NCBI GenBank assembly: GCA_031262035.1
Contig: JAISIL010000086.1
Span: 1-49,312, forward strand
DNA length: 49,312 nt
Direction of reading: 5' to 3'
Source of the DNA: Spirochaetaceae bacterium
GTDB taxonomy: Bacteria; Spirochaetota; Spirochaetia; Treponematales; Breznakiellaceae
The notes below the pieces were generated by a model. That model searched no databases. It had not been told where the DNA came from and saw only the letters and a list, made by a program, of their open reading frames with translations. A program made the translations under genes and the position numbers. The stretch's first letter is position 1. The number at the start of each line of letters is the position of its first letter. Positions 1-49,312 of this stretch are shown here, piece by piece.

Positions 1-90
1 CCCCCTTGCGGGGGAGGTTAGGTGGGGGGTTAAATTGTTGTTATACCGATACTTACCCCTCCCCCAACCCCTCCCGCAAGGGGAGGGGAG
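1..90. repeat. Two-armed G/C-rich palindromic repeat, copy 1
   Basis: Two similar arms face each other around an AT-rich centre (roughly 32-52). Each arm holds a small hairpin of the type CTCCC-GCAA-GGGGAG. The window edge may cut the left arm. Copies with the same plan lie at 29145-29234 and 30297-30385, and a degenerate one lies inside thrS. No gene is supported here; the only open frame in the region simply reads through the repeat. Confidence 0.8.
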
Positions 91-152
91 TAAAATACCC
101 CCAAAAAGAAAGTGCACCCTCTACCAGTTCAGGCAAAATGGCGTATAACCCT

Positions 153-199
153 CATAAAACTGGATATAATCCGAACCTTTTCGGTTATACCGTTTTATG
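153..199. repeat. Imperfect inverted repeat
   Basis: CATAAAAC at 153-160 pairs with GTTTTATG at 192-199. The inner bases (TATAA, CCGAA against TTCGG, TTATA) extend the stem with small bulges. It may be a hairpin or a remnant of a small mobile element. Confidence 0.5.
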
Positions 200-441
200 A
201 TATGGGTATTATACCATGATTTGAATCTTTTTGTCAATTACCTTAAAAAAAATTTGAAGGGTGGAAAAACAGGAACTTATCCGCAAACTGCAACACGCCG
301 TTGAGCATGCGCCTCACACTGTTCTACCTTGGGTGAGAAGGGCAAAATCATTTAAAACAATAAAGAATCTCACGTAAGTTTGCTGCGCAAACTTTAGCCG
401 CAGAGGCGCGGAGGAAAATACTCTTAAATGTTTTTGGCCTG
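200..441. other. Spacer upstream of the IS element
   Basis: I see no gene here. The only clear structure is a perfect hairpin at 376-394 (8-bp arms, TGC loop), sitting inside a repeat-like stretch that ends in GCAGAGGCGCGGAGG. Before the IS inserted, this was probably part of the region upstream of potA. Confidence 0.5.
376..394. repeat. Mini-palindrome AAGTTTGC-TGC-GCAAACTT
   Basis: Perfect 8-bp arms surround a three-base loop. Allowing for strand, it shares the core AGTTYGC-TRC-GCRAACT with the hairpin that interrupts the transposase at 1321-1337. It appears to be inserted into another dispersed repeat (CTCACG...CAGAGGCGCGGAG). Confidence 0.7.
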
Positions 442-465
442 GCTTTTTCCCCAGCAATTCGCAGT

Positions 466-494
466 TTGAACAAAAATAATAAAATCAGTATACT
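466..494 (+). promoter_or_regulatory. Transposase promoter, leaderless start
   Basis: TTGAAC (466-471), a 17-bp spacer and TATACT (489-494). The ATG at 501 is only six bases past the -10 box, so the predicted transcript starts at or next to the start codon. The -35 box overlaps the left inverted repeat. Confidence 0.6.
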
Positions 495-500
495 GGAATT

Positions 501-1825
501 ATGGGAAGGGGAATACTCAAACGGCTGGCAAACAGTCTTGGACAGGTGGCGGCAAGGCTGCCTGACACACGGAGGCCCGGCAACGACACAAAATATGAGT
601 TGCAGGACGCGTTAAAAAGCGCTCTATCGGTATTTTATCTATTACATCCTTCATTGCTGGATTTTCAAAGGGCAATGGAGAAGAAGCACAGGAGGAGCAA
701 TCTGGAGACCCTATTCGGTGTGAAAGAAATACCGAGTTCAAACCAGATGAAGACACTGCTGGACGATATAGAACCGGGCGGTCTGGACTGTGTATTTGAT
801 GAAGGATTGCGGATAAGCAAATTAGAAGGGGTATATTCAAAACAGAAGGTATTAGGCGGGCTTATGCCATTGGCGGTAGACGGGACGTGGTATTTTTCAT
901 CGAAAGAAATACACTGCGAACACTGCCTTACCCAGACGAGGAAGAACAAGGACGGGGAAGAAGAGACCTTGTATTACCATGATGCATTGACAGTTGCGAT
1001 AGTCCATTATAATTCAAGCGTAGTGCTGCCATTAGCGCCGGAATTTATCCGCAATGAGGACGGGATGGACAAGCAGGATTGTGAGATAAATGCGTTCAAG
1101 AGGTATCTTGAGCGGCGGAAAGAGCAGTTAAAGCTGCTGAATCCGGTGTTTCTGGGGGATGATTTATACTCCTGCCACTCAATTTGCAGCAAGATAGATG
1201 AAATGGGCATGAGGTTTTTATTCACTTGTAAAGATACGAGCCATCGGTGGATAGTGGAACAGACAGAAGGAGCGCCGTTTGAAGAATACAAAAGGGTCGA
1301 ATGGGACGGTAAAAATCATGAGTTCGCGTAGCGAACTAAGAACACCGTTACAAATGGCTTTGTGGAGTTGAGAACCGGGCAGACCCTAAATTTATGTATG
1401 TAGATTATCTTGAATATGAGATATGGAATGTGGAAAAGGGGAAATCAAGCTACCATAACAGTTGGATAACTAACATTCCAGTCACAAAAGACAATGTATG
1501 TGAAATGGCCAAAGTCGCCCGTTCACGGTGGAAGATAGAAAACGAGCATAACAATGTGCTAAAACATAAAGGCTATAATTTGAAACACAACTGGGGTCAC
1601 GGGGAGAACCATGCCTCTGAAATTTATTGCATGCTTAACTTTCTGGCTTTTCTGATACACGGACTGCAAGACCTTGCAGATGATGAGTATAGGGCGGCCC
1701 GTGCGGCGTTCTCAAGCAGGAAATCATTTTTTGAAGCAATGAAGCATGAGATTGCCTACCATCTTCATTCTGACTGGACAGAATTATTCAACCTTCTCGC
1801 AGATATTGACCCACCTGGAGGTTAA
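501..1825 (+). pseudogene. DDE transposase, frameshifted by a 20-bp hairpin insertion
   Basis: The first part (501-1331) carries AVDGTWYFSS, where the D is a likely first catalytic acid, and VFLGDDLYS, the likely second. The second part (from about 1341) carries RWKIENEHNNVLKHKG, the likely catalytic Glu region of IS4-superfamily transposases. The parts are in different frames. Removing exactly 1321-1340, which contains a perfect 7-bp-arm hairpin with a GTA loop, joins AAT CAT G to AA CAC CGT. That restores one open frame of 435 codons including the stop, reading NHEHRYKW across the junction. The insertion therefore explains both the shift and the in-frame stops, and the element cannot transpose on its own as it stands. 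The family is inferred from motifs, TIRs and TSD length. Confidence 0.85.
1321..1340. repeat. 20-bp insertion with mini-palindrome
   Basis: AGTTCGC, loop GTA, GCGAACT, then AAG. Deleting it restores the transposase frame. It shares loop and stem pattern with the hairpin at 376-394. Confidence 0.8.
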
Positions 1826-1845
1826 ACTGCGAATTACTGCTTTTT

Positions 1846-1884
1846 CCCCCCCCCCTTGACCTTTTTTGTAAAAATCAGTATGTT
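1846..1884 (+). promoter_or_regulatory. Poly-C(10) tract and pot operon promoter
   Basis: Ten C (1846-1855) run directly into TTGACC (1856-1861), followed by a 17-bp spacer and TATGTT (1879-1884). Four of the ten C belong to the right-hand target duplication of the IS. A tract of this length next to a -35 box can alter promoter geometry by slippage, as is known for poly-G tracts at Treponema pallidum tpr genes. hisG shows the same arrangement. Confidence 0.6.
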
Positions 1885-1921
1885 TAGGGTGTCCAAATAT
1901 TTCACTTGCGAGGAGACGCTA

Positions 1922-3079
1922 TTGATAGGGAGCGATGTTACCATTGAGGGTGTTTCCAAGACCTTCGGCGGGGGTGAGGCCGGCGCCAGGGTCTTGAACA
2001 ATGTCCGGCTTCAAATTAAACAGGGGGAATTTTTCTCTCTTTTAGGGCCTTCGGGTTGCGGCAAGACAACCTTGCTGCGTATTATTGCAGGTTTCGAGAC
2101 CCCCGACTGCGGCACCGTAACCCTTGCCGGGAAAAATGTGCTGGGCCTTGCCCCGAACAAGCGGCAGGTGAACACAGTCTTTCAAAACTATGCTCTTTTT
2201 CCCCACCTGACCGTTTTCGAAAATGTTGCTTTTTCTCTCAGGCTAAAAAAGACCCCTGAAGCCGAAGTGCAGACAAAGGTAGGCGAATATCTTCACCTTG
2301 TCGAGTTGGAACAACATGCCGGCAAAAAACCGAACATGCTTTCAGGCGGCCAAAAGCAGCGGGTGGCAATCGCTCGTGCCTTAATCAACGAGCCAAGGGT
2401 GCTGCTCCTTGACGAGCCCCTTTCCGCCCTTGATGCAAAACTCCGGCAGCACATGCTTATTGAACTTGACCAAATTCACGACCGTGTTGGTATTACCTTT
2501 ATCTATGTGACCCATGACCAGAACGAGGCACTTTCTGTCTCCGACCGCATTGCCGTTATGAACCACGGAAATGTCTTGCAGGTGGGCAGCCCTCATGAAA
2601 TATATGAAAGCCCTGCTACCGATTTTGTGGCAAAGTTTATCGGCGAAACAAACCTTTTTGACGCAACAGTGGTCAGTTGCGAGCCTTATACGGCGCAAAA
2701 TTATACCGGCCACATGGTTGAACTGGATATTCCGCCGCTGGGACGCATCAAAGTGACAAAAGATGAACCCATTGAGCCTGGCGCGAGGGTCAGTTTTACT
2801 ATCCGGCCTGAAAAAGTTGTCATTTCTACTGAAAAACCGGCGGAAAAACGCGGCGAAAAGGACATAAATATCTTTCATGGCATTGTAGACGAGCCTATTT
2901 ACTCCGGTTTTCAGACAAAATACTATGTCCGAACCGACGAAAATGTCCTTATCCGGGTGATGCAGCAGCATGCCCGCTATAGCGATGACGGCCCAGACAT
3001 TGTATGGAAGGACGAAGTCTGGGTCTCCTGGGCAGCAGCCGACGGCTTTATTGTGATGGGGGAAGGGGATGGCAAGTAG
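1922..3079 (+). CDS. potA: Spermidine/putrescine ABC transporter ATPase PotA
   Basis: This is the cytoplasmic ATPase that powers polyamine import through PotBC. It shows Walker A GPSGCGKTT, the ABC signature LSGGQKQRVAIARAL, Walker B VLLLDEPLSALD and the switch YVTHD, then a C-terminal regulatory (TOBE-like) region, for about 385 residues in all. I chose the TTG at 1922 because AGGAG lies seven bases upstream and the predicted transcript begins near 1891. The longer open frame from 1856 would put its start codon inside the -35 box, and the ATG at 1880 lies inside the -10 box. The stop overlaps potB by 11 bp. The gene heads potABCD. Slippage in the poly-C tract just upstream could tune it. Confidence 0.9.
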   Translation: MIGSDVTIEGVSKTFGGGEAGARVLNNVRLQIKQGEFFSLLGPSGCGKTTLLRIIAGFETPDCGTVTLAGKNVLGLAPNKRQVNTVFQNYALFPHLTVFENVAFSLRLKKTPEAEVQTKVGEYLHLVELEQHAGKKPNMLSGGQKQRVAIARALINEPRVLLLDEPLSALDAKLRQHMLIELDQIHDRVGITFIYVTHDQNEALSVSDRIAVMNHGNVLQVGSPHEIYESPATDFVAKFIGETNLFDATVVSCEPYTAQNYTGHMVELDIPPLGRIKVTKDEPIEPGARVSFTIRPEKVVISTEKPAEKRGEKDINIFHGIVDEPIYSGFQTKYYVRTDENVLIRVMQQHARYSDDGPDIVWKDEVWVSWAAADGFIVMGEGDGK

Positions 3080-3965
3080 CAAGGAGCAGGTAGCAGGTAG
3101 CAAGAGGAGTTTCGGCCCTCTCTACAGCCTTCCTATGGGGCTTTGGTTTACTATCTTTTTTATGCTGCCGCTTCTCATTATTGTTGCTTACAGCTTTTTC
3201 AAGAAGGGGCTTTATGGTGGGGTGGACTTTGGGGACTGGACTTTGGAGGCTTACCGGCAGTTGGCTAATCCCAGTTTTGCTGTGATTACCGGCCGGACTA
3301 TTCGCACGGCGATAGTTTCTACTATTATAACGATACTGATAGCCCTGCCCTGCGGTTACTACATGGCAAAAAGCCGCCATCAGACATTGCTGCTGCTCCT
3401 TATTATCATACCTTTTTGGACAAACTTTCTTATCCGGGTCTTTGCCTGGATGAATATCCTGGGGAACAATGGCTTTTTGAATGAATTTTTGCGGCAAATC
3501 GGCCTTATCAAAGATTATATTCCCTTTATGTATAACCAGGGCGCCGTCACCCTTGTCCTTATCTATATGTATCTTCCCTATGCCATTTTACCGCTCTTTT
3601 CTACGATAGATAAGTTCGATTTTAGCCTCCTCGAGGCGGCACGCGACCTGGGCGCTTCGAAGCTTCGGGCAATTATCAAGATTCTGCTCCCCAATATAAA
3701 AAGCGGCATTTATACAGCGGTGCTCTTTACTTTTATACCGATTTTTGGGGCCTATGCGGTGCCCCTCCTTGTCGGCGGGCAGAATTCCTATATGCTGGGG
3801 AATGTCGTGGCCGACCAACTGACCAAGGCACGGAACTGGCCGCTGGCTTCGGCTATCTCGATGGTGCTCACTGTAGTGACGACTATCGGGCTTCTTATCA
3901 TGATGATATTACAGAGAAAAGAAGCTCACGCAAAGGCGCAAAGGCGCGGAGTTACACATGGCTGA
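3069..3965 (+). CDS. potB: Spermidine/putrescine ABC transporter permease PotB
   Basis: Inner-membrane permease, 298 residues, with about six hydrophobic segments. It carries the EAA loop typical of binding-protein-dependent permeases (LEAARDLGASKLRAIIKILLPNIKSGI, residues about 190-215). It pairs with PotC and is driven by PotA. Both ends are built from dispersed repeats. The first dozen residues (MASSKEQVAGSK) come from a GTAGCA/GGAGCA-type tandem repeat that also holds the potA stop. The last residues (EAHAKAQRRG) come from a GCAAAGGCGC repeat. It overlaps potA by 11 bp and potC by 8 bp, so the genes are probably translationally coupled. Confidence 0.9.
   Translation: MASSKEQVAGSKRSFGPLYSLPMGLWFTIFFMLPLLIIVAYSFFKKGLYGGVDFGDWTLEAYRQLANPSFAVITGRTIRTAIVSTIITILIALPCGYYMAKSRHQTLLLLLIIIPFWTNFLIRVFAWMNILGNNGFLNEFLRQIGLIKDYIPFMYNQGAVTLVLIYMYLPYAILPLFSTIDKFDFSLLEAARDLGASKLRAIIKILLPNIKSGIYTAVLFTFIPIFGAYAVPLLVGGQNSYMLGNVVADQLTKARNWPLASAISMVLTVVTTIGLLIMMILQRKEAHAKAQRRGVTHG
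3917..3955. repeat. Dispersed GCAAAGGCGC repeat in the 3' end of potB
   Basis: A short sequence containing CTCACGCAAAGGCGCAAAG supplies the last codons of potB. Related sequence lies at about 367-415 and, in a CACAGAGGCACGGAG form, at 32041-32101. Confidence 0.5.
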
Positions 3966-4836
3966 GAAATTACATATAAGGGATATAATCACTAATATTC
4001 GTCCCGGAAAGAGTGATAATGAGGCTTCTCGGCATGCGAAACGGGCTATTAAGCGGGCTGCCAAGCCGTTTTCCTTTAGTGAGATTGTTTTTTTTGCTGC
4101 TTTGGTCTTTCTTTTTCTTCCTCTCTTTGTCCTTGTTTTATACTCCTTCAATGCATCGAAGGGGATGGGGTGGACGGGTTTTTCCTTTGTTTGGTATGAG
4201 CAGCTCTTTTTTGGCAGCCGGGACCTCTGGCGTGCCTTCTGGAACAGTATTCTCATAGCCCTCACCTCAGCGGGCAGTGCTACCGTGTTGGGAACGCTGG
4301 GCGCCATTGGGGTGCAGTGGTATCGCTTTAAGCTTCGGGGTTATGTGCAGGCCGTGTCCTTTTTGCCGATGATACTTCCCGAAATCATCATCGGGGTGTC
4401 GCTTGCCATGTTTTTTGCCGGGGTAAAAATTCCCTTGGGCCTTTTCACTATTTTTATTGCACACACCACTTTTAACCTGCCCTTTGTTTTTCTTATGGTC
4501 ATGGCCCGCCTCGATGAATTTGATTTTTCGATAATAGAAGCAGCCCAGGACCTGGGAGCCAGCGAAAGGCAGACCCTCTTTAAGGTTACGGTGCCTATCT
4601 GTATGCCGGGCATTGTCTCCGGTTTTTTAACGGCGGTAACAATCAGCCTGGAAGATTTTGTGATAACCTACTTTGTGGCAGGCCCCGGTTCCACTACCCT
4701 GCCCCTCTACATCTACAGCGCTATCCGCTACGGCGTCTCGCCGGTGATTAATGCCCTGTCTGTAGTGATGATACTGGGAACCGTGTTGCTGACCTATCTC
4801 TTGCGGAATTTCCTCAAGTATATTGCAGCTAAATGA
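3958..4836 (+). CDS. potC: Spermidine/putrescine ABC transporter permease PotC
   Basis: Second polyamine permease, 292 residues. After a basic N-terminus come about six membrane segments. The EAA loop reads IIEAAQDLGASERQTLFKVTVPICMPGI (residues about 185-212) and docks on PotA. Strong resemblance to PotC over the whole length and its place between potB and potD make the call firm. The N-terminal 40 residues (KPGKSDNEASRHAKRAIKRAAK) are more basic and longer than in typical PotC. The start overlaps the end of potB by 8 bp. A large hairpin repeat separates the gene from potD. Confidence 0.9.
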   Translation: MAEKLHIRDIITNIRPGKSDNEASRHAKRAIKRAAKPFSFSEIVFFAALVFLFLPLFVLVLYSFNASKGMGWTGFSFVWYEQLFFGSRDLWRAFWNSILIALTSAGSATVLGTLGAIGVQWYRFKLRGYVQAVSFLPMILPEIIIGVSLAMFFAGVKIPLGLFTIFIAHTTFNLPFVFLMVMARLDEFDFSIIEAAQDLGASERQTLFKVTVPICMPGIVSGFLTAVTISLEDFVITYFVAGPGSTTLPLYIYSAIRYGVSPVINALSVVMILGTVLLTYLLRNFLKYIAAK

Positions 4837-4842
4837 TTAAAA

Positions 4843-4927
4843 AACCACGAATAACACAAATGGCCTAACGGCCACACGAATTTTTTATTCGTGTGCAACG
4901 AAGTTGCTATTCGTGTCATTCGTGGTT
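4843..4927. repeat. Nested palindromic repeat between potC and potD
   Basis: The outer 19-bp arms at 4843-4861 and 4909-4927 (AACCACGAATAACAC type) pair with two mismatches. Inside sit TGGCC-TAAC-GGCCA (4861-4874), a CACACGAAT/ATTCGTGTG pair and GCAAC-GAA-GTTGC (4895-4907). The same repeat type occurs at 5983-6092. In the mRNA it could form a strong hairpin that partly separates expression of potD from potABC. Confidence 0.8.
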
Positions 4928-4945
4928 ATTAATAGGAGGATTAGT

Positions 4946-5986
4946 ATGAAGAAGATTTTAGTTGGAGTGGCGGCAATTGCCGTCCTGCTTTTCGTAGGTT
5001 GCAAGGCGGATAATACCTTGTATCTCTACAACTGGACCTACTATGCGCCGGAATCTGTGTTGCGCTCTTTTGAGAAGGAGTATAATTGCACAGTGGTTTA
5101 CGACACCTATGCATCAAATGAAGAATTGTATGCAAAGCTCTTGGCAGGCGGCTCGGGCTATGACCTGGTTGTCCCTTCAGGTGACTATGTGTCGATAATG
5201 ATGCATCAGGGAATGCTGGAAAAGATTGACCACAGTAAGTTACAGAACCTTGGGAACATTGACCCCGGTGTGCTGAAGAAGGCCACTTACGACCCCAGCA
5301 TGGAATACAGCGTTCCCTATTATTTTGGGGCGGCAGGTGTTGCGGTGAACACTGCCCGTGTACCCACTTACGAAAAGTCCTGGTCGATTTTTGGGCGAAG
5401 GGACCTTGCCGGTAAAATGACCATGATGGATGATATGCGAGAAGTCTTTGGCGACGCCCTAGTTCATTTAGGTTATTCGGTGAATACCGGCAACCTGGCC
5501 CAATTGGAGGCAGCCCGACTCCTTGTAAAAGACCAATGGCAGCCGAACCTGGTAAAATTTGATGCAGAGGCCTTTGGAAAGGGCTTTGCCGATGAAGACT
5601 TTTGGGTAGTGCAGGGCTATGCAGAAGTTGTCTATGAAGAATTACCCGAAGGCCGGGAAGGCAGCACCGTATTTTTCATTCCCCCGGAAGGAGGCCCCGG
5701 CTATATTGATAGTTTGTGTATCTTAAAAGGAGCAAAACATCAGGATTTAGCCTATAAGTTTATCGACTATATTCACCGGCCCGAAAACTATGTGCAGTTT
5801 CTCATGTATTTTGGTTTTCCCTCAACGGTAAATGTTCCGGCAAGGCAGCTTTTGGCAAGCGACTACCCCGACTACAAACCCTATTACACCGCCGAAGAAC
5901 TGGAAAATGTAGAACTAAAGAATGATCTAGGTGCAAACCTGGAAATGTATGACGAGGCTTGGTTGACTATCCGCGTCGGGGATTAA
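4946..5986 (+). CDS. potD: Spermidine/putrescine-binding lipoprotein PotD
   Basis: Solute-binding component of the polyamine transporter, anchored as a lipoprotein. The signal peptide MKKILVGVAAIAVLLFVGC ends in a lipobox (LFVGC). The mature part starts with NTLYLYNWTYYAPESVL, the usual PotD/PotF opening, and continues with the bilobed fold (346 residues in all). The start at 4946 is chosen for AGGAGG eight bases upstream and because it begins the signal peptide; the longer frame from 4904 lies within the repeat. The stop codon TAA lies in the arm of the next palindromic repeat. Whether the ligand is putrescine or spermidine cannot be read from the sequence. Confidence 0.9.
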   Translation: MKKILVGVAAIAVLLFVGCKADNTLYLYNWTYYAPESVLRSFEKEYNCTVVYDTYASNEELYAKLLAGGSGYDLVVPSGDYVSIMMHQGMLEKIDHSKLQNLGNIDPGVLKKATYDPSMEYSVPYYFGAAGVAVNTARVPTYEKSWSIFGRRDLAGKMTMMDDMREVFGDALVHLGYSVNTGNLAQLEAARLLVKDQWQPNLVKFDAEAFGKGFADEDFWVVQGYAEVVYEELPEGREGSTVFFIPPEGGPGYIDSLCILKGAKHQDLAYKFIDYIHRPENYVQFLMYFGFPSTVNVPARQLLASDYPDYKPYYTAEELENVELKNDLGANLEMYDEAWLTIRVGD

Positions 5987-6092
5987 ACCACGAATAACAC
6001 GAATGCGCCTGACGGCGCACACGAATTTGTTGTTACCAATTATTGATTATTCGTGTGTGGTTTTAACCACATTCGTGTTATTCGTGGTTTAA
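5983..6092. repeat. Nested palindromic repeat between convergent genes
   Basis: Perfect 22-bp outer arms lie at 5983-6004 and 6071-6092. Inside are TGCGCC-TGAC-GGCGCA (6004-6019) and TGTGGTT-TT-AACCACA (6056-6071). The TAA stops of potD (5984-5986, +) and of the acetyltransferase (6089-6091, -) both lie in the arms. It probably works as a bidirectional transcription terminator. Confidence 0.8.
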
Positions 6093-7303
6093 AAGAATTC
6101 AGTTATCTGCTGAGGCCTTAAGGTCCAGACTTTTCGCAGGGTGTCTATGTTCCCTGCTACTTCGATGCCTTCACGGCGGGTGAGTAATACGCTGTCCAGG
6201 GTGCGGAAGCCGGTTATCAGTTGGGCCAATACGGTTATATCTGCGCTGATGTCGGCTTCTTTATTGGTCTTTTTCACACTGCTTTTTCCACCGGCATATT
6301 CCACAAGATACTTTCCATTGTTCTGGGGAAGGTTGCTGTCTTCTACTTCCAGCACCCAGGAGCCTGAGCCTTCGGGGACACGCATCAGTTCCAGTGCCTT
6401 TTGCACATTGATGATGCGGGTCATATCGCGGCAGGTAATAGATTGTTCTATTTCCCAGAGGTCATCGAAAAGGTCTTCCGGTTCAAAGTAGGCAGGTGCA
6501 GCCCATTTAAAATTTTTATACTGGCTTTCAAGCCCTTGAATAAGGCCCAGGGTGCCGATTAAACCTTCCTGGTCCTTCCACATGAGCTCATCAACCTGCA
6601 TGTCGTGGCCGTCATCGCCCTCAATGTCCTTGTATTTGATGTATCCCTTGGGCTCACCCTGTGCATTTTTCCAAAGATAAATGAACATGCCTGTTTTGTA
6701 AGGGTCACTAGCGGTAAAAGCTTTCCAGGCCTTATTGTCAGACCAAAAATCCCGGCGAATGCAGTGGTTTATGTCTTTTATGTAGGCATTATGCACTTCT
6801 GCCAAAGCAGAGGTATCATCGCCAGGCAGAATGTGGGTAAATGTGCCGGCTTTTTCCCGGGGAAGACGGATTTCATCAAAGGCATAGGTCCCCAGTGATA
6901 TGTTTCGCCGGGGAACACAGTATTCATAGCCGAATTTACGGTAAAAAGAATGGGAAAAAGGAGCCAAATTCGAAAAAATCATTCCCCGTTCATAGCAGTC
7001 GGGCAACAAGGTATTGAAAATATGCCGAACATAGCCGCCACGGCGAGCCTCGGGCAGGGTGCCGACACCACCGATGCCAGACATAAGTGCATCATGCCCG
7101 TCAAAGCGCATCTTGTAATGGTTGTCGCCAATGACGGCCAGGAGTTTAGCGCCTTCGAAAGCGCCCCACCAACTTGCCGTTTCCTCGTCATATTCATCGG
7201 GCTGGACAGGCTGGGCAGTAAAATCCCTACGCAGGTTAAAGACAAGAGTATCAATTTGTTGCCGCTGAAGGGTATCTTCAGCGCTTAATTTACGTATTTC
7301 CAC
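6089..7303 (-). CDS. Eis-like GNAT family N-acetyltransferase
   Basis: 404 residues with the layout of the Eis family: an N-terminal GNAT domain with the acetyl-CoA loop motif GIGGVGTLPEARRGGYV (residues about 75-92), a second degenerate GNAT domain, and a C-terminal SCP2-like domain ending in a free carboxylate (TEFF), which serves as general base in Eis. Family members acetylate amines, including aminoglycosides and peptide lysines; the substrate here is unknown. The start is GTG, overlapping the TAG of the upstream GTPase gene by one base, so the two are co-translated. The stop lies in the palindromic repeat shared with potD. Confidence 0.75.
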   Translation of the reverse strand: MEIRKLSAEDTLQRQQIDTLVFNLRRDFTAQPVQPDEYDEETASWWGAFEGAKLLAVIGDNHYKMRFDGHDALMSGIGGVGTLPEARRGGYVRHIFNTLLPDCYERGMIFSNLAPFSHSFYRKFGYEYCVPRRNISLGTYAFDEIRLPREKAGTFTHILPGDDTSALAEVHNAYIKDINHCIRRDFWSDNKAWKAFTASDPYKTGMFIYLWKNAQGEPKGYIKYKDIEGDDGHDMQVDELMWKDQEGLIGTLGLIQGLESQYKNFKWAAPAYFEPEDLFDDLWEIEQSITCRDMTRIINVQKALELMRVPEGSGSWVLEVEDSNLPQNNGKYLVEYAGGKSSVKKTNKEADISADITVLAQLITGFRTLDSVLLTRREGIEVAGNIDTLRKVWTLRPQQITEFF

Positions 7304-9384
7304 TATTCATCACTCTCCGCTACCTTGTAGGCTTCCGCTGCCTTGATTACATCGTCTGCAATGCGACCGCTGATTGGTGAATAGTGGTCAAACTCCACAT
7401 TGAAGGAGCCGGTGCCGGATGTAATTGAACGTAAGTCTATTGAATAGCGTAAGAGTTCAGCCTGGGGAACTTCGGCACGGATTTCGACGATACCGCCTGC
7501 AGAATCCTGCCCCAGAATACGGCCGCGCTTGCCGGATAAATCCGAAGAAACATTACCCAGATATTTATCTTCGACAAAGACGGTAAGGTTCATTATCGGT
7601 TCAAGCAGGGTCGGATTGGCCTGCTTCATGGCATCGCGGAAGGCATTACGGGCAGCAAGCCGGAATGAAAGTTCGTTTGAATCGACCGGGTGATACTTAC
7701 CATCAATCAGTTTTACCTCGACATCGACAACCGGATACTGGGCCAGAACGCCCCGTGCCATACCTTCGACCAAACCCTTTTCGACACCAGGAATGTAGTT
7801 CTTCGGAATAGAGCCGCCGAAAATGGCATTGACAAAATTATAGCCTTCGCCGCGCTGTCGTGGGGCAATTTCGATAACGACCTTACCATATTGGCCGTGC
7901 CCGCCGGTCTGCTTCTTGTGGGTATACTCAACCGGCCCGGCCTTTTTGGTGATGGTTTCACGGTAGGCAATGCGGGGGGTCTTTGTCTCAACCTCAATCT
8001 TCGAGGCTGTCTTAATCTTATCAAGAATGATATTGATTTGCAGCTCGCCCATGCCGCTTAGAACGCTCTCCTTGGTCTCGGCATTGTAGCTGTAACGCAG
8101 CGTCTTGTCCTCTTCTGCAGCCCGCACCAGTGCGGCGCCGAGCTTATCTTCATTCTTCTTCTCGGTAGCATTCACCGCTATCATGTGGACCGGCTCGGGA
8201 AGCCTTAAGGGAAGGAACTTGAAGGAACCGTCGCCTGCCGTCACCGTATCATTTGTCTTTAAAGAATCAAGTTTGCTGATAATGCCAACATCGCCGGCGG
8301 CAAGCTCTTTGATTTCTTCAAGCTTCTTGCCCACTGCCGTGTAAAGTTTGCCGACCCGCTCTTTTTTATTCTCGGAAACATTGAAAATATCGGAATCGGC
8401 GGTTAATTTTCCACTCACGACCTTCACCCAAGACAGTTTTCCGCTAAACTGGTCGTAACTGGTGCGGATTACCAGAGCGGAGAGGGGCTTGCCTTCATCA
8501 ACAGGCACATCAATTTCCGCTTCATCCTTAATTGCGACATCTTGTGAGCCCTTGGGGCTGGGTGCAATATCTGCAATAAAATTGATAAAGGGCACAATGC
8601 CCGAATTCTTTGCTGCACAGCCTGCAAAAGCCGGTATAAAGGCATTTGCCGCAAGGGATTCAATCAAACCGGTATGGATTTCGGCCGGCTCGAGGGACTC
8701 GGTTTCGAGGAATTTCATCATCAGGCTGTCATCGCCCTCGGCGGCAGCCTCGATAACGGCAGCCCGTGCGTCTGCAACAGCCTGCTTGTATTCATCGGGA
8801 ATGGCAGCCTCTTTTTCGACGCCGTCGCCGCCTGCCATATAGGCCTTTTCGTTAAGGACATCGATAACGCCCTTAAAGGCAGCGCCCTTCCCCATGGGGA
8901 TAGTGATGGGCACCGGATGGGCCTTGAGCTTGTCGCCGACATCTTTTAGCGCAGCATCAAAATCGGCACGCTCGCCGTCCATCTTGGTAATAAAAACCGC
9001 ACGGGGCTTTCCGCGCTCGTCGAGGTTACGCCAAAGCTTGATGGTTTCAATCTGCACGCCGGAAGCGGCGTCGACGGTAACTGCTGCAAACTGGGCCGCC
9101 CGGAAACTCAGGATAACATCACCTGAGAAGTCGGAGGAACCGGGAGTATCGAGAAAATTGAGCTTTTTCCCGTCCTTGTCCACATGGGCCAGCGCTGCAT
9201 GCACTGATATCTTTCGGTCGATTTCCTCCGAGGTGTAGTCTGAAGTCGTTTTTCCCGACTCGACCGTCTCAGGCTTGGCGATTGCCCCGCCTGCGAAGAG
9301 GATGCGTTCGAACAGCGTAGTCTTACCCGTCTGTCCGTGCCCCGCGATAGCGACATTGCGAATTTGTTCTGTAGAAAAAGCCAT
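7303..9384 (-). CDS. EF-G2-type (FusA2-like) translation GTPase
   Basis: 693 residues with all five EF-G domains, but the nucleotide-binding motifs differ from true EF-G. G1 is GHGQTGKT. G3 is DTPGSSDF, where EF-G has DTPGHVDF, so the catalytic His is Ser. G4 is TKMD instead of NKMD. These changes place it in the EF-G-like/EF-G2 group (Mycobacterium FusA2 has DTPGYADF), not in the essential translocase. As I recall, mycobacterial EF-G2 binds GTP but lacks ribosome-stimulated hydrolysis, so a regulatory role is possible. A clear promoter and SD (AAGGAG) precede the ATG. It is followed by the acetyltransferase with a one-base overlap. Confidence 0.8.
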   Translation of the reverse strand: MAFSTEQIRNVAIAGHGQTGKTTLFERILFAGGAIAKPETVESGKTTSDYTSEEIDRKISVHAALAHVDKDGKKLNFLDTPGSSDFSGDVILSFRAAQFAAVTVDAASGVQIETIKLWRNLDERGKPRAVFITKMDGERADFDAALKDVGDKLKAHPVPITIPMGKGAAFKGVIDVLNEKAYMAGGDGVEKEAAIPDEYKQAVADARAAVIEAAAEGDDSLMMKFLETESLEPAEIHTGLIESLAANAFIPAFAGCAAKNSGIVPFINFIADIAPSPKGSQDVAIKDEAEIDVPVDEGKPLSALVIRTSYDQFSGKLSWVKVVSGKLTADSDIFNVSENKKERVGKLYTAVGKKLEEIKELAAGDVGIISKLDSLKTNDTVTAGDGSFKFLPLRLPEPVHMIAVNATEKKNEDKLGAALVRAAEEDKTLRYSYNAETKESVLSGMGELQINIILDKIKTASKIEVETKTPRIAYRETITKKAGPVEYTHKKQTGGHGQYGKVVIEIAPRQRGEGYNFVNAIFGGSIPKNYIPGVEKGLVEGMARGVLAQYPVVDVEVKLIDGKYHPVDSNELSFRLAARNAFRDAMKQANPTLLEPIMNLTVFVEDKYLGNVSSDLSGKRGRILGQDSAGGIVEIRAEVPQAELLRYSIDLRSITSGTGSFNVEFDHYSPISGRIADDVIKAAEAYKVAESDE

Positions 9385-9417
9385 ATCTAGAACTCCTTGA
9401 TAATTTAGGTTCCTATC

Positions 9418-9446
9418 ATTTTACAGTAAAAAAGCGCCTCTGTCAA
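9418..9446 (-). promoter_or_regulatory. Promoter of the EF-G2 gene
   Basis: On the minus strand: TTGACA (9446-9441), a 17-bp spacer and TAAAAT (9423-9418). The -35 box overlaps the hisD stop codon, so the GTPase has its own promoter directly behind the his operon. Confidence 0.75.
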
Positions 9447-10807
9447 GTAGGGGAACGAAAAAAATTGTGCCGGATTTTTGCAGCCTGGGCATGGCCGGCA
9501 AGGCCCTCGGCTTCTGCAATGAGACGGGCTGCTTCCAATGCCTCTTTGTTTGCCTCTGTTACCGAGAGCGTTGTTGGTGTTTTTAGGAAGTTCCGCACGG
9601 AAAGGCCGCCTGTGTAGTGTGCCGTTCCCAATGTTGGGAGGGTGTGGTTTATCCCCGCACTGTAATCTCCGAGCACCTCTGCTGCATTTTCGCCAATAAA
9701 GAGGGAACCGTAGTTATGCAGTTTGTCTATATATTGTTCTGCATTCTCTATCTGCAATTCCATGTGTTCCGGGGCTATGGTGTTTGCAATAGCAAGAGCG
9801 TTTTCTATATCATCATATAGTATGATTAATCCATTGTTGTCTAGCGACTTTTGTGCTGTTTCTTTTGTTGGCATTTTATCTAACTGCTTTTCAATTTCCT
9901 GTTGAAGAGTTTCAGCCATTGTGCTGTTTGGAAGAAGGCAGCGGGCTGCGGCATTGGGGTCGTGTTCTGCCTGTGCAAGCAGGTCTGCAGCAACAGTGCA
10001 TATATTGGCTGTAGCATCGCAGAGAAGCAGCACATCAGTGGGGCCTGCAATGAGGTCTATACCAATGGTTCCGTATAATTGCCGTTTTGCTTCTGCAACA
10101 TATGCATTACCAGGCCCTGCTATTATATCGCAGCGGGGAATAGTTTCTGTGCCAAAAGCTACAGCCGCTACAGCCTGTGCGCCGCCGAGGGTGTATATAT
10201 GCAGGCTTGCCCCCACCCAGCCTCCCCCAGAGGGGGAGGAGTTTAGTTTTGAAACTGGCTCTTTATTTTTATATAAGTTATTGTAACATACATATAGTGC
10301 TGCAAGTATTGCGTTATTTACAGGCGGCGGGGTTAAAAGAACTATTTTTTCTACACCGGCAACAAGAGCCGGAATCACTGTCATTAATACGGTGGACATA
10401 AGAGGATACTTGCCGCCGGGGATATACAGTGCGGCAGATTCAAGCGGAATAACTTTTTGTCCGGTAAAGAGGCCGGGGGCAATTTCTATTTCAAAATTAC
10501 TAAACTGTTTCTTTTGTTCTGTTGCGAATGTGTAGATATTGTGTGCAGCATATTCCAGTGCACAAATTAATTCAGGTTTTTCTGCTTTTAATTTAGTATA
10601 TGCTTTTTCTGCCTCGCTAAAAGGGATTTCAAATTGTTTTGGTGTTTCAGTTTCAAATTTTTTTGTGTATTCCCACAGGGCAGCATCTCCCCGTTTCCGC
10701 ACATCGGCAATAATATTGCGCACAATTTCTGTAGTCTGATTTTCTTCGTTAGTAAGACTGCGGTTTTTCCAATATGTGTTAAATTCCTGTTCAGTAATAA
10801 TTTTCAT
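9443..10807 (-). CDS. hisD: Histidinol dehydrogenase HisD with a repeat-encoded insert
   Basis: Catalyses the last two oxidations of histidine synthesis (L-histidinol to L-histidine, NAD+). The zinc/catalytic signatures are present: AQAEHDPNA (Gln, His) and APEHMEL (the Glu-His pair). At 454 residues it is about 20 longer than usual. The excess is a stretch around residues 183-205 (EPVSKLNSSPSGGGWVGAS) between YNNLY and HIYTLGGAQAVAA, two segments that normally lie close together in HisD. That stretch is encoded by one arm of the G/C-rich palindromic repeat. The insert lies in a surface-loop position of the fold and keeps the frame, so activity is likely retained. It overlaps hisC by 17 bp and is the last gene of the operon. 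Confidence 0.92.
   Translation of the reverse strand: MKIITEQEFNTYWKNRSLTNEENQTTEIVRNIIADVRKRGDAALWEYTKKFETETPKQFEIPFSEAEKAYTKLKAEKPELICALEYAAHNIYTFATEQKKQFSNFEIEIAPGLFTGQKVIPLESAALYIPGGKYPLMSTVLMTVIPALVAGVEKIVLLTPPPVNNAILAALYVCYNNLYKNKEPVSKLNSSPSGGGWVGASLHIYTLGGAQAVAAVAFGTETIPRCDIIAGPGNAYVAEAKRQLYGTIGIDLIAGPTDVLLLCDATANICTVAADLLAQAEHDPNAAARCLLPNSTMAETLQQEIEKQLDKMPTKETAQKSLDNNGLIILYDDIENALAIANTIAPEHMELQIENAEQYIDKLHNYGSLFIGENAAEVLGDYSAGINHTLPTLGTAHYTGGLSVRNFLKTPTTLSVTEANKEALEAARLIAEAEGLAGHAQAAKIRHNFFRSPT
10204..10241. repeat. Palindromic repeat arm inside hisD
   Basis: Single arm of the two-armed G/C-rich element. It reads ACCCAGCCTCCCCCAGAGGG on the plus strand at 10215-10234 and encodes the SPSGGGWVGA segment of HisD in frame. 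Confidence 0.75.
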
Positions 10808-11888
10808 TTAATGATGCCTCCATAAAAGTGTTCATTTGTTCATCGGTTCCAATGGTTACACGCACATAATCTGCGATTTTATCAGTGTTCCAGTGCCGCA
10901 CAAGGATATTTTGTTTTCGTAGCATAGAAAAATATGTTTCGCCGCTGAGCAGGGGGTGTTTTATAAACAGAAAATTTGCATCGGAAGGCAGCACGGTAAA
11001 TTGTTTTTCTTTCAATTGATTGCCCATTCTCTCTCTTGTAGCAATTACTTTTTCTGTAGTATCATCATAATACTTTTTATCGCGTAAGGCTGCTGTAGCG
11101 CCGGCCTGTGCTAAAGTATCTACCGGATATGAATTAAATGAATCGCGCACCCGTTCCAGTCCTTTAATTAAATGAGCATCCCCAATGGCAAAACCGACAC
11201 GCAGGCCGGCCAGTGCATGGCTTTTACTTAGGGTATAGATATTTAAAAGATTATTGTATATAGTATATTGAAGGCCCTCCCCCGGCCCCTCCCGCAAGCG
11301 GGCGGGGAGTTTTGCAAATGCACTATACGCTTTGTCTATGATGCATACTTTGCCAATCTTCTTCTGCCATTCAATAACAGTATTTATTGCATTGTCGCCT
11401 AGTGCAATTCCTGTTGGGGCATTCGGTTCTGCAAAAATCACACCGTTATTTTCCTGCATATAATCATCAGTGTTTATTAAAAAGTTATTGTTTAAAGGAA
11501 TTTCTGTGTAGGGAATGTTCCAGAGTTTGCAATATACTTTATAAAAACTGTAGGTAATATCGGGAAAAAGAATTTTCTGTGTAGTATTTTGAGCGCCTGC
11601 AAAAAAAGCGGCAAAAGCAAAAGCGAGCACCTCATCGCTGCCGTTTCCGCAAAATACATTTTCCGGTTTTACTTTAAAATATTCAGCGGCGGCTTCCCGT
11701 AAGGCTTTGCACCCAGGGTCGGGGTAAAGGCCTAAGGAACGATTTTTAAAGGCAGCATCAATTGCCTCTATCACAAGCGGCGATGGCGGATAGGGATTTT
11801 CATTGGTGTTTAGTTTTATAATATCCCCGCCGGGTTGTTCACCTGCTGTGTAGGGGCTTAAATTTTCTACAAGAGGCGACCAAAACAT
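10791..11888 (-). CDS. hisC: Histidinol-phosphate aminotransferase HisC with a repeat-encoded insert
   Basis: PLP-dependent aminotransferase (imidazole-acetol phosphate plus Glu to histidinol phosphate). The class I/II fold is recognisable: NENPYPPSP near the N-terminus, CGNGSDEVL, the Asn of AEPNAPTG, IIDKAYSAF, and the PLP lysine in TLSKSHALAGLRVG. Residues about 192-205 (KLPARLREGPGEGLQ) interrupt the stretch between the DKAY loop and the strand before the PLP lysine, where other HisC proteins have a short turn. This insert is encoded by a palindromic repeat arm. It overlaps the hisAI fusion by 22 bp and hisD by 17 bp. Confidence 0.9.
   Translation of the reverse strand: MFWSPLVENLSPYTAGEQPGGDIIKLNTNENPYPPSPLVIEAIDAAFKNRSLGLYPDPGCKALREAAAEYFKVKPENVFCGNGSDEVLAFAFAAFFAGAQNTTQKILFPDITYSFYKVYCKLWNIPYTEIPLNNNFLINTDDYMQENNGVIFAEPNAPTGIALGDNAINTVIEWQKKIGKVCIIDKAYSAFAKLPARLREGPGEGLQYTIYNNLLNIYTLSKSHALAGLRVGFAIGDAHLIKGLERVRDSFNSYPVDTLAQAGATAALRDKKYYDDTTEKVIATRERMGNQLKEKQFTVLPSDANFLFIKHPLLSGETYFSMLRKQNILVRHWNTDKIADYVRVTIGTDEQMNTFMEASLNENYY
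11275..11309. repeat. Palindromic repeat arm inside hisC
   Basis: One arm of the G/C-rich element with a CTCCCGCAAGCGGGCGGGGA hairpin at 11289-11308. It encodes the LPARLREGPGEG segment in frame. Confidence 0.75.
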
Positions 11889-12940
11889 GATAATGTCCCC
11901 TTATGGCAAACTTCGCCCTGCGGCCGGACAATTGCAAGCACCGCATCCCGGTCACAGTCTGCACGAATTTTCACCAGGTCAAGTGTCTTCCCTGAATGAC
12001 GGCCTTTAAGCCAGAGTTCGTCGCGGCTCCGTGAATGAAAACAGAGATGGCCGGTGCTGAATGATGTATCAAGCGCCTCTTTGTCTGTCCAGCCGAGCAT
12101 AAGCACTGTGCCGTCCAGAGCCTGTGCAATGAGGGGAAGAAGGCTTATTTCGCCGTTTTTTGACAAAAATTTCTGCCCTTTTTCCCAGTTCAGGCTTGCC
12201 ACAAAACCATCGGGCAGGGAGACAGCGCCTGTGTATAATGCCATACCCAATTGCACACTACAATTGATTTGCGCCAATTTTTCTATTTCAGAAAGGTTTG
12301 AAACACCGCCTGCAACAGTAATTTCAACATTACTGTGCTTGTTGTTTTTCATAAAGGTATCGATTACATTTCGTAACTGCCTCACCGCATCAAAATCGGG
12401 GCCGCCCATCATTCCTTCGTATGCAACACTGGTAAAAAGAAGTTCGCATGTATAAGGGGCAACAGCAACTGCGGTTTCCGGCAAGGGAAGGCCGGTGTCG
12501 GTTTTCCAGCCGTCTACCACAATACTGCCATTCCGTGCATCTACTGCAATAATAATATGTTCACGGCCTATCGTATTTTTAAGGTTTTCCAGAAACCCGG
12601 TTTGTAGTGCATAATTTGTGTTGCCATTAGTATCAGTATTCTTAAATGCGCTTGAACCAATAATCACTTTTTCTGCACCGGCTTTAATCCACATTTCTGC
12701 ATCGGCTACAGTGCGAATACCGCCACCGACACGGCAATTGCCTTTCTGCAAAAGAGGCTTTATTAAATCATAATTATTACCCTTTCCCATTGCCGCATCG
12801 AGGTCTATAATGGCTACCTCGCCGTAAATATCAAATTCTGCGATGAGGGCATTTAGATTATCTTTTTGCAAGACTAAATCGCGCCCCTGTTTTAACTGAA
12901 CGGCCTTTCCGCCCTGAATGTCAATTGATGCTACTACCAT
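11867..12940 (-). CDS. HisA-HisI fusion: ProFAR isomerase plus PR-AMP cyclohydrolase
   Basis: 357 residues. Residues 1 to about 250 form a HisA barrel: the first strand carries ASIDIQGG with the catalytic Asp, and IIIAVDARNGSIVVDGW carries the second Asp. Residues about 255-357 are a complete HisI domain (LMLGWTDKEALD, CFHSRSRDELWLKG, the metal-binding RADCDRDAV, and Cys residues in EVCHKGTLSCFG). HisI makes the substrate of HisA (PR-AMP to ProFAR), so the fusion joins two consecutive steps. HisI is more usually fused to HisE, which is absent here. A frameshift artefact is unlikely because the linker is continuous and neither domain is broken. It overlaps hisF by 7 bp and hisC by 22 bp. Confidence 0.9.
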   Translation of the reverse strand: MVVASIDIQGGKAVQLKQGRDLVLQKDNLNALIAEFDIYGEVAIIDLDAAMGKGNNYDLIKPLLQKGNCRVGGGIRTVADAEMWIKAGAEKVIIGSSAFKNTDTNGNTNYALQTGFLENLKNTIGREHIIIAVDARNGSIVVDGWKTDTGLPLPETAVAVAPYTCELLFTSVAYEGMMGGPDFDAVRQLRNVIDTFMKNNKHSNVEITVAGGVSNLSEIEKLAQINCSVQLGMALYTGAVSLPDGFVASLNWEKGQKFLSKNGEISLLPLIAQALDGTVLMLGWTDKEALDTSFSTGHLCFHSRSRDELWLKGRHSGKTLDLVKIRADCDRDAVLAIVRPQGEVCHKGTLSCFGRLL

Positions 12941-13683
12941 CTTATTATCAATCCTTTTTCTTCAAGATATTTTTTTATATCAGTAATGGTGGTTTTGTTA
13001 AAATGCAATAAAGAAGCGGCAAGCACTGCATCACTTATTGATGCTGCTTCAAAAATCTGTTCCAATGTGCCTGCCCCACCGGATGCAATCACCGGAACAC
13101 TCACAGTGTTATTTACAGCAGCAATAAGCTCAAGATCATAACCTGCGCCTGTGCCGTCTGCATCAATACTGTTTAATAAAATTTCACCTGCACCCAGTTT
13201 AGTTGCACGCTCTGCCCATTCTACAACATCAATTCCTGAGTCGTTTCTTCCGCCATGTGTAAAAGCATGCCAAGTATTACCCACTCGTTTTGCATCTATT
13301 GAAAGCACGACACATTGTTTGCCATAGGCCGCTTCCATTTCGGAAAGCAATTCGGGGCGCTCCAGCGCCGCTGTGCAGACTTCTACCTTATCGGCCCCTG
13401 CATTCATTGCACGGCGCATATCATCGACACTGCGAATACCGCCACCTACACAGAGGGGAATGAACACTTCCTTTGCAACTTTTTCTACGATGTTTAAAAG
13501 CGTCTCGCGGCTTTTATATGAAGCGCCAATATCCAGGAATGATAGTTCGTCGGCCCCTTCATCATTATAACGGCCTGCCATTTCTACCGGGTCGCCTGCA
13601 TCGACCGGCTTTTGGAACTTCACACATTTTACTACCCGGCCATCATCAACATCGAGGCAGGGGATGACTCGTTTTGCAAGCAT
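12934..13683 (-). CDS. hisF: Imidazole glycerol phosphate synthase subunit HisF
   Basis: Cyclase subunit, 249 residues, a (beta-alpha)8 barrel that uses ammonia from HisH to make IGP and AICAR. The first strand [15 protein letters not shown] carries the first catalytic Asp and [14 protein letters not shown] the second. The phosphate-binding GGIRS and the [10 protein letters not shown] segment are present. Length and motifs are ordinary. It overlaps hisH by one base and the hisA-hisI gene by seven, so the three are probably translated in a coupled fashion. Confidence 0.94.
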
Positions 13684-14267
13684 TACTGTTTTCCTCCACT
13701 GATATTGCCGGTTTTAAGCCACTTATCAAGCAGAGAAAGGCCTTTTAAGCCGGATTTTTCGGGGTGGAACTGGACGGCGCAAATATTTCCTTGCTGGACA
13801 GCCGCACAATAATCAAGGCCGTAGTTTGCCTGTAGAGCAACAATGCTTTTGTCTACCGGTTCTACATAGTAGGAGTGTATATAGTAAAAAAAATCATCAC
13901 CTGTTTTGTTCCAGCCAATAAGCGGCACTTTTGGGGCGTCAAATTTTTTCACCTTTCCTTTTATAAAACCCAGTCCTGCAACATCGGGCGCTTCTTCTGA
14001 TGCTTCAAACAAAACCTGCAGGCCGATGCAGATACCCAGAAAAGATTTATTATCATTTAATCTTTTAATGAGGCTCTCTTTGTAATTCAGTTTTTCCAGC
14101 GCCGCCATAGTTGTTCCAAAATGCCCGTCGCCGGGGAAAATAATTTTCTCGAAGGTATCAAAATCCGATGCTTTTTCTATAAAACGAAATTCTTCGCCCA
14201 GCCGTGTAAGGGCATTACACACCGAGCCTAAGTTTCCTGCACCATAATCGAGAAGGCCAATGGGCAT
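13683..14267 (-). CDS. hisH: Imidazole glycerol phosphate synthase glutaminase subunit HisH
   Basis: Class I glutamine amidotransferase, 194 residues, that feeds ammonia to HisF. The nucleophile Cys lies in GICIGLQVLF and the His-Glu pair in VQFHPEKSG; the N-terminus MPIGLLDYGAGNLGSV is typical. It overlaps hisB and hisF by one base each. The canonical GMQ after the nucleophile is GLQ here, a conservative change. Confidence 0.93.
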   Translation of the reverse strand: MPIGLLDYGAGNLGSVCNALTRLGEEFRFIEKASDFDTFEKIIFPGDGHFGTTMAALEKLNYKESLIKRLNDNKSFLGICIGLQVLFEASEEAPDVAGLGFIKGKVKKFDAPKVPLIGWNKTGDDFFYYIHSYYVEPVDKSIVALQANYGLDYCAAVQQGNICAVQFHPEKSGLKGLSLLDKWLKTGNISGGKQ

Positions 14268-14869
14268 TAAAGCACTCCCTTTGTCGATGGAATGGCCCCC
14301 TTCATTTCAGGGTTGATGCGCGATGCTTGCCGGAGCGACCTTGCAACAGACTTAAACAGTGCTTCTATTATATGATGCGCTGAGCGGCCTTTCAGAACAT
14401 CAATGTGCAGGGTGATACCGGCATTAAAAGCAAATGCCTGCCAGAAATCTTGTATAATATCAGTATCTACAACAGTGCTGCCGCTGTAAATAGAGCCTTG
14501 CAAAAGACCGCCTGTGTTGTAGGAAAGATATGAACGGCCCGAAATATCCACTGCCGTTTGCACCAGGGCTTCGTCCATGGGAAAGAGGCAAAAGCCGAGC
14601 CTTTCAATGCCGCTTTTATCCTGTAGCGCGCCGGCAAAACACTGGCCTAAGACGATGCCTGAATCTTCAATTAAATGGTGGGCATCAACCTCAAGGTCGC
14701 CTTTTGCCTCGATAACAAGGCCAAAATTGCCGTGCCGGGAAAAGGCGGTGAACATATGTTCCATAAAGCCGATGGGGAATTTTATTCTGCATTCAGCATT
14801 GCTATCAAGGTTTATTTCTGCGCTAATGCAGGTTTCCTTTGTTTCTCTTTTTATTGCCTTGTTTCTCAT
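14267..14869 (-). CDS. hisB: Imidazoleglycerol-phosphate dehydratase HisB
   Basis: 200 residues, a monofunctional dehydratase (IGP to imidazole-acetol phosphate). The metal-binding motifs are present: GFMEHMFTAFSRHG, DAHHLIEDSGIVLG and GRSAHHIIEALFKSVARSLRQA, and it ends with the usual STKGVL. There is no N-terminal histidinol-phosphatase domain as in E. coli HisB, and no separate phosphatase gene in the operon, so that step must be encoded elsewhere. It overlaps hisG by four bases and hisH by one. Confidence 0.93.
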   Translation of the reverse strand: MRNKAIKRETKETCISAEINLDSNAECRIKFPIGFMEHMFTAFSRHGNFGLVIEAKGDLEVDAHHLIEDSGIVLGQCFAGALQDKSGIERLGFCLFPMDEALVQTAVDISGRSYLSYNTGGLLQGSIYSGSTVVDTDIIQDFWQAFAFNAGITLHIDVLKGRSAHHIIEALFKSVARSLRQASRINPEMKGAIPSTKGVL

Positions 14870-15720
14870 ACTATTAACTTCCTTAATTCATATTCAACTA
14901 TATCACTTGCCCCTTTTTCTTTTAAGAGGGGAAGAAGCGCCGCTACCTCTGCCTTTCGGACGGCAATTTTTACTGCATAACCTTCTCCGCCGGAAAGCGA
15001 ACAAATGGTCGGGCTTTTCATTGCAGGAAGTATTGCACAAAGCGCTTCAAGATTTTCCTTGCTCACATTCATTTCAAGCATTACCGCCCCGCGGCCATCA
15101 AGAACAGCCTTTAAGAGCATTGCAATTTCTTCAATCTTTTTTCGCTTATCCTTGTCCTGCATTGCCGCCTTTGATGCAACAAAGTGTGTAGAAGAACTGC
15201 AGACCGTCGCAATTATTTTAAGATGATTATCGAGTAGCGTTTGGCCTGAACTACAGTTATCAATTATCATATCTGCATCATCGGGCGGGAAAACCTCGGT
15301 TGCCCCATGCGTGCGAAGAATTTTATACCGGTATCCCTGACCCTTTAGCCAGCTTTCTGCAATGTTCACATATTCAGTCGCAACAACCACTGTCTTGCTT
15401 TTCAGGGCTTTTTCATCAAGACTCTCGGGAATGGCTGCTACAATACGCACCGGGTCCAGTTCCAGGTCGAGAAGCCGCTCGACATCGGCGCCGGTTTCAT
15501 CAAGCCAGTCGGTTCCCGTCCAGCCTGCATCGTGGCTCCCCAGTTGTAAAAGTTCGCCGACATTCTGGGGCTTCATAATTTTAACATCGATATAAGAAGC
15601 ATTTATACTGGGCCGGTAACTCCGCTCGCCGCCTTTTACCGTCCAGCCGGCCTCGGAAAGCAGTTTAATGACCCCATCGTAAATTCGCCCCTTGGGAATA
15701 AGTAAGCGTAGTTTATCCAC
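14866..15720 (-). CDS. hisG: ATP phosphoribosyltransferase HisG, long form
   Basis: First and committed step of histidine synthesis (ATP plus PRPP to PR-ATP). At 284 residues this is the long form with a C-terminal regulatory ACT-like domain (residues about 210-284), so no HisZ partner is needed and histidine feedback is expected. The PRPP-binding loop reads IIDNCSSGQTLLDNHL. The start is GTG at 15720 with GGAGGA just upstream. It is the first gene of the operon, with a TATACT -10 box and a poly-C(10) tract upstream. No T-box, leader peptide or attenuator is visible in the short 59-bp upstream gap. Confidence 0.92.
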   Translation of the reverse strand: MDKLRLLIPKGRIYDGVIKLLSEAGWTVKGGERSYRPSINASYIDVKIMKPQNVGELLQLGSHDAGWTGTDWLDETGADVERLLDLELDPVRIVAAIPESLDEKALKSKTVVVATEYVNIAESWLKGQGYRYKILRTHGATEVFPPDDADMIIDNCSSGQTLLDNHLKIIATVCSSSTHFVASKAAMQDKDKRKKIEEIAMLLKAVLDGRGAVMLEMNVSKENLEALCAILPAMKSPTICSLSGGEGYAVKIAVRKAEVAALLPLLKEKGASDIVEYELRKLIV

Positions 15721-15734
15721 AAAATCCTCCGTAT

Positions 15735-15776
15735 AAGTAGTATAACAAAAAATGAATATTTATACAGGGGGGGGGG
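15735..15776 (-). promoter_or_regulatory. his operon promoter with poly-C(10) tract
   Basis: On the minus strand, ten C (15776-15767) are followed after 22 bases by TATACT, then ACTTATAC and the SD GGAGGA before the GTG. The hexamer after the tract (TGTATA) is a poor -35 box. The spacing from tract to -10 box (22) is nearly the same as at potA (23). Confidence 0.5.
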
Positions 15777-15779
15777 AGA

Positions 15780-18700
15780 TTATTTTAATATAGGCCGCCC
15801 TGTTGTTGTAATATTGCTGAAATCCCAATTGTCGATACTGAAGCCCAAGGTTGTCCAGAAAACTTGCGTCTTATGCGCTGCATTCAGGATTGTCGCTCCG
15901 TTGACAGTAGCGCCGTCGGTTGTGCCGTCGGTGGACTGGTTCAACACATTAAGTTTCTGGTCAAGTTCGGTGTTTGCGTCTCCGTCGCCGTCAAGGTCGC
16001 CGGGTTCGCTGCCGTCTGCATCAGGCAGAGTTGAGGGCACAATCCGCATAGAGCCTGTCCCGGTGCCCACCGGCAGGGCATAGCAATTTGTAATTCTTCC
16101 ATTAATAACATCGCTTGCAAGGCTTGCAATTCTATTAATTTGGGGATCACCGGTTCCGGAAATAGAAGGAGAAAGGGCGACGGAATTTGTTATGACAGTT
16201 ATTGGCCAGCCCCATGCATCCTTGCCATCACCACCACATAAGCCTCCTATTGAAACCTTACTCGAAGCGGCTCCGCTAAAGCTTATTTTCCCGTCATACC
16301 AGCATCTGGTCAGCTTGCCTCCGTCTCCTCCCAAGCCTCCCACTTCAACATAGGTGTTTACGTCATTTACAGTAACAGTTATATTCCCGGTTCCATAGCA
16401 GTCTGTGGCGCTACCTATGGAGCTACCTTCGGCACTACCTGTGGTATATTTTAAGGTTTCAGCATTACTAGTAAGTCTTCCCCATAAAACGCCCACTGCA
16501 ATACCACCATTCCATTTATGAACCAGATAATCAGTGTAAATAGTTATATCAAGGTCACTTGAGCATTTTTTAATGGATGTGAGGCCGCTGCCTATACCAA
16601 TTAGTCCTCCGATAAATATTTGGTCATTAATAGCATTTTTCGTTTTAAAAGACAGGTTTCCCGCTACATGGCAGTTTTCAAATAGTGGGTCTGAATCGTC
16701 GTTAATTGAGCAACCCACAATCGCGCTTCCTTCTAGACCTATGTCGGCAATTTCAATGGCGGCCAGGTTTCCACTGGTGTCCAGAGTGTTTGCGTTGACA
16801 TTAAGATCGTAAAAAGCGGAGCCGGTATGCACTGTGTGGAACAAACCTATACGATACCTGTCTGCATTCTCTGGTTGGGTAACCGTTGTGAGATTAACTA
16901 AAGCGGTATACCTGTTTCCGAAGAATTTGCCTGTGTAATTCGACGGCCCCACCCAGGCAGCCTTTGTATCCGCTGTGTCTATGTCACTGACCATCACATA
17001 GTTCTTGTTGTAAGTTAATCCCTTCATCTCCGCCGCATTACTCAAACAAATGCCTGTTGTTTTTGTGTCCAGTGTTATCGTTATGGCGCTTGTGCCGATG
17101 CCGGTGATATTGGTGATGAAGTCGTCGTCGCTGTTAGGAGTGCTGGCCGAGGCGGCGCGGCAGGCGTAGGTTATGTCGTCTTCAGCAGTCCACATAACTA
17201 CATAGTCCGTGGCCCAGCCTTCCGGGGCGATAAGGTTGAAGGAGTATTCCGTGCGAACGCCGGTGGCCAACACGGGGGTGGCCGAGAGGTTGAAAAGGTC
17301 GGCATTTCTTGCAAAGACGCTCATATTGGTGTTTGCTTTTACTGGTTTATCGCTATTGTTATGCACAAAGATCGATGTGTTGTCGGGGTCTACGCCACTT
17401 CCGGTGAGTGTTACCTTATAAGTGCGTGAGTTGCCGTTCGAGTTGGAGTCGTCCACGCGGAAGACCACATCGAGGAAACCCGATGCGGGCACATTCACGC
17501 TGAAAAAGCCGTAGTTGCCTCCGCTGATATCCTGGCCTTGCGGCGTAAGAAGCGTGGTGACGCCCGTTGCGTTGTCCTGAGTGCTCACCCGGAGTTTTGA
17601 CCCGGTAGATGCGCTGCGAGCGGCAAACCAGATTTTCTGCACCCCGGCGGCCGCCTGTACCGAGTAGTATTGTATCTCTTTGGAGAAATTAAACAGGGTT
17701 CCTGCGGCGGCTCCCCCGACGCCCACATCGGCAGGGTCGCTTGCCCCCTCAACCGGGTTGAATGCATAGAGGCGGAGGAGGTAGTTGTCCGTGGGCGAGG
17801 AGTTGGAACCCGTTTCGCTGCTCACCGCCACGGTCTTTCCGGCGCTTATGCTCTGGCAAGTCGCCTTGATTTCCACGCTGCTGTTCCCCTCGTTGGAACC
17901 GATATGGAGCGTTACCTGGGAGCCTTTCACGCTGATGGTCTTCGCGTTTAGGTCACCGCCTGAAATATAGGTGCCGCTGTCCAGTTCCGTTCCGGAGCCC
18001 GAAGGTTTTGTCACCGTCCAGGTGATTTCCTCGTTCATGTCCACAAGGCTTCCCGAGGCCACAGCCTGGGTTGAATAGCCCTTGAGCACGTCGGTAGCAA
18101 AGAGATTGAAGTAGAGGCTGGCCACCACATTGTTCGTCACTGCCCGGTCTGGATTGGGGAGAAAAGCGATGAGTTCGTTCGGCGTGGCGGAGTTGTCCGT
18201 GGTGCCTTGCCCGGCCCCTGTGTGGGGGGCGTTCGGGTCGTAGGCTATCGTAAAATTATCGGTCTTCCGTGCCGTGTAGGCGGTTCCGTCTATCTCCTTA
18301 ATATCGAATGTCCAGACGCTGCTTGCTTCCGGGCCGGGGTTGGCGCTTGAAGGGTCTGAGTCCGGGTTTTCCGCTCGCATCTCCACGCCGTTCCGTTTAA
18401 GCGTCCAACCGCTCGCCTTTTTGTTTGTTTCGTCCCAGACGAGGCCGGGTATCCTCACCTTTTCGCTGAAGGTCAGGGTAACCTTGCCCGGCGAGGCGTT
18501 TTCAATGGCGGCGTCGTCAAGTTCCGGCCGGTTGTAGTCGCCGGCGAGGGAGTTCAGGCAGTTCGCCACATCGGTTTTAGGGAGGGGGTTCCCCGAGGCG
18601 TCGGGAAAGGTGCCGTCGCCGGAGTAGCAGAGGAAGAGCCGGTTGTTTTTAGCGTTTGCATCCCTGGCGTTCATCACGAATGTCCAGTCCTGCGCATAAG

Positions 18701-21700
18701 TGCCGGGCTGGGGATTAGCGGGAATCGAAAATGCTTTCAGCGTAAAAAGCGCATGATTGTAGTTTCCGTCCTCTTTTACCACCAGCATATCACTGTCGTC
18801 AGAGTTGCCTACCACACTATCACCATCCCCAGATTCAGGTCCAACTGCATCAAATGTCACGCCTGAAAGGTCCACCGGTTCGCTGAAGTAAATCGTGAGT
18901 TTATATACATCATTTGAATCAATTGCATCATTCAGGTTTTCACCCTCCATCGTGGATGTGCGGATATAGGGGTCTCCTATGTCGCCCTGGAGCACCAGAT
19001 TCCTTATATTAACACAAGTGTTCGGGATGTCCGAAAAATCGCCGGTGGAGGCGAGCACATTGGGCACTACCGAAAGAACACGCACCCGCATGTCACGACT
19101 GCCTTCCGCCGGAGCGCCGGGGTCGGTGTAACCGAGTTTGATGGTGTCAGAAAAGGCGGCGGCCTTGTCCATCACCAGATACCAGGTGTTGTTGTATGTT
19201 CCCCCGTCAGACAGCGCATGTCTTACCTCAGAAGGCGTGCCGCTCTCCTCTGCCGAGGCGGAGACATCAAACTGAGTGCAGGCTGCGTTTGTCCCGGTGG
19301 GAATAGTAACCGCCTTGTCAAAGGTCACGGTGATAATCCGGTGGGCGTCTATAGCGCCTGGAGAAGCGATCGCAGTCTGGATGAAACTGCGCGTCGCCGG
19401 GTCAAGGGTATCGTATATCACCGCCTGCATCATCTCGGGCGCTTTTGGTATGCGGTTATCCACCGCCACGCTTGCCACATCTCCGCCAAGGGAAGCAGCC
19501 GTAATATAGTTTCCCGCCACATCATACACTCCCGCGCCGCCCGAAAAACTGACATTCGCCGTGTTGCCATAGACAAAATCGCTGTTCAGGCTGAGCCGCC
19601 ACAGAGCAGCCGGTGCGCTCTGGGCCGAGACTACCGCCGTATCTGCGACATTTACAAAATCGCCGCCGTAAGAAGGCGAACTGCCGCCTGTAATCACAAA
19701 GCCGGAAGCCGAGGCATTGTTCGAAGCAAAATGCACCGGCTCGGTGAAACTGAGATAGAGGTATGAGGCGTCCCCTTCTGCAATATAAGCGCCGGTCTGG
19801 TTGCCGTAAATACGCGGCGCAGTCCAGTCGCCGGCCTGCACATTGTTCACCACAGCCCGCGGCGCGGTAACTGCCGCCTGCGCTATGCCGAAGGAAGGCA
19901 GGGCCGCCCCGCCTGAGGCGCTCGTTTTAATTTGTTTGCTTTCATTGTCCCCGGTCGGCTGGGTATATGAGAGGGATGCCTTGTCTCCCCCCACAAAAAA
20001 GTAATTTTTGTAACGTCCCGTGTCGTCGCCCTCTGCCCCGTCAGTCGTGGTGGCAAGGGGGAGGAGCCAGATATTGCTCACGCTTGTGTTGCTTGGCGTC
20101 AGTTTTGTTGTGCCATCAGTATCATAATAATAAGGTAGGGCATCGGCAAAACCGGTTTCGCCATCGGGTTTTATTTTCCGTGTTGCATCGACCATGGCTG
20201 TTCTGCCGCGGTTTCCGGCCAAACCCGACGGGGTCGCCGTGTCGCCATTACTTACATCGGTAATCAGGGCAAAACCCAGGGCATTGGCGTTCACGCCGGA
20301 AGGCATAATCACCGCCTGGTCAAACACCAGGGTCAGGATATCGCCGATTCTCTTGTCCACCAGTTCTGCACTGGTATATTTTGTAACGCTGGGGTCTACA
20401 TAGGGCTGCACCAGAGACGGCGGCGCTGCTCCCGGATAGCCCACGCTGTTGGTCATTTCGCTGAAGGACGAGCCGATGTCCTTCACTTTAACTCCGTAAC
20501 TGTTTGCCGCAGTGCCGCTTGCCGCCGTGTAACCGAGGCTCACCTGCTCGTCTTTTACCGCCGCTGCACTGAGTTTCATCTTCCATATATAGGCATAGCC
20601 CTGGCCGTCCGCGCCCACAGCCAGCGCCTTCCTGCTTTCGTCCACATCCTTGGTGCTTGGGTTATCTTCCACGATGTTCTCAAAACTGAATACCGCTGTG
20701 TTGACGCCGGTAAGCGCCCAGCCCGCTTCACTTGTCGTCACGCCCTGGCTGAATACCAACTGCAGCACCTGTGGAGCATTGTCGTAAATGCTGGCCGAAA
20801 GAAGCCTCGGCGGCCCTACGGCGCGGTCGCTCAAAATAATTCCTGTCTGCCTGCCATTCTCGGCACTTATATCAATACCAAAACTGCTGTCGGCATAAAG
20901 AACTGTGCCGCTTTTTGTGTCGCTTGCAAGGTAAATGTCGCTGGTAATCTCCGGGTTTCCTGCCTCGGTTGCAGAAGAAAAGGCCTTGAAAAGCAATTTA
21001 TTTGTTCCGTTTATATCAGCTGCCGGTATAGACATACCCCACTGCACGGTAACGGTGTTTCCCTTTGCCTGCCCTCCTGAAAAGCCTGCGGTAAATTTTG
21101 CCTTGCCCTTAGCCGTTTCGTTCCATTCTGTTCCTTTAGAAAGAGTAGCCTCAGCCGAAGCAAGCGCCGTATCACTAATATCAAGGGTCCCAGTATCAAA
21201 TTGGCCGCTTTTATATGCTTTTATCGTAATATCTTTCAGGTCATAATTATCGGCATTTGCTATGCTTAAGGTTCCGGTAAAAAGTTTGTTTCCTGCGCTG
21301 TAAATAGCATTTTTATCCGGGCCGTTTCCCCAATCGGTTTTTACATAAGAGGTAACAAGGCCGGGGAAAATATACACTGTTTCGTTCAGCACCACCACCG
21401 GCACATCAGTGCTTGATGCACTGCTGTCATAACTTAAACTAAAATCATAAAGGCCCTCGGGAATTTCAATGTTCCCCGTGCTTTTGCTTGCCGTCCCTTC
21501 GGCAATTTCTGCATACTGTGCATACAATTTATTCTCATCATTCTCATCATCAACAAACACTTCATTTCCGCTGTCAAAAGCATCGCCGGTTGTTCTTGGC
21601 CCTCTAAGCGAGACAATGCCACGGTAACCTGTTGGCGCATTTATTGTGTAGGAAAAGAAACCGGGCAGGTTCCTTGTTTTTTCAATATTGGGCATAATCG

Positions 21701-22163
21701 GTTTCAGTGTTACAGAAAGCGGCCCATTGGTAGCTATCGCCGTAAAATTCGAGATGCCTTCCGCCGCCTGCATAATCCCGGCCTCGCCAATATATGCCTT
21801 CACAATTGCTGTGTATGTTGTTCCGGGGCTGAAAACTTCTATTGTAATAGGATCAGTTATATTTCCCTTAGCATCAAGGATTACATCATCGGGGCCGTAT
21901 TTTGTTTTATCAGCACTGTCTATAATTTCAAGCGTATAGCGGGTAAAATGAACAACCAGCGTCCCGCTAGACCCCGGCGTCAGTGTCCGTGCAGCGCGGC
22001 TCACACTTGCCGCCAGCGTCTCAGGGTCGGTAACAGAAAAATCCGAAGATACTACAATAGAGATAGAAGTGCTATCATTACCATCCATCGGTGTAAGCAA
22101 AGGCTGACAAGAATACAAAGACACCAACACCAAAATCAATAAGCCAGAAATCTTCTTCATCAT
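15780..22163 (-). CDS. Giant surface lipoprotein with Ig-like and GLUG repeats
   Basis: 2127 residues. The signal peptide MMKKISGLLILVLVSLYSC ends in a lipobox, so the protein is expected to be lipidated and probably displayed at the cell surface. The middle (residues about 430-1500) holds several bacterial Ig-like modules marked by recurring strands such as LQLVFSQGV, LTLVFDQAV, LYLSFTEPV, ITVTFDKAV, LTIYFSEPV and VTLTFSEKV. The C-terminal 400 residues contain GLUG-like motifs (GGLIGIGSGLTSIKKC, GGLGGDGGKLTRCWYDG, GGLCGGDG), known from adhesins. No enzyme motif is seen; adhesion or matrix binding is inferred. The ATG overlaps the stop of the upstream lipoprotein gene (ATGA). A poly-G(10) tract follows the stop. 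The frame is open throughout. Confidence 0.8.
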   Translation of the reverse strand: MMKKISGLLILVLVSLYSCQPLLTPMDGNDSTSISIVVSSDFSVTDPETLAASVSRAARTLTPGSSGTLVVHFTRYTLEIIDSADKTKYGPDDVILDAKGNITDPITIEVFSPGTTYTAIVKAYIGEAGIMQAAEGISNFTAIATNGPLSVTLKPIMPNIEKTRNLPGFFSYTINAPTGYRGIVSLRGPRTTGDAFDSGNEVFVDDENDENKLYAQYAEIAEGTASKSTGNIEIPEGLYDFSLSYDSSASSTDVPVVVLNETVYIFPGLVTSYVKTDWGNGPDKNAIYSAGNKLFTGTLSIANADNYDLKDITIKAYKSGQFDTGTLDISDTALASAEATLSKGTEWNETAKGKAKFTAGFSGGQAKGNTVTVQWGMSIPAADINGTNKLLFKAFSSATEAGNPEITSDIYLASDTKSGTVLYADSSFGIDISAENGRQTGIILSDRAVGPPRLLSASIYDNAPQVLQLVFSQGVTTSEAGWALTGVNTAVFSFENIVEDNPSTKDVDESRKALAVGADGQGYAYIWKMKLSAAAVKDEQVSLGYTAASGTAANSYGVKVKDIGSSFSEMTNSVGYPGAAPPSLVQPYVDPSVTKYTSAELVDKRIGDILTLVFDQAVIMPSGVNANALGFALITDVSNGDTATPSGLAGNRGRTAMVDATRKIKPDGETGFADALPYYYDTDGTTKLTPSNTSVSNIWLLPLATTTDGAEGDDTGRYKNYFFVGGDKASLSYTQPTGDNESKQIKTSASGGAALPSFGIAQAAVTAPRAVVNNVQAGDWTAPRIYGNQTGAYIAEGDASYLYLSFTEPVHFASNNASASGFVITGGSSPSYGGDFVNVADTAVVSAQSAPAALWRLSLNSDFVYGNTANVSFSGGAGVYDVAGNYITAASLGGDVASVAVDNRIPKAPEMMQAVIYDTLDPATRSFIQTAIASPGAIDAHRIITVTFDKAVTIPTGTNAACTQFDVSASAEESGTPSEVRHALSDGGTYNNTWYLVMDKAAAFSDTIKLGYTDPGAPAEGSRDMRVRVLSVVPNVLASTGDFSDIPNTCVNIRNLVLQGDIGDPYIRTSTMEGENLNDAIDSNDVYKLTIYFSEPVDLSGVTFDAVGPESGDGDSVVGNSDDSDMLVVKEDGNYNHALFTLKAFSIPANPQPGTYAQDWTFVMNARDANAKNNRLFLCYSGDGTFPDASGNPLPKTDVANCLNSLAGDYNRPELDDAAIENASPGKVTLTFSEKVRIPGLVWDETNKKASGWTLKRNGVEMRAENPDSDPSSANPGPEASSVWTFDIKEIDGTAYTARKTDNFTIAYDPNAPHTGAGQGTTDNSATPNELIAFLPNPDRAVTNNVVASLYFNLFATDVLKGYSTQAVASGSLVDMNEEITWTVTKPSGSGTELDSGTYISGGDLNAKTISVKGSQVTLHIGSNEGNSSVEIKATCQSISAGKTVAVSSETGSNSSPTDNYLLRLYAFNPVEGASDPADVGVGGAAAGTLFNFSKEIQYYSVQAAAGVQKIWFAARSASTGSKLRVSTQDNATGVTTLLTPQGQDISGGNYGFFSVNVPASGFLDVVFRVDDSNSNGNSRTYKVTLTGSGVDPDNTSIFVHNNSDKPVKANTNMSVFARNADLFNLSATPVLATGVRTEYSFNLIAPEGWATDYVVMWTAEDDITYACRAASASTPNSDDDFITNITGIGTSAITITLDTKTTGICLSNAAEMKGLTYNKNYVMVSDIDTADTKAAWVGPSNYTGKFFGNRYTALVNLTTVTQPENADRYRIGLFHTVHTGSAFYDLNVNANTLDTSGNLAAIEIADIGLEGSAIVGCSINDDSDPLFENCHVAGNLSFKTKNAINDQIFIGGLIGIGSGLTSIKKCSSDLDITIYTDYLVHKWNGGIAVGVLWGRLTSNAETLKYTTGSAEGSSIGSATDCYGTGNITVTVNDVNTYVEVGGLGGDGGKLTRCWYDGKISFSGAASSKVSIGGLCGGDGKDAWGWPITVITNSVALSPSISGTGDPQINRIASLASDVINGRITNCYALPVGTGTGSMRIVPSTLPDADGSEPGDLDGDGDANTELDQKLNVLNQSTDGTTDGATVNGATILNAAHKTQVFWTTLGFSIDNWDFSNITTTGRPILK

Positions 22164-24376
22164 AACACCACCTTCACCCTCGTGCTGGCCGAATATTCCT
22201 TCCCCCCAATAACCGCCTGCACCAAAATAGTATGAAACCCTTCTTCCGCAGGGGGATTAAAAGTATAACTTGCCGCACTGCCTTTTACTTCCCCATCAAC
22301 AAGCCACCGCACCGTATCGCTCTGGCCCATGCCGGTAATCGTCAGCGTCAAAGTATCACCCTCGCTCAGGCTTAACTCATGCGGAGGAGTCTCCGATACC
22401 GCCCCGCTCAGGGCAATCGTTGCCTTTTCGGGAAACTGATAGGTGTTAAAGCCCGATAAAATCGTATTGATGCCTACTGCCAAAGGCGGCGAATATGCCT
22501 CAAGCGAAGGAAGATAGAGGCCGCTTGTTGATAAGGCCTTAACCCCAAAATAATAGGAACCGTCAACGCTGCCAATTGCTGTGGTAAAATTGTGCGTAGT
22601 GCCGCTGCTTACCGGAACCGCACTGCCGCTTTTTTCCGTATAACGGTAAAGTTGCACCGTGTATGAGCTGGCCCCGGTAGTTGCAATCCAGTTTGCAGTA
22701 TACGCCGGAACTGCCGTTACCGTCCATGCATCAGCAGGGAAAGTCACCACCATACGGGCTACTTCCTGCGAGGCCGAATGTGCACTGAAATTACTATCAG
22801 AAAAAACAGAGCTGTTGCCGCTTAAAGCCAGTGCTTTCAGCCTGATATAATAAAGGCCCGCACCATTGGCCTCTGCCGCCGCAAGTATTTCTGTGCGAAT
22901 ATCTTTGGAACGGGCATCCTTATCGCTTACCGTAATCGTGTTTCTCAATATGTCCGTGGCAAGGTCCTGGTAAAGTTCTATGGCAAAACCGGCAATATGA
23001 GCCGCCTGCCCATCACCGGCAGTCCAGTTCCAGCTTGCTTCCCCCGCAGCACTGAGGCCCACTGTTTCAGGCCTTGCAAGCGAAGGAGTGTCGCTAAAAA
23101 CGGCATAACATTCGGTGTCGGTAGTAATGGGAAAACTATAAGAGGCGCTGCTGCTCAGTGCTGCTGCATTGTTACAGTCGGCCTCAGTCAGGCAATCTGC
23201 TGCAACCCATTTGATAAAACTATGACCCGAATATGCCTGTGCAACCACCACCGCCTGAGCATTGGCATCCAGTTCCACGGTGCCGGACGGATAAGTTACC
23301 GTCCCCATATCTACACACCAAGTTGCGACAGCAGCCAGAAGGCTAACTTTTTCAGGATCAACCGGTTCAGGCTCGGGCTCAGGCTCGGGCGGAGGAATTG
23401 CACTAAAAACAGCATAGTATACGCTGTCTTCAGTAATGCTAAAACTATAAGTAGCATTGGTGCTTACCGCTGCAGCATTGTTACATTCTTCCTCAGTAGA
23501 GCAGTCTTCCGCAACCCATTTAACAAAACTATAACCGCCGGCTGCCTGTGCAACCACCGCTGTCGCTGCATTGGCAGCCAATTCTATCTGGCTGCCCGGA
23601 TAAGATATCGTCCCCATAGCGTCACAATAAGTGGCAACAGCAGCCGAAAGGGTAAAGGTTTCATCAGGCTCAGGCGGAGGAATTGCACTAAAAACAGCAT
23701 AGTATACGGTGTCCTCAGTAATGCTAAAACTATAAGTAGCATTGGTGCTTACCGCATCCGCATTGTTACACTCTTCCTCGCTACTGCAATCCGATGCAAC
23801 CCATTTAACAAAACTATATCCGCCGGCTGCCTCTGCAACCACCAAGGCCTGAGTATTGGCATCCAGTTCCACCGGGCTGGTCGTCGGATAAGTCACCGTC
23901 CCCATATCTGCACACCAGGTTGCAACAGCAGTCGAAAGGCTAACTTTTTCAGGATTAACCGGTTCAGGCTCGGGTTCAGGCTCAGGCTCGGGCGTAGGTT
24001 CAGGTGAAGGAGTTTCGCCTATAGTAAGGACATTTGATTCTTTTTCACCCGAAAAATCCGGATGTGCGAACCTTACTTTTATTTTATCATCTTTTACCAG
24101 GCCGCTTGTATGAAGAAAAGACCTCGATTCACCGGGTAATGGCGTCCATGTTGTTCCAGCGTCCGCCGATTTTTCCCATGTATACTGCCCGCCGTTACTA
24201 TTGATACCTTTTTCGTTAAAATAGGAAATGATTTTTTCTTTGTTTTCATCCAGCGAAATTACTATTTCTCCGCTCAACTCCGGCAAGCCCCCGCCCACCG
24301 GCGTCATCTGGTCACAGGAGTATATTGTCCACAGACAAAATAAACTTACTAAAATACACACTAATTTTTTCATCAT
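22160..24376 (-). CDS. Lipoprotein with three InlB-like repeats and Ig/FN3-like modules
   Basis: About 738 residues from the first of two tandem ATGs (24376, 24373), which begin a lipoprotein signal peptide (MMKKLVCILVSLFCLWTIYSC). The longer frame from 24427 would place a hydrophilic tail before it. After a short Ig-like domain and a PEPEPE linker come three near-identical modules of about 90 residues (GGYSFVKWVA-DC...EEECNNA...YSFSITED-YYAVFSA), resembling divergent InlB B-repeats and each holding paired Cys. FN3-like modules and a final PKD/Ig-like domain follow. The stop overlaps the ATG of the giant lipoprotein by four bases, so the two are one operon and probably partner surface proteins. 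Function is otherwise unknown. Confidence 0.78.
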   Translation of the reverse strand: MMKKLVCILVSLFCLWTIYSCDQMTPVGGGLPELSGEIVISLDENKEKIISYFNEKGINSNGGQYTWEKSADAGTTWTPLPGESRSFLHTSGLVKDDKIKVRFAHPDFSGEKESNVLTIGETPSPEPTPEPEPEPEPEPVNPEKVSLSTAVATWCADMGTVTYPTTSPVELDANTQALVVAEAAGGYSFVKWVASDCSSEEECNNADAVSTNATYSFSITEDTVYYAVFSAIPPPEPDETFTLSAAVATYCDAMGTISYPGSQIELAANAATAVVAQAAGGYSFVKWVAEDCSTEEECNNAAAVSTNATYSFSITEDSVYYAVFSAIPPPEPEPEPEPVDPEKVSLLAAVATWCVDMGTVTYPSGTVELDANAQAVVVAQAYSGHSFIKWVAADCLTEADCNNAAALSSSASYSFPITTDTECYAVFSDTPSLARPETVGLSAAGEASWNWTAGDGQAAHIAGFAIELYQDLATDILRNTITVSDKDARSKDIRTEILAAAEANGAGLYYIRLKALALSGNSSVFSDSNFSAHSASQEVARMVVTFPADAWTVTAVPAYTANWIATTGASSYTVQLYRYTEKSGSAVPVSSGTTHNFTTAIGSVDGSYYFGVKALSTSGLYLPSLEAYSPPLAVGINTILSGFNTYQFPEKATIALSGAVSETPPHELSLSEGDTLTLTITGMGQSDTVRWLVDGEVKGSAASYTFNPPAEEGFHTILVQAVIGGKEYSASTRVKVVL
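23090..24000. repeat. Three tandem coding repeats of about 270-300 bp
   Basis: The copies at about 23090-23390, 23391-23670 and 23671-23990 encode the three InlB-like modules and their PEP-rich linkers. The two left-hand module boundaries both carry GGAGGAATTGCACTAAAAAC, and the linkers are runs of GGCTCA/GGCTCG. Unequal recombination could change copy number. Confidence 0.7.
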
Positions 24377-24455
24377 TTTTTTGGCTTTTTTTGTATTTAC
24401 ATTATAAATATCACACTTCGAAAGCAATACAAGTGCAACACACAGCCCTATATAC

Positions 24456-24488
24456 GAGAAAAGGGCTAACGGTATCCGTCAGCCCTTT
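24456..24488 (-). terminator. Rho-independent terminator, probably of the OMP gene
   Basis: A 13-bp stem (24460-24472 with 24476-24488, one G-T pair on the minus strand, ATA loop) followed on the minus strand by TTTT. It lies just after the distal copy of the OMP 3' end, which suggests that it was the original terminator of that gene. Confidence 0.65.
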
Positions 24489-24519
24489 CAAGTTCCATTA
24501 CTTATCTATATATCGGTAT

Positions 24520-24550
24520 TTTCTATCAAAACCTGAAATTTATTCCAAGA
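24520..24550. repeat. 31-bp direct repeat, left copy
   Basis: Identical to 25462-25492. The right copy contains the last codons and stop of the OMP gene (GINFRF then TGA on the minus strand); this copy is detached from any gene. The two copies flank the Rpn-type gene. Confidence 0.9.
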
Positions 24551-24570
24551 AAGCCACCGATAAATCCCCC

Positions 24571-24599
24571 TTGCATTTCTTCCTTACTTTTGCTATACT
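24571..24599 (+). promoter_or_regulatory. Promoter of the Rpn-type gene, leaderless start
   Basis: TTGCAT (24571-24576), a 17-bp spacer and TATACT (24594-24599). The ATG at 24606 lies six bases beyond, so the transcript likely starts at the start codon. No SD is present. Confidence 0.6.
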
Positions 24600-24605
24600 T
24601 AAACT

Positions 24606-25448
24606 ATGGAAACGATAACACCCCAGCAAGGCCCGGAATTGCTGCATCCTAAGAATGACTTTCTCTTTAAGTTGATTTTTGGCGACCAGCGGCACGAGAA
24701 CATCATCAAAGCCTTTCTGCAAGCCGCCCTTGACCTGCCGTCGGATGATTTTGCAGTGGAATTTCTCAACCCCTTCCTCAAGCAGGAGTATGATAACGAC
24801 AAATATGGCATCCTGGATGTGCGCCTGCGAACAACAGACAATGTGATAGACATCGAAATACAGGTTGCCCAGCAGGGTGATATCGAAAAACGGGCTATTT
24901 GGTATAAATCGAAGATGGTCACCGAACAACTGGCGCAAGCACAGCCTTACAGCACACTTAAAAAGGTCGTGCTAATATTTATTACCAATTTTGAATCTGT
25001 CAGCACCGACCCTGACAAGACTCGCTACCACCATTGTTTCAAGCAGTATGATATAAATGCAGGCATATACTTTGGCGACGCAGAGGAGACGCACATAATG
25101 GAACTGCCGAAGCTTCCTGCAAAGGAGGACGGCACGCCCCTATGCGACTGGCTCTACTTTATCAATGCCGAAAAAAAGGAGGATTTTATGAAAGTAGCAA
25201 GCAAAAGCCCTGCTATAAAAGACGCAGTAGATGTAGTCCGCAAAGCCTCAAGCGACGAAGCCACCCGCTGGGCATACTTCCAGAGGGAGAACGCCGAACG
25301 GGATAAGATAGCGCAGTTGGAGTTTGCCGAGAAGAAGGGTAGAAGTGAAGGCAGAAGTGAAGGCAGAAGTGAAGGCAGAAGTGAAATTCTCGATCTGTGG
25401 CGTCAAGGTATCAGCTACGAAGATGCAATGAAGCGGGTGAGTAACTGA
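24606..25448 (+). CDS. Rpn/PD-(D/E)XK nuclease family protein
   Basis: 280 residues of the widespread Rpn or 'PDDEXK transposase-like' family. The opening (LLHPKNDFLFKLIFGDQRHENIIKAFL) is typical. The nuclease core shows ILDVRLR followed by IDIEIQV (Asp, then Glu-x-Gln in place of Glu-x-Lys), the usual form in this family. E. coli RpnA homologues cut DNA and promote RecA-independent recombination; whether this one does is inferred. The C-terminal tail repeats GRSE four times from a 12-bp tandem repeat, then ends in a small helix (LDLWRQGISYEDAMKRVSN). The gene is bracketed by 31-bp direct repeats made from the end of the neighbouring OMP gene. Confidence 0.85.
   Translation: METITPQQGPELLHPKNDFLFKLIFGDQRHENIIKAFLQAALDLPSDDFAVEFLNPFLKQEYDNDKYGILDVRLRTTDNVIDIEIQVAQQGDIEKRAIWYKSKMVTEQLAQAQPYSTLKKVVLIFITNFESVSTDPDKTRYHHCFKQYDINAGIYFGDAEETHIMELPKLPAKEDGTPLCDWLYFINAEKKEDFMKVASKSPAIKDAVDVVRKASSDEATRWAYFQRENAERDKIAQLEFAEKKGRSEGRSEGRSEGRSEILDLWRQGISYEDAMKRVSN
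25341..25385 (+). repeat. 12-bp tandem repeat AGAAGTGAAGGC
   Basis: Three full copies and most of a fourth, encoding RSEG/GRSE. The unit is a multiple of three, so copy-number change alters only tail length. Such tails are common in this nuclease family. Confidence 0.9.
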
Positions 25449-25461
25449 ATGAAAACCGCTG

Positions 25462-25492
25462 TTTCTATCAAAACCTGAAATTTATTCCAAGA
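25462..25492. repeat. 31-bp direct repeat, right copy
   Basis: Identical to 24520-24550; start-to-start distance 942 bp. It covers the stop codon and last codons of the OMP gene. Confidence 0.9.
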
Positions 25493-26574
25493 TTAAAACT
25501 GAGCAAGGCATTAACGGCGTCGCCAAGACGGATACCGCCTTTTAGTCCGGCATTCAGGTAAAGCCTATTGCGCAGGTGGATATTCAGGTCGGCAAAAATT
25601 GATACGAGAAAGTTAATCGGTGCAGGATTCACCCATTTCCCTTGGGCGCCATCCGCATAAGTGATATAGGTATCCGTTTGCAAATCTCCCCCAAACCCGA
25701 TGCCAAAACGGGGCAGCAGGAAGCCCTCAAAAAAGGAAGGTTCGTAGAAGGCATTTAACTCTAAACTGACATGGGAGGCTGTAGCAGTATAAGACCGTTC
25801 TTTTTGCAGGTAGTTAAAGGTCCCTTCAAACCCAAAGCCAAGCGTTCCCCAGTCCTTCTGAATGGGCATCCAGGCAAAATCAAGCGAAGCGCCCAGGGGC
25901 ATAAGCGTATTATCAAAGTGTCCGCCGTTGGGCTCGCCGGGGCCAAACAAAATGAAAAGATTATAGTTGAGTCCCAAGCTAAAATACCGCTTCTCCTCGG
26001 GAGGTGCTTCAGGAGGCGGCTCCTCCGGAGATGGCTCCTCGGCCGGCGGCTCTTCCGGAGGCGGTTCTTCGGGTGGAGGTTCCTCGGGTGGAGGTTCCTC
26101 GGGTGGAGGTTCTTCGGCCGGCGGTGTTTCAGGAGGCGGCTCAATACGGCTCAAAAAGAAATCTATCATAAAGGGAATAAACTCGGTCGCCTCATCAACA
26201 GTCTGGTAGACCATTTGGTCTGAAACAACAAGACGCTCCGTGCTATTATCATAGAGGTAAAAATACAACTGCATCTCAGACCCAGCTGCATCATAGAGGA
26301 TTTCCGATGTTAAACTAAAGTTTGTGCCTTCGGCTTCGGCGGGTAAAGGCGGAACAGCCGGGTCAACCACCGGGGTGCTTATCAGGCCGGCCTCGAAATC
26401 ACCAATATCCGAAGCGTCTATTGCAGACTGAACAATCGGCACAATCGCCCCCGGATTGCTCTCTGCCTGCCCGCTATTGTCTACCGGAGAGAAAACCCCC
26501 ACCGTAGTAGCCGCATACACCCCCAGCACCTAAAAAATGAGAAGACAAACTATGAGAAAGCGTCTATAATTCAC
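25468..26574 (-). pseudogene. Outer-membrane beta-barrel protein with amber codon in its signal peptide
   Basis: The body (352 residues) has an N-terminal domain, a long Pro-Glu linker (PPPEEPPPEE repeats from 15-bp DNA repeats, residues about 130-180) and a C-terminal region of alternating strands ending in the Phe typical of outer-membrane barrels (GINFRF). The open part can start only at GTG 26529 (LGVYAATTVG), which lacks an SD and a full signal peptide. Reading upstream in the same frame gives (GTG) NYRRFLIVCLLIF, then TAG at 26532-26530, then VLGVYAA. Together these form a textbook signal peptide with an Ala-x-Ala-like cleavage site, interrupted by one stop. I infer a recent nonsense mutation, a suppressor-dependent gene, or a sequencing error. 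Confidence 0.65.
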
Positions 26575-26617
26575 CTCATCTTAAATATCGGTATTTAAGA
26601 CAAAATGATTAGAATAG

Positions 26618-28117
26618 CTAAAACACACCGGTTTGGGCACGGCCGATTTCATGTTCATCATAGCCGTCTTTTTTGTTGAATTCTGCTACAAACTTGCCCT
26701 CATACATTACCATGATACGGTCGCAGGTGCCGATTAACTCGGGCATTTCTGAGGATACCATGATGACGCTGAGGCCCTGGTCGGTGAGGTCGTTCATAAT
26801 CTTGTAGATTTCGGCCTTGGCGTTGACATCAATCCCCCGTGTCGGTTCGTCAAGCATCAGCACCTTGGGGTTTCGGGCAAGCCATTTGGCAATGATGATT
26901 TTTTGCTGGTTGCCGCCGGAAAAATTGAGGGCAAGGCGTTCGGGCAGAGAGGGCCTCACCCCGAGTTGTGTAAAATATTTATTAACAAAAGCCTTCTTTT
27001 TCTTTTCCTGCACCCAGATGCCGCTGCTGATTTGGTCATAGTTTGGCACACAGAGGTTGGTAGCCGCAGACATCGAAAGAATCAGCCCTTCGTTTTTCCG
27101 GTCTTCAGGTAGATAAATAACACCTGCCTTAATTAGTTCCCGTGGAAGAAGCCTCTCAATTTTCTTGCCTTCAAGATACACATCGCCTGAATCGTGTGGC
27201 AGAGCGCCAAAGGCAGACTTCATTGTCTCAGTTCTGCCTGCCCCTACCAAACCTGATATACCAAGAATTTCACCGCGGTTTAATTTTAGTGATATATCTT
27301 CAAACACACCTTTCAGGCTTAAATTTTTAATTTCAAAAACAGTATCATCTTTTATCTGTTTTTCCCGGTCAGGATAATAGGCTTCCAATTGCCGCCCGAC
27401 CATCATTGTTACCAGGTGATCTTTTGTAACATCTTTCATGTCTTCAATGGTGCCGGTAACAATACCGTCACGCAGAACGGTAACACGATCAGACAGTTGC
27501 AAAATTTCATCAAGACGATGGGATATATAGATGATGCCGACACCTTGTTTTTTCAGGTGCGCAATTATTTCAAAAAGTAAATCGGTTTCATGCTGAGTAA
27601 GCACAGCGGTCGGCTCATCAAAAACCATAATCTGTGAATTATTCGACACGGCCTTCGATATTTCTATCATCTGTTGTTGGGAAATAGTAAGAGATGAAAC
27701 TTTTGTGGTAGAAGGTAAATGCCCCTGCCCTAAGTTCTTCAAAAGTTTATCCGCTTCGGCAAACATCGTTTTCCGGTCGATGATAATTCCGTGATGGTTT
27801 TCCCTGCCCAGATAAATATTTTCTGCAATAGAAAGGGTGGGCACCAGGTTAAACTCCTGATAAATAACACCGATGCGTTTTTGCTGTGAATCGTGTGCAT
27901 TTTGCAGATGCACTGTTTCGCCCTGCACAACGATATCGCCTGAATCGGGTGAATGCTGTCCGCCGAGACATTTAATCAGCGTGCTTTTCCCCGCGCCGTT
28001 TTCCCCAATCAGGGAGTGAATCTCCCCGGCCTTTAAATTGAATGACACATCGGAAAGGGCCTTTACACCGGGGAAAGACTTACTGATATTTCTCATTTCG
28101 AGCAATATTTCTGCCAT
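26618..28117 (-). CDS. Sugar ABC transporter ATPase (MglA/RbsA family)
   Basis: 499 residues, two fused ABC domains as in monosaccharide importers. Domain 1 has GENGAGKST, signature LTISQQQMIEISKAV and IMVFDEPTAVL. Domain 2 has a degenerate Walker A (GLVGAGRTE), signature FSGGNQQKIIIAKWL and VLMLDEPTRGID. One active and one degenerate site is normal for this family. It is the last gene of a binding protein-permease-ATPase operon, overlapping the permease stop by one base. The substrate is likely a pentose, hexose or related sugar and cannot be fixed from sequence. Confidence 0.9.
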   Translation of the reverse strand: MAEILLEMRNISKSFPGVKALSDVSFNLKAGEIHSLIGENGAGKSTLIKCLGGQHSPDSGDIVVQGETVHLQNAHDSQQKRIGVIYQEFNLVPTLSIAENIYLGRENHHGIIIDRKTMFAEADKLLKNLGQGHLPSTTKVSSLTISQQQMIEISKAVSNNSQIMVFDEPTAVLTQHETDLLFEIIAHLKKQGVGIIYISHRLDEILQLSDRVTVLRDGIVTGTIEDMKDVTKDHLVTMMVGRQLEAYYPDREKQIKDDTVFEIKNLSLKGVFEDISLKLNRGEILGISGLVGAGRTETMKSAFGALPHDSGDVYLEGKKIERLLPRELIKAGVIYLPEDRKNEGLILSMSAATNLCVPNYDQISSGIWVQEKKKKAFVNKYFTQLGVRPSLPERLALNFSGGNQQKIIIAKWLARNPKVLMLDEPTRGIDVNAKAEIYKIMNDLTDQGLSVIMVSSEMPELIGTCDRIMVMYEGKFVAEFNKKDGYDEHEIGRAQTGVF

Positions 28118-29106
28118 TATTTTGCCTTCACCTTATTGGTCACTACATCGAGCGAACAGACCAGAATCAGAACAACACCGATAACGGTGGTCTGCCAATA
28201 GGTATTTACCTGCCAAAGCACCAGAGCATTGCGGATTAACTGCATGAGGAGCGCGCCGAGCATTGAGCCGACTATCGTTCCACTGCCGCCCATCATACTG
28301 GTGCCGCCGACAATTGCCGCAGAGATAGCATCCATACCCAGGGTGCCTGCCGCCGCCGCATTGCCGCCATTAAGACGCCCGGTTACCATGATTGCGGCAA
28401 TACCGGTAAAAAGACCGCAGATTAAATAGGAAATAGTATTCAGTTTGTTTGAATTGAGGCCGGAAAGAGAGGCTGCAACACGATTGCCGCCTACCGCCAA
28501 AAGACGGTTTCCCAGCACAGTTTTATCGAGCAATAGTTTGCCAATGATAACAAAAAGAGGTATACAGAAAATTAACACAGGAAAGGTTTCACCAAAAACA
28601 TTCCGCTGACCAAGGAAGTAGGTAAAAGAGGTGTTTGGAATGTAGACCGGATACCCTTTTGTAATAACCAAAACAACACCCTTGCAGATACTGTCCATAG
28701 CAAGGGTGACAATGAAGGGATTCAGTTTCAGGTAGTTTACTCCCATCCCGTTTAAGAGGCCGATAAGGCCGCACATTGCCACGGCAACAATCATGGAAAC
28801 AGGATCATTGCCCGAGGCGCTCAGCGTCATTGCCATAAGGATAGAGCCCAGGGTCATATTGCTGCCCACAGAAAGGTCTATCCCCCCGGCGCTGATACAG
28901 AATGTCATGCCGATGGCAAGTATGCAAGTAATGGACATCTGTTTTAATACATTGGTAATATTGTTCAAAGTCCAGAATGAGTTAGTGCTTAAAACAAGCA
29001 CCAATACAAAAATTACTACGACCAGCACGAGGCTCAACTCTCTGGTGCGCAAAATTGCATCAATTATTTTTTTACCGCGTCCTTCGGCAATTTTGTTATC
29101 GGACAT
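28117..29106 (-). CDS. Sugar ABC transporter permease (RbsC family)
   Basis: 329 residues with about eight to ten membrane segments and the RbsC/XylH-type motifs AGGIDLSVGSNMTLG, NGMGVNYLKLNPFIVTLAM and MDAISAAIVGGTSMMGGSGT. I chose the ATG at 29106 because AAGGAGA lies seven bases upstream. The longer frame from 29184 reads through the palindromic repeat (PSPSPSRKGRG) and is not needed. Only one permease gene is present, so it probably works as a homodimer with the double-ABC ATPase encoded next. Confidence 0.9.
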   Translation of the reverse strand: MSDNKIAEGRGKKIIDAILRTRELSLVLVVVIFVLVLVLSTNSFWTLNNITNVLKQMSITCILAIGMTFCISAGGIDLSVGSNMTLGSILMAMTLSASGNDPVSMIVAVAMCGLIGLLNGMGVNYLKLNPFIVTLAMDSICKGVVLVITKGYPVYIPNTSFTYFLGQRNVFGETFPVLIFCIPLFVIIGKLLLDKTVLGNRLLAVGGNRVAASLSGLNSNKLNTISYLICGLFTGIAAIMVTGRLNGGNAAAAGTLGMDAISAAIVGGTSMMGGSGTIVGSMLGALLMQLIRNALVLWQVNTYWQTTVIGVVLILVCSLDVVTNKVKAK

Positions 29107-29144
29107 GACATTCTCCTTTGCTACTATTCCTTCAGTAGAATATT

Positions 29145-29234
29145 CTCCCCTCCCCTTGCGGGAGGGGCTGGGGGAGGGGTGCACGAATCGCGTCTACCCC
29201 CCACCCAACCTCCCCCGCAAGGGGGGAGGAGTAA
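29145..29234. repeat. Two-armed G/C-rich palindromic repeat, copy 2
   Basis: Arms at 29145-29180 and 29195-29234 face each other, each with a CTCCCC-TTGC/GCAA-GGGG hairpin. It lies between the binding-protein and permease genes of one operon, where it could stabilise the upstream mRNA segment as REP elements do. Confidence 0.85.
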
Positions 29235-29240
29235 CTTACA

Positions 29241-30242
29241 CTAATTAGCCCACTGCGGATATTCCGCGGCTACATTCGATTTATCTACCACATGGTTCGG
29301 GGTGTGCACGATATCTTGTGCAGCCGGTATTCCCTGAACTGCATTCAACATCTGCTTGCAGCCTTCAACGCCCCAGTTGAACTGGCCCTGCACTACTGTT
29401 GATGAAATGACACCGGAGGCGACGGCCCTGATAATCGTTTCCAAATCGTCGGAAAGCACCGCGAAGTGGTCTTTCGATGTCCAATTTTTTTGCCCAAACA
29501 AATTGACTGCATTCTCTCCGCCTGCATCCATGTAAATTAAGCAGCCGAAGTCAGGATTCAATGTTGACATATCTTCAAGGTCTGCGGCAGCCTGTGCAAA
29601 GTTTGTGCCGTATGTGCGTTCAGCAGCTATTTTGATACCGGCTTCTTTGTCAAGGGTTTCATGAATACCGCGATTGCGGTCGACCATTGCGGTCTGAGTC
29701 ATCTGGCCCTGCTCAATAATGACCGTGCCCTTGCCGCCCAAGAGTTTGATTGCCTCTTTTGCCATGGTAACGCCAACCGAATAGTGGTCGGAACCGACAA
29801 AGCAATAGCGCTTGGAATCGGGAATATCGGCATCAATAAGAACAACCGGAACGCCCTTTGCCACTGCATTGTCAACAAGCGGCCTTATGGCATTCGGATC
29901 GAGCGGAGCGATACAGATAGCATCGACACCCTGAGAAACCATGTCCTCAAAAATCTGAATCTGTTCGTTCAGCGCCATGTTCGGGGGCGAGTTCGCAATA
30001 ATTTCGATATCAACGCCCTTCTCTGTTTTGAGTTGCTTCGCACCTTCCCGCGCGCCCTCAGCTACAGTGTCCCAGAAAAAATTCTGGCCGGTAAGAATAA
30101 AACCAAAACGCAGAGTTTTGGCTGCCGCACTTGTTCCCGATGCAGAAGCGTCCGCCTGGGCTGCTTCCTTTTTCTGACATCCGGTGAACAGCATTGTAGC
30201 ACTTACTAAAAGCGCCGCAAATACGATTAGAAATTTCTTCAT
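29241..30242 (-). CDS. Sugar-binding lipoprotein of the ABC transporter (RbsB/XylF-like)
   Basis: 333 residues. The signal peptide MKKFLIVFAALLVSATMLFTGC ends in a lipobox. The mature domain is a periplasmic-binding-protein type I fold: LRFGFILTGQNFFWDTVAEGAREG opens it, AICIAPLDPNAI and PVVLIDADIPDS are the usual hinge strands, followed by YCFVGSDHYSVG. An SD AAAGGAGAAAG precedes the ATG. It leads the operon, so it is likely made in excess, helped by the palindromic repeat right behind its stop. The ligand is not identifiable; ribose, xylose, galactose or inositol are possible. Confidence 0.9.
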   Translation of the reverse strand: MKKFLIVFAALLVSATMLFTGCQKKEAAQADASASGTSAAAKTLRFGFILTGQNFFWDTVAEGAREGAKQLKTEKGVDIEIIANSPPNMALNEQIQIFEDMVSQGVDAICIAPLDPNAIRPLVDNAVAKGVPVVLIDADIPDSKRYCFVGSDHYSVGVTMAKEAIKLLGGKGTVIIEQGQMTQTAMVDRNRGIHETLDKEAGIKIAAERTYGTNFAQAAADLEDMSTLNPDFGCLIYMDAGGENAVNLFGQKNWTSKDHFAVLSDDLETIIRAVASGVISSTVVQGQFNWGVEGCKQMLNAVQGIPAAQDIVHTPNHVVDKSNVAAEYPQWAN

Positions 30243-30296
30243 AATCTTTCTCCTTTTTATATGCTAAATGATTCACATTTAACTACAAACTTTTAC

Positions 30297-30385
30297 TCCT
30301 CCCCCCTTGCGGGGGAGGTTGGGTGGGGGGTTGATAGCAGGCCATCGCTTACCCCTCCCCTAACCCCTCCCGCAAGGGGAGGGGG
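30297..30385. repeat. Two-armed G/C-rich palindromic repeat, copy 3
   Basis: Almost the same as copy 1, with arms at 30297-30331 and 30351-30385. It lies between the end of the carboxylesterase gene and the promoter region of the sugar-binding protein. Confidence 0.85.
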
Positions 30386-30405
30386 ACTTTATAAACAAAC
30401 ACTAT

Positions 30406-31926
30406 TTATAAATTTGCCAAAGCAAATGTTATAACCGGCTTTTCCGCCTCTGTCCCCATCCAGCAATTTTCGGACAACACAAAGGGTTTGTCGCATTCCG
30501 AATAGGGTTTCCATTGGGGCATAGGGCTGCCGTCCTGGTCATTCCCGTTGGGGTTGCCGCTTTTGATAAAATTGCACATATAATTGCACATCCGCCGTGC
30601 CAAATCATAATGTTTGCCGGTAAAGGGCCGCCAGGATGCAGCAAGGGTTTCAAACCAGAACCACAAGTCCACCGAATGGAAGCCGCCGGGATTATCATCA
30701 CCGGGAATATCACCGTCAAAAAGGTAATACCAGCAAGGCGGTGGATTTGCCGTCTTTTGTGTGGCACGGAAAAGGGCCTTTACCCCCAGTTCAATAGAAT
30801 TGTAACTTGCCTTTGCAAGTGTGTCTTCAAAATAGTGACCTTTAATTGCAGCCATAAAAGCATCTGCCTGAGCGTCAAAACGTTTTTTGGCAAAAGCTTC
30901 CAGTTCGGGCATCGATTTAAAATCGGCAATATAGGGAAATTCGGGAATCGTATGCCCTGCCATAAGGGGCACCATCTTCCGTTTGTTTTCAAAAAGCATT
31001 TTCATGCTGTTGTCCAAAAGATACTTGCCGTCGCTCACCGGCCCCCAGATAAAGGGTATTCCCTGCTGCATTTTCAACGCCCGGTATTCCTTTGTTTTAT
31101 CACGAATAAAAAAGGCATCGAGTTTGCGTGCTTCAGATAAAGTTTTAACGCCCAGAAATTCAAAAAATTCCTTTCCGGTTTCTTCTGCAAGGCTCAAATT
31201 CCGGTCCATCCGCGGGCCGCCTTCACCATAGAAGGGAAGCATCAGGGCGCTCATCATAATGGCACGGACAAAAAGGCCCTCGGTTTGCGGCGATGTAAGG
31301 TGTGCAGAAACACTGCCCCCACCCGCCGACTGCCCGCCAATGCTGATATTCAAAGGATCGCCCCCAAAGGCTGCAATATTTCGTTTAGCCCATTCCATGC
31401 CTGCCTTTTGGTCAAGCAGGCCGAAGTTGGCCGGAGCGGCAGGATTTTCCGCAGTAATCTCAGGATGGCACAAAAAACCGAAGCAGTTTACCCGGTAATT
31501 CACCGTAACAACAACGATACCACGCCTTGCAATTCGCTCACAATTAAATTCCATCTCGCGGGTATTGCCTTCGATAAAAGCCCCGCCAAAGAACCAGATA
31601 AAAACAGGAAGTTTTTCGCCCGCCTTATTCGCAGGCGTCCATATATTAAGGTAAAGGCAATCTTCACTTATCGGAATATCCGGGTCGACATTCCATTCTG
31701 CCGTATAAATATTGTTCTGTTCACCCGGCACCGGCTGCATGGAAATAGGGGCAAACTCATAAGCCTTTAAAAGGCCGTCCCATTTCCCGGCCGGCATAGG
31801 CGCATGCCAGCGAAGATTCCCCAGCGGAGGCGCCGCAAAAGGAATACCCTTATAAGAAGTGATATGAGGGTCGGCGCAGGGAAGCCCCCGCAACATGCCT
31901 TGTTCTATCTTTGTTTCTCGCAACAC
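30406..31926 (-). CDS. Type B carboxylesterase
   Basis: 506 residues, alpha/beta-hydrolase. It shows the N-terminal SYKGIPFAAPPLGNLRW, SEDCLYLNIWTPA, the oxyanion loop WFFGGAF, the nucleophile elbow GGQSAGGGS (the family usually has GESAGG) and a late His in FHSVDLWFWFE. It hydrolyses carboxylic esters; in a gut bacterium a plant-polymer or sugar ester is a plausible substrate, by inference from the neighbouring sugar transporter and AraC regulator. No signal peptide, so it is cytoplasmic. The start GTG 31926 has AAGGG upstream; TTG at 31923 is an alternative. A promoter faces it at 31951-31979. Confidence 0.85.
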   Translation of the reverse strand: MLRETKIEQGMLRGLPCADPHITSYKGIPFAAPPLGNLRWHAPMPAGKWDGLLKAYEFAPISMQPVPGEQNNIYTAEWNVDPDIPISEDCLYLNIWTPANKAGEKLPVFIWFFGGAFIEGNTREMEFNCERIARRGIVVVTVNYRVNCFGFLCHPEITAENPAAPANFGLLDQKAGMEWAKRNIAAFGGDPLNISIGGQSAGGGSVSAHLTSPQTEGLFVRAIMMSALMLPFYGEGGPRMDRNLSLAEETGKEFFEFLGVKTLSEARKLDAFFIRDKTKEYRALKMQQGIPFIWGPVSDGKYLLDNSMKMLFENKRKMVPLMAGHTIPEFPYIADFKSMPELEAFAKKRFDAQADAFMAAIKGHYFEDTLAKASYNSIELGVKALFRATQKTANPPPCWYYLFDGDIPGDDNPGGFHSVDLWFWFETLAASWRPFTGKHYDLARRMCNYMCNFIKSGNPNGNDQDGSPMPQWKPYSECDKPFVLSENCWMGTEAEKPVITFALANL

Positions 31927-31938
31927 TTTTTTCTACCC

Positions 31939-31967
31939 TTGACAGTCCATATTGTAAGTGGTAAAAT
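31939..31967 (+). promoter_or_regulatory. Distal promoter toward araC-type gene
   Basis: TTGACA (31939-31944), a 17-bp spacer and TAAAAT (31962-31967). A transcript from here would carry the large hairpin at 32041-32101 before reaching the regulator gene. Confidence 0.6.
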
Positions 31968-31979
31968 AGCATAAAGCAA
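31951..31979 (-). promoter_or_regulatory. Carboxylesterase promoter
   Basis: Minus strand TTGCTT (31979-31974), a 17-bp spacer and TACAAT (31956-31951). It overlaps the plus-strand promoter at 31939-31967, so the two may exclude each other. Confidence 0.5.
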
Positions 31980-32040
31980 TGTATTTTATTGCTCAATTTG
32001 TATCAATTATTGCCGTCCTGAGGGCGCAGAGGTTTTTTAT

Positions 32041-32127
32041 CTCTCACAGAGGCACGGAGAACACAGAGTCTTCCTCCGTGTTCTCCGTGCCTCTGTGAGA
32101 GATTATCCTCTGTGAGAGATTATCCTC
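32041..32127. repeat. 24-bp-arm inverted repeat followed by 17-bp tandem direct repeats
   Basis: The perfect arms 32041-32064 and 32078-32101 are made of CACAGAGGCACGGAGAACAC-type sequence. TGTGAGAGATTATCCTC then occurs twice in tandem (32094-32110 and 32111-32127), ending exactly at the -35 box of the proximal promoter. Tandem 17-bp sites at a -35 box are a common layout for AraC-type operators. Confidence 0.85.
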
Positions 32128-32157
32128 TTGACAAAATCGCACAACAAATGCTAAAAT
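32128..32157 (+). promoter_or_regulatory. Proximal araC-type gene promoter
   Basis: TTGACA (32128-32133), an 18-bp spacer and TAAAAT (32152-32157). The preferred ATG (32166) is eight bases downstream, so a nearly leaderless mRNA is predicted. Confidence 0.65.
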
Positions 32158-32165
32158 ACACCATT

Positions 32166-33176
32166 ATGACAGCCTCTCAGGAACTGGCCCACTATATGGA
32201 AGATTATGAAAAGAAAAAGGGAATCCTCAGGACTTTTGCCCTGTCGAGTGTTCTCCCTTCGGAGTCTCCTGAAAAAAACGAGGGGAGGCCGCAAAATCTT
32301 TTTATTAGCAAACTGATGACCGGAGACGAGAGCAACCTGAATGGCTCCCGTTACCGGCGAATCAGGGTGGCCCTTCCCCCAAGCCGGCAGATTAAGCGTT
32401 CCTGCCTCTACCTGCAAATGCTTGGTGCATGGAACTGCCTTTCAAGCCATTACACCCGGCGGAGCAACCTTGAATCCTACCTGATTTGCCAAACCGTAGC
32501 AGGGGAAGGCAGGCTTGAATATGGCGGCAAAACCTACAGCCTGAAACCGGGAACGGGCTTCTTTATAGACTGCCGAAAGCCCCAATATTACTATGCCGCC
32601 TCAAAAGAAGGCTGGGCATATAACTATATCCACCTCGACGGCTTTTCCCTGCCCGATTATTACGAAAGTTTTTCGAGCGGCGGCAATGTTACTTTTACTT
32701 TACCCGATACGGCCGCCTTCAACCGGCTTTTCGATGAACTGGACACAGCCAACCGGGAATCGGATTTTAAAGCGGGCATTCATACCTCCCGCATCTTGGA
32801 CGATATGCTCTGGCAAGTTTTCCAAAATGCCTCGCTCGACGATTATGATGCCGAAATGCCCCCGAAAATAAGGGAAGTGCGCGCCTACCTCAATAGCCAT
32901 TTTATAGAAGACATTAGCCTGGACAGCCTTTCCGCCCGTTTTGCCGTAAGCAAATACCACCTCTGCCGCCAGTTCGAGAAATTTGTCGGAAAAAGCCCCA
33001 TAGAATACCTAAATACTGAACGGCTAAAAACCGCAAAAACCCTGCTTTCCGCCACCGATATGACCATGGAAGCGATAGCCTACGAAGTAGGCTTCAACGA
33101 ACCCCTCCCCTTCTACCGCATGTTCAAAAAGTATGAACACATAACCCCCGGGGAATACCGGGCACAGAATGGGTGA
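32166..33176 (+). CDS. AraC-family transcriptional regulator
   Basis: 336 residues. The N-terminal half has an AraC-type ligand-binding cupin (GRLEYGGKTYSLKPGTGFFIDCRKPQYYYA). The C-terminal 100 residues form the double helix-turn-helix (IREVRAYLNSHFIEDISLDSLSARFAVSKYHLCRQFEKFVG and then MEAIAYEVGFNEPLPFYRMFKKYEHITPGEYR). The ATG at 32166 is preferred over 32112, because the latter lies inside the direct repeats and upstream of the proximal promoter. It is divergent from the carboxylesterase gene and probably controls it, itself, and perhaps the sugar transporter beyond. Confidence 0.85.
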   Translation: MTASQELAHYMEDYEKKKGILRTFALSSVLPSESPEKNEGRPQNLFISKLMTGDESNLNGSRYRRIRVALPPSRQIKRSCLYLQMLGAWNCLSSHYTRRSNLESYLICQTVAGEGRLEYGGKTYSLKPGTGFFIDCRKPQYYYAASKEGWAYNYIHLDGFSLPDYYESFSSGGNVTFTLPDTAAFNRLFDELDTANRESDFKAGIHTSRILDDMLWQVFQNASLDDYDAEMPPKIREVRAYLNSHFIEDISLDSLSARFAVSKYHLCRQFEKFVGKSPIEYLNTERLKTAKTLLSATDMTMEAIAYEVGFNEPLPFYRMFKKYEHITPGEYRAQNG

Positions 33177-33188
33177 AACCTACCTTCT

Positions 33189-33581
33189 CTATGGTTGATT
33201 ATTGCGTTCATTTACTTTATCAAGTAACTTTTGTAAGTCTTTATCGAAAGTATCAACTGGTTCTCTATTTATTTCATAATACCCTGCCAAAATACAATCA
33301 ACAAAATCAAGATTTGTTTGTCCAAAGTATTCGATACCCTTTAGAACAGCATCCCTGGAAGGTAAAATGGTTTTTGTTTTTGTAAAGAAATCGATCAGAT
33401 TTTGAGAGACTTCCATACGAGGTGTATTATAAAAGCCATGGAGAACAAAAACCACTTCGCACAAAGCCTCTATCGGAATTTCAACAATATTATTATCAAT
33501 GATATTTTTTGCCTTAGGTGAAAAATCGGCATGGTCATTCAGAAGGTAACGAAGAAGTATATTAGCATCAATTTTTCGCAT
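33189..33581 (-). CDS. PIN-domain toxin (VapC-like)
   Basis: 130 residues. The start MRKIDANILLRYLLNDH carries the first catalytic Asp, a central Glu follows (ALCEVVF), and LDFVDCILAGYY and VDTFDKDL hold the later acids; this is the metal-dependent RNase core of PIN toxins. I chose ATG 33581, where the PIN fold begins, and not 33626. The gene overlaps the antitoxin end by 14 bp and its stop faces the AraC gene 12 bp away. The target RNA is unknown. Confidence 0.82.
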   Translation of the reverse strand: MRKIDANILLRYLLNDHADFSPKAKNIIDNNIVEIPIEALCEVVFVLHGFYNTPRMEVSQNLIDFFTKTKTILPSRDAVLKGIEYFGQTNLDFVDCILAGYYEINREPVDTFDKDLQKLLDKVNERNNQP

Positions 33582-33807
33582 AATTTCCCACAACAGATTT
33601 TTCCCAGAACCCTTTTTCACCAACAATTTTCAATGGATTAGCATACCGATGAAGACAGCCAAAGACACTTGCAGATGAAGTCGCCGATAAATAGTCCGAA
33701 TTTTCTTTGGCCCGTTGTATAATAAAGTCAACAAAATCTGATACTTCATCAAGATAAGTATCAGGTATTATCCGAACCTTATTTATTAAAAGTTCCGTCT
33801 TACTCAT
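33568..33807 (-). CDS. Antitoxin partner of the PIN toxin
   Basis: 79 residues. The N-terminal part (ELLINKVRIIPDTYLDEVSDFVDFIIQRA) resembles DUF2281/VapB-type antitoxins. The C-terminal part is likely the toxin-binding tail. It comes first in the pair and overlaps the toxin gene, as is usual, and a near-consensus promoter sits just upstream. Confidence 0.7.
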   Translation of the reverse strand: MSKTELLINKVRIIPDTYLDEVSDFVDFIIQRAKENSDYLSATSSASVFGCLHRYANPLKIVGEKGFWEKSVVGNYAKN

Positions 33808-33824
33808 ATATTCCCTTTCCCTTT

Positions 33825-33853
33825 AATATAATACATTTCCCCTATTCTGTCAA
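33825..33853 (-). promoter_or_regulatory. Promoter of the toxin-antitoxin pair
   Basis: Minus strand TTGACA (33853-33848), a 17-bp spacer and TATATT (33830-33825). An AAAGGG SD lies a few bases before the ATG at 33807. Confidence 0.7.
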
Positions 33854-33866
33854 CGCCCCCGACCCC

Positions 33867-35732
33867 TTAAAGCTCTAAACTCCGTTCCTTTATCTTCTTG
33901 CCAACATAGGCTGCAAAGTCGGCGATTTTCATTGGCGGGGTTTGCTGGCCGTCGCGTCTTCGAATGGACACCGTTCCTTCGTTTGCTTCCCGTTCGCCTA
34001 CTACAAGCATGTAGGGGATTTTACGGGTTTGGCAGGCACGGATTTTGGCGTTCATGCGGTCGGTGCCAAGTTCCAGGCTTGTTCGCAGGCTCATTCCCTG
34101 TGCATCACAGATAGCCTTTATTTCGGATTCAAGCTTTTGTGCATAGTCATTGAATGCATCTGCCACCGGGATAATGGCAATTTGTTCCGGGCAAAGCCAT
34201 ACAGGGAGTGCGCCGGCAAAGTTTTCCAGAAGGATGCCAATAAAACGTTCCAGGCTGCCTAAAACGGCACGGTGAAGCATTACGGGGTTGTGTTTGCCGC
34301 CGTCTTCTCCGGCATATTCGGCATCGAGGCGTTCTTTACTGGGCAATTGGTAGTCCAGTTGAAAGGTGCCGCATTGCCAGCCGCGGCCCAGGGCGTCAAT
34401 TAAGGTAAATTCAAGTTTTGGGCCATAGAATGCACCCTCGCCGGGATTTATCTCAAAAGTTACGCCGGCGTAACCACAGGCAGTTGCCAGCGCAGCCTCG
34501 GCCTTATCCCACTGTGCGTCACTTCCGATGCGTTTTTCCGGGCGTGTCGACAGTTTTACCTGCACTTTTTCTTTTTCAAAGCCAAAATCGGCATACATAT
34601 TGTATAGAAGATTGCAGAATTTGATGGCCTCGCCCTCGATTTGCTCCTCGGTGCAGAAAATGTGGGCGTCATCCTGGGTAAAACCACGGACACGCATAAT
34701 CCCGTGCAGGGCCCCCGATGGTTCATTGCGGGTGCAGGAGCCAAATTCGGCAATACGAAGGGGTAAATCGCGATAACTTCGGGTTTTTTGCTTAAAAATT
34801 TCCACATGGCCGGGGCAGTTCATCGGTTTCAGGGCAAAGGTGCGCTTTTCACTCTCGGTTACGAACATATTTTCTTCGTATTTTGCCCAGTGACCTGAGC
34901 GTTCCCAAAGGCTTTTCGGCATAACAAAAGGAGTGTTCACCTCGACATAGCCGTCGGCAGAAATTTTTTCGCGGACATAGTTTTGCAGTTCCCGGTAAAT
35001 CGTCCAGCCATTCGGGTGCCAAAATACTTCGCCGGGATTCTCCGGGTCGATATGAAAGAGGTCAAGTTCCTTGCCGATACGGCGATGGTCGCGCTTCTCC
35101 GCTTCTTCAAGGAAGGCCAAGTATTCTTTTAATGCCTTCGGTGTGTCAAAAGCCGTGCCATATATGCGGGTGAGCATCGGCCGGTGTTCATCGCCCCGCC
35201 AATAGGCGCCGGCAATACGCATCAGCTTAAAGGCAGCGCTGTTTATTTCGCGGGTGTTTTCCACATGGGGGCCGCGGCAGAGGTCGAACCACACGGAGTT
35301 CCCGTCCTTGTCCCGGTTTTCGTAGAGGGTGATGGGCACCCCCCCCCCAGCCCCCCCCGCAAGGGGGAGGGGAGAAGAATTATCAGAAGAAGATGTTGCA
35401 TCTCCTCCCCCATTTATGGGGGGGGTTGGGGGGGGGAGATCGTTAATCAATTCTATCTTATAAGGTTCATCTGCACAGCGCTTCAGGGCTTCTTCTTTGG
35501 AGACTTCGATGCGGACGAAATCCTGGCGGCTCTCAACTATCTTTTTCATCTCCGCTTCGATAGCGGGTAAATCTTCTTCCTTGATAGGAGAGGGAAAATC
35601 GAAATCATAGTAAAACCCATTCTCGATGGCCGGCCCGATGGCAACCTTGGTCCCCGGATACAGACGCTGCACCGCCTGCGCCATGATGTGGGCAACGCTG
35701 TGACGTATCAGTTCTAATTTGTCGTTATTCAT
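33867..35732 (-). CDS. thrS: Threonyl-tRNA synthetase lacking TGS, with a repeat-encoded insert
   Basis: 621 residues. It begins directly at the N2 editing domain ([11 protein letters not shown] with the HxxxH motif); the usual N-terminal TGS domain of about 60 residues is absent. The later editing-site FDLCRGPHV, the class II motifs ([17 protein letters not shown]-like [23 protein letters not shown], motif 3 [14 protein letters not shown]) and the anticodon-binding domain are intact. Residues 100-132 ([11 protein letters not shown]...[10 protein letters not shown]) have no counterpart in the family and are encoded by a two-armed palindromic repeat inserted in frame between INDL and PITLYENR. 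Four homopolymer runs of 8-10 bases lie in that insert. Charging of tRNA-Thr is essential, so the insert must be tolerated. Confidence 0.93.
35339..35437. repeat. Two-armed palindromic repeat inside thrS with four homopolymer runs
   Basis: Arms at about 35339-35374 and 35400-35437, of the intergenic type. On the plus strand the runs are C10 (35339-35348), C8 (35351-35358), G8 (35418-35425) and G9 (35428-35436). It encodes 33 residues in frame. Confidence 0.85.
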
Positions 35733-35766
35733 ATCTGTTTATCTCCTTATAAAGGGCGTAACAAAA

Positions 35767-35786
35767 GGGCTTGGCACGCCAAGCCC
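35767..35786. repeat. Palindrome GGGCTTGGC-AC-GCCAAGCCC
   Basis: Perfect 9-bp arms upstream of thrS. REP-like; it could also end transcripts from the peptidase gene, but no T-run follows. Confidence 0.75.
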
Positions 35787-35802
35787 CTACAGCCCTTCGG
35801 TC

Positions 35803-35856
35803 TGCAACCTGCTACCTGCTACTTCCTACTTCCTACTTACTACTTCCTACTTCCTA
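35803..35856. repeat. Tandem CTACTTC-type repeat at the end of the peptidase gene
   Basis: Runs of 7-base units (CCTACTT/CTGCTAC). On the coding strand they read GTAGGAAG and supply the last codons and the TAG of the M16 gene. A related GTAGCAGG stretch at 3067-3102 supplies the stop of potA and the first codons of potB. Confidence 0.75.
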
Positions 35857-38762
35857 CTTTCTTCCGGATACAATATAACCTGAAAGGGCTTTTTGCTCAA
35901 GAGGGTCTGTGCCATAATTTGCAGGGATTCAGGGGTTACTGCCTTATAGAGGTCTTCAAAATTATACAGATACCAGTAAGCAAGGCTGTCCTGCACGGTA
36001 AGGAGGGCATATTGCTGGGCAATGTAGTTGTTATCCTGCATATTTTTTTCATATTCCTTAAGGCAGGCGGCCACGGCCTTCTTGAAGGAATCCTGGTCAA
36101 TCTTGCCGTCGGCAATCAACTGAATCTGATTTTGCACCTCGGCGGCTATCGCCTTTGCCTTATCCGGGTCGGAGCCATAGTTGCTTTGCAGGCTGAGTTC
36201 GCCGTCAGGCGGCGGCAGAACCGATTCCTGGACAAAGGCCCCAATCGAATAGGCGCTGCCCATCTTTTCACGGACTTCCTCAATCAGCTTGATATCAAGA
36301 TACTCGCTTAAAACGGCAGCCTCCGATTCCTTGGCATAATCGTAGACCGAAGGGACAAACCAGCCCAAAAAAGTGAAGCTTTGCGGCTCTTTTCCCTTAT
36401 AAAGGTCAATTTGCTGCGGCTCGGCGCGCACAATAATGTCCTCAGGATAGCTATTCCAGGATTCTATCGACTTAACTGAGGCAAGATAGGTGCAAAGCAA
36501 GTCTTTTACTACTTCAATATCGATGTTTCCGCTCAACACAAAGAGGAAATCGGCAGGGTTAAGGCCCTTTTTCACATAATCGAGGGCAATTTTGGTATCA
36601 ACAGACTGTAAATCGTCCACAGTAAGGGGCCGAAGACGCGGATCATCGCCATAAACAGCCTTTCTGAAGCCGTTTATCCAATACTGCTGGGGATCAATGT
36701 CCTGGTTCACCAGGCTTGTCCGATACTGGTCGAGCACCGCCCTTGCCGCCGACTCATCAATCTTCGGCTGGGTAAAGGTCAGGTAAAGCATCTGAAAAAG
36801 GGTTTCAAGGTCGGCCTTGTTGGAAAAACCGGCAATACTTCGGCTAAACATCGCAGAGCTGAAGTTTATCGACACCTGCTTCCCGGCAAGCTTTCGCTGC
36901 AAATCGGGCAGGCTGTAAGGGCCAAGGCCGGAAGCATTGGCCATATCGGTGGCAAGACGGGCCGAGATGGCATTGGGAAGGTCTACAGTTGCCCCGGTGT
37001 AGCCGCCGCGGGCCATTGCATAGAGAATTATCTCATCATTCTTGTTTTTTGTCGGCTGAAGGATAACCCGAACGCCGTTATTTAGCTCTAAAATGCTCGC
37101 ATTATGGTCGGCATCAGTATCTTCCCTGACAATAGTCCCCGCCTGGGGAATCTTGTCCATCAGGGCAGGCGTCCAGGGCTTTTCCTCAGGCTTTTTGATT
37201 TTGGCGCTTGTCATTCCGGCTATCATTGCAGAAAGTTCATCCTCTTTCGGCAGATTTCCGGCGCTCGCCTCGGGGCCAATGGCAAAAAGGGTCATATCGT
37301 TGGCATTAAAATAGATATTCAGCGCCGCAAGCAGGTCGGAAGCCTTAATTCCCGGCAGAATTTCCTTCGCCGCATTGAGTTTCCAGTCGGCATCGCTCAC
37401 CGGCACATCGTTAAGATAATTTTGGCTGAATTGACTGGTAAAATTTTGGCTTGGCGTGCGGTCCTTTTCGGCGGCAGCCTGCTGCAAGGCCGAGAGAATC
37501 GAGGTTTTTGCCCGCTCAATCTCGCCTTCGGTAAAACCATAGCGCTTTATCGTCTCGATGTCCTCTAAAAGAGCTGCAAAAGTAGCCCGTTCCTGGTCGG
37601 GCTTCGATTCAGACCAGAACACGAGGAAGTTCGATTCAAGACCAAACTTGCTGATTCCCATTCCCGCCCCGGTAAAAGGAGCTTCCGGGTCGAGGGCGTC
37701 CTCGGAAAACCGCTCGGAAACAATATATTGAATGATGCCGCTCAAGAGGCTATCGCGATAAGATTTGAGGTCGCCGGTCGCCGGCCGAGGCGGCCCCTTA
37801 TAATAGAGGTCAAATTCAGTAAACTGATACTCAAGGTCGGTAATGACCTTAAGCGCCCGCCTATCCTTTTCAGGCGGAGGAAGCTCGAACACCGGCCGCT
37901 CAAGCTCTGTCGCAGGTTTGGCGGCGTCAAAAATATCCGCCAAAGATTTTTCCAGCGCAGCCCCATCAAAGTCGCCGACACAGATGAGCGCCATATTGTC
38001 GGGCCGATACCATTTTTCGTAAAAACCTTTCAGACGTGAGGCCGGAGCGTTTTCCAGCACCTCCTGCGTGCCAATCGGCCAGCGGTCAGGATAGGGCGAG
38101 CCATGGAGCAGAATCGGATAAAGCTGACGGAGAATCCGCTCGTTGGCCCCGCGCCGGTCACGAAGCTCGCTGAGCACAACGCCTCGCTCGTCATCAACAT
38201 CTTTTTCGTTAAAAAGAACGGCATGGCTCCAATCGTCCATTATCTCGAGCGCCTTTTTGGGAATGGTCTTGAGACCCGAAGGGTCAGTTTCAACAGGCAC
38301 CTCGATGCCGTAAACCGTTTCGTTAAAACTCGTGTATGCATTGGCATCGGCCCCAAAACGCATGCCCAGCGAACGAAGGTAGTCAAGCAAGTCCTGCTCG
38401 GGAAAACGTTCCGTGCCGTTAAAAGCCATGTGTTCAATAAAGTGTGCCAGCCCCTGTTCGTCGTCCTTTTCCAGGACAGACCCAGCGTCTACAGCCAGCG
38501 TTAAATAGGCCCGGCCTTCGGGCATAGTGTTCGGCAGAATATAATAACGCATCCCATTAGGAAGGGTCCCTGTTCGCAGGTCCTGCATAGGAGGGATGGC
38601 GTCTGTAGCACCACCGAGAGCCCCGTAGGCGCCCTTTCTATCGGCCCCGGTATCCTCGCTCCCCACCTTCCCGCCTGTCGCACAAGATACGACCAAGAAG
38701 GCAGAGAGAATGAAGACCAGCGAAGCGGCTATGAGTAATTTGAATTTAGATAGAGATTTCAT
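35847..38762 (-). CDS. M16-family zinc metallopeptidase lipoprotein
   Basis: 971 residues from ATG 38762, where the signal peptide MKSLSKFKLLIAASLVFILSAFLVVSC (lipobox LVVSC) begins; the longer frame adds a non-signal tail. The inverted zinc motif HFIEHMAFNGT (residues about 106-116) and the later Glu in ERGVVLSELRDRRG mark an active pitrilysin/M16 protease. The second half is the inactive M16 repeat. Length matches the full two-domain class (PqqL-like). It is anchored as a lipoprotein and likely degrades peptides or misfolded proteins in the periplasm. No SD is visible; a TATACT 14 bases before the ATG suggests a very short leader. Confidence 0.88.
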   Translation of the reverse strand: MKSLSKFKLLIAASLVFILSAFLVVSCATGGKVGSEDTGADRKGAYGALGGATDAIPPMQDLRTGTLPNGMRYYILPNTMPEGRAYLTLAVDAGSVLEKDDEQGLAHFIEHMAFNGTERFPEQDLLDYLRSLGMRFGADANAYTSFNETVYGIEVPVETDPSGLKTIPKKALEIMDDWSHAVLFNEKDVDDERGVVLSELRDRRGANERILRQLYPILLHGSPYPDRWPIGTQEVLENAPASRLKGFYEKWYRPDNMALICVGDFDGAALEKSLADIFDAAKPATELERPVFELPPPEKDRRALKVITDLEYQFTEFDLYYKGPPRPATGDLKSYRDSLLSGIIQYIVSERFSEDALDPEAPFTGAGMGISKFGLESNFLVFWSESKPDQERATFAALLEDIETIKRYGFTEGEIERAKTSILSALQQAAAEKDRTPSQNFTSQFSQNYLNDVPVSDADWKLNAAKEILPGIKASDLLAALNIYFNANDMTLFAIGPEASAGNLPKEDELSAMIAGMTSAKIKKPEEKPWTPALMDKIPQAGTIVREDTDADHNASILELNNGVRVILQPTKNKNDEIILYAMARGGYTGATVDLPNAISARLATDMANASGLGPYSLPDLQRKLAGKQVSINFSSAMFSRSIAGFSNKADLETLFQMLYLTFTQPKIDESAARAVLDQYRTSLVNQDIDPQQYWINGFRKAVYGDDPRLRPLTVDDLQSVDTKIALDYVKKGLNPADFLFVLSGNIDIEVVKDLLCTYLASVKSIESWNSYPEDIIVRAEPQQIDLYKGKEPQSFTFLGWFVPSVYDYAKESEAAVLSEYLDIKLIEEVREKMGSAYSIGAFVQESVLPPPDGELSLQSNYGSDPDKAKAIAAEVQNQIQLIADGKIDQDSFKKAVAACLKEYEKNMQDNNYIAQQYALLTVQDSLAYWYLYNFEDLYKAVTPESLQIMAQTLLSKKPFQVILYPEESRK

Positions 38763-38828
38763 GCTGATAAGTGTATAGTATATGGAAGAAAAAGGCAAGG
38801 GGGGAGGAGGAGGTGATAAACTGATTCC

Positions 38829-39110
38829 CTATACCGCTGTAGATTGTTTACCGATTTCCCGGTAGTATTCGTCGGCGATGAATTCTGGATTTTCGGCCCA
38901 TAAAAGAGTTTTAGTGTTTGTTAATGCCTTATAAACATGTGATTCCATAAATGCAGCATATGAATCATCAAATGAGGAACTCCCTTTTTTTGCAATTATT
39001 TCAACAACACGAGAAATGGTATCAACTATGTCAAAAGAAATGTCTTTTTCATTAAAAACATATTTTTTATCTATTAATGAATCAATGTGCATCATGCTGA
39101 TATTTTCCAT
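38829..39110 (-). CDS. Small protein, third member of the DUF3791/DUF3990 cassette
   Basis: 93 residues, acidic, with no membrane segment. The C-terminal half (AAFMESHVYKALTNTKTLLWAENPEFIADEYYREIG) looks like small helical proteins that, as I recall, accompany DUF3990 genes in other bacteria. It overlaps the DUF3990 gene by 19 bp, so the two are co-expressed. It could be an immunity or antitoxin component; I cannot assign a function. Confidence 0.65.
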   Translation of the reverse strand: MENISMMHIDSLIDKKYVFNEKDISFDIVDTISRVVEIIAKKGSSSFDDSYAAFMESHVYKALTNTKTLLWAENPEFIADEYYREIGKQSTAV

Positions 39111-39577
39111 TCTGTCCTCCTTACAAACAACAACTTTGTCAATGCCTTATCTGTATGAAAAGAAACCTGATTGTTTGGTTTATTATATTTTAATTTTTCC
39201 AATGTATGTTGAGCCGAATCTTGACCTTTTAGAAAAAGATTTAATGTTCTGCGTATTTTATCATCGGCTACAGGTCCAATTACAACATCAAAACGATGTT
39301 GAGTATCCCCTTTTATACGATTAACAAATATCATATCTAACCAGTCCATCGAATAATCTTCAAATGTTTTTATGTCCAATTCGTCATCTATCTCGAATTC
39401 GTATTCATACAAATAACATATTCCCTTATCATACTGCAAACAGATAGATTCAGCCCATTGCCGGGCTTGATTCTCAAAAGTAGTTGTGTAGAAACCTTTC
39501 TCAAAATCCCGTTTGTCTTTACTCAGTGATAGATCGATTGTATCAAACAAGAAAGGTGAACCATGATATAATTTCAT
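39092..39577 (-). CDS. DUF3990 protein, possible ADP-ribosyltransferase-like toxin
   Basis: 161 residues. It starts with MKLYHGSPFLFDTIDL and continues with KRDFEKGFYTTTFENQARQWAES, the hallmark of DUF3990 (a Tyr-His-Gly start and a GFYTT segment), a family placed in the ADP-ribosyltransferase clan. The early YHGS and central FYTT segments match the first and second NAD-binding segments of such enzymes. It overlaps DUF3791 by four bases and the downstream small gene by 19. NAD-dependent toxicity is inferred, not shown. Confidence 0.75.
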   Translation of the reverse strand: MKLYHGSPFLFDTIDLSLSKDKRDFEKGFYTTTFENQARQWAESICLQYDKGICYLYEYEFEIDDELDIKTFEDYSMDWLDMIFVNRIKGDTQHRFDVVIGPVADDKIRRTLNLFLKGQDSAQHTLEKLKYNKPNNQVSFHTDKALTKLLFVRRTEWKISA

Positions 39578-39804
39578 ATCGTTCTCCTTTTTTGTCGTGC
39601 ACTAATAAAATCTTCTGCAAAAGATACAATTTCATCTTCGTCCATAACGCAACTTGTAAAAGTGTGTTCTCGCAAAACATCTGGTAAATTATATGAACGT
39701 ATAAGTTTAAAAGTATCCTGTTCTTTCATGTGATGTTTTTTTGAGTAGGCTTCCACACAATAGACTATTTTGTAGTCTACACATTCTAGTTCGGTACGGG
39801 TCAT
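39574..39804 (-). CDS. DUF3791 protein, putative antitoxin
   Basis: 76 residues from ATG 39804, chosen for the strong SD AGGAGGACC; the longer frame to 39867 lies upstream of the SD and inside the promoter. The sequence DYKIVYCVEAYSKKHHMKEQDTFKLIRSYNLPDVLREHTF is typical of DUF3791, a small helical family often next to DUF3990. First gene of the cassette, as expected of an antitoxin. Confidence 0.75.
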   Translation of the reverse strand: MTRTELECVDYKIVYCVEAYSKKHHMKEQDTFKLIRSYNLPDVLREHTFTSCVMDEDEIVSFAEDFISARQKRRTI

Positions 39805-39828
39805 TTTATTGGTCCTCCTGTATTGTTT

Positions 39829-39857
39829 ATTATAACATGATTTATTGAAAGTAGCAA
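39829..39857 (-). promoter_or_regulatory. Promoter of the DUF3791/DUF3990 cassette
   Basis: Minus strand TTGCTA (39857-39852), a 17-bp spacer and TATAAT (39834-39829), with AGGAGG shortly before the ATG at 39804. Confidence 0.75.
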
Positions 39858-39894
39858 GGGGGGGCAAAATCAGTTTTTGACTGGTTTCGCAGCA

Positions 39895-39996
39895 TTAACC
39901 GTTTGGTACAAGATGTTCTTTAGCATCTGTTTGATCAATCTCCTCACTCAATTGATACAAAAACACATGCATCTTGCCTTTCAGTTCCAGCAGCAT
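39895..39996 (-). pseudogene. Small ORF, probably the 3' remnant of a lost gene
   Basis: 33 codons from ATG 39996 (MLLELKGKMHVFLYQLSEEI...HLVPNG). The composition looks protein-like and a TAG lies a few codons upstream in frame. No SD. It sits between the defence operon and the DUF3791 cassette and is best explained as a decayed accessory gene end. I do not recognise the family. Confidence 0.3.
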
Positions 39997-40032
39997 TTCA
40001 ACTGATACTCTAGTCTATTCAACAGTAAGAAT

Positions 40033-40758
40033 CTAAATAGAATTATCATTAAGATCATCTTCGGTTAGATTCATTAAATAATGGATTATTGTTATCGAAT
40101 CATTACTAACATCACGCTTGTTTATAGACATATACTTTTCCATACCCAGCAATGATTTGATATGTGTGAGTTGTTCATCACGATTAGACCAATTCATGTT
40201 ACCGTTGCTATGGGCACTTGCCAATTCATTTATCCATACATTTATTTTGCTATGCCAGTACTCTGGCGTTTTCTCTTGTACATATCCAACCATTACGGCA
40301 TATGGATGATCGGCTGCATGCTTTCCATTTTTAAATCTTTGAATTCCGCCATTTCCTGTATATTTTGTCTTATCAACAAATACATATTCTCTCTCATCCC
40401 TATCAGCACGATGTGGAGTAGGAAGCCTTTTGGCTTCAATGCAACAAAAGAGTTTTCGATTTACATTAGAATAATCCCTGCCGAGTCTTACCCCTATATC
40501 AGTTATACCTATTCCCTCTTTAGTTTGATTCTCAAATTTGAAAGCTATATTTGTATCAACGGTTTCAAATTCTTGTTTCTCCTCCAAATAGTCTACTAAA
40601 TCCTGTGTTATTAGATCCTCTTGCGATACTACTGTTCCGTTGGCATTCGTACTTTTTATTTCAAAAAGTGATAATACATTATCAAGAAACTGGAAAAGGC
40701 GATTATATATTGGCTCTGGCGATGGTGCTTGCCCTAGTGATGAGGGTACTATATTCAT
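40033..40758 (-). CDS. PD-(D/E)XK nuclease, likely restriction subunit
   Basis: 241 residues. The nuclease core is ITDIGVRLG (Asp about residue 85) followed by LFCCIEAKRL (Glu-x-Lys, about 108-110), then GIQRFKNGKHAADHPYAVMVGYV, a layout seen in restriction-type PD-(D/E)XK enzymes. There is no DNA-recognition domain. The gene starts with a four-base overlap (ATGA) with the 964-aa methylase, so it probably acts with that protein, which would supply target recognition. Last gene of the defence operon. Confidence 0.7.
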   Translation of the reverse strand: MNIVPSSLGQAPSPEPIYNRLFQFLDNVLSLFEIKSTNANGTVVSQEDLITQDLVDYLEEKQEFETVDTNIAFKFENQTKEGIGITDIGVRLGRDYSNVNRKLFCCIEAKRLPTPHRADRDEREYVFVDKTKYTGNGGIQRFKNGKHAADHPYAVMVGYVQEKTPEYWHSKINVWINELASAHSNGNMNWSNRDEQLTHIKSLLGMEKYMSINKRDVSNDSITIIHYLMNLTEDDLNDNSI

Positions 40759-43649
40759 GCCTGCACCCCCACAATATCATCATAAGTTGCATCGGCATCC
40801 CTGAGTGCTTTGCTCTTAAGCCAAAATCGCAACAATTTTGGTTTGATTATGTAAATTTTATTACCATCATCAGAATAAATACGAGCAATTCTATTTGTTT
40901 TTGCCGATCTTGAGACATTCCAATCTTCCAGAATGTTGTCTAAGCTATTATTCATCCATTCTGGATGTAAGTCTACCCTTGGCGTATTCGTATAAGTAAT
41001 TTCGCAAAGATAATATGCCTCGTTTTCAAAGACATGTGTCAATTGATAAGACATGGCATCATTTTCATAATAGTTATTAAGTACAACACAGTATATCCGT
41101 GCAAACTCTCTTAATTCAGGCATTTTTGCATTAGTAGTATTAGTCTTGGCCTTTTCCCCATTACCATATTCAATCAATGTGTATTTTACAACATCATTAA
41201 TGACGACCTTTTCAGTTTCGGTGAAGTTTTTACACAAATTATCTTTAAAAGGGAAACCATTGAAATCAGATTTATAAATTATATAAGGGCCTCTTGACCA
41301 TAAACGATTACTTGCCACCGCAATATAAAAGCAAAGTAAATCAGAATTTTTGGAAAAATATCCCTTTAGCTTTGAGATTGCTTCTTTTGACCCTCTAAAA
41401 GCTATACCTTCAATATTTTCCTTATTTTTCTTTTGATTAAAATCTGATAATGTTATATCGATAGGAAACTTGCCTTTTGATATTAATTTCCTAATACCCC
41501 AATAACGATTTTCTGCAACATTCTTCTCTTGTACAGGGGCAAATAATGGCATATCATTCTTGTCAATAATACCCTCCTTTCTTATATATTCCTCGTGCAC
41601 AGTATTGTTAGCTACTATTTTTTCATTGTAATAAAAGTTGGACAATTTTGGCTTTATATCGTTCATTTTTTTAAAAACATTATATACTCGGCTTCCACCT
41701 AAAAGATTACACTTCCAGATATTTATATCATCTGCAATTGCCATATCTTTAATAACGGAATATAAGTCATAATTGTCAAATTCAAAATACATCCGTTCCT
41801 TGCTGGATTTTGTCCTTTTTGCAGTAATATGGCAAATAGGCTTTTCATCGGGCAAAGTATTATCGGCAAACAATGCCATTGTAACAACTGTTGAGCGGAA
41901 TAACACTCTTCGCAGGAATGTGAAATCAATAATCTGTGAAACATTGTATTCCTTAATCATTGATTTACGCATACTAATCGAGTCTTCTGCATACAAAAAA
42001 TGAGATGAAGGCAATATCAGACATAATTTACCAGTATCCTTTTTCAGTAAATGCATAGTCTTTTCCATGAAAAGAAATGCAAATTCTTTTGATGGGTTAT
42101 TAAATTTTATCGGATATGTATCTGATAACATATCCTGATAATGTTCATACCGAACACCTGCCAGTTCTCCTAGAGCAAATGGAGGATTCCCAAGGACTAT
42201 ATCGAAATCCTTTTTTGTCTTTTCATCAAGCAAATATTCAAAAAAATCTGCTTGGACAATATTATTCTGCTTCTGCAAGTTAATAAATCTGCCAAGATTT
42301 GTCCATATTTCTTTAGGCGTCAACATTGAACATAGTGCCAATTGTAGACTAAAAATTGTAAGATTTACGGATACAGGATTTATATCAACTCCAAAGATAT
42401 TCTGACTAAGTATATCTTTCAATTTGGCAGCATTGGTATCTGCCAATTTACCTTTTCTCAAACTTTCATTTATTCGCCATCTTTGAACAAGCCGTTTATA
42501 TGCAGTTACCAGAAAAATTCCAGATCCGCAGCTCGGGTCAATTATCTTGACATTTTCATTTAGATGATCTTTATCCAGGGGCAAGCATTCATCAACCAAA
42601 AGGTTAACAAGAAAACTTGGTGTATATACGGCTCCTGTTGATTTTTTGTTATATGTATTGCTCTCTGACTTTGTTTTTGGAATTAATTCTTCATAGAAAT
42701 TGCTTATTAGTTCTACTGGTATATTTTCAAATGAATACTCTCTCCATGAAAAGAGATCATCCTTGTAATTTGCCTCGAAAAACCCTGCAAATGAATTAAG
42801 GTTGGCCTGAGAAATCAGCTCAATACCCTTGTCATCCATTGTGAAGATTCCACCATTAAAATGTCCAGCAAGGGCTTTAAGTAATGCTCCCAATTTCCTT
42901 TTTCTGATAATATCAGATAAAGTAATATACCCAGTTTCCTTTTTAAAAAACAATTCTGCAAGATTATTCCCAGTGGTTTCATCAAAACCTGTGTCTTCAA
43001 GATATTTTATCAAAATACAGACTATTAGTAATCTGTCAGCAAATTCAGGCGGCAGAATTTTTTGGTCACGGATTTTATTACGGACACCCCTTAATCCCTT
43101 TACCAAACGCTCTGAAGCTATATTTGATGCTGCAAAATGCCTTTTGACATTTTTTTCTTCCCAAAATGCTCCAGTATTGAAATTTTCTGCATTGTATAAC
43201 TTTATCGCATTATCCAAGTCGCCTAGGTCAATCTTATCAATCGGCTCACATTTTTCTTTGCCTTTGTCTATCATAATTGGAGCACGACCATCGTATACTT
43301 TTATCTCATCTTTATCAATGACAAGATAGGCAGGCACATCGCAACTACTCCAGATATCGCGATGTATTTTAATGTGGTCATCTTCGGATTGTGATAGTAA
43401 AGTATTGTCATAAATGTAAATCTGTGCCTGTGGAGGTCGTCCTTCATCAAAAAATCTGAAATATACTGCATCAGCTTTGAATCCTTTGGCCTTTTCGAGT
43501 GCCAAAATGATTTGAGGGGGGATATTTCTGTCTTTCAGGTAGTGATTAAGCCTGTTTACAATATAGACAGAAGAGTTATTGGCCTCTTCCACCGTAAAAT
43601 TGAGGCGATTCAAGTTCTCAATGTATGTTTTTGCGTTTCCGCCCATCAT
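40755..43649 (-). CDS. N6-adenine DNA methylase with specificity region (964 aa)
   Basis: Gamma-class-like adenine methyltransferase: motif I IIDPSCGSGIFLVTAY (residues about 370-385) for S-adenosylmethionine and motif IV NPPF (about 486-489) for catalysis. Residues 1 to about 150 contain an alpha/beta segment (AVYFRFFDEGRPPQAQIYIYDN...VPAYLVIDKDEIKVYDGR) that recalls the N-terminal domain of type I/IIG enzymes, but I see no complete Glu-x-Lys nuclease core. Residues about 640-900 are likely the target-recognition region. Together with the overlapping PD-(D/E)XK gene it could form a split restriction-modification system. The start is ATGATG with GAGGG upstream. Confidence 0.82.
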   Translation of the reverse strand: MMGGNAKTYIENLNRLNFTVEEANNSSVYIVNRLNHYLKDRNIPPQIILALEKAKGFKADAVYFRFFDEGRPPQAQIYIYDNTLLSQSEDDHIKIHRDIWSSCDVPAYLVIDKDEIKVYDGRAPIMIDKGKEKCEPIDKIDLGDLDNAIKLYNAENFNTGAFWEEKNVKRHFAASNIASERLVKGLRGVRNKIRDQKILPPEFADRLLIVCILIKYLEDTGFDETTGNNLAELFFKKETGYITLSDIIRKRKLGALLKALAGHFNGGIFTMDDKGIELISQANLNSFAGFFEANYKDDLFSWREYSFENIPVELISNFYEELIPKTKSESNTYNKKSTGAVYTPSFLVNLLVDECLPLDKDHLNENVKIIDPSCGSGIFLVTAYKRLVQRWRINESLRKGKLADTNAAKLKDILSQNIFGVDINPVSVNLTIFSLQLALCSMLTPKEIWTNLGRFINLQKQNNIVQADFFEYLLDEKTKKDFDIVLGNPPFALGELAGVRYEHYQDMLSDTYPIKFNNPSKEFAFLFMEKTMHLLKKDTGKLCLILPSSHFLYAEDSISMRKSMIKEYNVSQIIDFTFLRRVLFRSTVVTMALFADNTLPDEKPICHITAKRTKSSKERMYFEFDNYDLYSVIKDMAIADDINIWKCNLLGGSRVYNVFKKMNDIKPKLSNFYYNEKIVANNTVHEEYIRKEGIIDKNDMPLFAPVQEKNVAENRYWGIRKLISKGKFPIDITLSDFNQKKNKENIEGIAFRGSKEAISKLKGYFSKNSDLLCFYIAVASNRLWSRGPYIIYKSDFNGFPFKDNLCKNFTETEKVVINDVVKYTLIEYGNGEKAKTNTTNAKMPELREFARIYCVVLNNYYENDAMSYQLTHVFENEAYYLCEITYTNTPRVDLHPEWMNNSLDNILEDWNVSRSAKTNRIARIYSDDGNKIYIIKPKLLRFWLKSKALRDADATYDDIVGVQA

Positions 43650-43705
43650 ATCCCTCGTCTTTCCATAGTGCCAATTTTTTCTAAAAGTATCAATCCCCTA
43701 TACAT

Positions 43706-46700
43706 TCAAAATCCCTCTCCCTCCACCACCCGTATTTCCTCCTCCTTCAGCCCATATAACCCGTAAACTATCTCATCAATCTGCCTTTCCAGGACCAAAT
43801 TCTCAGGCGAAGCACCATGGGAATCATGTGTACCAGATGCATTGTTAGTCAATAGCTGATCAACTAAAGACACTAGTTTGCTTTGTATCGATTTATTTGG
43901 TTTTGGTAACCGTAATTCCCGAATATCACTTAATGTGATTTGCGTGAAATCATCTTTTCTTGCCGTAACAGAAACCTTGGTGATGAAATATGAAAAAAGG
44001 CGTGAATTAATAATTGCCAATAATACCTTTAAAGGATAACTGACGCCTGGTTTGAGCTTAAATATATAAATATCTTTTTTTACAACAAAGTCCCTGTCGA
44101 TTATGGAAGCCATTACTCTAAATTGACGGCTAATTATCCTTCGAACAAGAACTCTCTCGCCTGTGAAAATATTATAAGTCACAGGTTTTTCTTTTACATT
44201 TTCATTATAGATAATATAATCATAATTCTCATCATCCATGTAATACCTATCAAGCCTACCTACAAAAACTGGTACTGTCTTTTTGGATTTTATTTTCAGG
44301 TACAATTCTTTATCGGCTAGTATACCTCTGGCAGAGACGCATATATCTTCAACCTGCAAAGGTAAGTTATTAAATTTTTGGATTAAGGATCGTGATATTG
44401 GATCAAATATGATTTTAAGATCAGCAGAATTTCCCCACTCTTCTTTTTTTAATGGTTTGAATGGAATATGCAGCATAATTGCAAAATCAATTTTTGCCTT
44501 AGGCGGGAATGAGTATAAATTGGAAATAGTACAAGATAAATCCTTGCCAAAGATAAAAATTCCTGTATCAACATAAGCCTCAGAAAAAATGTCATATGGA
44601 AGTATAATGCCATTCAATAACCGGGCATTTGTTTTAATATATTTCCTGGTTGATATATATGCATCTCCTGTTAGCCAAAATATCGGTATTATTAATGACA
44701 TAATGGCTGATTGATTACACAGAGTAATTGCTCTTTCCATAAAAAGCGTATAAATATCATCAGTTGCGATATAATTTTCTTTTGAATAGCTTTTGTCAAA
44801 TTTTATCCCATACGGTGGATTCCCCACGACCGCATCAAAACCCTTAAATCTGCCATCCTTATCGAGCACTTCCGGGAACTCAAAACGCCATTCGAAAGCA
44901 TTTTTATACAAAGCGCCGCTTTTTATATCTTCCAGGTGTTGTTCAGTTTTTACTAACTCAGCCTGTAGTTCTTTGATGCGTTTTTCCCGCTTTTTATTCT
45001 CTGCATCATCGGTCTCAAAAAGATCGGATGATTTGGTAAGAGACACAAGCTCACCATGCAGCGCTTCCTTATGGGCAAAGGTTTGATCGTTTGCAGCAAC
45101 TCGTGTTTGGAACGAAGCTTTTATATCGCTAATAAGTTTCAGAAGTTCCCGCTTTTTTTCTTTTGATGAAGTGTTCTTATAATCATAGACCGCCTGTTGA
45201 TAATCACTTACGCTGTATTTGGAACCAGCCAGTGCTTCTTTTATATCAGTATCGAGTTGAAATTTGCTCACAAGACTATCGCCACAACGTATATTGATAT
45301 CAATATTGGGTAGGGTTTCAAGATCGGTATAATTGCTTTCTTTCGTGTAATAAGCATTTTTTAGAAGTTCTATCCATAGTCGCAAACGGCATATTCTTAC
45401 TGAATTCTCATTGATATCAACACCAAAAAGGCAGTTTTCGATGATAGTGCGCTTTTCTTTAAATATCGTTTCCTGAACTCTCTGGCTTTCTTTATTTTTA
45501 TAATTATAAGTGAAGAAATTCCCATCTTCATCAAAAATCATAAGTTCATCATTATGAACCTCGGCAGAATAATCGCGAAGTCTTTGGCCATTATTATCTG
45601 CTAATATACGAAGGCGGCTTTTTATGGCAATAAGCTCATTCAGGGCTGATACCAAAAAATGTCCTGACCCGACAGCAGGGTCGCAGATAGTTATGCTGTT
45701 GATAATTTTGTTCGCTTCACTTATTTCGCCAGGATCAATACGATTATATAGCTCGGTAAAATTTTTGCAATCCCATCCTTTGACAGTATTAAACTTATCA
45801 ATTACTGCCCTTTCTATGGTTTCATGACATATGTAAGTTGTGATAAAACCGGGTGTAAAATAAGAACCATCTTTATAACCATTTATTTTTTCAAATATCA
45901 AACCTAAAACAGAGGCATTTATTAACGTCTTGCTTTCTTCCTGTATTGTAGCGCTGCCTTCACTTGAAAAATCATAGGCGTCAAGGAAGTCGAAAATATA
46001 TTCGAGGGTATCAATAACTCCATCGCGCTTTTTCCCTCGTGCATCTTTCAGTACTGTTGATGAATATACTGGCATCTTAATTGTGCGCAGGTTAGATATA
46101 CGGCAATAGCCGTTTTCACTCGAATTTGCTTCCAATTCAAATAATGAGCTATTGAGATATGGTACATGCTCAAAAAGTTTTATAAGGCTTGCCGGACGCT
46201 TTTCTGTTTCCAGGGCTAATACCTTGAAGAAAAGAGCATCCAAGTCCTGGAAGTTTTTGATTTTCTTGCTATTAAGGAAGGTGTAGTTTTTATCACCCAT
46301 GTGATACTGAATTAACTGGCTTTCAAGAAGCTTTAAAAAGAGAATCCGGTTTATCCATGTAATGATAAGTTCAAGGGCAGTATCAAATTGTTCTTCTTCA
46401 TCATAAACCTCTTCAGAGAGCACAAAGATTGCACTTTCCATAAGAGAGCCTTCCTTGCGATCTTCCTCCTTTGAACGAATGATTATTTTCTTTGAACCTT
46501 CCTTTTCTTCTGACAGTCCCATGATGTAAAGCAATTCACGATAAAAGTTTTCATTTAGAGTATTGCTATCATTGGCAAATGGGAGTTTTAATAGATTCTC
46601 AGGTGAGAGAAATTTGTAAAGATTTATGAGTTGATTATCCGCATCCCTATCATTATTGCGAATAATGCTTTCATAGTCAGTAATACTAAACCATGTGTAG

Positions 46701-47299
46701 TTTAATTCTTTCTTATGCTTTTCTATGTAGCTTGCAGCAACCTTGGTATAAAAATCGCCGGTCTTGTCAAAAGATAAAGTCTCTTTGCTTTCAAATTCTG
46801 TAAAAAGATGAACCAAATCTTTATCATTCGCAAACAGTCTTTCAAATTCACTTGCATCAAATATAAACCATTCAATCACGTTTGTTATTATCAGATTTTT
46901 GATTTCAAGATTTTTGTTTATAATGCGTTCTTTCAAGTAGTAATAAAGCAATTCCTGCAATGCCTTTCGATTAAGATTGTCACCGCTAATCATTTCAGTC
47001 TTATTGCCTGGCTTTTTGGTCTCCATAAGTACGCTAATCGGTGATTTCTTGTCAGACCCGGCATGAATCACCAAATCAATATCTTGAGAAGTATTGATGT
47101 AATACACTGGGCTATACCAAGTATTTTTGAGAAAATCAGCTATATCAGTCTTGAAGTGCTCTTCGTGCTCATCAGGAACGGCCTTTATTCTATCCAAAAG
47201 AGTACGGAAGTTGGCTTTGAAGCGATCTATAGATGCTCGCTCTGTGCTTATCTTGCTGTAGGCTTTGTTTAGCGTGTCTTTAATGTCAATCTGCGGCAT
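43706..47299 (-). CDS. Type IIG-like restriction endonuclease-methylase (1197 aa)
   Basis: Single-chain restriction-modification enzyme by architecture. The N-terminal nuclease has DIDLVIHAG (about residues 73-81) and VLMETKKPG (Glu-x-Lys, about 90-98), a PD-(D/E)XK site. A helical linker follows. The N6-adenine methylase has motif I ICDPAVGSGHFLVSAL (about 537-552) and motif IV NPPYGIKF (about 824). Residues about 950-1180 are likely the target-recognition domain (VSVTARKDDFTQITLSDIRELRLPKP near the end is typical of Eco57I-like enzymes). It could both cut and protect. AGGAA lies before the ATG, 27 bp after the HNH gene. Confidence 0.85.
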   Translation of the reverse strand: MPQIDIKDTLNKAYSKISTERASIDRFKANFRTLLDRIKAVPDEHEEHFKTDIADFLKNTWYSPVYYINTSQDIDLVIHAGSDKKSPISVLMETKKPGNKTEMISGDNLNRKALQELLYYYLKERIINKNLEIKNLIITNVIEWFIFDASEFERLFANDKDLVHLFTEFESKETLSFDKTGDFYTKVAASYIEKHKKELNYTWFSITDYESIIRNNDRDADNQLINLYKFLSPENLLKLPFANDSNTLNENFYRELLYIMGLSEEKEGSKKIIIRSKEEDRKEGSLMESAIFVLSEEVYDEEEQFDTALELIITWINRILFLKLLESQLIQYHMGDKNYTFLNSKKIKNFQDLDALFFKVLALETEKRPASLIKLFEHVPYLNSSLFELEANSSENGYCRISNLRTIKMPVYSSTVLKDARGKKRDGVIDTLEYIFDFLDAYDFSSEGSATIQEESKTLINASVLGLIFEKINGYKDGSYFTPGFITTYICHETIERAVIDKFNTVKGWDCKNFTELYNRIDPGEISEANKIINSITICDPAVGSGHFLVSALNELIAIKSRLRILADNNGQRLRDYSAEVHNDELMIFDEDGNFFTYNYKNKESQRVQETIFKEKRTIIENCLFGVDINENSVRICRLRLWIELLKNAYYTKESNYTDLETLPNIDINIRCGDSLVSKFQLDTDIKEALAGSKYSVSDYQQAVYDYKNTSSKEKKRELLKLISDIKASFQTRVAANDQTFAHKEALHGELVSLTKSSDLFETDDAENKKREKRIKELQAELVKTEQHLEDIKSGALYKNAFEWRFEFPEVLDKDGRFKGFDAVVGNPPYGIKFDKSYSKENYIATDDIYTLFMERAITLCNQSAIMSLIIPIFWLTGDAYISTRKYIKTNARLLNGIILPYDIFSEAYVDTGIFIFGKDLSCTISNLYSFPPKAKIDFAIMLHIPFKPLKKEEWGNSADLKIIFDPISRSLIQKFNNLPLQVEDICVSARGILADKELYLKIKSKKTVPVFVGRLDRYYMDDENYDYIIYNENVKEKPVTYNIFTGERVLVRRIISRQFRVMASIIDRDFVVKKDIYIFKLKPGVSYPLKVLLAIINSRLFSYFITKVSVTARKDDFTQITLSDIRELRLPKPNKSIQSKLVSLVDQLLTNNASGTHDSHGASPENLVLERQIDEIVYGLYGLKEEEIRVVEGEGF

Positions 47300-47326
47300 G
47301 GTTTGATTCCTGTATTGTTTGCAGCA

Positions 47327-47917
47327 TCACGTGCCTCCTTCATCTATTCCTTGCATTACTAAAAGAGATGCAACTGCACGGGAATATTCTCTATCTTTTT
47401 CGGCTTCTTTTTTTATTTCAACTAAAGCCTGTGTTCGCAATGAAGCATTTTGACTTCTGAACGCCGCTGTGATAAACGCACTGATTGCATTTAATCGTTC
47501 CTGTCTGTCTTCAATCAAATCGGCGCGGTTTAACTGCAATGCTTTAATGGTAAACTCTCCACGTTCAGACCCCTGTTTACAAAAGGCAAGTGCGCCAATA
47601 AATATAATATGGCCTTCCGGCTCTTCGTCATATGGGTTTATAAAAGGAAGCGCTTCATCATAAATATCACCTTTGTAATTATTGCAGCGTTCACAGCTAT
47701 ACCCGAGGTTATCCCACACAAATTCCAATTCAGGGTATTTTGCTTTTGGCTTTATATGTTCTACATGCGCAAAACTATTATGGTCAATTTTACTTTCACA
47801 ATACATACATTTACCAGATGTTGATTTTCGAAGCGCATCTTTATTCTGCGGATGTTTATAATTGCCTTTCGCAAGAGCTTCTGGATTTGGACAAGCTGGA
47901 CGAGCAAGTGCAACCAT
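47327..47917 (-). CDS. ptuB: PtuB-like HNH endonuclease (Septu defence)
   Basis: 196 residues. The HNH core is clear: CMYC (about residues 37-40), HVEHIKPKAKYPE (50-62), WDNLGYSCERCNNYKGD (67-83). It thus has two CxxC pairs for a structural zinc and the His-Asn-type active site. Size and motif match PtuB, the nuclease of Septu. It overlaps the ATPase gene by one base. In known Septu the ATPase holds and gates the nuclease during phage infection; this is inferred here from family and context. Confidence 0.8.
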   Translation of the reverse strand: MVALARPACPNPEALAKGNYKHPQNKDALRKSTSGKCMYCESKIDHNSFAHVEHIKPKAKYPELEFVWDNLGYSCERCNNYKGDIYDEALPFINPYDEEPEGHIIFIGALAFCKQGSERGEFTIKALQLNRADLIEDRQERLNAISAFITAAFRSQNASLRTQALVEIKKEAEKDREYSRAVASLLVMQGIDEGGT

Positions 47918-49137
47918 TAGTGGGCCTCCAGTATTTTGGCGGCAGATTCCGGAAAAAATTCTGCAAGACCAGATTCCGTAAGTTCCTTTTTTAAAGATTC
48001 AAAAGAAATTTTATCAGGTTCTAAGGCACTGTATTTTTTCATAATTTCATTAAGGCGATTTTCTGCCCATATTGGCATTGCCACAGGAACTCCAAGATAA
48101 TCACGCAATACCTCGTTTGGCGATTTGACTTCTGAAATTACACAAGATTCATCTTTTCCCAAATCATAAACAAGCGTATCAAGAGTGGAAGTTAAGATAA
48201 AGGGTGAATGTGTGGTAACAATAAATTGCAATTGGGGGAAAGACTCTATTAAGAATGGTAATATGAGTCTTTGTAATGAAACATGGAGATGGGAGTCAAT
48301 TTCATCGACAAAAACAATTCCCTCTAGCTCAAAAGGTTTTACTCCAAAGTATTCCGTACGCATAAGTAAATCCGCATAAACATCAAATATCGCGCTATAA
48401 CCGGCAGAAAGTGTTTGGAAAGAAAACAGCGGTTTTTCTTTTTGCTGGATTAGAAACTTGTTTCTGTTCTTATGAGTATCAAATTTCAGTTTAATCTCAT
48501 CATCTTCAAATATTCTTTTAAGGATAGACTCAAAAGAATTAAACCATCTATCTATTTCATCAGCGAGTGTCATATTGTTGTCTTCAGTTATTGCAAACGA
48601 TCTTCTGGTTTTTAAATTTAGAAGATGTTGTTCTAAATATTTGCCTACATTTTTATACTGGGCAACACCAAGATTTGTATCCAACTCATCTGCTAAACTT
48701 TGCGGAACCGAAGCTGGAGCAATTTCAGAATAGCGCTTATCTTCATAATAACAAAGTGTGGCTTTGTTATTATTGTAATTATTAATGAGTACATCTTTAT
48801 CTGTAAAAATAACATTTATGGAATGTGCTATTTCAAACTCGGAAGCAATATGCTCCATGTTATCAATTTTCTGTTTGTATCGGTTATATTCTACTGACCC
48901 ATTTTCTTGTAACAAGAGCATATTTCTTAATTCTTTTAATTGTTCCGTTACTTTTTTCAAATTGGACTCACCCTGGCTGTTCACTGATGTAGAGGCTATA
49001 TAATTAATTGCTTGTAATAACGAAGTCTTCCCCGACCCGTTAGCCCCGGTCACAATAAGGTTCTTCCCCTTGAGTTCAATATCCACTGTCTTGTGGGTGT
49101 GTGGTATCTCACCTGTTATACGTTCAATGTATTTCAT
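47917..49137 (-). CDS. ptuA: PtuA-like AAA/ABC ATPase (Septu defence)
   Basis: 406 residues, of the OLD/RecF-like ATPase class. Walker A GANGSGKTS (about 31-39), a signature-like LSAGYSA, Walker B IVFVDEIDSHLH (about 272-283) and switch His TTHSPFIL are all present. The middle holds helices without a zinc hook. Size and the immediate HNH partner match Septu PtuA. It is the first gene of the operon, with AAGGAGG before the ATG and a consensus promoter 24 bp upstream. No reverse transcriptase lies nearby, so this is not a retron-linked version. Confidence 0.82.
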   Translation of the reverse strand: MKYIERITGEIPHTHKTVDIELKGKNLIVTGANGSGKTSLLQAINYIASTSVNSQGESNLKKVTEQLKELRNMLLLQENGSVEYNRYKQKIDNMEHIASEFEIAHSINVIFTDKDVLINNYNNNKATLCYYEDKRYSEIAPASVPQSLADELDTNLGVAQYKNVGKYLEQHLLNLKTRRSFAITEDNNMTLADEIDRWFNSFESILKRIFEDDEIKLKFDTHKNRNKFLIQQKEKPLFSFQTLSAGYSAIFDVYADLLMRTEYFGVKPFELEGIVFVDEIDSHLHVSLQRLILPFLIESFPQLQFIVTTHSPFILTSTLDTLVYDLGKDESCVISEVKSPNEVLRDYLGVPVAMPIWAENRLNEIMKKYSALEPDKISFESLKKELTESGLAEFFPESAAKILEAH

Positions 49138-49160
49138 CTGGCTAGTCCTCCTTGCCTTAT

Positions 49161-49189
49161 ATTATAGACTTGTTTGACTCTTTTGTCAA
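49161..49189 (-). promoter_or_regulatory. Consensus promoter of the defence operon
   Basis: Minus strand TTGACA (49189-49184), a spacer of exactly 17 bp and TATAAT (49166-49161): a perfect sigma-70-type promoter. The -35 box forms part of the inverted repeat TTGAC-AAAAGA-GTCAA, a possible operator. Confidence 0.85.
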
Positions 49190-49199
49190 CATCGCGAAT

Positions 49200-49260
49200 T
49201 GCCTCATAACTAATCTAGCCGAAAAGGGGTGGCTGCCTCATAACCCAAATCTAGCCGAAA
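49200..49260. repeat. Two direct repeats upstream of the defence promoter
   Basis: TGCCTCATAAC...AATCTAGCCGAAA occurs at 49200-49224 and 49234-49260; the second copy has two extra bases in the middle. They start about 10 bp upstream of the -35 box and could bind a regulator, or be the trace of an integration end. Confidence 0.7.
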
Positions 49261-49262
49261 GA

Positions 49263-49279
49263 AACTGCCAACGGCAGTT
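49263..49279. repeat. Mini-palindrome AACTGCC-AAC-GGCAGTT
   Basis: Perfect 7-bp arms. On the other strand the loop reads GTT, so the core is GCC-GTT-GGC, the same core as the mini-hairpins at 4861-4874 and 6004-6019. Confidence 0.65.
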
Positions 49280-49312
49280 ATTTTCCCGTATCATGGCTCA
49301 GCCCTTCATTCC

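Follow-up and report, generated by a model that had tools for sequence, protein, structure and literature searches.

A predicted spirochaete defence operon combines a Septu pair with two restriction modules behind one promoter

The window, i.e. the whole stretch of 49,312 nucleotides of a Spirochaetaceae contig (JAISIL010000086.1) that was analysed, carries at its right end five open reading frames, all on the minus strand, with junction spacings of -1, +27, +56 and -4 bases. An earlier note made from the sequence alone had described these frames, and its coordinates and spacings were reproduced exactly. In the direction of transcription, the features are as follows:

49195..49312, minus strand: right end of an insertion sequence, within which the contig ends; 5 bp (CGATG, 49190-49194) separate it from the -35 box
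49161..49189, minus strand: sigma-70 promoter TTGACA-17-TATAAT, the sole perfect match
47917..49137, minus strand: ptuA, 406 aa, Septu type I ATPase of the ABC type (PADLOC PtuA1 PDLC00268, E 5e-111; Pfam AAA_21)
47327..47917, minus strand: ptuB, 196 aa, HNH nuclease of Septu (PADLOC PtuB1 PDLC00337, E 6e-67)
43706..47299, minus strand: 1197-aa type IIG restriction enzyme-methyltransferase (PADLOC PDLC03612, E 4e-227)
40755..43649, minus strand: 964-aa Eco57I-class adenine methyltransferase with a seemingly degenerate nuclease-like N-terminus (domain match and homologue alignment)
40033..40758, minus strand: 241-aa predicted PD-(D/E)XK nuclease, putative partner of the 964-aa methylase (D87..E108-x-K110 invariant in homologues)

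The best PADLOC models for the first two genes are those of Septu type I, PtuA1 and PtuB1. The motifs of PtuA look intact (Walker A GANGSGKT, Walker B VFVDEIDSHLH) and are invariant in the alignment, and PtuB has an intact-looking HNH motif and two CxxC pairs. Solved structures exist for relatives of both proteins, and the closest PtuA relatives come from genome bins of spirochaetes and Treponema, names that suggest a gut spirochaete as the probable host. With Walker A and B motifs in PtuA and an adjoining PtuB with HNH, ptuAB is, as judged from its sequence, a complete Septu type I pair.

The 1197-aa protein contains a DUF7149 domain with a PD-(D/E)XK motif (D75..E93-x-K95), DUF7814, an Eco57I adenine methylase domain and a TaqI_C specificity domain. 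The D75..E93-x-K95 and NPPY motifs look intact, and the N-terminal D..E-x-K is invariant across the aligned homologues. Sequence comparison of this enzyme with solved structures found no relative. Nuclease, methylase and specificity region lie within one chain, and the protein is thus predicted to be a complete single-chain type IIG enzyme.

In the 964-aa methylase the motifs DPSCGSG and NPPF look intact. The region N-terminal to the methylase domain is conserved among its homologues without a recognisable E-x-K, and looks like a degenerate nuclease. A small protein is encoded directly after the methylase in most of the loci read (L062-L064, L071-L073, L075), with D87, E108 and K110 invariant. 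An adenine methylase followed by a conserved nuclease-like gene is the arrangement of a two-gene type II system; hence, given this conserved small gene and the lack of E-x-K in the methylase N-terminus, the 964-aa and 241-aa proteins look like a two-gene type II restriction module. The AlphaFold model of the 241-aa protein had low confidence (pLDDT 68) and gave only weak structural matches, with McrBC, NucC, EcoRI and BbvCI among unrelated folds, and was therefore set aside; that of the 964-aa methylase (pLDDT 35) was unusable. The pair is also conserved on alphaproteobacterial plasmids and in genomes of the phylum, there without ptuAB. On an Agrobacterium plasmid (L063, 10553-12708) it adjoins a convergent ABC-type ATPase gene and a hypothetical gene, possibly another restriction-ATPase pairing. 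At a further locus (L251, 6318-11489) a homologue of the 964-aa methylase is followed by a 208-aa gene and then by an N6/N4 methylase.

Family matches, motifs and layout thus support the gene identities given in the earlier note, which had described Septu plus two adenine-methylase restriction modules. On these grounds the operon is predicted to comprise three separate anti-virus modules, namely the Septu nuclease pair and two systems for DNA restriction.

The single perfect promoter reported earlier is present as well. TTGACA-17-TATAAT is the only site matching at 12 of 12 positions in the 10.6-kb region, where 0.018 such sites are expected from first-order Markov sequences. At a looser cut-off the region contains 38 promoter-like sites, against 42 expected from shuffling, and no terminator-like sites were found in the intergenic gaps of the operon. 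Hence, the statement that no other promoter is evident holds at the sensitivity of the promoter scan used, and the five genes likely form a single transcription unit. The G+C content of the island is 35.6%, compared with 48.6% for the remainder of the contig, and the island was therefore probably acquired horizontally.

Downstream of the operon (window 38829-39867) lies a group of three genes, encoding DUF3791, DUF3990 and a 93-aa protein, that are listed among the PADLOC candidates PDC-M13. This group has its own promoter-like site (TTGCTA-17-TATAAT, 39857-39829) and is probably a toxin-antitoxin-like defence candidate.

The insertion sequence at the promoter was examined at loci L156-L166 and L205-L215 and at window 49190-49312. 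It encodes a transposase of 411 aa with an rve domain. We found 11 right ends and 11 left ends in the genome that carries the operon; six of these right ends could be matched to a left end by their identical 5-bp duplication, with two left ends as candidates in one of the six cases. A complete relative (G321) contains seven copies of about 1.4 kb, of which six have a verified 5-bp duplication. In all 18 right ends from the two genomes the 5-bp duplication is followed immediately by a -35-like hexamer, always in the same orientation. The mean number of -35 matches at that offset is 4.9 of 6, versus 0.6 to 2.4 elsewhere, and a -10 box follows 16 to 18 nt on. No promoter boxes were found at the left ends in the same two genomes. 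Single copies in four further genomes have the same placement relative to the -35 box. This consistent placement, 5 bp from -35 boxes, is further evidence that the promoter of the operon is real.

The element has the size of IS1202 family members and, like them, a single gene, a duplication of 5 bp and a one-way placement; it is assigned to the family by this resemblance. Known IS1202 family elements sit 5 bp away from the XerC site within dif sites, and the paper on them says nothing of promoters (PMC10132070). The insertion sequence looks like a transposon homing on sigma-70 promoters. No description of a promoter-targeting transposon of this kind was found in the literature searched, and the IS1202-like element is apparently undescribed as such.

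We searched for the five-gene set in 296 genomes of the phylum, 200 genomes of the family, plasmids and the 80 nearest PtuA loci, and found no second instance. Among the 200 family genomes, PtuA occurs in six others, the type IIG enzyme in seven and the methylase in five, and these lists do not overlap. None of them is thus a second genome with any two of the three, in agreement with the neighbourhoods fetched. The other family genomes contain eight type IIG loci and five methylase loci, all without ptuAB. In the phylum set, 16 type IIG loci were found across 13 other genomes, again with no ptuAB in the neighbourhoods that could be read; several type IIG and methylase homologues sit on short contigs that cut off their neighbours (e.g. 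L039, L023). Homologues of the methylase are also carried by 27 plasmid records, and the three neighbourhoods read among them are without ptuAB.

The earlier note had taken the genes for one layered system, and had proposed looking for a conserved ptuAB neighbour of the 1197-aa and 964-aa homologues. No such neighbour was found, and methylase homologues occur without ptuAB, part of the outcome that the note itself had named as speaking against its proposal. Its layered system, understood as a dedicated conserved set, is therefore not upheld: the modules assort independently in the 200 family genomes, and a dedicated conserved five-gene system is not supported. The exact set is new in that we found no other instance, and nested defence modules as such have been described before. 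In the reading that we favour, the operon is a mosaic of three portable modules, horizontally acquired, behind one strong promoter.

Restriction or BREX genes were detected in the flanks of 6 of the 80 PtuA loci nearest to this one in the genome collection, as sought in the stored flanks with seed proteins and motifs, by which some families may be missed. Each of the six has ptuA within the restriction or BREX locus or immediately next to it. One is a type III locus with the order mod-ptuA-ptuB-res (L078), one a type I locus with hsdS-ptuAB-hsdR (L155), and four are BREX loci. In one of these ptuA comes after pglX (L153), and in the other three it is found between pglX and pglZ, with at least one gene intervening (L122, L123, L154). 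For the remaining loci, about 74 of the 80, the stored flanks yielded no restriction or BREX gene. A Persicobacter plasmid outside this set (L068) carries a type I locus with the order hsdM-x-hsdS-ptuA-ptuB-[transposase]-hsdR. In the closest relative (L235, PtuA 56% identical) the end of ptuB and the beginning of a type III mod gene share 8 nt; the mod frame is broken in its draft contig. Stand-alone close relatives occur too, such as L076 (PtuA 53%) and L077, a near-twin of the embedded L078. Short PtuB-like genes of about 100 aa, in which the start and end of PtuB are kept and the HNH middle is missing, adjoin intact-looking ptuA genes at L122 (11163-11498), a BREX locus, and L146 (3279-3581).

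In the tree of PtuA, the cases embedded in restriction or BREX loci fall in separate clades, from which it follows that the association of PtuAB with methylation-based defence operons arose, as far as the tree tells, several independent times. The separate lineages with PtuAB in or against such operons comprise type IIG (the present operon), type III twice, type I twice, and BREX. Within the family, three of the seven PtuA loci adjoin a methylase gene, which chance would rarely produce (P about 0.004 with as many as 5% of all genes counted as neighbours of this kind, and with the true base rate uncertain because defence genes cluster). The narrower idea of the earlier note, that Septu backs up restriction, gains indirect support from this repeated and independent placement with type I, II and III restriction and BREX, but is weakened by the many relatives that stand alone.

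Several readings of the operon can be weighed against this evidence. We consider it about equally probable as not (roughly 0.5) that PtuAB is a portable back-up effector, loosely coupled to restriction, rather than part of a new five-gene machine. This reading draws on the repeated placement of PtuAB in methylation-based operons and on precedents for an ABC-ATPase nuclease answering failed restriction, namely PrrC with type I enzymes (PMC2610378, PMC11555353) and PARIS with BREX (PMC12839542). Plain clustering in a defence island, in which three unrelated modules landed side by side and share a promoter with no functional interaction, is a serious but somewhat less probable alternative. Defence genes tend to cluster anyway, each module is found alone elsewhere, and the candidate toxin-antitoxin group with DUF3791 and DUF3990 directly downstream fits such an island. 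However, PtuAB recurs within individual restriction or BREX systems of several types, where genes often overlap or come close to doing so, a pattern more specific than island proximity.

We think it unlikely that the five genes form an integrated machine, a Septu version of PrrC in which PtuAB would be held inactive by the type IIG enzyme or the 964-aa methylase and freed when a phage disables restriction. The single promoter and tight spacing would suit such a machine, as would PrrC (PMC2610378) and PARIS (PMC12839542). Yet neither the set nor any two modules recur in the 200 family genomes, and the PtuAB partners differ in type among relatives, making a conserved specific protein interface unlikely. 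Very improbable, finally, is an upstream controller of ptuAB, such as a retron or regulator, cut off by the insertion sequence or lying beyond the contig end. The contig does end in an insertion sequence, which lies upstream of the -35 box at a distance of 5 bp, and the PtuAB of retrons is kept in check by reverse transcriptase and msDNA (PMC12948488), but PtuA best matches stand-alone Septu models and, in the relatives that were read, ptuAB had no reverse transcriptase beside it. The genes of the operon itself, whose contig ends upstream of ptuA, include no reverse transcriptase or retron.

Restriction is established as a first defence layer for these enzyme families. If PtuAB is a portable back-up effector, the two restriction modules would form this first layer by marking host adenines and cutting unmarked invading DNA. 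PtuAB would stay silent until infection proceeds, as it might if a phage inhibited restriction, outlived it or left broken DNA behind. Once fired, it might cleave tRNA or else nicked DNA, like the PtuAB pairs studied so far: tRNA-Tyr is cleaved by the PtuAB of a Septu and of a retron, and nicked DNA is the reported target of another Septu pair (PMC13096335, PMC11555353). The layers would be linked loosely, by shared transcription and perhaps a shared trigger, with no obligate complex.

A bolder extension, which we regard as doubtful, is that this lineage of Septu serves as a general and portable means of sensing failed restriction, silenced by, or reading the products of, whichever methylation-based system it has joined (types I, IIG, III or BREX). 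If so, the present operon would for the first time add type IIG and two-gene type II enzymes to its partners. Septu pairs have mostly been studied alone, and the independent occurrence of PtuAB next to or within BREX operons and restriction operons of types I, II and III suggests that some are back-up effectors for restriction. The operons listed here are concrete places for testing synergy between Septu and restriction.

Several known systems share elements with this operon. Like other type IIG restriction enzymes (PDLC03612), the 1197-aa protein combines nuclease, adenine methylase and specificity domain in a single chain, but the relatives examined have no ptuAB neighbour. Embedded defence genes, such as DarTG2 in a type I operon (Payne et al. 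preprint cited in PMC12255303), are likewise modules nested in another system's operon; ptuAB here lies at the 5' end and not between the subunits of one system. Like PtuAB here, the PrrC that accompanies type I enzymes (EcoprrI, PrrC170) is an ABC-ATPase nuclease encoded in a restriction operon, where it acts as a tRNA nuclease and second layer (PMC11555353). PtuAB differs in being made by two genes, one of them for an HNH nuclease, and the restriction genes of the present operon belong to type II. OLD-ABC and HNH dyads and PARIS in BREX loci are also ABC ATPases and nucleases recruited as back-up to a methylation-based system (PMC12839542), although in this operon type IIG plus type II restriction takes the place of BREX. 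With Septu type I the operon shares an ATPase and an HNH nuclease encoded as an overlapping pair, but here two restriction modules follow this pair directly and in the same orientation.
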